DNA of 64,000 nucleotides, from contig NC_065538.1 of assembly GCF_932294415.1 (NCBI RefSeq), positions 26,623,957 to 26,687,956 on the forward strand. Direction: 5' to 3'. The DNA is from Quercus robur. Lineage: Eukaryota; Streptophyta; Magnoliopsida; Fagales; Fagaceae. The notes below the pieces were generated by a model, which had not been told where the DNA came from, searched no databases, and saw only the letters and a program-made list of their open reading frames with translations. Both the position numbers and the translations under genes were made by a program. Positions 1-64,000 of the stretch are shown piece after piece (position 1 is the stretch's first letter; each line of letters opens with the position of its first letter).

Positions 1-1
1 G

Positions 2-64
2 TCTCGTGATATTTATGAGATCCTGGATTCAAAATATCTTAGTAGCATCTTCGAGCCACTTTAA
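2..64 (+). other. Possible 3' end of a coding region at the left edge
   Basis: Frame 2 is open from the edge for 20 codons and ends in a TAA at 62-64. The peptide ends SIFEPL and has normal amino-acid use. It could be the last codons of a gene lying to the left, but the stretch is too short to test and I do not recognise it. Confidence 0.15.
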
Positions 65-127
65 TAGATTTCTCCTGTAATAACTCAAAAGTACTGCACA
101 TGCCTAAATGAAGAGTCAAACAGAGGT

Positions 128-297
128 ATGAATACTCTTGTTTATAATAATAATAACAATAATAATAATAATTCACAAGGTGTGATTAACCAACAAGACC
201 GTAAGTTGGATCAATTCCATGGTGCTCTTTCTTTAGTTAGTCTCAAGACTTTGCTGGACTCAATGGATCCTTTGGCTCTTTCTCGTGCTTTACTCAG
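128..297 (+). CDS. Possible first exon of an unrecognised gene
   Basis: An ATG at 128 opens a frame with a run of nine Asn codons (AAT/AAC), then a normal-looking segment containing KLDQFHGALSLVSLKTLLD and DPLALSRALLR. The frame meets a good donor, CTCAG|GTATTA, at 297/298, and beyond it the translation turns into low-quality hydrophobic sequence, as expected for an intron. No matching downstream exon was found before 2 kb, so this may be an isolated or broken exon. The family is not recognised. A purely chance ORF is the main alternative. Confidence 0.25.
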
Positions 298-459
298 GTA
301 TTACTCGATTTTCTCATCCAATCTTACAATTTTGCTTGCCTTTTTCCCAAGGGTGTTTGTAGTTTGCTCAAAGTTTTTGTCCAATTCAATAGTTTGGCTA
401 CACCTTTCCCTTAGCGTTTCTGTATTTTGTAAAACTTTCTCGATGACTCTTATGGTCTA

Positions 460-2190
460 GCCTACCCTATTTCAAGAGTCTATGCAGTTCACTTTCTCTA
501 AGGTTTTTGTATATTGATTGACTTTCTCGACCACTCTTATGATCTAACATGGCTTGGGGCGAGGCTACATCGATCCTTGGATTCCAAGGCCTATCTTGTT
601 CCTTGAATTTTCTCATTTTAAAGAACGTTTTAGACTTTAACTTAAAATTTGTTGTCGTAGTAAATGATAAGTAATGCATGACTTGTAATTGTCTCAGGCA
701 TCACGAGATGTCGTTAAACTCGATGTTGGTTGCCCTTGTCTCCACCGAAAAAACATCTTATGAGTTAGTAGAGTATACAAGTATAAATGTAAAATATAAT
801 GAAATAACTAACGTGATTCATATATATATATATATATATATATATACTAACTACTATATTTTAAGATGCATTTCGGTGGTTCAAAATGCCCCTATTCCCT
901 AAATTTGAACCCTAGCAGAGACAAAATTGGAGGGCAGTCCGTCAAAGTATCTCTAAACATGACCTACAAAATTGGACCACCTTCCTATTAGTTTTCATAC
1001 AGATCAATGTATTCAAAGATTTGAACAGTTAACTCTCCCATATTCTTTCAATCAATTTTCAAATTTTTTTTTTTAATTTAAATTTGCTGTTTCCTTACTC
1101 CTAATCTCACTTTAATTTTTTTCTTCTAATCCCACGGTTTCCTTTTTCCTAATCTCATGCTTTTATTTTAAACTACTAAGTTGCCCGTGCGATGCATAGA
1201 TAATTTTGTGATATTTTATGTAAGACGGTTTTGAAAAATGTTGTACATATATTATATAAAAAAAGTAAACTAAATTAGAGTAAAAAAACATAAACATTTT
1301 GAGAAATTAAAAATTAGTTTAGTAACTTCACTACACATTTGTCGCATTCTCAAGGTAATACTAATTTAAAAAAAAAAAAAAAAAGTCATGAAACCAAAAA
1401 TAAATGCAAAAAGTAACAGAACCATGAAAATCAACTAATTTGCATTGCGTTCATAGATTGCATACTATGAATTGAAAGTATCCCCAACTCTCTCATCGAT
1501 AGTGTGATATTAAGACATGGTGTGGGCAAATGCGTATACATTTGTCTTATAGATGATTTAAAACCATGGTAAAATATGACTTAACATTGCGTACCAAATA
1601 TTTTCTCTCTACTTATATACCCAAAACAAAAACTATCCAACCAAAATTCCCAAACCAAAATCATATTTAACCCCTAATTTAAAAAGAAAAAAGAAAAAGA
1701 AAAAGGAATTACCCATAGGGGTTTCATTGGCTTGATGGTGGTAAGAGGCTAGTATGAAGGAGGTAGCGGTCCCTTAGATTCCTCTTTCTCTCTCTTACAA
1801 ATGCTTTGTCAGTCTTAGGCCTTTTTTTTTTTTTTTTTGGGAGAAACTCAAGCCTTTTATTTTGGTAATCGTGAAATAATGCATTTCATTTAACAGTCCA
1901 CAACATTTTCATGTTTCTCTATAGGGTCTTATTTGGTTAGTTATTATTATAAGTCCTTATTTATTTATTTTTTTTTTCTTTTGTTTTTAATTAATACGAA
2001 AATAGTGAGTCTGCTAAAAGATATGAAAAAGAGATAAATGTGTGGTGTAAACTCAAGCAACTAATACAAGATTAATAAGATAACAATAAAAATAAATTCA
2101 TGTGAATTTTTGGGTAACAATAAAAAAAACTTAATAAAAAGAGGTAAAAAAAAATGCTAAATGCCAAATTAAAGTGCATATACATAAATT
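460..2190. other. Non-coding, AT-rich, no gene seen
   Basis: No supported coding sequence. The stretch holds a (TA)13 microsatellite at 821-846, poly-T/poly-A runs near 1065, 1370 and 1820, and a short motif near 1175-1195 resembling the GC-rich ends of plant Helitrons in reverse orientation, too weak to call. Short ORFs here are composed of low-complexity sequence. Confidence 0.6.
821..846. repeat. (TA)n microsatellite
   Basis: About thirteen uninterrupted TA units. Confidence 0.95.
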
Positions 2191-2192
2191 TA

Positions 2193-2198
2193 TACTCT

Positions 2199-2204
<6 letters not shown>
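2193..2204. repeat. Target-site duplication of SINE, left copy
   Basis: TACTCTAGCACA here is repeated exactly at 2436-2447 on the far side of the SINE and its microsatellite tail. Confidence 0.75.

Positions 2205-2280
<76 letters not shown>
2201..2280. repeat. Compound microsatellite (CA)20 (TA)19
   Basis: CA units at 2201-2240 are followed by TA units at 2243-2280. The block sits between the SINE body and its target duplication, so on the minus strand it occupies the position of the SINE 3' tail, reading (TA)n then (TG)n. Confidence 0.95.
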
Positions 2281-2281
<1 letters not shown>

Positions 2282-2284
<3 letters not shown>

Positions 2285-2435
2285 AGAGAGTTTCAACTTA
2301 TGGTGTTCACTTTTGATAATAGTTTTTTATCATTTGATCAAGACACCAATTAGTTTTTGGTGTAGGCGGAGATTGAATCCCAAATCTCTTATACAACCAT
2401 CAGAGACTTTACCAGTTGAGCTAACTGGAACCCAC
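2282..2435 (-). mobile_element. SINE, tRNA-derived, full length
   Basis: On the minus strand the element begins TGGGTTCCAGTTAGCTCAAC. It carries an A-box (TAGCTCAACTGGT) and a B-box-like segment (GGGATTCAATCTC) about 30 nt later, as in a tRNA head transcribed by RNA polymerase III. The body continues through CCTACACCAAAAACTAATTG and ends near ACTCTCTAAAA. It resembles the widespread Au-type plant SINEs. A 12-bp duplication at 2193-2204 and 2436-2447 brackets the SINE plus its simple-repeat tail. Two more degraded relatives lie at 8.4 and 8.9 kb. Confidence 0.8.
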
Positions 2436-2447
2436 TACTCTAGCACA
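2436..2447. repeat. Target-site duplication of SINE, right copy
   Basis: Exact match to 2193-2204. Confidence 0.75.
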
Positions 2448-2968
2448 TATTTAAATGCCAAAACAAATGTCCTCCCTCCCCTCCATCACTATATTCTCTC
2501 TGAGGCATAAGCCGAGGTAATTTTCTTAATACTCCATCCTTTTTATGTTTTTTTGCTCACATGTTTGTTTTTGTGTCTTTATTTTACACAATTTTATAGT
2601 TCTAAAAAGATTTTCCTGAGCTTTCTATCTATAAATTGAACCATTACCAAGGAGCTAATTTGTTCGAAACTCAATTGTCTACTTTTATAGATAGGGTGGA
2701 GCGTCCTTGACTCAACATTATAGCACACAGGGCTTCGGTAATAGACAGTGTTTTGCTAACTTGAAGTGCCTCGCTATGTGAATCTAGTTTTGCTAACGCT
2801 CAGCTAGGTCTTGAACCTTCATGCTAACCGTTTGCTTTCTCGGTAGCAAAGGTGCTTCTCTTTGCCCCTTAAGTAGAAGGACAAGACAATAAGGGTTTTT
2901 ATTATTATCTTTTTCTTTTCTTTTTTTAAAGAAAGAAACACTCATACACAAGGAAGAGAAACATCATG
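2448..2968. other. Non-coding spacer
   Basis: No gene, RNA or clear transposon end seen. It contains ordinary AT-rich sequence and a weakly repeated phrase about 'ttgctaac' around 2750-2830. Confidence 0.5.
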
Positions 2969-3237
2969 AGTTTTTTTTTTTGGATAAAAAGATAAGCAAA
3001 ATTTATTAAAAAAAAAAATTAAGGCAAATCCAATTGGAATACAGCATCCAACTCAGAGGGTAGTTCTTCCACCTAAACATCAATGTCTATAGATAAAACT
3101 GCTCTTCTAGCTAAACTATGAGCTAACCTATTCTTATCCCTACGAACAAGCTAAAACAAACAGTACCTCAGATTACACCCAAGACTCTTAGCTTCTTCAA
3201 TAATGTGACCAAACAAAGTTTTACACCAACTCGAGCA

Positions 3238-3660
3238 CTAAAGAGCCTGTATAACATAGAGGCAATCACCTTCAAAAATCACGTTAAAAAGACTCAGCTC
3301 CCTTGCCAACACCACAGCCCGTCTTGCTGCTAGTGCTTCAGCTATGTCCACCGAATGGATTAAGTTCACTCGTTGACTCAAAGCTGCAATCACGCAGCCC
3401 GAATGATCCCTGACCACCACCCCTATCCTAACACTATTTGTCCCATCGAAGAGAGAAGCATCAAAATTTGCCTTGAAGCAAACTTCAGGCAGAGGTGACC
3501 AACGCACTAGAGGTCGACAAGCAAGTCCCTGCGACTCTCTTTGATGAACATCCCAAAATTCCAAAACCAACTCCTTAGCTCTCTCTCCTATATTATGCAG
3601 TGACCAAGAGGGTTGGTGCACCTTGACTCTATTTTGCATCTGCCACAGCACCAAGCCATT
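3238..3660 (-). pseudogene. LINE RNase H domain
   Basis: This domain would remove RNA from the RNA/DNA hybrid during retrotransposition. The acidic residues expected for RNase H are visible in order: Asp in FKANFDASLF, Glu in DIAEALAARR and Asp in FEGDCLYV. The frame ends just after VIQAL, so the C-terminal His/Asp block is lost or out of frame. The N-terminal flank matches the linker that joins zf-RVT to RNase H in plant L1 elements. It lies immediately on the 3' side of the MITE insertion. Confidence 0.8.
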
Positions 3661-3696
3661 GTAGCAAACAAAGCACACCTATAGGCCGAACCTTCA

Positions 3697-3704
3697 CTAA
3701 ACAG
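3697..3704. repeat. 8-bp target duplication, left copy, hAT MITE A
   Basis: CTAAACAG, repeated exactly at 4293-4300. Confidence 0.85.
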
Positions 3705-4292
3705 CATAGTTTTCAGAACCGGATCAGAACAGGAGGTTGGACCGTGAAAACCGGGAACTGAGATGAAAATTGGTTTTTTAAGCATAAAGAACCGGATTTT
3801 TTGTTAATTCCATGAATCGCTAAAACCGGGGTTGGACTGCACGAATCGGTGAGAACTGTGCGGTCCAACCCCTTAGCAATTAAAAAAAAAAAAAAAAAAC
3901 TTAACACAATTTTATTCTACTTAATTAAATTATCCATCTCTTACAAGGAATAAAAAAAAAATTATAATTAAAATCCTTCAAAGATATTCAACTTTACTTC
4001 AAAAATTAATCATAAATTTTAATGTTTTCATGATTATTATTTTATTTTATTAACTTTCTTATTTAATTATTAAATATATGCTTGAAAATCATTAAATTTC
4101 CCTCACATATATAGATATATTGTCAATTTTGCTAGTTTTATAAATTTAATATCTATATTTAGGCTTTAATTAATTATTAAATTAATTATGACGTTATCAC
4201 GGTTCAACCCCGGTTTGACCTCAGTTCGACCTCAAAAACCTTGAACCTCTCTCTTTTACAGTTCAATGAATGGTCCGGGTTTGAAAACCTTG
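3705..4292. mobile_element. hAT-type MITE, copy A (588 bp)
   Basis: The element starts CATAGTTTTCAGAACCGGAT and the reverse complement of its end reads CAAGGTTTTCAAACCCGGAC, so it has imperfect terminal inverted repeats of about 20 bp. Flanking CTAAACAG copies give an 8-bp duplication, the hAT hallmark. It has no coding capacity and its core is very AT-rich. The same element recurs inverted at 53782-54364. It sits inside the LINE, so it is younger than the LINE. Confidence 0.85.
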
Positions 4293-4300
4293 CTAAACAG
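4293..4300. repeat. 8-bp target duplication, right copy, hAT MITE A
   Basis: CTAAACAG, matching 3697-3704. Confidence 0.85.
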
Positions 4301-4573
4301 GGCCTCCAAAATCTCCACGAAGGACTTGCATTTCTTCTAAATCAAGAAGCTGAAACCCGGATCAAACAACCATATCGAGCGAGGTTGATTGCATAGCCAC
4401 AAGCAATGCATAATAGACTTCGCGTGATCGCCATAGTCATCACAAATATCATCCACAGGGATATTCTGTGCCTTCAGATTCATCTTGGTAGGGAGAGAGT
4501 TCTTCCCAGCTCGCCATAGAAAGTGTCGGATTTTATTTGGAACTTGAAACTTCCAAATTTTCTTCCAAACATC

Positions 4574-5404
4574 CTATGACTGAGCCGAAGAGGAAGAGCT
4601 TGGCAAGGTGAGATTTTCCACTTCAACGAGCATCCAATAAGCACTTCGAACACTATATTCACCGTCTGAAGTTAAAGGCCAAATCAAGATGTCCTCAGCC
4701 CACCCTTCACTAACAAGGATCCTTCCCACCAATTCCGCTTCCCATGGCAAAAAACACCTCTCCAATTTCCTCAGATCCCAAATCCTAGTGTTAGGATAGA
4801 ATAAATCACAAACCTGAGTCATTGGAGAATTTGCTCTAGGAGAAACAATCTTGCTGCAAGCTAGATTGGGTAGCCATAGGTGTTTCCAAACATCAATTAA
4901 TTCCCCATTCCCCACCCTCCAAATTGCTCCTTTGTTGATAACATCACGCGCTTGCAAAATACTCCTCCACACATAAGAGCACTTCGGATGTATAGAAGCA
5001 CTAAAAACTTTGTACAATAAAGTTTCTTTGTGATGGAGAAGACGCCAAACCAGTTTTGCAAGGATAGCATTGTTAAACTTTTGGAAATCTTGAAAGCCCA
5101 TACCTCCAATAGATTTAGAAGAACAGAGAGAACTCCATTTAATCCAATGAGTTTTCTTCGAGTCACCATTACCCCACAAAAACTTTCGAATCATAGCTTC
5201 AATATCTTTGCACAAGCCAACTAACAGCTTGAAAACACTCATTAAGTAAATTGGGATAGATTGGACCACCGCCTTAATCATGATCCCCTTTCCAGCTTGG
5301 GATAGGAGCTTTTCCTTCCAACCCTGCATTCTAGCCCAAATCCGTTCTTTGATATGAGTAAAGTAAGCTGTCTTATTTCTGCCAATAAAAGAAGTAAGCC
5401 CCAA
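4574..5404 (-). pseudogene. LINE ORF2 C-terminal part with zf-RVT-like region
   Basis: An open frame of 276 codons covers the segment downstream of the RT palm, with the typical plant L1 phrases LSQAGKGIMIKAVVQSIP, MIRKFLWG, HWIKWSSLC, GGMGFQDFQKFNNAILAK and WRVGNGELIDVWKHLWLP. In intact elements this leads into the Cys/His-rich zf-RVT domain and then RNase H. It is the longest surviving frame of this LINE copy. Confidence 0.85.
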
Positions 5405-5518
5405 ATATTTCTCATAATGTTGAATGGATGGAACATTTAGGGCTACCTTTATATCCTTTTGAGTCTACTCATCTGTATTTCTGCTAAAGAAAAGGGTTGC
5501 TTTCTCCTTATTCATCAT

Positions 5519-6043
5519 CTACCCCAAAGCATCTTCATAATAAGCAAGTAACTCCTGAATTCTATTACACTCTTCCAAGGTAGATCTGCACAAGATTAAA
5601 CAATCATCTGCAAAAAACAGGTGAGTTAGTTTGGGCCCATTTCTACATATTGAAAACCCTTGGATATCTTCTCTTATAGTAGCATTGCACAAAAGAGCAT
5701 TTAATCCTTCTACACAAAAAATGAATAAATAAGGAGACAAATGATCCCCTTATCATAGACCTCTAGAGGAAGTAATCATACCATTAGGCTCACCATTTGC
5801 TAGAATAGAGTACGACATCGTGGTGATGCACTCCATAATTAAAGTCACCCATGATTCCTGAAAACCCAATTTGAGGAGAATCCGTTCAAGAAAAACCCAC
5901 TCCACCCTATCATAAGTTTTGCTTATATCCAACTTCATAGTCATGAAACCCTTCTTTCCTATGCAATTAGTCTTCATATGGTGCAAAGACTCAAAAGCTA
6001 TTAAGATGTTATCAATAATCAATCTATTAGCAATAAAAGACAT
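5519..6043 (-). pseudogene. LINE reverse transcriptase palm, fragment
   Basis: Two adjoining frames carry the RT core: MKLDISKTYDRVEWVFLERI (first catalytic Asp) and THLFFADDCLILCRSTLEEC (the YxDD-equivalent FADD). A stop separates SSRGL from the QGDHLSP-like continuation. The N-terminal third of RT is absent because the element is truncated here. Confidence 0.85.
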
Positions 6044-6046
6044 ATA

Positions 6047-6872
6047 ACATTAAAGTATTTCTTTGGGGATGAGTTTGACATATATCATTTATGGGTTTGG
6101 TTAATGGACTCCCTTAAATTATTTAACATTTAATCATTTTAGGAAATTTTTTATACTATATTTATGAAAAATATAAAATCAATTTTTTTTCCTTTCCAAT
6201 AAAAAGTTTTTAAAAATATTTCTAAATGAATATCCTTAAAACATCCACTAACAAAATTGATCATTTATTTATTTAAAAACCATTTATATAGCTCATTTAA
6301 AATGCATATAACATTATTTTCTTTAAAAGAAAAAAACATGCACACACACGCATGCACGCACACAAAGGTTAGGTGAGAGTGACAAATTTGGGAGAATAAG
6401 TTGGTCGTGGTCATGCATGGAAGCGATTACCGAGGCGAATCAGATCAGCCCACTTCTCTTTGCTCTTCTTTACAGTTTGCCTCTGCCCTCCTTTACCCTT
6501 CTCCAAGAGAATGGAGGCCAGATCTTCCTCATTTGTTCTTTAGACACAGTGAGAGAGAGAGATAAAAAGGGTTAGTAGAGAGAGAAAAATTGGAATAGCA
6601 GCCGCAGCAGTAGTGGGAGAGGAGCAAAGAAAAGAAAAAGAAAAAAAGATGGTCAAAATGAAACCTCGAAGACTTGCTATTCCATCATAAGCTTCAACTA
6701 TCTTTATTGAAACTCACCATTTGGCCTCTCTTTTTCTTTTTTGTCTTATTTTTCACCTTTTTAAATTATTCTCCTATATTATCAATTCCTTGCACCAAGG
6801 AAAAAAAAAAATTAAAGCATTTCACATAAGTTCTATGTTATGTGAAATAAAAAGTGTGACTCAGCAAGTAAG

Positions 6873-6911
<39 letters not shown>

Positions 6912-8124
6912 TATAAAGAAAAAAAGAAAAGGAAAAAGCAACTCAGCTGCAACATTCGGCTCAATCCTTGATAGTCTTTGGGGTCGGAAAAAAAAAATAG
7001 AGACCATAAGGTCATAAGGGTACACAAAAGAATCTTGCTTTGCTTGTAGCTATATTGATCTAGCAATTAGATAAGATGTGTGTTTCTATTTCTTTGATAG
7101 TTAAGCATGTCACCATATTTTGATGCGTGCTTATTATATATCCCACAACACCAAAAGTTTCTTATGATCATATGTAACCTTTGGGCTCTAGTTCTAATTT
7201 AAGAGATAGTGAAAGAATCCAATCTATAATTTTAGGAACGTCTACATCGACATTGAGTTTCTAAATTTCATATTTCTTTTGTATTTCCACGTGTTGGCAA
7301 ATAAAAACAAAAAAAAACATATTAAAATAATTTTCTGACATTTGAATGGACAGATGCATGATTGAGGAACATGAATGGTCGTGTTAATGATTAAAACTCT
7401 AACTTTGTTTTCTTTTCGTGCGTAAAAATTAGGGGTTCCTTTAATTCCAATTGATGGACTTGAGTACGAATAAGGGAATATTCATAATTGTAAAGCAACA
7501 AGTATTTTTCCAACATATTGACTGTCAATATGGTGATTCCCAAAGAACAGGTGAAAGGGACTTGACCCCTCGACCCCTCGTGGTTATATTGGGATAAGTT
7601 GTGGCCATGCTCATGGTTTTTATGCATAGAATATTCATTACAAGGGAAAATTTGTGATTAAGATACCACATTGTCCAATAACTTGTAGCGACGTGACATT
7701 CTTCATTTTTATTTCTTTTTAGGTGGTGGGTCTAATGTGTTATATTTTGCCTGTGGAGACTGCAATTAGAATTTCCACTTAGTGACTTAGTGAATGAGGG
7801 TCCCAAATGCCATGGTCAAATGGCCTTTCTAGGGTTCATGGTTTACTTGACTGAGTATATTTTTGATGATGTTTGTTGGGCTATTAGGCTGCAGGACTAC
7901 TACTGTTTCTTTTTGTGGGTCTTGATTTGTTGGGTTACCTCTAAAAATAGAAAAGATTGAATTTATTGACTTGCCTAGTTTTCCATCGCCTCAACTTAGT
8001 TCAACTCATTTCGACCTGATTGAGCAATACAATCGAAGGGTAATAGATCTCTTAACATTGGTTTTGGTGGTAAGAGTTAGGCCCAGGAAAACTTATTAGA
8101 ATTAATACGGTTAGAATGTTATTA
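6047..8124. other. Non-coding region, no supported gene
   Basis: It contains a run of (AT)n with flanking poly-A at 6870-6915 and GA-rich sequence at 6550-6650. The 6420-6660 segment is less AT-rich and resembles a transcribed leader (CT/GA-rich, short ORFs such as MEARSSSFVL on +), but no adjoining coding exon was found on either strand. Ordinary AT-rich spacer elsewhere. Confidence 0.4.
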
Positions 8125-8402
8125 GTTAATTTGTATAGAAAAATTAATAGTATTAGTGAGGATTACTTTTTTACCAATGACGCATTGATTTGTAAGGCTT
8201 GTATAATAATTTTATTTATTTATTTATTTTGTATACTTAGTATCACTCATATACAATTACTCACCTATGAGTAAAACAAAAAGTTATAGAATACTTAGTG
8301 GGATCCCAATTAGGTGAAAAGAGGGGGTACACATCTATCATAGAAACATTTTATGATTACCTAAAAACACATTATTTATTTAGTTTTTTAATATATACAA
8401 TA

Positions 8403-8512
8403 TATAGAATTTTAATCAATGGTTTTTTGGTGTAGACAAGATTCAATTCCAAATTCTTATTTAATGATTAGGTACTTTACTAATTGTGTTAACTCAAACC
8501 CACTGCAATTGT
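8403..8512 (-). mobile_element. Degraded tRNA-derived SINE, copy in unit 1
   Basis: On the minus strand it resembles the SINE at 2282-2435 (TGGGTTTGAGTTAACACAAT at the head, CTACACCAAAAAACCATTG later). The A- and B-boxes are decayed. Confidence 0.55.
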
Positions 8513-8867
8513 TATATTTATTGAATATTTTATAATTATCGTAGAAAAACACTACAAATAGAGAAGGAAGCTAAGTACACATTAATTATTGTATAGAAAA
8601 ATTAATAGTATTAATTAAGTTTGTAAGGATTACCTTTTTTTTACTTATGACACATCAATTTGTAAGACTTAAGTATAAATTTTTTTTTTGTATATTTAGT
8701 ATCACTCATATTCAATTATTCAACTATAAGTAAAAAGAAATAATATATAATACTTAGTGAGACTCATTATTAGGTGAAAAGAGGAAGTACACATCTTTCA
8801 TAGGATTATTTTATAATTACCAAAAAACATATTTATTTATTTAAATACGATAGAATTTCAACTTATG

Positions 8868-8963
8868 GTTTTTTTTTATATAGACTGAATTTGAATTTTA
8901 AATCTCTTATACAATGATAAAACTTTTTACTAATTGAACTAATTAGATTTACTACATTTATTA
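8868..8963 (-). mobile_element. Degraded tRNA-derived SINE, copy in unit 2
   Basis: More decayed than the copy at 8403-8512 and in the matching place of the second duplication unit, so it was copied with the unit rather than inserted independently. Confidence 0.5.
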
Positions 8964-9045
8964 TATTTCTAGAATATTTTATAATTACCCTAAAAAAACA
9001 CTACAAATAGAGAAAGATGTACAAATTAAGTATTGTGGAAACATT

Positions 9046-9600
9046 TTATAATTACCAAAGAAAAAAATCATTTATTGTATACGAGAAAAATCACTGCAAA
9101 TAGACCTATTTATGGTAGGAATTAATAGTCTATACAAGTAAGTAATATAATGTGCTCTAACAAACATGACTTAAGTAACTTCTCAAAACTTCTTAGCAAG
9201 AAGAAATTGCAATATCCCAAAGCCACTCTAGCCTTCCACCGTCTAAAGAGGAACGAAAAAAGAAAAAGAAAAAGAAAAAAGAAATATAAAACGAGGAATT
9301 GCTTCCAAGGGAGAAAAACATGTAAAGAAGAGCAATAATAATGAAAAATTCCATTTGAAAGTGTCTACATGCATGCAGTACCCCCTCACGTTTAGATCGA
9401 AACCCCTTAAAAGAAGAAGCTGTAGCCAAAGTATTTATTCAGAATTCAAAATATCCTTTGGAATCGTAGCTGGAATTTGTTCCTTTATCTCTCTTTTTCC
9501 TCCTTTAGATTTTCTTGATTCCATTTATCAAGGTTGCCAGTTGAGAACACGAAAAAGTACGTACACGGCCCTCCACTTATTCCCTTTATCCACTAAGCTC
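9046..9600. other. Upstream region of the zinc-finger gene
   Basis: No gene. It is AG-rich around 9240-9340 and runs into the core promoter of the gene that follows. Confidence 0.4.
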
Positions 9601-9601
9601 C

Positions 9602-9610
9602 TATATAAAT
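9602..9610 (+). promoter_or_regulatory. TATA box of RanBP2-type zinc-finger gene
   Basis: TATATAAAT stands alone in mixed sequence and is followed about 30-35 bp later by a C/T-rich stretch suitable for transcription start (near 9635-9660). A donor-like GAG|GTTCGT near 9702 and an acceptor at about 10475 (AAGCAG|GAAAT) would give a leader intron, common in this family. Inferred from sequence only. Confidence 0.5.
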
Positions 9611-10024
9611 ACCCTCATTTCACATATTTCCTTCACCAACCTCTGCAACCCACTTCTACATCCTCACTTTCTATAATATTTCAAGTTATTACATTTTCTT
9701 GAGGTTCGTTCTTAATTTCATATCTTTAGCTTAATTAGCTCCTTCTTCCTTATCTAGTAATGCATTTTAATCTTTCTTCTCACTTTGAAAGCTCCTTCAA
9801 ATGAAGTTATTGTTGGCCTTACTTCTGAATCTTGGCCTCTTCTTAAGCATTATTTTTCCTTTGTTAGGAAAAAAAAACTTGTTTTAATGCAATTCTAGTA
9901 ACACAAAGTGATTAATTTCTTTTAATATAGTTGTACATTTAGTAAAGCTACTACGTGTGGGAGAACTATCATAGAGGCTGAACCGGCATGTCACTTTTTT
10001 AATGCAATCTTTTTTTCTTTATAT

Positions 10025-10140
10025 TATAACTTTTATATATACACACATAAACATCTAGTCATATCATAACTTTTTATATACACACAAAAACATCTAGTCA
10101 TATCATAACTTTTATATAAACACACATAAACATATAGTCA
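10025..10140. repeat. Minisatellite, about 41-bp unit, three copies
   Basis: The phrase ACATCTAGTCATATCATAAC with a TATA/ACACAC-rich partner repeats three times, inside the presumed leader intron of the zinc-finger gene. Confidence 0.7.
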
Positions 10141-10481
10141 TTTTACATGCCAAAAAAAGGGTCATTTGATAATTCCTTATTTATCTCACCAACTTTATCA
10201 AAATATGTTATCATGCCCAATAAGTTAGTCAATACTTTGGGGTTCATTTTTTAAGGAATTCTTTTTTGTAATTATCTGATATGTATGAGATGAAAAATTA
10301 TACAAACCTTGAAATTAAAGAGGTATTTCATAAGAGTTCTTGACATTTACATTAAACACAAAAAATAAAAACTAGCTAAAGAGCAACTAATTTAGATCAA
10401 GTCTTAATATATAAATAGAAAACTAATGTGTTATTAAATTATTCAAAGCCACTGAATTCATTGAGTGATCAAGCAGGAAAT

Positions 10482-11456
10482 ATGAGCAGGCCAGGAGATT
10501 GGAACTGCAGGTCATGCCAGCACCTCAACTTCCAGAGGCGCGACTCGTGCCAACGTTGCGGGGATCCCAAGTCAAGTGATAGAGGTGGTGACTTTGGGGG
10601 CTTTGGTGGGAGAGGAGGGTCCTCGTATGGGTTCAGTACTGGTTCTGATGTTAGGCCTGGTGATTGGTACTGCGCTGCTAGCGCCTGTGGAGCACACAAC
10701 TTTGCTAGCCGCTCAAGCTGCTTCAAGTGTGGAGCATTCAAGGATGACTCATCTTCCGGTGGCTATGACTCTGATTTCTCTCGCTCACGAGGCTTTGGTA
10801 TTGGGAGTGGCGGCGGAGGCGGCGGCGGTGGCAGTGGTGCTAGACCTGGATGGAAATCTGGTGACTGGATTTGCAGCAGGTGATTTTGAATACTTTGTAC
10901 ATATAACGTCCATATTTTCATATATGATATACATATTTTTATTGATTTTCACATTTAAAAATGTTGAGAATCAATACTCTTGTTTGTTCTTTACCTTAAA
11001 AAATAAATAATAATAATAAACTATATATAAATAATAATAAAAGTTTTGAAAGATAAAAGAAAAAGATGATAATAAACAAATTCTTAGTGAAACTATTGAA
11101 GTAGCACGTTAATTTTCCATGTCAAAATGGCTGGCTATAAATGTACAACTTTGTTTTTGGTTAGGCCGCCCTTCTTTGGCGGTATGTGAATAATATTAAG
11201 ACATTAATAGTAAAAGACATTACTTTTAGGTACTGAATATTCCAATATCTTTGACTGCTTTAATTTACATGTTAGCATGATACTTTAGTGTTTGAGTGGC
11301 CAAAAGTAATTGCATGCTTAACCATCTAGCACGACTAATTGTAATCTTTATGTGGGCGTTCTTTTTCTTTTTTTGGACAGGTCTGGATGCAACGAGCACA
11401 ATTTTGCGAGCAGAATGGAATGTTTCAGATGCAATGCCCCAAGGGACTCGTACTAG
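10482..11456 (+). CDS. RanBP2-type zinc-finger protein, three fingers, 157 aa
   Basis: Two coding exons, 10482-10879 and 11381-11456 (stop TAG at 11454-11456), joined at AG|GTGATT and TTGGACAG|G. The protein begins MSRPGDWNCRSCQHLNFQRR and has three W-x-C-x2-4-C-x10-C-x2-C fingers with Cys at 9/12/23/26, 64/69/80/83 and 131/136/147/150, each with the conserved Asn between the Cys pairs. Gly-rich linkers separate them, including eight consecutive Gly near 110-117. The layout and the NEHNFASRMECFRCNAPRD ending match small plant proteins such as Arabidopsis At5g25490 (about 170 aa). Fingers of this type bind single-stranded RNA or ubiquitin/Ran in other proteins; an RNA-binding role is likely but unproven here. 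The ATG at 10482 is preferred over the in-frame codon at 10428 because family members start MSRPGDW. The C-terminus (RDSY) is a few residues shorter than in Arabidopsis. Finger 3 is split by the intron. Confidence 0.9.
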
Positions 11457-11900
11457 ACATGTTATTCCAATTTTGGGTGAGTAAAAACCTACATTGTCAT
11501 GTCTAATTATAGATTGTAGGTTGTTGATGTAGAAAGTTATAAAATTACATTAAAAATTTTGGGTAGGTAATTGACATTTATGACTAATTACACACTATAT
11601 ACATCAATCTCATTTAATTATGCTAATAGTGACATTTATTGCTTTATTTGCAGGCAATGCAGTCAAGCAAGAGAGAGCATATCATAGGCTATCATTACTT
11701 TTCGAACATTATTTCTTTGGATTGCTAGGGTTCTTATGGTCAACATGGTAGACCCATCTTCTCATGCAGCTACATTCCTCAGCATTTTGCTAAGCTTCCC
11801 ATAAAAAAAAGTATAACAATGTAGTTTGAGTGTTTTGAGCTTTCGATTATATATCTTTTGTGTAAGAGTTTATATTTATTGTATGGTGCATGGTTTTTAT
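11457..11900 (+). other. 3' UTR of the zinc-finger gene with a likely UTR intron
   Basis: After the stop there is a consensus donor (TTTTGG|GTGAGT, about 11476) and an acceptor (TTATTTGCAG|GCAATG, 11653/11654), giving a probable 3' UTR intron only about 20 nt beyond the stop. The last exon runs through CATTACTTTTCG and the transcript probably ends near 11810-11900, where AATAAA-like and TTGTAT signals occur. Confidence 0.4.
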
Positions 11901-13512
11901 TTTATAATGGAATTGATTTCGACCTCTTTTTCGTGACTAGAAATGATGTGCATGAACTTCAAAAGGATTCTCTCTCTTTCTCTAGACTGACTGATAATGT
12001 GATGGGACTAGCTAATCTAACTTTAATTGAAGACTGCTTTAATGAAGTGGTCCAAGAAATGTTTTGGCAGAACTTTAAGCATTCTTGTTTCTTGAGCATC
12101 AACCAAAGCAAAATATATCCAATGGGCAATTGAAAACATGCCACCGAGCTTAAGGTTTAACACAATATTCCTCTCAAGTTAGGTCATCAAGAGATTCAAA
12201 AAAATATATGTATAAAGTTCACTTTAATTTTTTCTATAAATAAAAAAAGTTCACTTTAATTTAAGGTGGGGAGCTTGGGAAATAGTGATTGATTCCACTA
12301 AGCATAAACAGTCTAAAAGAGCGTAATTATTCTCTGGTTACAGACAGAATGCATTATTACTTTAAAAGTACATGGAGCAAGATCAAGTTTTTTAAAGTTG
12401 AAAAAACTGCCTTTGTCTTTTTACATTTTTAACTCTTTGTTTCAATTGTGAAGTTAAAATGTGATATCGACCCGTCCGGAATTTCTTTTAGCATCACTCA
12501 TGCACATTGTGGCGTTAAAAGTTAAAACATCTCCGGACACTTAGTCTTATGAGATCTTAATGATGGCTAAACAGTATAGGGATGTAGGAAATTAAAGAAC
12601 ATAACGAAAGAAGTTAGTCACAATCTAATCATATCAAACACAAGGGTAATGCTTTTTAAATCAAATTATGTCTCCTTCGGGGTGAGCCAAGGGTGAGAGG
12701 TGGAGTTACTTCTTCAATCTCGTATTTCTATAATATATAAGAGAGATTGATTGTGAGAAAATTTGCTTCCATCTAATTAGAGCACTTAATTGACTCAATG
12801 TATACAGTAAATACACTTTATACAGTTAATTTTTTAATATTTTTGTTTTATTTTTCAAGTTATAATGTAATAAGGTCAAATAGGCTAGTGTTTTTATCAA
12901 ATCTGTCTAATGGTAGTCTTGCCACGTAACATGATACCCATTTTTTCTTTAAAAAAGAAAGTCATTCAATAATAGGATCACACATGACAATAATTTTGTC
13001 ATATTCACTAACAAATCAAATTTTATAGAATAGTAACTGTATTATTGTAGATATCATACCTCCAAAAACATAGTATGGACCATTAAAAAACTATGAAAAA
13101 TAAATGTAGTTTTGAAAAGTTGATGAATATAAGGTAAGTTGCAATTAGGTGATGTCTGAATTATATTTTTCTCTAGTTTGTTTCCATTTATAATAGTTTT
13201 ATTTTATATATTTCTTTTTAATAGTAGGGATTGCAACAAGGTGAGGTAGAGTTCGATCATGGGTGCCTTGTCCCTTCTTTAGGATAAAAAATAAACCCAC
13301 ACAAGGTTGGAACAAGACTAGCTCAAGGTATTTTTCCCTCTATAATAATGAGGTTTCAACATTTATGAGATTGATATGAAAAAGATAGAGGTTATATTTT
13401 TGGGAGAGTCCCAGTAAAGAAACAAGTGTTTTAATGAATGGTAATAGAATATGTACAAAAATATAAAAAACATTACATTATATAAAATAATTTAAATACA
13501 TATTAAATAAAA
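11901..13512. other. Non-coding spacer
   Basis: No supported gene. The 91-codon + frame at 11858-12133 starts in the UTR and has no recognisable domain. The rest is AT-rich with no clear transposon termini. Confidence 0.45.
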
Positions 13513-13861
13513 GAATAGGTAATTATCTCACATTGCTTAAGAGAGTGTATTGTATGTAGTATAACTTGCGCCACCCTTCCTTAAAAGTTACCATGGCTTT
13601 TGAGTAGAGTTGTGGTGTGCCTTTGTGTTAGAACCCATTTCCATCTCCCTTGTGTGTGTGTGTGTGTGTTTGTTTCTAAAAAAAAAGAATGGATAATTGT
13701 CCCACATTGCTTAAGAGAGTGTGTTGTGTGTAGTATAACTTGCCACATCCTCCCTTAAAATTTATCATGACTTTTGAGTGGAATTGTAATGTGCCTTTGT
13801 GTTAGAACTCCTTTCTCTCTCCCTTCTATGTATTTGTTTCTTCAAAAAAAAAAAAAAAAAA
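13513..13861. repeat. Tandem duplication, about 174-bp unit
   Basis: Unit 1 starts GAATAGGTAATTATCTCACA and unit 2 GAATGGATAATTGTCCCACA. Both continue through TTGCTTAAGAGAGTG, the 'gtagtataacttg' phrase and 'tgcctttgtgttagaac', and each ends in a T-rich then A-rich tail (poly-A at 13842-13861). The paired poly-A ends suggest a duplicated retroposon-like tail. Confidence 0.65.
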
Positions 13862-14382
13862 CATATATACACACGGTTCGAGGCAACATGAGGTGAGGTA
13901 AGCAAACTCGTCCATGCCCGGAAACCTCTTTGAAAGAAGAAAAATCCATGCAAGATAAAGTGAGTCAAGTGGGACATGGAATTTTTTCTATTCCTAATTG
14001 ATACATTTATTTTAATACTGTAGATAATGGAAAATTTTCTCTTTATACGTCAAAACTTCATTAAATATACAAAGAATACCTTCCTCCTTGAAAATATATT
14101 TTTAAGGCTCAAAGTTTATATAAGGAATACAAGGGCAGGCATAAAAATGAAGAAGGAAAAAACAGTAATTATACGAGCTTAATTTTTTCATGTAATAATT
14201 TATGGTTTTTTATATAAAAAAAATTATGTGTAAACGTAATAAAATTTTAAAATAATTGCAATAAACTTCAAATTTTGATATTGTTGCTAAGTTAAAATTT
14301 AAAATTTTAGCTTTAGATGTTTATAATATTGTTCTAAATTCTTAGAATTTGAACATCTATATTAACCATGAAAGCTCACTTA
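13862..14382. other. Non-coding AT-rich spacer
   Basis: No gene or clear element seen. Confidence 0.4.
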
Positions 14383-14594
14383 AAGCCTATTTGGATTACG
14401 TCTGCGTCTGGACGTTTCTATGTTTTTGCTTTTTTTTTTTATTTATTTTTTTATTAGCGCCTCTTGCACTATTCATGGGACATGAGCAGTGCATTAAGGC
14501 AAAACTACAATAACCCAGCAGCAAACAATAATCCAGAAATTATTTTTTTATAATTTTCAGTTTTCAGCAAAATAAGCGGTATCCCAACGCATAC
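14383..14594. mobile_element. Tourist-like MITE, 212 bp
   Basis: The ends read AAGCCTATTTGGATTACG and, in reverse complement, GTATGCGTTGGGATACCG. A TTA at 14380-14382 and 14595-14597 fits the 3-bp duplication of PIF/Harbinger elements. Size and internal phrases (TTTTCAGTTTTCAGC, ATTCATGGGACATG) match copies at 23467-23670 and 56724-56933. It sits exactly at the end of the LTR that follows. Confidence 0.65.
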
Positions 14595-14598
14595 TTAG

Positions 14599-15598
14599 TG
14601 TGTAAAATACTTGTAATTATTTAGACCCCCAAATTCAAATTTTCCAATCCGAAGCTTATATTCAAAAAATTGATGTGCGGAATGATAAATATAAGCAATA
14701 CCCAAATAGGCAAAACACTCTAAATCATAATTAATCACAAACACAGCAACAATTAAAAGGAATAGAGTAGGGAAGAGAGAAGCAAATACAAAGATAACAC
14801 TAGCATGTGTTATCGAAGAGGAAATCGAAAAACTCAGCGAAAAATCTCTCCGCCGCCTTCCAAGCAATAAAATAATCCACTAGAAAATTAGTTAGGATAC
14901 ATGAATAGCAATATACCCTCCAAGCCTAATCTATTCGATGCATGTAAGCCTTCCAAGCTTCTTACTCCAACAAGGTTACGCTAAACTGTGTCTTCTTTAG
15001 CTTTCCGGATCCCGCAATAAGCTCCATATTGCATCCACCATCCTTGGCATCTTCCAATACTTCCCAAGCTCCAAAAACGCCTCTCAACACTTTGAATGGG
15101 TGTGAGTAGTGTTTGGGTACAAATCTCCTCTCAATGGGTATAATAATGGGAGAGGGAAGGAGAAGAGACTACAAAGATTTCTCTCTAAGAATGAGTAGCT
15201 CTCTTTCTAATAAGATGGGTGTGTTGTAGAAACCTCTCTTAGGGTCTTTCTCTCAATAAGCTCCTTACAATTTTTGTGGGTAATGAGGATATATATAATG
15301 TGAGTGATGGGAATACGAAAAGTCACAATTTTCAATAAAACAGGGGAACTTCGCAGGTCACTTGCGACTGGTGCAAGTCGCGAATCCAAGTCGTGAGTTA
15401 ACCTCCTGGACAGGCTGTACTGAGCTGGACACTTGGCCTGACTATTCACCTTCTTGCATATGCTTCTCATGTAACCTTTAATTGTCTTGATCAAATCTTC
15501 ACCACTTAATTCTAAACCCATTACAAATAAATCCCACAAAAATATAAGGAAATAAATTTATGTAATTATAACACTTTTTATCATGGAATAAGCCAACA
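14599..15598 (-). mobile_element. LTR fossil (about 1.0 kb), family 1, copy 1
   Basis: On the minus strand it begins TGTTGGCTTATTCCATG and ends TTTTACACA, so it has TG...CA ends. It carries a TATA-like box (near 15285-15300) and the block CTTGGAAGGCGGCGGAGAG. The same sequence, 1046 bp without its insertion, is at 53086-54722. No internal region or partner LTR lies nearby, so it is probably a solo LTR of a retrotransposon, perhaps copia-type. I could not confirm a 5-bp target duplication. Moderately diverged from its partner. Confidence 0.6.
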
Positions 15599-16035
15599 CT
15601 AATGTTATGAGAAAAATCATAACTTAACAAAGCATAAAAAAGCAGAGATTCATGCAAGTTATACTTTGAATCTATCTTATTACTAAAATCAATTGATGTA
15701 ATCATAGTGTAATATTAAAAAAATTTAGCAAAAAAAAAAAGTGAAATATTAAAAATGAAAATATTTTCTATATATATAATAAATATAATCTATATGACAA
15801 TTGGACAGTAGCCATTTTTTGTTAGGACTGCCATCTTCCTTGTGTCCTGAAACGATCAAGGTAGGAAAGTCGACACCATCACAAGGCGGAATAGAGAGTG
15901 ACAACAGTGGTGCATAAAAGATGGTTAATATCGGCTATACCGGTCATAATGAGGGTTTTTTTAGTATCAGTTGGTACAATAAAAAATAATTAAACAAATT
16001 AAAATTTTTATAAAAAGTTCTAATATATTGAGTTA
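15599..16035. other. Non-coding spacer
   Basis: No gene. AT-rich, with one less AT-rich stretch near 15840-15950. Confidence 0.4.
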
Positions 16036-16441
16036 GTAAGAGAAAATGAGTACTTGCCCTTAATTTACAAACTATGCAACAAAAAACTATGCAACAAAAT
16101 GTCTTTGTTTTGAAATTATTTATCAAAATAACCTTGTTTTTTAAACTCGATTTTAACAAAATCGAGTTCTGCATAAAACTCGATATCCTCAAAATCGAGT
16201 TCTCTGTATATTTTTAAGTGGAACTCGACATTAGCAATGTCGAGTTCTGCTTAAATTTTCAAAAAAATTTAAGTGACAAAATATGCATGCAACTCGATAT
16301 TACTAATGTCGAGTTCTACCTGTAACTCAATTTTGTTAAAATCGAGTTTAAAAAATAGGGGTATTTTGCTAAAAAGTTTCAAAAGATGAGCATTTTGCTA
16401 CATAATTTGCAAATTATGAACAAATACCCATTTTCTCTTAA
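16036..16441. mobile_element. Foldback element with five internal hairpins
   Basis: The ends are long inverted repeats: AAGAGAAAATGAGTACTTG on the left pairs with AAGAGAAAATGGGTATTTG read from the right, and similarity continues inward for about 130 bp. Between them lie five units of the form AACTCGA-(about 10 nt)-TCGAGTT, near 16145, 16178, 16222, 16291 and 16324, each self-complementary. There is no coding capacity. It is best described as a MITE/foldback of unknown superfamily; the flanks do not show a clear target duplication. Confidence 0.65.
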
Positions 16442-16617
16442 GTTAACATTCTTAGGTTAATAGTTGGGCTTATGTAGTATGTGGATTTTAAAGCGATCAA
16501 AAGTAGAATACGTATACTTTTAGAAAATAAAAAATGAAACACGTTTGTTTTTAAAAAAGAACCTTGAATTAATGAAGGTCCTTGAATCCACAAGAAGAAA
16601 AGGGTCAAGAATCCACA

Positions 16618-16656
<39 letters not shown>

Positions 16657-18273
16657 AGAATAACTCTAAATTTTTATTAATCTAAATCATCAATTGTCCA
16701 AAAACTTTTACAAACATGAGGCTTATTTAAAATACCGTAAAACTTGATAGATAAATATATATATATATATATATATATTCAAAAATAAATCCTAATTAAT
16801 ACCTAATTATAATGTGAACTTAATTTGACATAAAAAGCATTAAAAGCCCCTAAAAAAAAGAAAATAATAACCCTAAACCTTAAAATAATGAAAATTACAT
16901 AAAAATAAATTAAATTGTACATTATGCCTTACATCATATATATAATCTTGTGCATGCGTGTGTGTACATAATAATAACCCCTAAATAAGATTTTGGTATT
17001 GATCGGTATTGAAACGTATCGTTCTCTTGGTCAAACTAAAACAATCTATAGTACAAAATTGACCTCCTTGAGTACATGGGGTTGAGAGGCAATTTCATGG
17101 TGAGTGTGGAGGCTTATGATTGGGATTGTTGGAGATACGGCTCTGGCTGTAAGCACTTAGGCCTACGCCTAAGACCTTACTTATCTAAAAAATTTATAAA
17201 GGGTCCCAAAGCCCCCCATTACATAAAAACAAAGGCCTCCAAAATATCATTTAAAAGCTTACAAGCATATCTAGAAAGCATTTCACCTTGGATTCCCTTC
17301 ATTGACCTCATGTATATATTTAGAAAGTATGCCTGATCTGGACTCAAAAGCAACTAGATATTCACAACTGTCTCCCCCAGCACTCCATGCCATATATGCT
17401 TTAAGCAAGATTCTTTTCTTCCTTTTAGACAAGCTTTATGTTCAAAATTACTTGGTGCTAGTCAAGCAGTGTCCCATTCTAGCGAGGAAGCCAATTACAC
17501 GGCATGTCAATCGGGGCCCTGGATGTTCTCATAGTTGCGTGCAGTAAGGCAATAGTCCTCTTTTTAGAATATTATCATATGAAAAGCATAACCAACAAAT
17601 ATAAAAAATCATCGAAGGACTATGAATTATATAATCACCAAGACAGACACTTCTTTTCATTAAAAGGACATATTTTAGTATGGCTGATTTTCAAGACAAA
17701 ACTAGGCATATATATTTTAATGTTTGATTATTTAGATATTTTGAAATAGGGATTGAGTTCAAATTATATACTTGATTTAAATTTTGACAATATTACATCA
17801 CTTGATATTATAGATGTGCATTTTGAAAAATATATCATCAGATCACATTTTTTTCTTGCAAAATTTCAAGATGATAAAAAGATTATAAAATGATAATTTT
17901 TTTTTTAAAATTATGCACTAGACACGAGTTTATAAATAGAAAAACAAATAATATTTGATTGGTACAAAATTTGACATGAGCATATTAAGAAAAATGAGAT
18001 ATTATGATATGACGTGGGATTTTAATACAATAAAAAAAAAAAATTTTGGGGGGGGGGGGGGGTGTTTGTGTTTCAATTTGAGTTTAAGGTCTTAATTAGC
18101 AACAATGATAATGGTGGTTGTGCACTTGTGCCTTCAATATTTCACAAAATTGTTCAACCTATCCTATCCCACTTTTCCACTGACTAGAGAGCAGAGTACA
18201 TACAGATTTTCTTATGTGTCAAAAACTCAGTTTTATTTTATTTTTTATTTTTATAATTCATTAATTGGGGGAT
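16442..18273. other. Non-coding region, no supported gene
   Basis: It contains poly-A (16619-16653), (AT)n (16757-16780) and a 17-G run (18046-18062). The + frames at 17076-17749 have no recognisable domain, overlap one another and lie in sequence without splice or promoter support. Confidence 0.45.
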
Positions 18274-18731
18274 GTAAAGTTTAAAACCCCTAGAAAACAT
18301 AGTGTTTAACCTAATTTATTAGCCAAGTAGTTGCTTAGGTTAATTATTCAGATCTAAGTTAAACATTCATCACAAAAATCATGCACAACGGAAATATAAA
18401 TAACACAAGATGTGATGACCCAAGAAAACTAATGAAACAAACTAATTTCAAGGTAAAAAAACATGGAAGAAACTATCCCTACAGAACAATCCATTATATA
18501 AAATTGAGATTTGTAGTAAAGTATACCAATTTGCAGTAAATCTAACATAGTTACCAAACTGAGCTCTAAACCCCTCAGACTTCTTTGATGTGGACTTTCT
18601 CGAACATGAACCTCCAGTTCATGTGTTGATCTTCAGTATGCTTGATAGTTGAAGCTTGTTGCAACTTTTACTCCACCAGTACTAGCAATATGCGTGTGAT
18701 CTCCAATAGGTGCTTGAAAGAGTTAGAAGGT

Positions 18732-18739
18732 ACAATAAC
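18732..18739. repeat. 8-bp target duplication of hAT transposon, left
   Basis: ACAATAAC, repeated exactly at 22655-22662. Confidence 0.95.
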
Positions 18740-18998
18740 CAGTGGCGGAGCTAGGGATTTATATTTGGGGGGGCCATGTATAATTTTTTTTTTTTTTTTT
18801 TTTTTTGTGTGTATGAAATGTAAAATAGTAATATATAATATTTCATAATTGAGTATGTATAAACCAAAGTATATTTAATTAAAATTAAACAATCATGAGA
18901 CAAAATTAAAAAAATGATTTAATATCTTTAATCAACTATAAAATGGGCAAAGTCTTAAAACATACAATAACATAAAAGCTAAACATCTTTGTTCAAAA

Positions 18999-21497
18999 CT
19001 ATAACCTACGCTCTTTAAGAGATCTAAAGTCATCAAATATTGAGTCAGTAGTGAAGTTCTCAGCAATTTCCTTTTCAATGTAGACAACTAAGTTATCTGA
19101 GAGAAACTCGTCCTCCATTTTGTTGCGCAGTCTTGTTTTAACAATTTTCATAACTGAAAAGGCTCGCTCACCAGTTGCTGTGGACACTGGAAGAGTCAAA
19201 ACAAGGCGAATCAATCGATCAATAAGAGGATATACTTGTGACTTTTCTATCTCTACTAACCTTCGACATAATTCTGCCATAGATGACAAATTTTGAAACT
19301 TCAAATGATTTTGCACATCATGCTCAAATAGCTTCAATTGAATTTTCAAACTAGTCCTATCACGCTCAGAAAAATCAAGAGGATAATATTTCTCAACAAG
19401 ACAACATATATCATCCACATTAAAGGATTTGTAAGCATCCTTTGGATCCAAAGCAGAGCAAAGTGTCAAGAGTTCTATTGGTTGTTCACCAAACCTATTG
19501 TCAAGCTCTTGTAGTTGAACATCTATTGTAGCATTAAATATATCAAAATGATAATGATGCTCCACTGTAACATGATCCCTTTTCTTACGACTTCTACCTT
19601 CAACATATTGAGCACTTAGATTTGGAATATCAATTTCAAATATTTTGGAGAATCCTATGACATTCTCAAGAAAATTATCCCAACCATCTACTTTTAAATT
19701 TTGGATGAGTGCCTTTGTTGTTGAAACTAAATTTTGGGCATTTGAGATGTCTTGAGATTTCTGCTTTAAAGCTTGACAAAGAACATCAGTAATACCCATG
19801 ATTTCCTTCATTAGATGTAAACTAAATATAAACTCAAATGAATTAATCATTTTATGAGCTACATTTGCATCTCCACGTTGCAAGTAGGTGGACCCGTCTT
19901 CCTTTATATTTTCAAGCACCAAACAAGTTGGACCAAACATCCTTATTAGGCTACAAATAGAATTAAAATGAGACCCCCAACGAGAATCTCCAGCCTGTTT
20001 TAGAGTTCCAATTTGGTTTGCTCCTGTTCCTGTTTCAAGTTCATCAATAGCTAACATTCTAGCAATTTCTGCAGCTTGAGTAGCTCTTAGTTCATCATTA
20101 CATTTACAAGAAGAACCAACTGTAGTGATAATGAAATTTAAATTCAAGAAGAATTCATGGATAGGGATTACCTCTCTTGATGCAGCAACTAATGCTAATT
20201 GTAATCGATGAGCAAAGTAATGCACATAGTATGCATAAGGACAATCATTAAGAACTAAGGCTTGCAATCCTTTCCATTCACCACACATGTTGCTAGCACC
20301 GTCATATCCTTGTCCACAAATATTTTGAATGTCAAGACAATGACAAGAAAGAATAGCATATATTTCGTTCTTCAGGGTCAATGCAACAGTTTCTTTAACA
20401 TGAGAAAGATCAAAGAAGTGTTCTTGTATAAAGCCATCATTGTCAACAAATCTCAAAACAAGAGCCAGTTGCTCTCTCTTTGACTCATCACGTGACTCAT
20501 CAACAATAATACAAAATTTGGAATCCCCAATGTCTTCAAGAATCTTACTCCGCACTTTACTTGCAATAACATGCAGAATCTCCTTCTGAATTGTAGGTGA
20601 AGTGTACTTAGTAGATTTAGGAGCATTTTCCAAAACAACTTGTGCAACCTTATCATTATAAGATGCCAAAATTCTAATCATCTCAAGGAAATTTCCTCGG
20701 TTTTTTGATTGAAGGGTTTCATCATGACCTCTAAAAGGACACCCTTGAAAGGTGAGCCACCGAACAGTATCAATAGAAGTTTTCACCTGCAGTTGATTAT
20801 TTAGAATTTGTTCAGAACTTTGCACATTCATCACTTTATCTATATGCACTAATTCATTCAATAGATCATCACAATATTTCACAGCATTGTTGTGGGGTGA
20901 GCAAGGATCTTCTCCAACATGATTCAAAAAGGCACAATTCTTTCCATTATTGACTTTTTTCCAATTTCTAAATCCTGTGAAAGTAAATGCATCACAGCCA
21001 GGGCATCTACTTCTTTCCATGGTAAAGAGATAACATGGCAGACAATATGCAGCATCTTTAGTAGGAGAATACTCCAGCCAAGAAGAAAATTGAGTGAACC
21101 AAGAAGCTTGAAAGCAACGAGGATGCTTTTCTCTAGAAAATGGATAGTTTGAAAGACGAATTTGATATGGTTTAGCTTTTAAATAAGCACGTCTAACTTC
21201 ATCACGTATATTGGCTAGATAGTTATACATTTCAATGCACTCTCCTAGATCTCGTTTTAAAATTCTAACATCAACTTCATTGGAACTAAATGGTGAAAAT
21301 TTTAAATGAATTTCTTCAAGTTCCACTTCCACCACTGACGGTCTAGAAGGATGTTTTTTGGGATCAATTCTTGGAGATTTGGAAGGACGCTCATTGGAAG
21401 TTAACGCTTCAACATTAAAACCTAAAAGTGTACTATTTTCTGAATTACTGTCTTCAATTTTTTTGAAGAATGAGTCAATAGTCCTAAACTTGCCCAT
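18999..21497 (-). CDS. hAT transposase (ZMYM1-like/TTF-type), 832 aa
   Basis: The enzyme cuts and rejoins transposon ends in the nucleus. A Lys/Arg/Ser-rich N-terminus is followed by a TTF-type zinc-finger region (about 118-200; Cys in YCLPCYLF 152/155 and RCPGC 165/168). A DUF4371-like block (about 200-460) has catalytic-type Asp in FCIIVDES (D333) and GQGYDGASNM (D399). A conserved RW (R506-W507, GDSRWGSHF) precedes the hAT C-terminal dimerisation block with ATGERAFSVMKIVKTRLRNK (774-793), where the family carries its conserved Glu. The length is normal for plant proteins often annotated as zinc finger MYM-type protein 1-like. The start MGKFRTIDSFF is the usual family start and lies right after a probable intron acceptor. 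I see no stop or frameshift. Host domestication is unlikely because terminal repeats and target duplication are present. Confidence 0.92.
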   Translation of the reverse strand: MGKFRTIDSFFKKIEDSNSENSTLLGFNVEALTSNERPSKSPRIDPKKHPSRPSVVEVELEEIHLKFSPFSSNEVDVRILKRDLGECIEMYNYLANIRDEVRRAYLKAKPYQIRLSNYPFSREKHPRCFQASWFTQFSSWLEYSPTKDAAYCLPCYLFTMERSRCPGCDAFTFTGFRNWKKVNNGKNCAFLNHVGEDPCSPHNNAVKYCDDLLNELVHIDKVMNVQSSEQILNNQLQVKTSIDTVRWLTFQGCPFRGHDETLQSKNRGNFLEMIRILASYNDKVAQVVLENAPKSTKYTSPTIQKEILHVIASKVRSKILEDIGDSKFCIIVDESRDESKREQLALVLRFVDNDGFIQEHFFDLSHVKETVALTLKNEIYAILSCHCLDIQNICGQGYDGASNMCGEWKGLQALVLNDCPYAYYVHYFAHRLQLALVAASREVIPIHEFFLNLNFIITTVGSSCKCNDELRATQAAEIARMLAIDELETGTGANQIGTLKQAGDSRWGSHFNSICSLIRMFGPTCLVLENIKEDGSTYLQRGDANVAHKMINSFEFIFSLHLMKEIMGITDVLCQALKQKSQDISNAQNLVSTTKALIQNLKVDGWDNFLENVIGFSKIFEIDIPNLSAQYVEGRSRKKRDHVTVEHHYHFDIFNATIDVQLQELDNRFGEQPIELLTLCSALDPKDAYKSFNVDDICCLVEKYYPLDFSERDRTSLKIQLKLFEHDVQNHLKFQNLSSMAELCRRLVEIEKSQVYPLIDRLIRLVLTLPVSTATGERAFSVMKIVKTRLRNKMEDEFLSDNLVVYIEKEIAENFTTDSIFDDFRSLKERRL

Positions 21498-21557
21498 GAC
21501 CTAAATTATTACTTATTAAATAAAAGACAAACAATCATTTAAATGTCAATACATAAA

Positions 21558-21579
<22 letters not shown>

Positions 21580-21588
<9 letters not shown>

Positions 21589-22340
21589 GAATAAACAACA
21601 ACTAAATACATGAATATATATTGTCTATAATATATTGATTATTATAATAATAAATAATATATTATAAGAAATTTAAAAAAGAAAGCAATGAAAAAAAAAA
21701 AAAAACAAATACCTGGAGCACACGGTGACACAGCACAAGCATAAGCTGTCAAGCACAAGCACAAGCACAGAAGCTTCACAAAATTGAGTCACAAATTGAG
21801 GGGCCCACAGCAATAGCTTACTGACAATTGTAATGAGAAAGGGACAAATTTAGTCACTTTTTATGGTCTAAATTCAACACATATCACGTTTACCCAAGAA
21901 AAATTGAACATAGTACATATATTTAACCATTGCAATTTTGGAAAGTGCAAAACAAAGAGACAAAATCTTTACCTTTAAACAAAGAGACAAAAATTTTACT
22001 TTTAAACAAAGGGATGAAAAGCAAAGAACTAAAATCTGAAAAGATTAAAAAAAGAAAGAAGAAGAGGGCGAAGGTAGACGGCAGTGCAATGGCTGTGGCG
22101 AGAAGGACTGAAGGAGGTTGAACTGCTGAAGGCAAAGAGAAAGAACTGAAAGAAGAAAAAGAAGAATGCAAAGCCCAGGTCCTCAACGGAGACAGAGAGA
22201 GTGAGAGAGAGAGAGAGAGAGTCACCTGTTGAAAGATTTTTTCTGTTCTGCAACTGCAAGACTGCTGCAATTGTGTGGCGGCGTGTGGGAGAGACAAAGT
22301 TTCAGACTTTTCAATTTTTTTTGCCGTGTACAAGTAAGCC
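21580..22340 (-). promoter_or_regulatory. Leader/promoter side of the hAT transposase
   Basis: Between the transposase start and the right end of the element there is no domain-bearing frame. It holds a (TA)n run, poly-A, a probable leader intron and a GA-rich segment (22020-22230) with a (GA)n microsatellite at 22196-22222. Small frames here are translations of the purine-rich tract. Confidence 0.4.
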
Positions 22341-22654
22341 GTATGAAAATTAGAATTTTTTTTTCTCTTTTATTTGTTGAGATAATTGTTTTTTTGGCCT
22401 AATTTGTTGAGGTAATTGTTAAAATACCTGTATTCGTTTTAAAGATGCTAAATGTGTAATTATTGTAATTTGTTTACATGTATTTGTGGATTATATTTTA
22501 TTGAAATGAAAATTGTATTTATTTTTAGACTTTATATTGGTATATTATCAAGGATGGGGGGGCCAAAATGACAAAATTATTTAAGATATTTAAAAAAAAA
22601 AAAAAAATTGGGGGGGCCAAGGCCCCCCTCAGTCCTCACGTGGCTCCGCCACTG

Positions 22655-22662
22655 ACAATAAC
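22655..22662. repeat. 8-bp target duplication of hAT transposon, right
   Basis: ACAATAAC, matching 18732-18739. Confidence 0.95.
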
Positions 22663-22987
22663 CTCACAGATTTCACAAGAGTAACTCTTCAAGACTTGAA
22701 AAAAGTGTATTAGGGTTTCCCTTATATACCAAGTATTATTGGACTCAAACCCTAAACGTTTCGTAGGCTATTGGGCCTTATTTAAAATTTTGCAGATTCA
22801 TAGCTTCGATCGAGATTAATCAAATCTCTCTCTTGATTGGTCGAGCTTGACAGTTTTCCAATTCTTCTTTCTACAACTTGTATGTTCTTGAATCTTGACT
22901 TCTATCAACTTGATCTATATCTAAAACACTTCATAGACTATATAATCTATTCCTAGACAATTTTTTGTTCTCGGTTTGCCAACATAC

Positions 22988-23513
22988 AAAATATTTAGAT
23001 ATTTTGATCAAGGAGAAAAGAATTTTACTATTCTTAAAAACTCAAAGTTTGGCAGCATCTTTCTTTGACTATTCTTAAAGTTTAATTATGACACGCCCAG
23101 TCAAATATTGGTGTTGGAAAGGAAAAAAAGTTGAATATTTTAAAATTCATTCTAAATTCTCCATAACTTAGCGTGTGAATCACTGGACCTTAAGTGTATC
23201 CAATGGCTTGTTTGAATATTGTTTATTACTGAAAATTAAAAAAACTATACAAAATATTTAGATATTTTGATCAAGGAGAAAATAATTTTACTATTCTTAA
23301 AAACTCAAAGTTTGGCAGCATCTTTTTTTGACTATTCTTAAAGTTTAATTATGACACACCCAATCAAATATTGGTGTTGGAAAGGAAAAAGAGTTGAATA
23401 TTTTAAAATTCATTCTAAATTCTCCATAACTTAGCGTGTGAATCACTAGACCCTAAGTGTATCTAATGGTCTGTTTAGATACCGTTTATTACTGAAAACT
23501 GAAAAAACTGTAG
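22988..23513. repeat. Tandem duplication, 263-bp unit
   Basis: AAAATATTTAGATATTTTGA starts both units (22988 and 23251). The units share about 95 percent of their bases by eye through GTTTGGCAGCATCTTT, TTGGTGTTGGAAAGG and TCTCCATAACTTAGCGTG. Each ends within the first about 45 bp of a Tourist-like MITE; only the second unit continues into the whole MITE. Confidence 0.9.
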
Positions 23514-23670
23514 CGAAATAATTTTTAAATATATGAATAATGCCGTGGGACCCAATTTTAAAGGTTTTTTTGCTAAATTCCGTACTTGTGAGTCCCGTGA
23601 ATAGTGCGCGGGACCCACCATTTTTCAGCAAAACACAGAAATGCACGTTCAACGTGTTCCAAATGCACAC
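23467..23670. mobile_element. Tourist-like MITE, about 204 bp
   Basis: It opens TGGTCTGTTTAGATACCG and continues through TTATTACTGAAAACTGAAAA and GTGCGCGGGACCCACC, closing near CGTGTTCCAAATGCACAC. Same family as 56724-56933 and 14383-14594. The ends are diverged and the target duplication is unclear. Confidence 0.6.
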
Positions 23671-24324
23671 CAAAACTTATCGAACATATCTAGAAATAGA
23701 CGTTAACTTATCGAGTACTTCAAGTGCACTCTCAGACATATGTCAACAAACACCTCCAATATTAGAAAACAACATTTTCATAAAATGGAAATGCAATTGC
23801 AAGTCAACCTTTCTACATGTATGATGGCTTCTATCTTGATATATAAATTAGGTATGCATGTGTTATTATTATTATTTGAGAAACCATGTCTTATTAATTT
23901 ACTTTGATAAAATTACAATGTGTTCAACATTCCAAAATAAGTTTTTTTTTTTTTTTTTTTTGGGGGGGGGGGGGTGGTGGAGGTGGGGATGGGGAATGGG
24001 ATAATTTTCTCATATTTTCAATTTGAGTTATTAATTGTTACTAGTTGCAAATGCACGCGATGTGTGAGAATAGTTAACTAGATTATAATTATGGAATAAT
24101 GTATAATTTTTTCTCTAAAATTTGTTAAAATAAATTTGTTCTCCCTAAAAATTAAACAATTTCTAAAATTATTTCATCTTTCTATCTATACTAATATAGT
24201 ATTCTATTATTTTGGGTGTGTTTGATGGATATTGTTCGTTTATGAAATGGTCTATGTTATACTTTCTAAGTATTATTCTAATTCCTCGTTCTTAAAGGAG
24301 ATTATCATGATAATAAAAAATCAT
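23671..24324. other. Non-coding spacer with a possible Helitron 3' end
   Basis: No gene. It includes a poly-T/poly-G run at 23940-23972. On the minus strand TCGCGTGCATTTGCAACTAG ends at 24041 and is followed by T, which resembles a Helitron terminus (short GC-rich palindrome, then CTAG, inserted before T). Confidence 0.35.
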
Positions 24325-24339
24325 AACAAAATTGCACTT
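24325..24339. repeat. 15-bp target duplication of LINE 2, left
   Basis: AACAAAATTGCACTT, repeated exactly at 28664-28678. It abuts the LINE poly(A), seen as poly-T. Confidence 0.9.
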
Positions 24340-24505
24340 TTTTTTTTTTATAAGAAATACTCTCATTTTATTAAGTTGCGAAACAGTACATAACATCTTG
24401 AGAAACTGAAGATGCGAGGAAAGGTGGACACTCTTCCATCCAAGTTAATAAAAAGTCAATATTCTTTGCAAAAGCAGCTAAAGTATGAGCTAGTTTATTT
24501 CCCTA

Positions 24506-24880
24506 TCACCTCACGTGAGATGATTGGAAAGTACGAAACACAGGAAGTCTAAAGCAAAAACCTGAGACCACGGTAGAGATAGAGACCAGGGCATCAGTGG
24601 GGTTCTCCATAGCATGGCAAACCAACGTGGAATCTGACTCGAAAATGACATCTCTAACTCCTAAGTCCCATGCGAAAATAGTGGCTTCGTCCATTGCCTT
24701 TGCTTTCGCTTCCAAAGGATCCATTGGAAGAGGGAGGCATTTGCTTAAGGCTGCGATGACAGATCCAACGTGGTCCCTAATGATCACACCGACGCCAATC
24801 ATGCTGAGTTGGGAGAAGACTGCAGCGTCTACGTTAACCTTGTACCAGGGAAACGCAGGTGGGACCCAATGGCCATCCAT
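24506..24880 (-). pseudogene. LINE 2 RNase H domain
   Basis: It contains the three acidic positions of RNase H: YKVNVDAAVF, DPLEAKAKAMDEA and FESDSTLV. The frame runs from the linker WVPPAFPWYK to SSHVR. It is the 3'-most coding part of LINE 2 before the poly(A). Confidence 0.85.
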
Positions 24881-26294
24881 GGCTTCTTTGAGCTAAATGG
24901 GCCGTAGGTGAGCAAGCTGAAAGTCATGTAATATGGAGTGAGCTCATCTTAGAATTCCTTGCGGAGTTTGTCGTGCTTCCCCCAAGCGGGTTTTGTTTTG
25001 GTTGAACCATGCACTCCATGCTATTGTGACTACCAGTTCAATAAGTGTGGTGTTCGTGTGCTGTTTGAAGAGTAGATACCAGATGAGATCCATGAAAGAC
25101 CTATGAATGATCCCAGTTCTCTCCAATGGTATGTTCGAGAAGGTCTAAAGTTCCTTAGCAACATTACACTCCCAAAATAAATGTCCAACCGTTTCTGGTG
25201 CTAGTGTGCAAGCCTCACAGGTGGGGTCGTTAATAACCTGTCAATGGTAGAGGTTGGCTTTTGTGGGAAGTATGTTGTTGCATGCTTTCCATGTAAAATT
25301 TTTTATCTTGTTGGGTATGTGCAGGTTCCAAACATGGTGCCAAAACCAGGTTTGCTCATTGCTTTAAGATGTCTCGGCTGAAGTAGAAAGCTGAGTGATG
25401 GTTCTTGCAACTTTGTATACACTATTGACAATAAAATGCCCCCTAGGAGTGAAAGCCCAAATCATGTGGTCCCTTGGCTTGTGGTGGCTTAAAGGAATGC
25501 TTAGGATGGATGTGGCATCTTTATGGAAGAAAACCTGATTGATCAGGTTGAGATTCCACTGTTGTATTTACAAGCAGTAAGGTTGGGGGTGTAAGGACAC
25601 AAAAGGTGGAAGGTCTTGGCAGCCAACGATCCGTCCACACTCCAATGGACTTACCGTCTCCTACCTGCCAGCGGTAGCCCGATTGCAATAAACTGAGCGA
25701 ACAAAATACTTCGCCATGCAAACGATGGTTTCATGCCCAACTCAGCATGTAGGAAATCTATATTTGGAAAATAACGGGCTTTAAGTACTCTATGGACCAA
25801 TGAGTTGTTTATCTATAAACACTAGCCTTATTTAGCTAAGAGAGCTAGGTTGAAAGCCTTAAGGTCATGGAAACCCGATCCTCCTTCTTCCTTTGGTGTG
25901 CACATTTTTCCCCAACTCAATCATGCCATTTTATTTTTACCTTCCTTTTGGCCCCACCAAAATCTTCGAATCATTCTAACCAATTCATCACATAAGGAAT
26001 CTAGAATTTTTAAGATGCTTATTGTGTATGTGGGAATAGCTTGTGCAACTGCTTTGATGAGAACTTCTTTACTTGCTTGGGATAACAGTTTTTCTTTCCA
26101 GCCAGAGAGTTTGTTGTCAAGCTTTCCTTTAAAGCTCTGAAGATGTGCTTCTTTGATCTGCCCACTAAGGATGGCAAGCCCAAATAAGTCTCATGCTGCC
26201 TGATCACCTCTGCTCCAAAGCAAATTTTAATCTCTTCCTGTGTGTCCCATGGGGTGTTCCTGCTAAAGAAAAGAGCTATCTTCTCCTTATTTAG

Positions 26295-27190
26295 CTATTG
26301 GCCAGAGACTTGCTCATATATAGTTAAAAGATGCTCAAGATGGCTGCATTGTTCTGGTGTTGCTTGGCAAAAAATGATGTTGTCATCAGCAAAGAATAGA
26401 TGAGATATCCTCAGTCCAAGTGGGCAAAGTGATACACCCCGAAGTTGTCCAGCAGCTACAGATTGGTTTAAAAAAGCTGAAAGTCCCTCTGCGCATAAAA
26501 GAAACATGAAGGGAGAGATAAGGTCCCCTTGTCTCAAACCCCTAGACGAGATTATGTGACCTTGGGGTTTCCCGTTAATCCTGATAGAATATGTAACAGA
26601 GGTAATACATTGATTATAAGTTTCACCCATTTATCATTGAAACCCATTTTTTGCATGATTTTCTCTAAGCAACCCCATTCAACACGATCAAAGGCCTTGC
26701 TCATATCTAATTTTAAGGCCATCTCACCAACCTTACCACTTCTTTTTTTATTAAGGTGGTGTATAGTTTCAAAGGCAATAATAATATTGTCAGTGATGAG
26801 GTGGTTAGACATTGAAACACTTTGGTTTTCACTTACAATATGGGGTAGGAAGCACTTCAGCCGATTAGCAATGACTTTAGAGGTGAGTTTAGAAATAACA
26901 TTACAAAGACTTATCAATTTGTACTGAGTTACTTTGGTGGGATTTTTGGTCTTTGGAATGAGAACAATATGTGTTTCATTAAAATTTGGAGGAATAATAC
27001 CCAAGTTCAAGAAATCTAGAACAGTTTTGGTGACACATTCACTAGTAAGAGACCAAAAGTGTTGATAAAAGAGAGGGGGCATACCATCGGGACCCGAAGA
27101 TTTTTTGGGATGTATCTTTTTGAGAGCTTTATGGACTTCTGTAGCTGTGTAAGTCCAAGTGAGAGAGGCATTCATCTCTTCCGTGACCAC
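26295..27190 (-). pseudogene. LINE 2 reverse transcriptase
   Basis: Two overlapping frames hold the RT. The first (26552-27190) has KKSSGPDGMPPLFYQHFW, HIVLIPKTKNP, LISLCNVISKLTSKVIANR and MALKLDMSKAFDRVEW. The second (26295-26630) has ISSRGLRQGDLISPFMFLLC and SHLFFADDNIIFCQ. A frameshift lies between them around 26560-26630. Motif order and spacing are those of plant L1 elements. Confidence 0.9.
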
Positions 27191-27721
27191 AGGTTGGATA
27201 GCATCAACCAGGACTAAGGTATCAGTAGGCCCATTAGAGCGAAAGATGGTCTCAAAATAATCCAGAGTGATGATCTTAGTAGTGTGATCATCCTCCTGCC
27301 ATTGCCCTGTTGCATCATAGATGCCCTGAATGGAGCTCCTATCTTTTTGGTTTGATGTTTTCTAATGGAAGAAGGAAGTGTGGTGCCACATTGTATTTTC
27401 AGCATCTAGCCATCGATTCAAAGTCGCTCGTACCTCCTTGATTTCAATATCGTTGCGGATAGGATGATGCTCGAGGACTTGAAGCTTTTGGTTTAGTTTC
27501 GTAATCTTATTCCCTATGTGACCAAATTCAAGTTTATTCCAAGCAGTCAGTCGATCACGGCAGCTAGCATGACAGTTGGTGATTATAGCACCATCCAGCT
27601 TGTAGAGACCTTTGTGCCATGCTTCTTGGATGATATCGGCACACCGTGGGTCTTGAAGCCACATGCCTTCAAAGCAAAAGAGGGGTTGGGAACGTGGTTG
27701 TCTAGGTCTGGAGTGCTGCAT

Positions 27722-28398
27722 CTAGATGGTAAGCATGGAGTGATCCAAAGATGACATTGAAACATGATGGACAGTGGCATTGGGGAAAAGCGACTTCCAG
27801 GTTGTGTTGGCCAAAGCTCCGTCTAGCCTGATATGAATACGACCTTCCACAGGGTGATTACGGTACCATGTGAATGGAAAGCCAACGTATCCAAGGTTAA
27901 TGAAATTACAATGGTGAATGGCAGTGCAAAAACGATCCATTTGGCGCGTTGGCCGTAGGCAACCACCCATTTTCTCGGACTGGCTTGTAATCTCATTGAA
28001 ATCACCAATGTAGAGCCAGGGAAGGTGATTGTTTGTTTGAGAGATTCAAGAAGAGTCCAAGTTTCCTCACACTTGCTAGTTTCGAGGTGCCTATAGAAAC
28101 CTGTCAACCTCCAACATATTCCTGTCATTTCACAAAACACATGAGTATCAATAAACCAACGTGAAAAATTTTTGACATGTACCTTTGTATCTGATAAGCC
28201 ACCACTACGACCCTTATTAGAGACCATGAGAGCCTGATTGTAGTCCCAGTTTTGTTTCTTGGTGTTCATTTGAGCCGTGGAAAGTTTTGTCTCCATTAAA
28301 AAGACACAGATGGGAGCTTCTTGTTTCCATGCTCTCTTAAGAGTGTTAATTATTCGGGGGTTCCCAAGCCCGCAACAATTCCAATTTAGTACACTCAT
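27722..28398 (-). pseudogene. LINE 2 AP-type endonuclease
   Basis: Two frames (27823-28398 and 27722-27970) together show the endonuclease signature: NWNCCGLGNPR with the first Asn, the metal-binding Glu in FLMETKLS, GDFNE (minus strand near 27995-28010), GFPFTWYRN and SSLDHSM. A frameshift divides them. In an intact element this enzyme nicks the target to start reverse transcription. Confidence 0.85.
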
Positions 28399-28663
28399 TG
28401 GACTTGGCGGTGCTGCTAGGCAACCACCGTCGATCCTAAATTGTCTAGCACAGAATTTTCCAAAGTATGTGTATCATCTTCAAGTTTCTGTTTCTTGTCA
28501 ATGGACGTTGCATGTGCATGGGACTATTCCACGGGCTTGCGTTTTGGTCTAGCAGGAGGTGAGTTATGTTTTGGGTCCATGGCTTTGTCCTTGGACTTGC
28601 TTTTTGGTTCAACAGAGAGGGGGGGGGGGGGGGGGGGTGGGTGCGTGAATTAAGTCCAATACC

Positions 28664-28678
28664 AACAAAATTGCACTT
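28664..28678. repeat. 15-bp target duplication of LINE 2, right
   Basis: AACAAAATTGCACTT, matching 24325-24339. Confidence 0.9.
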
Positions 28679-29038
28679 AATATTACTCAAATGATAGTTA
28701 CACTCAAATGCATAATCAATATTGTGTTTTGATATAAATTCAATTCTCACTTACAAAATAACTAAGTATTAACTTAAACAAAAATCAAACCAATTAAAGC
28801 TATAAGAGGAAAAGAGACTACTTGTGACAAGGAACTCAAAAAATACAACACCAAAACATATTAATCCAAAATAGAGTTTTTAAAAACATAATGACTCATC
28901 AACCTAGAGCGAAGTTGCAAGAAAAAATATAAAATCAAGTGAGAGAGAGAGAATAATAATATTTTCAGGATAGAGTGTGCGTGAAGAAGGGGTGAGTATT
29001 AGGACTACATTTGTTTTTTAAGACCCCAAATACTTGGC

Positions 29039-29325
29039 TGTTGCAAGTTAGTTGCAGGTGTGGATAGTTGATTTTAGATATGTGTGTGATTAGAGGCAGT
29101 AAGAGTTAGTTGGTTATGAAGTTGTCAGGACATGTAACCTCCAGTACTAGATTACATGAACAAACTATATAAGGGAAGTTGTAATCTGTATGACACTATG
29201 CAAGTAATAAAATGTCTTTAGCATCCTTCTCTCTTATCTCCCTTATTCTCTCTTTCTCTGTCTGTTTCTATCTATATTTCTCTTAAGGAGGATTGACTCC
29301 CTCGAAGTAGTCATATATATCCAAT
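29039..29325 (+). mobile_element. LTR fossil, short (about 0.28 kb)
   Basis: It begins TGTTGCAAGTTAGTTGCAGG, has a TATA-like CTATATAAGGG at about 29165 and a downstream AATAAAATG, then a C/T-rich end, as in small copia-type LTRs. Ends and duplication are uncertain and no internal region is seen. Confidence 0.4.
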
Positions 29326-29590
29326 TTTTTCTTTTTTTCTGAGAATAAAACTTTTATTTACATAAACAAGATACAAATTAGGACCAAAGAAGTCAAAAAA
29401 ATCTATTTGAAAGAGACTAACGGCTGAGAACATGAGCAGCCTTGTTAGCCTTTCTAGGAACCCAGTTAAAAGAAGAATTATGGAACTAAACTAGCTAAAT
29501 ACTTAGTTTCCTACAAAAGCTGAGTCAAATTTTCCCACAGCAGCATCACAATTTTCCCAATAATCCACTATTTAATCAAAAAGCTCTTAA
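29326..29590 (-). mobile_element. 3' tail of an L1-type LINE
   Basis: On the minus strand it encodes NSSFNWVPRKANKAAHVLSR then a stop (about 29422-29490), the conserved end of plant L1 RNase H. It is followed by a T-rich 3' UTR and an A-rich tail at 29326-29345. Only about 260 bp remain, so it is heavily 5'-truncated. Confidence 0.7.
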
Positions 29591-30065
29591 CATTGTGTAT
29601 AACATAACGAATCAAGCTTTCGCTGGTTCGAATTGACTGAGATTGATTTATTCAGTGTTTTTGATTTTAAGGAATTTTTTGGGAGTGTTTTAAGGGTAGG
29701 TATGGGTTGATTGCAGATTTATAGAATTTGTATTTAATGGTGAGGGTAGTTGGTTCTTGGGGCTTAATTGAGTGCAATTATCTAAAGTTGGTGTTTAGTT
29801 CCTAAGAAAGTTTAGGGGCTTTAGTTTTTTTTTAATAAGTAAAATGAAATAAAATTAAACAAAAATTCTACTAGTAAATTTATTAATTGAAGACTCTATC
29901 TCGTTCAGTGGGTCCAGAAGTCATGTGTCCTACACGTGTAAGTATTTTTTGTTGAACTTAACACCAATACAAACGACATAGGAGACATTGTAGCAACATT
30001 CTCAAATTGGGGGATGATAAATCAAACATTTCCAAAGTTTAAGGGATAATATAATCAAGGTGAAG
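29591..30065. other. Non-coding spacer
   Basis: Nothing identifiable seen. Confidence 0.4.
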
Positions 30066-30365
30066 TTACTACAACAAAATATATCTTTAGTGATGAAATT
30101 TAGTGACAACATTTTTTTTGTCACCGAAAGGTAATGTATAGCAATGAAATACAAATTTCGTCGTCATTTATAAAAAACCAATAACTTTTGGTGATGAAAA
30201 TAAATTTTGGTCACTATTAATTGTACTCAAAGTGGGGCGCAGATTTTGATTGCTTTACAGCGACAAGTTTTTTCGTTGCTAAAAGTTTAACCTTTTGGTG
30301 ACGAATAATTTCATCGCTATAGGTTTACTAGAAACAAATTAGGTGATGAAAATAATGGTTTGAGT
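30066..30365. mobile_element. CACTA-like MITE fragment
   Basis: It starts TACTACAACAAAATATATC, close to the CACTACAA-type end of plant En/Spm elements, and holds repeated TTTTGGTGATGA / TCATCGCTAT phrases in both orientations. The opposite CACTA end is not visible, so it is probably truncated. Confidence 0.4.
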
Positions 30366-31336
30366 GTAATAAATAAAAAAATTAAAAAAGAAAAACCTGC
30401 TGATAATGGTTTATGTGAAAATAATATGGGCCCGTATTAATGCATGAGCAATTCATTGCTTTTATTCACAAATGTTAAACGATTTATACATATAACAACC
30501 TACATAAGTAGACAACTCAAAACTTTAGGGGTTTAGTGTTTTATGAAAAAATAACATGGGGTTTTATGTATTTCTCCCTATCTTTTAAAAAAATAATAAT
30601 AATTATGGGACGATACCTAAATAAGTAATTGATGCTACCAGCTCCTTAACATATTAATTATACTTTTTTTTTCTTTTTCATATTTTGTTAGATATGCTAA
30701 ATTTTTGCTTAAAAGAGAAATTAACTTTTTTTTGTAAATTTCTTTTTCATACCATGGTAACGGGTAACTATGTAATTTGAAATAGAATTGTACATGCCTA
30801 TAATTACATCTAAGAATCACTGATATAGAAGTAATATGTTAATTCATTGAGTATGTAGTCAATTTAGATTTATTTAAAAACTAATCTTAATAACTTGCAA
30901 ATAAAACTTCTAGAATACACCAAAAGGATCATTATCATTTTTTGTTAGTTTGTTGAATAAACGACATTTATAGTATAAATTAGGTTTAACTTATACTTAA
31001 TGTAATTTTAAACAATATTATACTACTTTTTTTAATATAAACTTTAACAAATCTATCATTAGATTACATTTTCTTTTTTATAATTTACATGCTTCCAAAT
31101 TTTAAGATGATAAAAAAATCAATGATTATTTGATTGATCAAATGTTTAAATTTTAAATTTTTATATTTAAAAATTATACATGAAAGATGAGGTTTTGGAT
31201 CAAATAATAGATAGCATCCAATTGACATGAAATTTGACATATGTTTTAAGAACATAAAGAATATGTTATTTACCAGTGGGATTTTCAAAATGTTAATCCA
31301 ATATGAAGTTCTCAGGTACGTAGCATTGTTCTTTCT

Positions 31337-31373
<37 letters not shown>

Positions 31374-33834
31374 TATGTAGCATTGTTTAAAGTGATTATC
31401 ATTTAAAATAGATGTTGTGGGATTCCAAAAATATTAAGCACCTATCTCACCAGACCCAAAGGCCAACCTTAAATAAATTATTTTTCTTTTAGTAAAAATA
31501 CAATTTGCACCCTCTAATCAATGGGTATTAAATGGGGGTATGATTTTAATAATATAAAACTTTACAAAGCATGAGAATGTGAATATTGACCATTTAAAAG
31601 GGAATTCATAAACCCTTAAAGTGAGAGTCTAGGCGCGTAGGCATTTGGATTCTCTTGAAGTATTTGTAATTACATGTAGGAATGTTTGAAAATTTAAGAG
31701 GAGAAAGGAATCGGAAATGACTATTTTGATCCAAACGCAACCTTACAACGCACAAACCAAACCAATAATATGACTTCATTTTTTGTTATACATAATGTAA
31801 ATTGAAGAATAGTTTTGTCAAGTGATGACGGACCTGCCTCTTCTCACAATCCTTTCATTCCCTTCTATTTTTCTATTAAAAATTGAATTAAAAGTCAATT
31901 TTACTTAATAATTCCCCTTCGTAATATTTCAAAAAATGACACAAATACTCAGTATATAATTTGTTAATAAGTTAGGCACAATATATTTTTTTTTAAGACT
32001 AATCATCTACGTTTTAGTTAGAAAATTTGTACTCGTAGTAGGTATTATATATTGCATATGAACTTGGTATTCCCCGATTCTCAAGAATCAATGATTCAAT
32101 TTCTCCTTTAGGTACTCTTTCTTCTTCTCCATCTTTTAGAATATGTGTAAAATTTATGCATGAACATATGTGTGCAAGTGTTTTGGTTGTCTTATTAGAT
32201 GGTAAATTTTTTATTTTTTTATTTGTTCACATTATCATTCAAGATTATAAAATGTGTACTTATTTATGGAATTTTAAAAGCATGATCTCTGTATACAGAC
32301 AATTTATACACTTAAAACACTTACTTAAATTAAAAACTGATAAAATTCAAACACTACTACTTGTACCCTTTTTTCTCCCATTCTTTCTTCCTCCTTAAGT
32401 TCTCGAATCTCCGTTGATGTTTTAAAAGTAAAAATCAAGAAGGAAACCAAAAATAAATAAATAAAATACCAAGTCTGGGTTTGCAGTTCTAACTTCCATC
32501 TCTTTTTAATGCAACTTTAACTTCCGTATTTGTTTAATTAGAAAATAGTAATATAAGCCCATGAATCAAACTACTAACCTCTATGTATACCATTCAGGCA
32601 AAGTGCCTGTTTGTTTCAGCTTTCCCAACCCAAAAAGCCCGTTTTGAAAAAAGCAAATACAAAAAGCCCGTTTGATTAGGTATAAAACGCAACTTTTTCC
32701 AAAAAGTTACGTTTTGGGTTTGTGAAGAGAACGCACATTCGCAGAATGGAGATCTGATGTGCATTTTGGAAAAGCTCCTGTGCGTTGATGAATCTATCCG
32801 TTGGGTTATTGGTTCAATTATCAAATTGCCCTCACTTTTACTTAAAACTCTAACTTTGCCCTTTCTCTTATCCCTCATATTCTTGCTCCTCTGTTATAGA
32901 CCAACACCAATCAAGAAAGTATCAATCAAATACAAACACAGCACCACCCAATTATCACCGGTCTACCACCACAACTCATTTCAAAATTTGATATTCCAAA
33001 CACAAAATCAACAAAATCAAACCAAAAATAACTCAAAATCAACACAAAACAACTTAAAATCAACTCAAACCCCATCGGAAAACCCATCCCAAACACAACT
33101 CAAAATCAACCCAAAACAAAATCAACTTAAAATCAAACCCAAAATCCACAGAAAATCAATTCAAAATTAAACCATTAGCTGAAAACCCATAACCCAAACC
33201 CAAAATCAAAATCAAATACAAACCCAATGGTGGTAGAGACTTAAGGGATCTGAGAACTAAGAAGAGAGATGAGGGATTTCCTTATGAACATTTTTGCGAA
33301 AAGGACTTCAAAACCAACGATGTCACCTATATTATTTTTCAACATCAAGAAGATGAAAATATAATATGAATTGAGTTTATGAGCTAGATGAACTAGACAG
33401 AGAATACAATCGCTAATTAAGATTGACACCTACTTAAAGAAGATGGTGTAGGTTATGTTACCCTGTAGACTGATATAATTAGCAATAGAACAGAAATAGT
33501 ACTCTTGCTACAGGTTTATTGATCGCAAAAGGGTAGATAGTGTAAAACATCTAAAGGTTCAAAAATTAGAGATGTGGTCAATATAGCTATGCTTATTTGA
33601 TTTCTTAAATAAGATTTCTATCATATATCTCCGAAAAAAAATTGAAAAAAAAAAAAAGAAAAAAGAAAAAAAATTATAGCCACCAACTGATAAATCAAAA
33701 TGCAAAAATAAGTTTCAACGTATCAAAATTTTCATGTCACTATAGATGTCTGAGAGGATAACTTTGCTTTAGGGTGAGGTAGTCCAATTGTATGCTCAAC
33801 TGCATTTTTGCAATCATTGAAAGCCTAGTAAGAC
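30366..33834. other. Long non-coding region before the MYB gene
   Basis: No gene seen. It contains poly-A at 31340-31371. At 32585-32780 a segment (GTGCCTGTTTGTTTCAGC...) resembles the start of a MITE. At 32890-33235 a strand-asymmetric A/C-rich tract holds many AAAATCAA(C) repeats; its + frame (32757-33170) is a translation of this repeat and is not coding. Confidence 0.5.
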
Positions 33835-36800
33835 CTAATCGAGAATGATCACTGTGTGCGAGGAACGCCTGTGGTGATGGAATATTGGATATTTGGATGG
33901 TTCAATAAGATCAGGAGCACAAGTACCATAATTCAGCAAGGTTCTTCCAGGTAACCGGGATGAATAACTTTGATTGGCAGAATTCACCTATTAAACCAGC
34001 AATATCATCATGCAACAGTTGGTTCAACAATTTGGCAAGGTGAAATATTCAAATGAAAACAAATATTCGATAAATCTAGCCAGAAAACAGATGGAAATTC
34101 ATACTACATTTATGCTAAGAGATATTGCTATTCACATTTAGTGGTGAATGAGAAGTTACAAATTAAATTTCATGCTTAAATAGATATAATTGGTAACAAG
34201 CCATATGTGGCTATTAGAATCATCTGAGGTTGCAATTAATCATGATAGAGGTCAAGAATAATTGTCCTATTCACAATAGAATTCTATAAGAGAACAGTGA
34301 TTAGTCAAGAATGTAGATTCCACCAGCCCCATTATTAAGTAATCTTGTTTCATTGAGAATTCTTCATATTAATCCCTCACCCAAAACCTCATAATTTAAA
34401 AAAACAAAAGCACTTCAAGACATTAAAATTTCGGTTGTTATAACTTATAAGCAGTGTTCCAACGATGGTCTAATTCCTCACAAGGTACAACAATGTAAGG
34501 ACAAGTTGCATCTAAAGATCGTTAACCAAGGTTTTTAGCTTAATAGTATACGTAGTTATCGTCCAATTATCCAATACTATAGATAAAACACATACTATGC
34601 TGTGAAATTAGACTCGGTTTAAATCAATTTTTATTTTACTACCATACAAAATATCAACTTCAATTTAGTAAATAAAATGTGGCAAAAATCAAATTGTTTC
34701 TTACCGTGGAAGGAATCCTACAACAATTTGGATCACCAAATACTGGGGGCGGCATTTGAGCAAGTGGTGGAATACCCATGGCGATGTGTGGAAATCGATT
34801 CTCATTATGCTGATATGCTGTAGTAGCCTATATCATTGACGGAAGCCATTAAAGACTTACAAATTTCAACCGTATTTAGATACAACAATGGTTGTTGATA
34901 TATGGACTTTACCTCTATATGAGTAGAAGCCATAACAAAGTTAACAACGGCATTTTATTTTATTTTATTTTTGAGAAAAACGGCATTTTATTTTAACATG
35001 CTGTTTTATACAATATATGAATAAATTTGGGATGGATGGACTTACCTTTACTGCCTTTTCAGTATCACTTTTCTCTGTATGTGAAATTGGGGAATCATTT
35101 GGAGCTACTTCCTGTAGGTGCATGAATATTATAGTCACATTATGAAATGTGTGTGTTATTTTGAGAGAGAGAGAGGAAGGAAGAGGGAGAGAAATATTAC
35201 AGCTTCATTCAAAGATAGGTCAAACACACTTTGTTTATGTTTTCTCTTATTAATTACAAGTTGTCGCATAAAATGTTTCTGAGCATGACTAGCAACTTGA
35301 GCGGGGGACCTAGTGATTACAAAATTGCTTGAAACTCCTTTCCAATCACCTCTTCCAAGCTTCTTCAACCCAATTAGAAATAGTTTATGCTCTTCTTCAG
35401 TCCATCGTCTCCCTAAACAAACAAACAACAAAGTATTTTACAAAGTACTAATAACAATTATGTCCAACAATAACTAATTTTTAGCAAACACCATATTGAG
35501 ACAATTTTTTACTTTCTTAAAAAAGAAAATACGAGATTTCTTGTTTTTAGCCGTTGTTGTGCTACAAGCCTAGATATATTTAGGAATTCAAATTCATAAA
35601 TTTTAATTAGTGAATAATTAAATAAATGCTAGCCAATTTTACTCTCCACAAATCAATCTAGAAAGTATATATTCTCGAGTAATTATAGCATGTAAGGATT
35701 CATAAATTCTTGAAAATCAGATTTCATTCAAAAATATATTGGACAAAATGCAAAAATATACACAAAAGGAGAAAAACACCCCCATCTAATTAAAATTATA
35801 ATATCTTATATAAATAAATATATAGATTTTACTGAAGATAAATTCCAACAACAAAACCAAATATAAAGGAAAATCAGTGATGAATTCCATCCGAAACTAA
35901 AACTTAAAAGTAGTTTTTTTTTTTTTGGGGGGGGTGAATAATTAAAGTAGTAAAAATTTGTAATGAACAAGCAAATATATAGATTACCAAACTCTAATCT
36001 TTAACCCAAAAAAAAGAGGAAAAGATAAAAATAAAAATAAATAAATCCCATGTTCACACAAAACACAGTACGCTATAAATTAAGACGCACAAAAAGTTAA
36101 AAGTAGTAACAATAACAGCAGTACTAACTATAATATAGAACACACACTGAAATATGAAGGGAATATATCTACCATAATATATATATACGTGTGCCGTTGT
36201 CGTGGCTAATTTTTCATGTCACAAAAATCAGATTTCAGTCTAAATTGTACGTGAAAAATTACCACAATAAACAGTTAAAAACAAAAGAGCAAAAAAAATT
36301 AAAAATTCTCTCATATATTATTATAAATCATATATCAATGGATATATTTTACTGAAGATCATTAACCTAACAAAGCCCAACAACCAAAAAAAACTGTGGT
36401 GATCGAATTCTATCAGAAACCAAAACTGAAAGTAGGTTTTTTTTTTTTTTTTTTTTTAATGAATTAAAAGTAATAATTTGTAAAGAACAAGCAAATATAT
36501 ATATTGCCAAACCATAATCTTCTAAAAAACAACTTTTAATCAAAATAAACAAATCACTCATGTACAAAACATAAGTCTTTTAAATCAAAACTCATCCAAA
36601 ATCCAAATAAGCAAATATACACACAAAAAAACTTACAAGCAGTAACCCATATATAAGAACAAATAATATAAAACAACAACGATTTAGGCATAATATGTAT
36701 GTATAATTAAACTCTTCGTTCTCACAAAAACATCCTTACGTTGATTAATGCCATTAGCGAGATCCTTAGCATCATCTTCTTCGCCATCTTTGCTCTCGAC

Positions 36801-36989
36801 CTTTTCGTAGCATGGATTTTCCATGCTAACGCGATTCTTCATAGCATCCTGATCATGATCATCCCCGTTGTTTCGCAAACACACAGCAAAAAGCTTGACA
36901 CATTTGCCAGTGGCAATACCGCTGGAGTTGTGAACATTGAGCCCACAATGCAAGCACTTTCTTACACTTAGAGAATCCCTCATCACCAT
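33835..36989 (-). CDS. SHAQKYF-type single MYB transcription factor, 267 aa
   Basis: Five exons on the minus strand join in phase: 36989-36740, 35412-35201, 35111-35046, 34827-34705 and 33987-33835 (stop TAG). All introns are GT-AG. The protein has an N-terminal Cys/His knuckle-like segment ([20 protein letters not shown], 11-30) and a KLFAV motif close to the R/KLFGV repression motif (32-36). An acidic linker follows, then one MYB repeat (about 84-134): W87, GDW with W107 and the SHAQKHF block (125-131) in place of canonical [16 protein letters not shown] (141-149) matches the RRRSSLFDI-type motif seen after this repeat. Such proteins bind I-box/TATCCA-like DNA and often repress transcription. 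Odd points are His for Tyr in SHAQKYF and a stretched last knuckle spacing (CX2CX4HX8C rather than X4). The C-terminal exon (ending HTVIILD) is less certain than the rest. Start chosen at 36989; an upstream TAG limits the frame. Confidence 0.82.
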
Positions 36990-37083
36990 TGTTCTAGCTG
37001 TCTTCCAAAAAGACAACCCCTACAATAAACAAAAGAGAAGAAGCAAGGAAAATCTCGGTCTGTAGTGTATGGGTGTGCAAAGG

Positions 37084-37091
37084 CTTATATA
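37084..37091 (-). promoter_or_regulatory. TATA box of the MYB gene
   Basis: TATATAAG on the minus strand, about 95 bp upstream of the ATG, followed by a C/T-rich leader without upstream ATG. It supports the assigned 5' end. Confidence 0.6.
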
Positions 37092-37500
37092 ATGTGGGTT
37101 AGTATATATAGTGTTCTTGATCATGAACACTGTTAATATTACTGATTGCAAAGAAATCCTTGTTTACCAACATATATAGTGGATAAGTCGGTGATTCGGT
37201 CATTCCAAATATAGTGTTCCTCTACCCCGTCGGATATGTGTCATGAGTCTCATGAATAAGGTGGTGCGTGTTACCAAGTTTTAGGATTTAAACCATAGCA
37301 ATTTACAGTTGGCCCCTCAAGCTTTTGCATTAGTCCTAAAAATAAAACCCTAAAAAATCGAATTGTTAAAAAAAAAAATCCAAATACAAAGTAGCAAACC
37401 AAGTTCCATATTAGCATTCCCTCAAAAAAAAAAAAAATCATATTAGCAATATATATATATATATATATATATTAATCAAGATCATAATTAATCTAATTAA
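37092..37500. other. Upstream region of the MYB gene
   Basis: No other gene. (AT)n at 37451-37472. Confidence 0.4.
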
Positions 37501-37758
37501 TTATCTAGTTAAAACTTTATTAAATCTAAGACAACTGGAGTCTAAAACCCTAACATGATTCATTAAGATGGTTAATTTACTTTAGTTAAAACTTTATCAA
37601 AGTTTTTGGTGGCTAGTTAATTTAATTAATTATCTAGTTAAAACTTTATTAAATCTAAGACAACTGGAGTCTAAAACCCTAACATGATTCATTAAGATAG
37701 TTAATTTACTTTAGTTAAAACTTTATTAAAGTTTTTGGTGGCTCATTAATTACTAATA
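37501..37758. repeat. Tandem duplication, 129-bp unit
   Basis: Two nearly identical units start TTATCTAGTTAAAACTTTAT (37501 and 37630) and run through ACAACTGGAGTCTAAAACCC to TTTTTGGTGGCT. Only a few differences are visible, so it is recent. Confidence 0.92.
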
Positions 37759-37899
37759 TATCTCAATTTATTTATATATAATTTTTAATTAATATACTAG
37801 TAAATATATAAATTTAAGCCATAACTTAAAGAATGCTGAATGAGAAATTACACTCTTTTACTTTTCCAAAATTCAATTGAGTTCTGTACTTATAATCTA

Positions 37900-38110
37900 T
37901 TCATTTAAATCCAATAACTTTCTTCCATGTTCAATAAAGTCCTTTCATCCTCTTTTGGTGCAATGTGTCATGAAGTGTCTTAACTCTTAAACACGATCGT
38001 CTCAAATGTTCATTTAAATCCAATATCTTTCTTCCATGTTCAATGGAGTCTTTTTATCCTCTTCTAGTACAATGTGTCAATATTCAATAAGTGTCTTAAA
38101 CACAATTGTT
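37900..38110. repeat. Diverged tandem duplication, about 109-bp unit
   Basis: TTCATTTAAATCCAATA...CTTTCTTCCATGTTCAAT recurs at 37900 and 38009, followed by TCCTCTT and GCAATGTGTCA-like phrases. Confidence 0.75.
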
Positions 38111-38276
38111 TTGCTAGTTATCAAATTTTGAAACATCATTTTAGGGGCACTTAATGACAACCCACTTAACAAAGTGGATGAAAGGACCATATTAAATAAA
38201 AGGCAAGATTTTAGGATTGAAATGAATAAATTAGAAATTACATGATCGAATTTTATTTTAGTAAAGTTAGAGAGTA

Positions 38277-38278
<2 letters not shown>

Positions 38279-38328
<50 letters not shown>
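38279..38328. repeat. Compound microsatellite (AT)16 (GT)9
   Basis: AT units to 38310, then GT units to 38328, running directly into the inverted repeat that follows. Confidence 0.95.
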
Positions 38329-38423
38329 TAACTAACAGACCCAAACGACATGATATGCTGATGTGAGCGTGCTTGCCTGCTTGGATTTGAAAACGATGTC
38401 GTTTGGGTCTGTTAGTTAACACA
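38324..38423. repeat. Perfect inverted repeat, 28-bp arms
   Basis: The arm 38324-38351 (core GTTAACTAACAGACCCAAAC) is the exact reverse complement of 38396-38423, separated by a 44-nt loop. The left arm grows out of the GT microsatellite. Confidence 0.92.
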
Positions 38424-39610
38424 TGAATCGATGGATAGGACTAAAATAGTTCCTGTCTTTATACTTCATACCACACCTCCAAAATTTGTGTAGAGCAAAA
38501 GCAAGGCAGGTAGGGACGAGGACAAGTTAACTATACGTATTTGGCTATTTCTAATTAGGTGATTTAGACATTAATGAGATAAAATATAAGAGAAAATGAA
38601 TGATAGCCATGAGAGTAAAAAAATAAAAGAAAAAAAAATGAATGATATCCATGAGAATATTAACAGAGAGAGAGAGAAATCAATTTTTTTTAGATGACAA
38701 TAGAATATGTACCAAAAAAAAAAAGAATTATATATAAATACGTATAAAAAATTAAAATTATATATCAAAAACAATTTAAGTATATATCAAATCAAAATTC
38801 ATGTATACACATTTGGGGCAGGGTGATGTAACAAAAACTCATCCTGGCCTCGTCACTTATTTAGGACTGGATGAATCCACATAAGGGAGAATGAGTCGAG
38901 CACGAAGGTAAATTTTTGTCATCCTTTAATGTGATCAACCTCAAAGTTCTTGTGAACAAATTAATACTTTCATATAAAGCTATATTTTTATTATTGGTTA
39001 TAACAATAACAATCTCAGGCATATTCCAAATGATCTAAGGATCCATCAATCCATGTCCTATCCACAATATGTTGTTAATCTTGGAGTTCAAATCATTTCT
39101 CCTTAAACTTTCAAGCACTTTGTGTATAGGAAGGTGCCAATTAAGTTATAAGATTCTTGGCAATATTTTTGTGAATGTAGTAAAATTGAATGACTTATTT
39201 ATAAACTATTTTTGCATGATTATTTATTTTAAATTAAACATTTTTTAGTGTCACTCGTTCAACAGATGATGCAAAAAACAAGATATTGGATGAAAGATAA
39301 TGAAATATTGGAGTACACTAAAATTAAAAACTTCACAATAGATAGTCTAACCAATCCCTCCATCATCACAAACCCTACCTATGGAGCTCAGAATTCTTCC
39401 ATATACTCTACTCAAAAAGTTTATCTAAAAGTTCATTATTTACATTCTCCCTAGCAAAAATAGGTATATGAAATGTAATAATGCTACTACAACAAGAGCG
39501 AGTGGCACCATCGTTTTGCAAATGCGGATCATAGATTGTTCTATTATATCCTAAAAGGGCTTGCTGAATTTGTCTAGAGTCTTTTTCAAATAGAAGAACA
39601 TTGTCCAGAA
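38424..39610. other. Non-coding region, no supported gene
   Basis: The + frame at 39248-39454 has no domain I recognise. Some phrases around 39480-39610 look less random than the rest but could not be assigned. Confidence 0.35.
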
Positions 39611-39690
39611 ATGTTCAGAGTGTATGAGTATAGAGTGTATGAGTATAACGGAAAGGTTAGAACAAATGATTTTGAGGTGCTTCAGGATAA

Positions 39691-39695
39691 TGTAT
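39691..39695. repeat. 5-bp target duplication of solo LTR, left
   Basis: TGTAT, repeated at 40499-40503. Confidence 0.85.
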
Positions 39696-40498
39696 TGTTG
39701 TGAAAATTGGGTGAATAAATCTGTTTACACAAGATTAAAGAAGAGAGAGAGAAGATAATATGACACAAGGAATTTACGTGGTTCGGCAATATGCCTACGT
39801 CCACGGGAGGCGATAGAATAATTTTTTCACTATAACTGTGGAGATTACAACAATGACTTGAAAACACTCTCACACAAACCCAAACCCCAAATACACCCTT
39901 GGTTCTCTCACAAATAAATAGAGAACACCCTATTGTATTTAGACAATTTGCAAGACACAACTTCCTAGCTCTGGTGCACACACACAGAAGAAGCTATTTT
40001 GCTATCTCCCTAGCTCACGTAGGAACTCTCCTTTTACTTCCAATCAGCCTTGTTGATCTCAATTGCTCCATCTCTATTTATAACCAAGCTCCAGCCGAAA
40101 TACCAAAACTTTCAGCACACTAGAGACTTCTATTGTTAAGGAAGTCAACAATAGTGGCTAAGCATTTATTGCCAAAGAATTCATACAATTCGGCTAGCAC
40201 ACTTCTTCTTGACAATTCATGAATTCAATGAAGTCACATATTTCGGCTATGCATGAATTTGGATTGCATGTATTTTCGGCCAAAAGGTGAAGCATGGATG
40301 CATCTAAAATGTTCCAGAACATGAGAGAATAGTGCAATACTTCTTTCAACATAGAAGTCAAATATTTTAGCCATGCATGAATATTGTTCAAGTCGGTTTT
40401 GTTTCCTTGCCATTTTCTTTGACTATTCATACAACATAGCATTTAATGCTTAGCCGAAATGTTAATCCACTGTCATTAAAATTCAAGCCATTTCAACA
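39696..40498 (-). mobile_element. Solo LTR fossil, 803 bp, with target duplication
   Basis: On the minus strand it begins TGTTGAAATGGCTTGAA and ends AATTTTCACAACA, flanked by TGTAT on both sides. It has a TATA-like GTTATAAATAGAG (near 40070-40082) and a conserved CCTCCCGTGGACGTAGGC / CCGAACCACGTAAATTCC segment near its 3' end, as in some plant copia-type LTRs. The internal region is absent, as after LTR-LTR recombination. It is inserted in the SNF2 relic. Confidence 0.85.
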
Positions 40499-40503
40499 TG
40501 TAT
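40499..40503. repeat. 5-bp target duplication of solo LTR, right
   Basis: TGTAT, matching 39691-39695. Confidence 0.85.
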
Positions 40504-40623
40504 AGTTTTGATGACATATGGTACTCTTGCTGATGATGATCGTAAGAAATAGAAGTGTTCCGATGGAAACAGGTTTGTAACTACATGTATAGGCAAAAGA
40601 TGTGATGGCAACAAATAGTATAT

Positions 40624-41294
40624 CACTACAAGAAAAAGGGTTTATTGTAGCGAAAAGAATCATTGCAATAGTTGACACAATATATTGCAATAAAATTTGA
40701 AGTATAGGTTGGTGCAACAACAAAAATTTGTTGTAATAAACTCCAAAAATTTCAATTACAACTTTGTTGCAATAAACAATTTACTGCTTTGAATATCATG
40801 TAGTAATAGACTATTACTTCACGAATTTTATTGCAATAGATTGCAAATAATTGGAAAAAAAATAATTTAGATCAAATTATTGTAATTTTATCTTCGTTGT
40901 AATAGATAACTACTTCATTTTACCATTGTTATAGACTAATAGATTATAAATAATTGATATAAGGTTATTGCAATGATATTTTCATTGCAGTTTCATGTTT
41001 GTCATTGCAATAAATTGTAAAAGAATTTATATTAAATTATTGCAATTATAACTTCGTAGCAATAAGCTATTAGTTCAAAATTTTTGTTGCAATAAATTAA
41101 TATCAATTTATTGCAACAATTTCTTCATTTTAAGTTATTGCAACAACTTTCCATTATGTATTAAAGCTTCTACTGCAACTAAAAATGATAAGTCCTTGCA
41201 ATTTATTATTGTTGATGCAATAATTTAACACTTTTGAGTTACTATTGCAACAATTTTAACCTGTAAATGCAATATTTTGTCTAATACTACTATA

Positions 41295-41328
<34 letters not shown>

Positions 41329-41373
41329 TTGTTGTATTAATACTTGATGTAATAAACTCATTTTGGTGTAGTG
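40624..41373. mobile_element. CACTA (En/Spm) non-autonomous element, 750 bp
   Basis: It starts CACTACAAGAAAAAGGG and ends TTTTGGTGTAGTG, whose reverse complement is CACTACACCAAAA. The flanking triplets are TAT and TAC, near the 3-bp duplication expected. The interior is made of many dispersed TTGCAATAA / ATTGCAACAA phrases in both orientations, typical of subterminal transposase-binding repeats. No coding sequence. It contains an (AT)n/poly-T run at 41289-41330 and abuts the helicase C piece of the SNF2 relic. Confidence 0.8.
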
Positions 41374-42003
41374 TACTTGCCCATGTGTCGCAGAATAGTT
41401 CAACCATCAGAACTGGTAATTCCAGCAACTCCTGAAACTTCTGATGCTAATGATGCTAGACCATCCTCTTCAAAAGGTAATTCATCTTTGAAAGTCTCAT
41501 CACTTCTATAACTTCTTGAGAAATCAAGAGATGATAACCCAGCTACAAAGTCAATAATATTTTCACAGTTTCGTAAGATGCTGATGTTACTTGCAGAGCC
41601 GCTAAAAGTTGCTAGTTTTAGAAGTTTGTCTTTAGATGGGACTACTAATGAAGAGGTAATGGTTAAAGTGATCAAAGAATTTGGAGATCCAAGACCAAAT
41701 GCACCTACAGTTTTGCTTGCAAGTCATCATGCCTCAGGTATGGGGAAAAACCTAATAGCTACTTCTAGAGTCTATTTCTTAGAGCCATGGTGGAATGCAG
41801 CTCTTGAAAATCAGGCAGTGGATTGGGTTCATCGGATTGGCCACAAGGAGGAAGTAAAGATAGTTAGGATAATTGCTAGAGATACCATAGAAGAGAGGAT
41901 ATTAAAGTTACAGAAGAAGAGGTAGGATTGCAATGGAGGTCAAGATCCAGGATATTTGATGGAGTTTGACAATGAGGATCTTGGAGTCCTACTCATGTCT
42001 TGA

Positions 42004-42308
42004 TTTTTTTTTTTTTTTTTTTTTGGATTAGTGTGATACAGTAGCATACATATTATACATTTTTTTGTTGAACATACATATTATACATTTTTTTGTTGAA
42101 CTTACATATTATACATTTGCAACTGTTACATGTTTTGTACATTGTTTGTATATAGTATTACTTTGTTGTTTCCTAAACTTTGTTTCTTTACTACTCCTTT
42201 TTGTATATAGCATTGTCTGTATATATGTGTGTGGTACAAAGACATTGTTTGAATGTCTAGTCCACACTAAAAATATTATCACGCACAACGCGCGGGATCC
42301 ACAACTAG
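42004..42308 (+). other. AT-rich tail with possible Helitron 3' end
   Basis: A poly-T run at 42006-42024 and three copies of the ACATATTATACATTT phrase are followed by CACGCACAACGCGCGGGATC and then ACAACTAG|T at 42308. A short GC palindrome, CTAG and insertion before T are Helitron terminal features. If real, the SNF2 fragments could be captured cargo. Confidence 0.35.
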
Positions 42309-42601
42309 TTTTTTTAATTGTTAGATCTTGTTAGGCTTGAAATCTACAGATTGGTATGTTCTACAATTTTCAATTGGTTAAACTTATTAGGTTTGATCGA
42401 TTGAAATTTCTAGATTTGCACCTAATTAAATTGCAGAACTTTGCAGCAATTTTGTCTTCAAAAATAAACTTCTAAAGATACTTAAAACTTATATTTTGCT
42501 CATGAATTGTCAACATAAATAAAAATTAACAGATCTCACAGAAATATACAACCTAAACATGGTGTAACTCTTGCAAAATTACATAGACGTAACTTGAACT
42601 C

Positions 42602-42636
<35 letters not shown>

Positions 42637-42684
42637 ATTTTATAACATTATTCACCTAGAATCTTACCAAAGTATTCAAAACTA

Positions 42685-42819
42685 GGAAAGTTCAAGAAGT
42701 TATTGGGTACTCTCAGAGCCATGCTTCCTTCTCTCACATGAAAAGTGGATCTCACACATGGGTCCCACCCCTTATGTGAAAGGGGAGAGCATTGCTCTGA
42801 GAGTATTTAATAAATTTCC
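42685..42819. mobile_element. Small MITE, about 135 bp
   Basis: The ends form an inverted repeat (GGGTACTCTCAGAGC at left against AAATACTCTCAGAGCAA from the right). Same family as the MITE at 43391-43549. Confidence 0.6.
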
Positions 42820-43357
42820 GAAAAATTTAGGGGCTATCTTGCAAAGTTACTATAATTGTCTAACCATTACAATAAGTCAAATGCTTTAAGATTGCATTTG
42901 AATGTTTAAAGAAAATCAATAGAAAGTAAAGAGTAAACTAAGGTAGAATGATATTGAACACAAATGAATGATGTAGGGTATGTTTAAAAATTTTATATGG
43001 TTTTCATTAAAAAAAAAAAAATTGAAGAACAGTTGTTTGTAAGCCAATCTTCCAAAGGAAGGTTAAAAAAATCCTGATGCTTCCTCAGAATTCCCATTCT
43101 ATTCCAAAAGTTTCTTGCAACTTTTCTTCAAATGTGTTTGATAGATTTCGATTCCTAACCACATCAACATGTACCAATAATTTCTTTTATGGAACATCTA
43201 CAACATATTGTATCAATATATAAACCAATTCTTTAAGAAGATGGCACTTTTATTCAATTAATAGTAGCAATAACAGAATCCTGGATTAGAGCTTGTTCAA
43301 TACATCTATTTCCATTTCTTGAATTTTTTGCATTTTAAAACCTTAATTTTTGTTGGT
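42820..43357. other. Non-coding spacer
   Basis: Nothing identifiable seen besides a poly-A run at 43010-43020. Confidence 0.4.
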
Positions 43358-43740
43358 TTTCAAGAAAAACCGTACAACACCTCAACAATAAGGGAAATTA
43401 TTAAGTACTCTCGGAGTACCATAAATGCGTACTCCCCCTTCTGACATAATTGCGAGTCCCACAAATTAAATTCATGGTGGGACCCACGATTCATGTGAGA
43501 AGGGGGGAGTATGCATTTATGGTACTCAGGATGTATTCAATAATTTTCCCAACAATAGAACCAAGCACCAAATATTCCTCCATTTCCTCCACGCCTAAAT
43601 TCAGATTTAGATCTCTGTCTTCCTCAGCCATCTCATAACCAAGAGCCATTCTTCTTCCACAATTACACTAATTCAAACTAGAAGCACACGCTAATTTAAG
43701 TCGGCAAGAGCTACACTCTCAGTAACTGAAATATAATTCC
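43358..43740 (-). pseudogene. Broken 5' copy of the EAR-Agenet gene, with MITE
   Basis: On the minus strand this matches the 5' leader and about the first 40 codons of the gene at 49614-50471: leader AATTAGTGTAATTGTGGAAG, then MAEEDRDLNLNLGVEEMEEY and LVLGSIV, then IVEVLYGFS after a 159-bp MITE. Homology ends after GTACGGTTTTTCTTG, where a stop follows. The EAR-like LNLNL is kept. Confidence 0.75.
43391..43549. mobile_element. MITE, 159 bp, 8-bp duplication
   Basis: Arms of about 50 bp: AGGGAAATTATTAAGTACTC at left against GGAAAATTATTGAATACATC from the right, with CATAAATGCGTACTCCCCC inward. CAACAATA at 43383-43390 and 43550-43557 is the duplicated target. A hAT-like origin is suggested by the 8-bp length. 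Confidence 0.8.
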
Positions 43741-44808
43741 CATAGACAATAAAATGTCCAAATAAATCACAAATCCCAATCTAAGACTCCTAACCCATAA
43801 GTTGGCAGAAGATCTTGATTGGAATGTACCTATCTTTTCCTAAAACAGTCAAGAGAGCACATCAATGCATGTTTGGAAATAAAGACAGATATATAATATG
43901 AATCATGATGCTATAACATACATTGTAATTAATATAAGCATGAAGCATGTGAGACATACAACAAATAGTTTGATATTAACTTGTTGAACACAACTAAGAA
44001 AATATAAACCATATGCAATGGGTACAAACATCCCAAAGTACATAAACCTACAAAAGCTATTGAAATAGCATATATGCAACAATAAATCAAACTAACTCTC
44101 CCCTTCAATTAGATACATCAAAAACTTCTTTTCTTTCCCTTTCAATACAATTTCATCTCCCCCTAAATAAATAAAAAAGTTAAAACCTGTTAAAAATTAA
44201 CTTTCAAACATGAATCCCAAATTTCTCCAATTCTCTCCCACTTTTTGTCACATATTGACAAAGACAACCTAATTAGAGGGTAGATAGAAAACATTCACAA
44301 AAGAGGTCAAGAGAAAATAGACAATTAATGAAAAATAAAAGAAATAAGCTCTATAGAAAATAGAGGCAACTCCTCCTAATAAAAACATAGTTTTAAAAAC
44401 AGTTTTTCCCCCCTATAACAATATAGGAATGATAAAACAATTTTTCAGAAAAACAATTTTGGGGAAAAATTTAGGAGTTGGGAGAAAAAATAAAGAAATA
44501 CAAACTAAAATTTTAAATAAGTAAGGATTCACATAAATACAAATATTCTCTCTTTCAATATATGCAAACTTGACATTATGTGATCCACGAACAAATGCAT
44601 GCAAACAATTCTAGGGATGATCAATTTAAACTATACAATATAGATCTCAAATCTCGTGATATAAAAATTCAGCATGCAAAGTATTTTCATGTGTCAAGGT
44701 GTTTTGTGAACTCAAATCAACCTCAAGAGTAGAGAAAAAGCTATGAACAAAAACATAATCAAAATTCCAAGGTTTTCAAGTCAATCAAAGATTTTTGAAC
44801 TTGAATCA
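43741..44808. other. Non-coding spacer
   Basis: AT-rich, A-rich on the + strand. No gene or clear transposon ends. Confidence 0.4.
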
Positions 44809-45157
44809 TGTTGAGGTATAAATTTTCGGGCTTTAATTTCATTAGCCCACTCACAAAATATCCACATGAGCCCGCACATTATTTTAAACTCACATAAATA
44901 TTCCTCATATATATATTACCCAAATATTCTCGATGTTATTGAGCTCTCACAAATATTCCATACACAAGCCCATAAATTGCCTTGGGCCCTCTCACTAATA
45001 TTACTCAGTATAGCTCACATATTATCCAATTTGGGTTTTCACAAAAATACTCACCATATTGCTACCATATTGAACCACAAAATTATACCGTCTCTATAAA
45101 AAGCCCAAAAGCACTTACCTTGTGGGAAAATCCAAAAAGCCCAACAAAACCCTTGAA

Positions 45158-45475
45158 AAGCCCGTTGCTACACGGCACCCTAAAGCCTGTTGCTACACGG
45201 CACTCTTACAAAACCTGTTGCTACACAGCACCCTAAAGCCCGTTGCTACACAACATCTTTACAAAGCCCGTTGCTACACGGCACCTCTAAAGCCCACTAC
45301 GATGCGGCATCTCTAAAACCTGCTACAATGTGGCACCTCTAAAGCCCGTTGCTACACGGCATCTTTACAAAACCAGTTACTACACAACACTTCTAAAGCC
45401 CACTACGATGTGGCATCTCTAAAACCCGCTACGATGCGGCACCTCTACTAAGTCCGTTGCTACATGGCAATATTT
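45158..45475 (+). repeat. Minisatellite A, 24-29 bp unit, about 12 copies
   Basis: The unit is AAAGCCCGTTGCTACACGGC plus CACCTCT(TAC). Variants replace GTTGCTACACGG with ACTACGATGTGG, GCTACGATGCGG or TGTTGCTACACAG. Each unit contains a 4-bp arm pair around a six-base loop. Peptides read from it are repetitive and not coding. Confidence 0.85.
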
Positions 45476-45895
45476 TTGCAAAATCCTACAAAGCCCAAAT
45501 GCTAATTTGGCACTATTTTCACAAAGCCCAAATGCTAATTTGGCTCATATTTTACAAAACCCAAATTCTAATTTAGCAACTATCTAATTTGGCAACTATC
45601 TCTAAAAGTCCAAATAATAATTTGGCACTATTTTTACAAAGCGCAAATATTAATTTGGCAACTATCTCTAAAAGCCCAAATAATAATTTGGCACTATTTT
45701 ATAAAGCCCAAATAATAATTTAGCAACTATTCCTACAAAAGCCCAAATATATTTTGGCAACTATTTTACAAAGACCAAAGCAATATTTTGGCAAAAACAA
45801 TTACTTTATGCTCAAAGCCCAAATGCTATTTTAGCACTACTTTACAAAGCTTAAATGCTATTTTGGCATATACTTACAAAGCTCAAATACTATTT
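45476..45895 (+). repeat. Minisatellite B, 33-40 bp unit, about 11 copies
   Basis: The unit is ACAAAGCCCAAATGCTAATT plus TGGCACTATTTT; CCAAAT-GCTA-ATTTGG is self-complementary. Variants change the loop (AATA, TCTA, TATA) and some arm bases. It continues directly from minisatellite A with the same AAAGCCC lead-in. Confidence 0.85.
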
Positions 45896-47649
45896 TTTTT
45901 TACACTTGTTTTACATATATAAATCCCTCACTCATGGGAAATATAATTACTCATCCTTTAAAAAAATACTTCTCTTACAAGATTTATGAAAGCCCATATA
46001 TATCACCCATGACAAAACTATTCATTTTATAGGAATAACTAAACCCAAAGAAGCTTAACTACAAAGCCCAACTGGGCTAGCCCAGCTCACACACAAATTC
46101 CAGTAGCTGAAGCTCACATGAGGTGACCAAACAAATCTCAGCACAACTAAACAGCTGAAGTCCATTCCCATTAAGTCCCAACTTATCCAATCAGATCAGA
46201 AGAGGACACATGTCCATCAGGGGTTAAACCCTTTCTTCACAAGCTGAAATCTCATCATTTCTCAAGTGACATAAAGATGTAAGTGATGTGACAGAAAGTT
46301 GGGAAGTTTCAACCAGCTGTCACTTCTTTTTTCTCCACCCATTCAGTCAAGAACCAAGAGTAGCCATGACCAGGCCATTAAAGCTCCTGAAACAACTTGA
46401 AATCAATTCACTTTCATACTAAAAACGTGTATTCTCTGGTTCATGGAACAAGCACATGAATCCCAAATAGGGAAACTTAGGAAAATGTGATTTGGAGGGC
46501 ACCAAGGGGATCTCAGCAGAGTTCCCAACAAGGGCTCCAAGGTTGACACCTAGCTTAGGGTGATCCAATCTGCCCTAGGGAGCTCTGATTCTAGTTATAG
46601 CATAACCAAGATCATTAGCTTAAAGCATGCTCTAATCCCATCAGCCAAGGCCAATCAGCATTCAATGCTAAGTCAGAATCCCAGTTGTTATTACCCAAAA
46701 CAACAAGAACCTTTTAAAAGTTGAGCTTACCACTATTAACTAAAATCCCAGGAATGATTCTCTAAGGATTTTTTGAGGATTGGGAAAGATTTAGCAGAGA
46801 TTATTTACTAATTACTCCCTAAAACCCAAATATAAAACCCAAATATAAATGAAACTCTCCATTAATGCTTCACTAACACACTAAGGACACCAAGATACAC
46901 TAAGACATACACCAGAAAAGATTTTTCCCTAAACTTCTCTGTTTAAACCTTCTCTAAGCTCTGAAAAAAGCATTGAGTTCTTAGTTTCAAGCCTAGAAAC
47001 TAAGTCCCCAACTCCTAGCTCAAAGACACTTCTCATAACTCTACTTATAAATACTTATCTACCCCCAATAGAAAGCTCCAGTAGCCTTACTATACTCTCC
47101 CTCTCATTACTCATACTACTCACAAATAACTCTCTCTACTCATTACTCACTATATATTCACGAGAATGTCTTGGCACCATAATGATCTTGCTGTGCTAGT
47201 TGGGATCTCTCTCTCTCCCTTCATCTCACACTAAGTTTTCCTCATTATTTGTCATAATGGAATCTATGATATTTACTTATTCATTTACTATTAATGGTTA
47301 TGATGTAACTGTTACTATAGAATTTTCCCTTATATTGTTGTATTAGAAGACTCCTCTCCAGAGCTAACAGATGATGAGTCTGAAAGTGTAGATATTTTCC
47401 TTAATCTATAAAGTAGCTAACAGCTAGAGATTTATCATGTTTTATCTCACTTTACTACTAGACTATTTTCTGCAGAAACACCTTATCACTAGGTCATTTT
47501 CTACAGAAACATTTTACTGCTGGGTTATTTCTTACAACATACTTTTTAACCGTGCTGACGTGTTTGCTGTAGGGATTGTTTATGGGCTACTCTTATCAAT
47601 CCCAAGCAAGCCCATTGTCAAGTTTTGGTTTAGACCCCTCAACCCAACA

Positions 47650-48144
47650 TAAATCTCATTTGTCGAAAATGAAACTTTTTCGCCCTCGACAAATCAAAAG
47701 TGATTTTATTTTCATTTTGCACTTTTTTTTTTTTTATTAACTCAATCTCTCCAAAAAAAAAAATTATTTCTAATTTTCAGCAGTTTAGAGATCAAGAAAA
47801 ATAGCATATACTAAAAATGTACAGAACTTAAAAATTAATAATCAATTTTTAGATCAAGTTGAGTATTCAATTTAGCTAAGTGTATGCGTGTTATGTGTGA
47901 AAACAGTCAGTGAGCAATTGTTAAAAAAAACTGTGAGAGGCATGACTAGGAAAAATACAATATAAGGAGAGAGGTGAGAAAGAACTAATGTGGCCAACTT
48001 CTTACTGGTTTTCATCCTCTTATTGGTTTTCATCTAGGCTCACTATTAATATCATTTCTCCTTTTGCCAATAATTACTTACCACATCAGCAATTTGTAAA
48101 ATAATTTATATCTCTAGCATTATTCTTTCCTATTTTATTCACTT
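47650..48144. other. Non-coding spacer
   Basis: Nothing identifiable seen. Confidence 0.4.
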
Positions 48145-49086
48145 GAATTTTATAAGAGCAATTGATTGTCAGGCTCATAAACAATTAATTTATTGTTTTC
48201 AGTTTTTCCTATTTGATCATGGTTATTATAGCTCTTTTTTTTTTTTCTCACTACAATTGTACTATAGAACCAACCGGTTGCCATACAAGAAGTTTATTGG
48301 CATACATTAGTAGTTGTTGTTGTTGTTGTTTTTTTTTTTTTTTTTAAGAAACCTCCATGAATACACAAATTGGTAGGTTAATGGTGAACATTTAAGGGTT
48401 AGTTTTTTATGTACATTTATTATTGAAACATGGCAAATATATTAAATACATTGACACATATCAAATGTGTTATGTGATAGACAAATTGCTACTTGTCATG
48501 TGGCACTATTTGTGCACATCATTCTAAATAGATAGAAGATTGCATCACTTGTCATCATTGTGTGCATTTATCAGTTATGAGATCTAGCTTTTATATATAT
48601 AATTACTTGTTATTCCCAAATAAAATGAATAAGACCCATTTAAGCTGTATTTATTCTTTCTAAAAAAAGGTTTTATTTATTTCCTTTTTTGTTCTCTTGA
48701 ATTTTATAAGAGCAATTAATTGTCAGGCTCATAAACAATTACTTTATTGTTTTCTGGTTTTTCCTATTTGATCATGGTAATTATAGCTCCCGTTTTTTTC
48801 CACTACAATTGTACTATAGATTCATAGAGCTAACCGGTTGTCATACAAGACGTTTATTGGCATACATTAGGGTTTTTTTTTTTTTTAGAAACCTCCATGA
48901 ATGAACAAATTGGTAGGTTAATGGGGAACATTTAAGGGTGAGTTTTTTATGTCCATTTATTATTGAAACATGGCAAATATATTAAATACATTGACACATG
49001 TCAAATATGTTATGTGATGGACAAATTGGTACTTGCCATGTGATACTATTTGTGCACATCATTCTAAATACATAGAAGATTGCAAC
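48145..49086. repeat. Direct duplication, about 400-bp units, 554-bp period
   Basis: GAATTTTATAAGAGCAATT opens both copies (48145-48545 and 48699-49086). Shared phrases are TGTCAGGCTCATAAACAATT, AACCGGTTG, ATACAAGA(A/C)GTTTATTGG, GAAACCTCCATGAAT and CATCATTCTAAATA. They differ mainly by indels in T-runs. The second copy ends at the broken gene copy at 49.1 kb. Confidence 0.9.
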
Positions 49087-49255
49087 TTTTATAAATTGAA
49101 CCGGCACTAAATATTCCTCCTCTTCCTCTACACCCAGTTCCAGATTTAGAACCATGTTCTCCTCAACCAACTCATAAGTCATAACCAAGAACCAGTCTTC
49201 TTCCACAATCACACTAATTCAGACTAGAAGCACAAACTAATTCAGACTGAAGCTC
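49087..49255 (-). pseudogene. Second broken 5' copy of the EAR-Agenet gene
   Basis: On the minus strand: leader CTGAATTAGTGTGATTGTGG, then MTYELVEENMVLNLELGVEE and EEEYLVP, matching the first about 28 residues of the gene at 49614-50471. Homology stops at LVPVQFIK. The LNLEL EAR-like motif is retained. Confidence 0.75.
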
Positions 49256-49613
49256 CATTCCATATATGTATAATCATTGAATTGAACCAGGAAAGTAAAA
49301 AATAAAAATGGCCTCAAACAAGTTAGTAGTGGACATGGACAGAACAAAAAATAAAATGAGAGGTAAAGATCCTCCTTGGATTTAAAAAATGAAGATAGCA
49401 TTACCATTAATTGATAAAGAAACAAGGCACAATCTTCTATTCCATGTTCTTGAAAAAAGACCCCCCACCCCCCCCCCCCCCCCCCCAAAAAAAAAAAAAA
49501 ATAGAAAAGAAAAGAAAAATACTACTACTGTGCAAAATTGACTAACAACTAATAGGAATATGCCGTGTTAACATGGGAAGATCTAACTTGAGTTGTTCAG
49601 ATCCCTTAAATCC
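49256..49613. other. Spacer with poly-C/poly-A run
   Basis: Includes a C-rich run (49462-49486) followed by poly-A (49487-49501). The downstream (3') flank of the gene on the minus strand lies here. Confidence 0.5.
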
Positions 49614-50471
49614 TCACCAGCAAGAAGATTCGGCATCACTAAAATAATAATCACTGTCACGATCAATGTCTTTGACACAGCCACAGGTTGAAACATTTTG
49701 GGTAGAAGTTGAACAGCTAGCAACAGAAGAAGATGCACACCCAGAGGAATAAGACTCATCAGGTATGTACTTGTCATCCATCACTGGTTGTGATGGTAAA
49801 TTGTGATCGCTACTGCCATGAATATGAGACCCAGAAAATAAATTGCATTCACAGCGAGAAGGCGTATACTTCTCAATCTCATTATCCCATAGCCATGTTC
49901 TCCTTGAGCGCGGTAATGATAATATATACACCAGCAGCCTTCTTCTTCTTTCCTCTTCTTCCACCGCCGCCTCCTCCTCCTCCTCCTCCTCCTTCCGGGG
50001 TTTTTTGAGCGGAGAACAATGTGTATGAGATGGTAACTTTGATCTCTTTGCCCCCCTTCTTCTTTTTCCAGCATAAACTATGTAACTCCCACAATTCTCC
50101 TCTTGGCATTGGTAGCCATCCTCCTCTTCTTCGTCCTCATCCTCATCAACGTAATCAGACTTTTCACAAACACATAGCAAGCATGTCAGCCACTCACGGA
50201 CCACCTTTCTCCTGCACATCCTGATAAGAAATTTATTGATTTGCACGTCCTTCACTGCAGAAAAGCCCCCAAACTCGTCCCCAAGTAGCCGAACCAAGAA
50301 GCAATCGTCGTCCTCGTTTTTGGGTGTTGCAATGATGATTGCTGATTTCCAAGAAAAACCGTACAACACCTCAACAATAGAACCGGGCACCAAATGTTCC
50401 TCCTCTTCCTCCACACCCACACCCAGATCCAGATTTAGATCCATGTCCTCCTTAACCATCTCAATGCTCAT
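49614..50471 (-). CDS. Acidic protein with EAR-like motif and probable Agenet/Tudor-like domain, 285 aa
   Basis: A single-exon gene starting at the ATG 50471 (MSIEMVKEDMDLNLDLGVGV). Residues 13-17 form LNLDL, an LxLxL/EAR-type repression motif. Residues about 28-92 (GSIVEVLYGFSWKSAII, then CFLVRLLGDEFGGF and QINKFLIRM) resemble plant Agenet/Tudor-like modules, which bind histone tails or DNA. This call rests on motif spacing only. Then come an acidic D/E run (108-118), basic nuclear-signal-like stretches (KRRRGAKRSK 136-145, KKPRK 156-160), a Glu-then-Arg repeat (161-178) and a Ser/Cys-rich tail ending ESSCW. A nuclear corepressor-like role is an inference. The + strand here is C/T-rich, which creates several false frames. 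Two copies of its 5' end at 43.4 and 49.1 kb keep the EAR motif, suggesting a small tandem family. Expression is unproven. Confidence 0.65.
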   Translation of the reverse strand: MSIEMVKEDMDLNLDLGVGVEEEEEHLVPGSIVEVLYGFSWKSAIIIATPKNEDDDCFLVRLLGDEFGGFSAVKDVQINKFLIRMCRRKVVREWLTCLLCVCEKSDYVDEDEDEEEEDGYQCQEENCGSYIVYAGKRRRGAKRSKLPSHTHCSPLKKPRKEEEEEEEAAVEEEERRRRLLVYILSLPRSRRTWLWDNEIEKYTPSRCECNLFSGSHIHGSSDHNLPSQPVMDDKYIPDESYSSGCASSSVASCSTSTQNVSTCGCVKDIDRDSDYYFSDAESSCW

Positions 50472-50562
50472 AACCAAGAACCAGTTTTTTTTCTACAATT
50501 ACACTAATTCAGACCAGAAGCACAAACAAATTTAAGTCGGCTAAATCTACAACCTTTGTACC

Positions 50563-50576
50563 ATATATATATAAAA
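50563..50576 (-). promoter_or_regulatory. TATA-like box of the EAR-Agenet gene
   Basis: TTTTATATATATAT on the minus strand, about 95 bp before the ATG. The leader between box and ATG is conserved in both broken copies (AATTAGTGTAATTGT), as expected for a once-used transcription unit. Confidence 0.45.
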
Positions 50577-50721
50577 TGTTTCCCAACTTGCCGAATCTGT
50601 TTAGGATTGATTGGCAAAAAAATAGTTTCCCAAATCTGTTAATTAGGATTAGCACCGCCGTTTTGAATTTTTGAACCAACGGCTAGTTTCTTTTGATACC
50701 GTGTTTATAATATATATATAT

Positions 50722-50776
50722 CCTACGCCAGGGGTCGAACCCAGGAATTCCACGCGTTGCACTAAGCTTACCCATC
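50722..50776 (-). other. tRNA-like/B-box-containing fragment
   Basis: On the minus strand TGGGTTCGACCCCTGGCGTA contains a B-box (GGTTCGACCCC) and a T-arm-like stem, preceded by GGGTAAGCTTAGTGCAACGC, a weak A-box. No full cloverleaf can be folded by eye. It may be a decayed tRNA or a SINE head. Confidence 0.35.
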
Positions 50777-50817
50777 CTCATTCCTCACTCACTAAACTCT
50801 AATAAGGAACGTAGGCG

Positions 50818-50822
50818 GCGGG

Positions 50823-50865
<43 letters not shown>

Positions 50866-50890
50866 GCGTGTTCGATCCACGCTCACCGCA
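50818..50890 (+). tRNA. tRNA-Phe (GAA)
   Basis: A 73-nt cloverleaf starting GCGGGGATAGCTCAGTTGGG, with A-box TAGCTCAGTTGG, anticodon loop CTGAAGA (GAA), B-box GTTCGATCC and discriminator A after ...CTCACCGC. No intron and no encoded CCA, as usual for plant nuclear tRNA genes. The acceptor stem has the G-A mismatch (5-68) found in plant tRNA-Phe. A T-run immediately after is the RNA polymerase III stop. Confidence 0.97.
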
Positions 50891-50904
50891 TTTTTCTTTT
50901 TTCA
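50891..50904 (+). terminator. RNA polymerase III terminator of tRNA-Phe
   Basis: TTTTTCTTTTTTC begins directly after the tRNA 3' end. Confidence 0.85.
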
Positions 50905-51278
50905 TAAAAAAAAAAAGAACTCTAATAAGGAAACCCCCAATATTTTTTGATCTAATGAAACCCCAATATTTTTTGATCTAATTTATAAGTATTTTTATAA
51001 TATATATATAAAAAAAAAAAAAAAGATATGCGTATTATGTTAGGAAAATAAGATGGCACACTTAACTTAAAATCAACTCTTTCTTCCTATCTTATAAAAA
51101 AAAAAAAAAACTTTCTTAATATAAAAAAAAAAAAAAAAAGGCTTTCTCAAAAAAAAAAAAAAAAAAAAACTCTTAATAAAAAACTACTATCAAAAAAAAA
51201 AAAAAAAAAGGCTTTCTCAAAAAAAAAAAAAAAATCTTAATAAAAAACTTAAAATCAGCTTTCATATCATTTGCTGAT

Positions 51279-51337
<59 letters not shown>

Positions 51338-51375
51338 TGTTAGAAAAGGTTAGAAATATATATATTATTAATAGC

Positions 51376-51412
<37 letters not shown>

Positions 51413-53085
51413 TAGAAATATATATTATTAATAGCACATTAGAAAGTATGGCCTGTATAAAACTAACAGCCAAATCTTCCAACCAAATACAAGCATCAGA
51501 AATACAAAGTACAAACCACATGCTTTAGCCAACAATACAGCAACATACAACTCGGCTGCAAGAGAATTCAAATCCCAATGGATTAGAATACAAGAAATTA
51601 TAATTAATAGCATATTCATTGTGGATTTATGTATTTCTCATGACTGAATGTGAAATTTCAAAATTATAATTTATTTTCACTAATTTATGTAATATACTTG
51701 AAGGATTAATGGTACTTAAAAAAAAAATTAAAAGCTTGTAACTATTATTCAGATGAAAATAAAGTCACTACATCATGAGCAAGAGCATGCTCTAAGAAAC
51801 ATGGATTTTTCTCTATTTAAGTTATAAAATCTAAAAGGCCATATGCATGTTTAGCTAATAATAAGTGTGCAATCTTGTTCCCTTGCCTTCCTACATGTGA
51901 AAATTTAACTTTGCGAAAATGGTGGAGTAGATGTACACGTGTCCCTTCCTTCACAAATAATGCTAGAGAAACAAATTATTTTACAAAAATTTTTACAAAC
52001 TGCTGATGTAGTGAGTGATTATTGGTAAATGAAAAAAATGATATTAATAGTGGGCCTAGATGAAAACCAATAAAAGTTTGGTCATATCAGTAGTTTGTAA
52101 AAATATTGTAAAATAATTTGTGACCGTAACATTACTCTTCTTTCACAGTAGCCACAAAGGTTGTGGAGTGGTGGATTAATAGTACTTTTAATTTTCATTT
52201 CTCATGCCTTATAATTTTCTATTATTCTTATGTAAGTTGTGAAAATATGGATAAATATTTTTTACAAAAATAAATAAATAAAGACTACTCATTCTTACAA
52301 ATTTGTTCTATTAATTTATATTTTAGTTAATTATTAAATTAATTATAGTATTGTTACTGTCCAACGTTTGGTTGAATCCTACTCCAACCTTAAGAACTTA
52401 GGGCCTGTTTGGTAAGAAAATTTAAATATAATTTCTTGTTTTAAAAGCTATAAAATGGTAGGTCCCACACTTGAATATATTATTTGGCTAATATTCTCTA
52501 AATACATTTTTCATAAAATTGTACCCTATTTTCTTTATTCAAAACAGGATTTTGAAAATGACAGAGATGATGTTTTCAAGATATATAAAAAAATTTTAAT
52601 GGTATAATTGTAAATAAATTGAAAACATTGGACCCCACAGATTTGTCCAAACCCTTCTATCTCTTAAATTAAGGAGCTTATCTTTATCACACCAAAAAAA
52701 AAAAAAAAAAAAATCATACTTCAAATTTGAATCTTATTATTATTAAAAGTAAATAAATAAATAAATACATTAGCTCTATTCTCTTATCATCATCCCAAAA
52801 AACAGTAATCTATAGGTTCAACATGTTCTTTTTTATTAAAAAAATTCTCAAAAATAGAAATGGTCTCCCAAACATCATTTTTCTGTTTTTAGTATTTTAA
52901 AAATTGTTCTTAAAAGTGAGAGCCAAACATGTATAATGTAAAAATTATTTTCTGAAAAATAGTCTCAATTTTAATTTTTTTTAAAATTTTTTGAACCAAA
53001 TTTTTTGTTGTGATAGTCAATTGAAGAAAATCAAAACATTTACAAACTAAATACATAGTGTAAGGTTGAATTTAATCAACCATCT
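50905..53085. other. Non-coding region rich in poly-A runs
   Basis: No gene. Poly-A tracts recur near 51005, 51098, 51123, 51150, 51195, 51225 and 51283-51333, with a short repeated phrase GGCTTTCTCAAAAAAA / CTTAATAAAAAAC between them. (AT)n lies at 51380-51408. At 52394-52935 a segment starting GGGCCTGTTTGGTAAG and ending GAGCCAAACATGTA may be another Tourist-like MITE. Confidence 0.5.
52394..52935. mobile_element. Possible Tourist-like MITE
   Basis: The left end TTAGGGCCTGTTTGGTAAG and the right end GAGCCAAACATGTATAA have the GTTTGG/CCAAAC termini common in Tourist elements. TTA/TAA flanks are compatible but weak. Confidence 0.35.
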
Positions 53086-53773
53086 TGTTGGCTTTATTCT
53101 ATACCAAATTTGCTTGTAATTTAGTAATTAGTAACCCTGTGTTTAGGTGGGAATCATGTAAGGGTAGTGTGTAAGAGAGTGTGAAGAAATGCTCAAGACT
53201 ATGCAGTGAAGCAGGGACTCGCGGTTGGATCTCGCGGGTGACTCATGGCTTGCAAGCCGCTAGAAGATGCACACGAGTGAAGCATGAAGAGAAGCTGAAT
53301 TGTCATGCCAACTGTAGCACTACAGGACAAAAAATCCAGACTGACCATTTAGTTAGCTCGCGACTCAGTCAAATCACGAGGCCAAGTCACCAGTTCACTT
53401 TGTTATGGAAAAACTAACTTATCGCATTCCTTTCTCACCTCAGTATAAATACCCCTTATACCCATGAAATATTGAGAGCTTCCAGAGAGAATTTTGAGAG
53501 TGAAACCCTAGAGAAAAACAAGATTGACTCATTCACAATTTTTACATAGTGACTCTTCAAATTCCTCAACTCTTACCCTCTCCATTATTACATCCTTGAG
53601 AGGTACATTAGCCAAAATCTTTTCTCACCATACCTATATCTGTGAGAAGGCTATTTGGTGCTTGGGAAGCAATTAAGAAGGGACAAATTGATATTGGTTG
53701 ATGCTATGGGTTATAGCGGAATCCGGTAAGTTAAAGAAGACAAAGATTCGACGTAACCTCATTGGAACAAGAA

Positions 53774-53781
53774 GCTTGGAG
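53774..53781. repeat. 8-bp target duplication, hAT MITE B, left
   Basis: GCTTGGAG, repeated exactly at 54365-54372. Confidence 0.9.
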
Positions 53782-54162
53782 CAAAGTTTTCAGACCCAGA
53801 CCGTTCATTGAACTGTAAAAGGGAGAGGTTCAAGGTTTTTGAGGTCAAACTAAGGTCAAACCGTGATGACGTCATAATTAATTTAACAATTAATTAAAGC
53901 CTAAATATAGATATTAAATTTATAAAACTAACAAAATTGACAATATATCTATATATGTGAGGGAAATTTAATGATTTTTAAGCATATATTTAATAATTAA
54001 ATAAGAAAGTTAATAAAATAAAATAATAACCATGAAAATATTAAAATTTATGATTAATTTTTGAAGTAAAGTTGAATATCTTTGAAGAATTTTAATTATA
54101 ATTTTTTTTATTCATTGTAAGAGATGGATAATTTAATTAAGTAGAATAAAATTGTGTTAAGT

Positions 54163-54193
<31 letters not shown>

Positions 54194-54364
54194 TAAGGGG
54201 TTGGATCGCACGGTTCTCACTGGTTCGGGAGGTCCAACTCCGGTTTTAGCAGTTTACGGAATTAACAAAAAATCTAATTCTTTATGCTTAAAAAACCGGT
54301 TTTCATCCCGGTTCCCGATTTTCACGGTCCAACCCCTCGGTCCGGTCCAGTTCTGAAAACTATG
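53782..54364. mobile_element. hAT-type MITE, copy B (583 bp)
   Basis: It starts CAAAGTTTTCAGACCCAGAC and ends TTCTGAAAACTATG, whose reverse complement CATAGTTTTCAGAA equals the start of copy A. The whole body is the inverted counterpart of 3705-4292, including the AT-rich core and the AACCGGTTTT-type flank. GCTTGGAG copies flank it exactly. Confidence 0.9.
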
Positions 54365-54372
54365 GCTTGGAG
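54365..54372. repeat. 8-bp target duplication, hAT MITE B, right
   Basis: GCTTGGAG, matching 53774-53781. Confidence 0.9.
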
Positions 54373-54722
54373 GGTTTAGGTACACTGGATAGATTAGACT
54401 TGGAGGGTCTTCTGCTGTTCATGTATCCCATCTTCATTCTTTAGTGGATTATTTACCGCTTGGAAGGCGGCGGAAAAGTTTTATGCCGAGGGCTTCGGTT
54501 TCCTCTTTGATAACACATCGTTGTGTTGTCCTTGTGTTTGCATCTCTCTTCTCTTAATCTTTGCCATTTAATTTCTGCTGTGGATGTGATTTTATTTGGT
54601 TTAGATTGTTTATCAATTCTGTTATAAGTTTATGTTCATTTTCCGCACATATATTGTTTGATATTAAGCTTGAATTGATAATTTGTAAATTGGAGGTCTA
54701 AATGTTCAAGGTGTTTTATACA

Positions 54723-56098
<1,376 letters not shown>

Positions 56099-56723
56099 CT
56101 TGCAGATTATTATAGGGTATAATAATATGAATTAAACTTGAACCTATCCCATATCTTGCAAGTGTTTTCCTAATTTGTTCAATAAATCACTAATATTTTC
56201 ACAACAATTTTACCCATATTTTTATTCAAGTTAGTGAGGGAAATTTGTAATTTATTATTTTATTTTATTTTAAATTTAAGTTTTTTTTTTCTCGAGAATC
56301 TTTTATTTTATTTTTAGAAGAAAGAATCTCTTAAATTTGAAGTTATGACCGTGATTAAAAAGGTTTATTTATTTATTTTATTTAAGGGTTAGGCTTAGGT
56401 GGATTTGGATAGCTATTCCATCTTTTTACTTTTTCTAACTTAATTTTTTATAACAACTTTTTCGACTCTTTTTGTTTTTTATTTTTATTTTTGATAACTT
56501 TTACCTTTTTAACTATTAGATCCAAGTGGCTCTCAAACTCAATCCAGACTCTGAGTGTATTTAGAGTTTGTTTGGAAATAACTTATTTAACTAAAACTAA
56601 AAGTACTGTAGATAATGCTAAAAAGAAGCTGAAATAATATAGTAGAATCTATAAATTATACTAAAAGTATAATGAAACCCATGAATTGTAGCAAAAATAA
56701 GATGAATAATAGCAAAAATAAGT
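56099..56723. other. Non-coding spacer
   Basis: T-rich sequence, nothing identifiable. Confidence 0.4.
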
Positions 56724-56933
56724 TAAGGGTCTGTTTGGATACCGCTTATTACTGAAAACTGAAAACATTATAGTAAAATAATTTTTAAATATATAAATAG
56801 TGCTATAGGACTTAGTTTTAAAGTTGTTTTTACTGGAAAAAAGTATTTATGGGTCCTGTGAACGGTACACAAGACCCATACAAAACACATGGGATGCAAA
56901 CATGGAAAAAAAAACATGTATCCAAACGTGCAC
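56724..56933. mobile_element. Tourist-like MITE, 210 bp, best copy
   Basis: It starts GGGTCTGTTTGGATACCGC and ends GTATCCAAACGTGCAC. TAA at 56721-56723 and 56934-56936 gives the 3-bp duplication of PIF/Harbinger MITEs. It is the least decayed of three copies here. Confidence 0.75.
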
Positions 56934-57239
56934 TAAATAAATAAATAAAATTAGTTTTTTAATCTAGTACCAAGTGCATCCTTATTATGCATTGGACTAT
57001 CTCTATGTGACACATACTGCTTTATCCTTTTTTAAATGGATAAAATATATAAAAAAAAAAACTTAAAAAAAAGAAAAAAAGAAAAAAAAGAAGAAGAAGA
57101 AAACAAAGCCGGGGGCCCAAAAGAACCAAGGTGGAGTAATTTGTTTTGTGGCGAAATCAGTTGTCAACTTGTCATATTATTGGTATTGGGGTTTAAAGTT
57201 TAAACAGCCCGGTGTCCTTCTCTTCACACGTATCACTCT

Positions 57240-57355
57240 GCATTTCAAACAACGCAATTTGGCTTCTGGGTTTCGATAACTTTTGTTAGTTTATACTTTG
57301 AACCCAACCCCATCTCTATATTTTTCCTCTGGTCTCCCAAGTCTCAGAGATTCCA
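57240..57355 (+). promoter_or_regulatory. Presumed 5' leader of the right-hand gene
   Basis: C/T-rich, less AT-rich than its surroundings, ending CAGAGATTCCA before the ATG. A TATA element is not clear. Confidence 0.35.
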
Positions 57356-60300
57356 ATGGCTTCCTGTGAGTCTCTCTCTCTCTCTCTCTCACTCAGCCCC
57401 AATGACAATATGCTTTACTTGTATATTTGGTTTCATATTGTGTGTGTGTGTATTTTTTTGGCTTTTTAGTTCATCATCTTTGCATTTGGGGAAGTGGGTA
57501 TTTCAAAAGTCAATGCTTTTTTTTTTTTTTTGGTTTTGTTTGAGAGATTGTGGTGCCTGGGTTTCTGGGATTTGTTTATTAATGTTATTGAATTTGTGAT
57601 CAGTGGAAGTTATAAGTAATGATAGCCATGCATGACTATTATTGTTGCTTTGATTGGTTTTTTGTTCGGGTAAATTGGAAATTAAGCCCCTAAAGTTTGG
57701 TTTGATTGGATTTTACCACTAAAGTTTTAGAATTTAGATTTTACCCCTGAAGTTTTGGTGATGTTTAGATTTTACACCCTAATGTTTCAAAATTTAGATT
57801 TTAACTCCTATATTTTGGGAGTATTTGGATTTTATATCCTAAAATTTCAGAATTTAGGGAGGTAAAATCCAGGCAATCTATAGGGGATAAAATTCAAGTT
57901 TTGAAACAGCAGGATGTAAAATTCAAATACCACAAACTTCTGGGGTAGAATCTAAATTCTGAAACTTCAAGGGGTAAAATCCAATCACTCCCAAACTTTA
58001 GAAGCATAATTTGCAATTTACCCTTTTTGTTTTTATTTTTATTTTTTTTCTGATGAAAAGATTTGATTTTTTATTATTCTGAACATTGGTTGATAATGGT
58101 CATTAGTCTATTAAGTTTCTTTTTCTTTTTTTGGTTCCTTTACTTTTTGAATGTAGGGATTTTTTTTTTTGGGTTGGAGTGAGGGATTTGTATAAACAAA
58201 AAGCAGGTAGATTCTATTTGAACAGATGAAATGTACAGCACTGAAATTAACTTCAGTGAATAAACCAATTTAAAGTAATAATAATGTATGAATTTCTGAA
58301 TGGTACCAGTGTGGTTTTACTCGTGTAACTTCAGTGTTAGTGTGGAATCTCTTTGTTAGGCTTCGAATTTGATGTCTCAATCAATTTTGTGATTGTCAAT
58401 TAGAGTAATTGAGGGATGAATAGATTTTAGTCCAATAAAGGACAACTGTTGATATAGGTTTCTTTAAAATTTAAGTGTGGATTGACAGAAAATGGATAAA
58501 AAAGGCAGAAGAAGAAGGACTAGTAGAAAAGAAATGTGTGATCACACTGCTAAGAAGAATTGAAGTCACACATTGATTATCAAATTTTCATTAGCTTTGA
58601 AAGAGATGAAATTATCATATAGAATTTAGCATTTGTATGAGTTTTAATCATCCCATATACAAACTACTGTAAACCATAAATTAAGATTTAAATTAGGAGT
58701 CATGAAATCATTATGTATATAGAAAATAACAGTCTTTACCTAGCTATTACTATAGCAAGTTTCTGCCTTGTAATTGCTGGATAAAGTTGTTACTTAACTT
58801 CTACTATAGCAAGTTTCTGCCCTGTAATAGCTTGATGTAGTCTTGGTGAATGATTGAATCCTAATAATTATGATGCATATGGCTCGAAGTCCATGTTGTG
58901 GCTTTTAAGCCTATCACATGTCTATATAGAGATGCTATTCTGAATACTTTTGTTGGATGGTCCATTTGTAATTTTTTTCCCATGGTTACAAGGGCAGAGC
59001 TGGGTTGGGAACCGAAATCATTTCTCTCTTTTATTGACTTATTTTTCTGTTCAAACATCTGTAGTGATTGGTTATATAGGATGTTATGGTCCTTGTTAAA
59101 GAGTTGGAAGTTTGAGGTCAAGCCGCCAAGGCTTACCATTGGTTATTAAGGGTGATTTGGCATTAGCTTCCCTTGTGCAATAATATTATTACTTATTGTG
59201 CTTTTTTTTTTTTAATAAATTACTTATATTAAAAAAAAAAAAACGATTACAATGAGAAGTGTATTGGATAAAGGATCAATGAGTCTTCAACTTCAATGCC
59301 AATTAGCTCTAGCTTCAATGGCATCTTCTGCCCTTTTAAAAGCAAGGTGGAGGGTGAGGTTGTGTGTTCAAGACTCACCAAGTACATGTGTAACATACCA
59401 CCCCCCACCCCCCAACCCAAAAAAAGAAAAGAAAAAAGAAACATAAAAAACTTATCATAAACTTAAAAGTTTGCTTATGCTTTGGTATAAGCATAAGCAT
59501 TTACTTCTTGTTACCCTTGACGGAAGAGTAAAATTTTCACATCCTACATGTGTGCTTTACTGCCCTAGTAACATTAAATGCCACAAGTCTCTCTATCCCT
59601 CACTTCTTCATGCCGGCCAATTCATTCTGGTGATTTATGCAGTGTAGTGTAGTTACTGGTGTGGCTTAGCCTTTAAAGCTTGTTTATGTAAATCTTTTCT
59701 TTGAAAGTTCATTGTATGAATCCTTTCTTCAGGTGTTGCTAATGTACAACTCCAGCATCTTTTGCTAACAAATATTCTGATCCTACCTAACTAACCCTTC
59801 TTCAATACTTTTCCTTAATGATAATGCTTATGAAACTGCATCATATCTGCAACCTTAAAGAAATAAAAAATTTCATCATCGATTTTGACCAGTATGTGAT
59901 CATCTTGCAATTTGGCATTTGAGTGGGTTAACTGAAAAGGCAAATACTTCTTTTACAAGAGCAAGGTGGAGGGTGAGGTCATGTTCAAGACTCGCCGTTT
60001 AACATACCAATAAAAAAAAAGGGAAAAAAAAGAAAAAAAGAAAAGAAAAGGGAAGTGACTAACTGACATGGCTTAATTGTTGAGTTACAAGAAGTGACTT
60101 AGGATGTCCATTGGACAGAATTTTACATTTTTGTTTGTAATCTGTGCATTGTAGCTTTGATAATGTTGATACATTTTCTGGGTTTCACTTGCACCCAGTA
60201 TTTTGCAGTTGATGCTAGCATTTGTTTAAGAATATTCTCTGAATAATTTAATATGATATCTGTTTCACTAGAAGTTAACATGTCAATAAAAACGCTCTAG

Positions 60301-63300
60301 TTTACTTTGCTTCCAGATATCATGTGTGATCTTTTCAAATTTAGCACTAAAATGAAGTTTTGATGTTATGTTTGGCAGCAAATGGTAAGGATGTGTAAGA
60401 ATCTTAATTTAGGGTTTTAAAATTTAAATAGAGTTACTGTTATGAATGTTAAATAACTAAAGTCAGGGTATGCTAGTTGAATTCTGGAAGGGGTAGGAAT
60501 TGTAGAGGAGGTTTTTGAAAAAGTACTGGGGTTTTATATGATTATAGCATGGTCTAGCATTTAAAAACAGCAATATAGTGTTTAATGTCTGCAAAAATTT
60601 TAGGCCCTGTTTGGTTGTGGTGATTATAGGGAGGATGGAAAATAGGGGAGAGAAAAGTGGGGAGAAAATGGTGTCTGTGGTTGTTTGGTTAAGGGGGAAA
60701 AGGGGTTGAATTTTGGTGGGGTGCAGGAGTTTTCTCCTTGAGCCCACCAAAACACAATCTCCCCAAATTGGGGAGAAAAGGGGGCAAAAATATTTGGACA
60801 AAAATACCCACGCTACAAGCTTCTTCTTTGTACGTGCCTTTGTTTTTTCCATTTTTTATCCAAAGCATAAAAGGCATAAAAGGCAGCACTTTTTTATCCT
60901 TTTTTTTTTGCCACCCCTTTGTAGCCACAGCATGACCTGGCCTTAAGTGGGAGCAGTAAACTTCCTCAATATACTAGTCTTTATTTTGTTACATACACAC
61001 TTCAGATTCAACCATTGCAACTTAGTTAGCGGTACACAGTAAGAAATTTCCTTAAATTTTCTTTGGACGAAAATTTCCTTTAAACCAGTTTGGAGTAAAT
61101 TTCTTACAACCCACTACGAGGCGGTTCAGAAGACTAGCCATGTGTGCTTATTCTTGATATATGGATTAAATGTGTGCTTTACTTGTCAGTTACACCATTT
61201 CTCAAGTCAACAACTCTGTTTTTTTGACATGGTGATGCTATATATTATTGCTATTATACGGATACATGAATAAATACATGGAAAATGCTTAAAAAATATG
61301 AAGAAATTCTTTTTTAGATATTGTACTTTAGTCACTTGTGACATGGTTCTTATTTCAGGTAGCTTGGGAGCATTAAATATTAGATTTTCAAGCTTGGACT
61401 TTGGTAGAGCAAGAGTTGGTATTTTAAAACAATATGGCATAAAAACTTGGACAGGGCGGAGGACACCACAATTTGCAGGGGTAACATTACGAGTTTCACA
61501 ACAGTTAGAGAACGTACAAATTGTAACCAAGTGTAGGTGCTTTTTGTCAATTGATTTGTTCGCTTACATTTTTCGGCTAATCCTCCTGTTCTTACAAATA
61601 TTGTATGTGCAAGTATATCTATACATAAACACAGGCATATCTGTTTTCTATAGCCATCAGTTCTTACACTCTTGATGCAATCCAGAGTTTGACATGTATT
61701 ACAAATCATCAACACTTTTGGATCATTCACCATCCATAATGTGTTTGCAAATCATATATGCATAACGTTAGTACATCAGGGATTCCTGCTGTTGATAGAC
61801 TGCAATCCCTCTTGTAATTAAGTTTGAAAGAAAATGGCCTAAGAACTTGATCCCGGGGTTTTGAACATATTTCAAGTTATTTTTCTTTCTCTTTCATTAT
61901 AGTAAAATTAGAATGAAAGAAATTCTCATGACTTTTTGTGCAGTCCAGTTAACAAGAATTTATTGTTTGATGCAACAGCTTCTGGAAATGTAGAGAATGA
62001 TTCAGAAGAGACTAAAATTTCTGGTTTGACAAATCAGCTCATTCCAAATTCATCTGAAGTAAGTAGTTTGCTAATAATTTTAATTAAATAGTTCTATATA
62101 TTATTAAATCTAAACTGTCAATAGTTTATACCATTGATAGTTTTGCTGGCAAATGAGCTCTATCTCAAATGGCATTGTCTTCCCCCATGAGAATCATAGG
62201 GTGAGGTCATGGGTTCAAAACCCGCTGAGTTTGTGTATAATTTACCAATTAAAAAAGAAAAGAAAAAAAGAAATGGCTGACTGGCATCTGAGTGAAAATA
62301 CACAATTCTTGTAGTGTTGTGTCTTCTTTGTTTCATGTAATTAAAATGAAAATAATCAATTCTTTCATTTCTTTCTTTCTATTTTTTTGGTAAAGTTCTT
62401 ATCAAAATAATTTTGAACTGTGAACACATCATTGTGACTGGTGGATGTTTCAATTTTTCCATTTTTTAAGTGGTTATAGAAGTCTGGACCACCATCTCTA
62501 TGTATTATGCCCACATTCTTTAAGTGCTTTTCCTCTAATCATGAAATGCACTGCATTTATGTTGTGATCTAGGAAATTATTAAATGCTTTGCAATCAACA
62601 AGCATCCTCTTTTGAATGTATATAGGTGTTTGTTATTAGGGATGTGTGTTGGGGAGAGCTAGTCTCCCTTTAATGATGTGGAACCAAAAAATAAAAATAA
62701 AAAAAGCTCTGAGCTTGGCTGAGGACTGTAGTTGAAGGTTTGGTTTGCAGGAAAGATTTGTTTGGAAAAAAGCAAGATCAGGGATTTGGAAGGATGGCAC
62801 CATGTGTCTAATGTGGAACATTTGAAAAAAAAAAAAAAAAAAGGAATGCAAGAACTTTTGAAGGATGGGAGTTTTCGGCTTTTGAAATCCTTATATGTGT
62901 GGGAACCTAGGAAGTGCGGAAAACTCATTTGAGCTGCCGTGTCCATGACCAACACGTGTTGGACACCAGACACCTCTGGGATGTGTGGACACCTCTAGGA
63001 TACGGCTGCAGGCTTGTCCCAGCCCTTTTTTTTTGAAATATGATGGGACATGGCCGGGTGTATTTTGGTTTTTGGATTTTATTATATTACTATCCATTAT
63101 TGCTCGTAAATTGATATATGTTTAACATTGTATGAAAAATAAATGCTTAATAGATAAAAAATATAAATAAAAATATATTTAATAATTAATTAATATACAT
63201 ATTCCTGCTGTGTCATGTCCTAATTTTTCAGAAATTGTTTTATCGTGCCATACTTGTATCTGTGTCTGTGCTTTACTGCTTAGGTGGGAACAAGCTATCA

Positions 63301-64000
63301 GCCATGCTGATTCATCAGATTTATCGGCTTTTCTTGACAAGATGAATTTTGAATGTTAAATATAATTTATTTTATTTTGGTTCTCCTTTGTAAAGATCCT
63401 GTGTTCCTGGGTATCACCCCTTTTGTGCCTTTTAATTGAATTTACTTATATAAAAAAAGCTTTTAGAGTTATTCCAGTCGGCCAACATATACACTGTTGG
63501 TTTGATACCTACACCCTGCAGGTGGAATACCATTTTTGTCACTGTCTGTGAGAAAATTATGTACTTGTATGTTGTATGACAAAAACTATATGCTATTTTA
63601 GTTCTTCAAGTTAAAAACTGTCTTAAATTATAGTGTGATATAATTGTTGTGGATAAATCAATTATTAGGGAAGCTTTGACAGATAGTTTCCGCAATTTTT
63701 TTTCTCAATTCTATTGTAAATTGAGATTATTCTAATCACAAAATTATTCCAATGTCCATATTTTTTATTGTGCCAATGCTAGTGGTTTTCATTTCTTCTT
63801 TGTGCTTGTGCAAGAGAGCGTACCTGATATTTGTTTATGTTATAAGAAACACTGAAACAGAGAATTTTGACAAAACATTTCTTTACCATCGCATGAATGC
63901 AGTCACACAGATTGTCTCTATACATGCTCACACATATATTCCTTTTGGAAAGGTTCAATCATTTACTCAGTCAAATCTTATTTTCAGGTAGAGTCTCTGC
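57356..64000 (+). CDS. Unrecognised, probably plastid-targeted protein, 5' part only
   Basis: Four exons join in phase and run off the right edge: 57356-57365 (ATGGCTTCCT), 61359-61530, 61944-62058 and 63988 onward. Donors and acceptors are GTGAGT/TTTCAG, GTGTAG/GTGCAG and GTAAGT/TTTCAG. The first 99 residues read MASCSLGALNIRFSSLDFGR, then ARVGILKQYGIKTWTGRRTP, then VTLRVSQQLENVQIVTNPVN, and end in LTNQLIPNSSE followed by VESL. The start is rich in Ser, Arg and small residues, poor in acids and begins MAS, as in chloroplast transit peptides; acidic residues appear only after about residue 75. No catalytic domain falls inside the window and I do not recognise the family. Intron 1 is about 4.0 kb and holds a MITE and SINEs. 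Exon 1 carries only three codons plus one base. Confidence 0.6.
57668..58023. mobile_element. Mutator-like foldback MITE, 356 bp, in intron 1
   Basis: Arms of about 170 bp: GGGTAAATTGGAAATTAAGC at left against GGGTAAATTGCAAATTATGC from the right. Flanks TTTTTGTTC and TTTTTGTTT agree at 8 of 9 positions, as for 9-bp Mutator duplications. Each arm is itself built of repeated GTTTnAGAATTTAGATTTTA units. Confidence 0.75.
59302..59400 (+). mobile_element. SINE family 2, copy 1 (intron 1)
   Basis: A tRNA-like head with TTAGCTCTAGCTTCAATGGC (A-box region) and GTGTTCAAGACTC (B-box), then AAGTACATGTGTAACATACC and a C- then A-rich tail. Confidence 0.6.
59956..60050 (+). mobile_element. SINE family 2, copy 2, 5'-truncated (intron 1)
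   Basis: AAGAGCAAGGTGGAGGGTGA, B-box GTTCAAGACTC, TTAACATACC, then an A-rich tail to about 60052. Confidence 0.6.
60604..60960. mobile_element. Possible MITE end in intron 1
   Basis: AGGCCCTGTTTGGTTGTGG is a common plant MITE start, and CCCCAAATTGGGGAGAAAAG is a small palindrome inside. A matching right end was not found. Confidence 0.3.
62151..62258 (+). mobile_element. SINE family 2, copy 3 (intron 3)
   Basis: AAATGAGCTCTATCTCAAAT, B-box GGGTTCAAAACCC, TGTGTATAATTTACC, then an A-rich tail. The most complete copy of this family. Confidence 0.65.
62640..63300. other. Intron 3 interior, repeat-like
   Basis: No exon found. A segment at 62935-63060 with ACACGTGTTGGACACC and GGGACATGGCCGGGTG phrases resembles dispersed repeat sequence but could not be assigned. 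Confidence 0.35.

Follow-up and report, generated by a model that had tools for sequence, protein, structure and literature searches.

The stretch of Quercus robur DNA analysed here, a window of 64 kb in all, raises the question of whether it harbours a complete transposon of the hAT superfamily and whether that copy could still move. An earlier note had described an apparently intact, possibly still mobile hAT element at positions 18740 to 22654, nested in a solo long terminal repeat (LTR). These coordinates are borne out, and the element is very probably, to judge from its sequence, a Tip-group (Tip100-like) hAT transposon of full length that arrived at its present site by transposition and has kept its reading frame. 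It may no longer be able to move, because the Cys of a motif written C/DxxH reads Tyr. The element and the features that frame and fill it are as follows:

18732-18739, no strand: target-site duplication, left copy, ACAATAAC in direct reading
18740-22654: whole hAT element, 3,915 bp, with the transposase on the minus strand
18740-18751, plus strand: left terminal inverted repeat, CAGTGGCGGAGC, exact match
18766-18776, plus strand: subterminal copy of TGGGGGGGCCA, at 27-37 bp counted from the left end
18999-21497, minus strand: transposase frame of 832 aa, with an ATG start and no internal stop
21498-22642, minus strand: leader side, preceding the transposase frame and presumably holding the promoter and 5′ UTR
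22555-22565, plus strand: subterminal copy of TGGGGGGGCCA, at 90-100 bp counted from the right end
22609-22619, plus strand: subterminal copy of TGGGGGGGCCA, at 36-46 bp counted from the right end
22621-22628, minus strand: word GGGGGGCC, at about the distance from the right end that the left repeat has from its own end
22643-22654, minus strand: right terminal inverted repeat, CAGTGGCGGAGC, exact match
22655-22662, no strand: target-site duplication, right copy, ACAATAAC in direct reading

The termini, which had been called near-perfect, are identical at 12 of 12 positions (18740-18751 and 22643-22654), and base 13 is unlike at the two ends of the element (T and C). Both ends fit the consensus of plant hAT ends, (T/C)AGNGNNG (PMC6027215), one of the marks by which the superfamily is recognized. 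With up to two mismatches allowed, CAGTGGCGGAGC has two matches in the 64 kb, and these are the two element ends, both exact; the chance expectation is 0.39, and at least two such matches were obtained in 6 of 100 shuffles. At three mismatches the word falls to chance level in the window (8 observed vs. 7.8 expected). The flanking duplication likewise proved as exact as had been claimed, the copies of ACAATAAC at 18732-18739 and 22655-22662 agreeing at 8 of 8 positions, and a duplication of 8 bp is a further mark of the hAT superfamily.

Between these ends, the minus strand carries the uninterrupted 832-residue transposase that had been reported, unbroken from its ATG to its stop (21497-18999). 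The longest stop-free stretch comprises 833 codons, as opposed to a maximum of 223 and a mean of 130.6 in 100 random first-order Markov sequences of the size of the window. Searches of Pfam recognized DUF4371 at residues 169-410 (E 1.9e-59). They also placed the hAT dimerisation domain Dimer_Tnp_hAT (PF05699), another mark of the superfamily, at residues 751-810 (E 9e-10; 38.7 bits vs. a cut-off of 21.4). The Asp blocks, the RW pair and the ATGERAFS block listed in the earlier note are all present. Its zinc finger fared less well: residues of the zinc-ligand type do occur (C152, C155, H193, and H202), which by eye would form such a finger, whereas Pfam names none around C152-H202. A Pfam match to Pterin_bind (E 0.22, under its cut-off) was set aside. 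The transposase found no match in NCBIfam and nothing in a PDB sequence search at E ≤ 1; at E ≤ 10, the latter returned three weak matches (E 1.2-1.4) to unrelated proteins.

Assignment to the Tip group draws on comparison with published elements. Tip, named after Tip100, is the third major group of hAT elements (PMC3942097). Membership is assigned here from anatomy and domains. The pairing of DUF4371 with the dimerisation domain, a mark of the Tip group, is that of BuT2 of Drosophila buzzatii (PMC3942097). The ends, the size and the length of the protein are, by description, those of a Tip100-like element (PMC12511174). Tip100 of Ipomoea purpurea shares with the oak element the 3.8-kb size class, the CAG-GGCGGAG ends, a single-frame transposase of ~800 aa and the 8-bp duplication; when the two are compared by description, Tip100 (3.8 kb) differs in having 11-bp ends CAGGGGCGGAG and a transposase of 808 aa, as opposed to CAGTGGCGGAGC and 832 aa here (PMC12511174). 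Insertions borne by Tip100 in medaka also show 8-bp duplications (PMC12511174). Tip100 is reported to be autonomous in tobacco. BuT2 resembles the oak element further in its 12-bp ends and 8-bp duplication, and differs in its animal host, its length of 2.8 kb, its five exons and its 643-aa protein (PMC3942097). The non-autonomous silkworm elements BmMITE-14 and BmMITE-16 have ends that start with CAGTGGCGGA and an 8-base target duplication pattern, but they are short (431 and 265 bp), come from an insect and are filed as Pegasus-like (PMC2997013). No relative was found in viral contigs, prokaryote genomes, phages, or plasmids, a result that says little since these are non-plant collections. 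Similarly, the pattern of the second Asp block occurs at 2 viral and 49 prokaryote loci, and among these 51 no relative scored usably (0 of 51; best E 1.5).

Every exact copy of TGGGGGGGCCA in the window, three in all, falls inside the element and no more than 100 bp from one of its ends; when one mismatch is allowed, a fourth match appears outside the element, at 25949-25959, and four such matches arose in none of 100 shuffles. The word GGGGGGCC, counted on both strands, has four copies in the window, all of them in the element and within 100 bp of an end. In medaka, 100 bp of each end of Tip100 are sufficient for transposition (PMC12511174). In Hermes, BED domains bind the left-end subterminal repeats, although one of that paper's headings states that the right-end subterminal repeats have no interaction with these domains (PMC10368747). 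The TGGGGGGGCCA repeats are putative transposase binding sites. If the element behaves as its family does, the 832-residue minus-strand transposase would recognize both the ends and the G-rich subterminal repeats, excise the element so that the flanking DNA is left with hairpins, and allow the excised element to reinsert elsewhere with an 8-bp duplication. The parts of this scheme that are seen directly are the ends with their duplication, the frame without breaks and its two Pfam domains.

The leader contains splice-like sites at several places, none of them clearly best by splice-site score. The best-scoring donors include 21712 and 22427, with 21972 close behind, and the site just before the ATG of the frame is absent from the best eight acceptors, better ones being located further upstream. 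Nine ATGs precede that of the transposase in the leader. A leader intron is possible.

The site in which the element sits is less clear than the element itself, the solo LTR proposed as its host being a possibility. On the right, the flanking sequence stops sharply at 22984/22985, where two 263-bp tandem units cease to be homologous. However, scans of ~22930-23020 for the right edge and of 17500-18700 for the left gave no TG...CA pair flanked by an exact 5-bp duplication; edge 22984 has three left candidates with one mismatch each, at 16808, 17886, and 18101 (the nearest). A search of the window at E 1e-3 with the two flanks joined (18200-18731 and 22655-23000) returned the flanks themselves and nothing else, and no second LTR lies nearby. 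The nesting of the element in an LTR may be real, and the flanking sequence is possibly a truncated LTR or not an LTR.

Several other features share the window. The tandem pair mentioned above (22984-23246 and 23247-23509) is 94 percent identical, and its homology starts at the putative LTR edge. Decayed reverse-transcriptase remains occupy 24509-28473 on the minus strand, where three of five frames match RVT_1 or RVT_3: RVT_3 is found at 24509-24892 and RVT_1 is split over 26298-26630 and 26555-27361, while the frames at 27365-27721 and 27826-28473 match no Pfam family. An inverted pair of ~600 bp (3705-4294 and 53780-54364), 89 percent identical, has its arms ~50 kb apart, and a tRNA gene is located at 50818-50890 on the plus strand (66.1 bits in Rfam). 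Two plus-strand frames resemble host genes, one with a RanBP-type zinc ribbon (10419-10880) and one with a helicase C-terminal domain (41512-41922), in a domain scan that covered 10 of 31 frames.

The active site of the transposase was placed by motif, the single-sequence structure model being unusable (mean pLDDT 36). Its residues, assigned by motif and spacing, would be D333, D399, R506, W507, and E777. The spacing of 66 between D333 and D399 equals that between D301 and D367 of Ac, and the five would correspond to Hermes D180, D248, R318, W319, and E572, whose presence earns a transposase the label “active” in a survey of plant hATs (PMC6027215). The C/DxxH slot, placed by its distance after the second Asp block, reads Y427-F-A-H430 (YFAH) and thus departs from the motif: the His is kept and the Cys is replaced by Tyr. 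Plant relatives typically have VHCFAH here, and a search of the hAT literature found no paper containing the peptide HCFAH. C/DxxH is not treated here as defining for the superfamily on its own. The transposase is accordingly unbroken yet carries a suspect substitution at Y427, and an uninterrupted frame is by itself no proof of a working enzyme. Of the intact, possibly mobile hAT put forward in the earlier note, the intact part stands, the element being complete with an unbroken frame and exact ends and duplication, and the mobile part is weakened by Y427.

The ends and the duplication, both perfect, and the open frame are in keeping with a fairly young insertion. Together with the five residues that the plant survey equates with activity, located here by motif, these features argue for an autonomous element that inserted recently, is still mobile and could act as a source for non-autonomous relatives, as does the contrast with the reverse-transcriptase remains ~2 kb away, which are broken into several frames. 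This reading is nonetheless rather unlikely in view of the Tyr in the C/DxxH slot and of a frame that is somewhat poor in CpG. Indeed, the observed/expected ratio of CpG is 0.35 in the frame, 0.38 in the whole element, 0.42 in the window, and 0.48-0.49 in the 10-kb flanks, and that of TG+CA is 1.29 in the frame vs. 1.11-1.14 in the 10-kb flanks. The CpG-poor frame would fit past methylation and decaying DNA, and it is a weak sign, given the values of the window and of the whole element and with codon bias uncontrolled.

We are evenly divided as to whether this copy is structurally intact and catalytically dead or weakened, with a frame kept by youth or chance and a compromised C/DxxH. The C402A/H405A double mutant of Kat1 still nicks DNA and has lost hairpin formation and activity in vivo (PMC4763223), and C401 and H404 (Ac numbering) are highly conserved across the hATs of plants (PMC6027215), both of which point to a damaged enzyme. 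Yet the oak transposase retains the His, which contacts the scissile phosphate in Hermes (PMC7780238) and whose change costs Muta1 99.5 percent of its activity (PMC5225508). Moreover, the evidence from Kat1 concerns a double mutant, and since the motif is also written with Asp, as C/DxxH (PMC7780238), not every family strictly needs the Cys. That the Tyr represents no damage, this Tip-group lineage working with YxxH and the Cys or Asp being dispensable when the His is kept, is improbable. A domesticated transposase gene that the host has kept for another function could likewise show a long frame without breaks and a changed motif. However, the exact ends and duplication that still enclose this frame are what one would look for in a transposon copy rather than in an old host gene, and domestication is very hard to credit.

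As the full-length Tip-group transposon that it very probably is, the element would add one structurally complete Tip100-like member to the catalogue and is otherwise ordinary. Intact relatives of Tip100 are of some practical value because Tip100 works as a transgenesis tool in medaka (PMC12511174). The Cys-to-Tyr change in C/DxxH constitutes a natural test of the need for that Cys.
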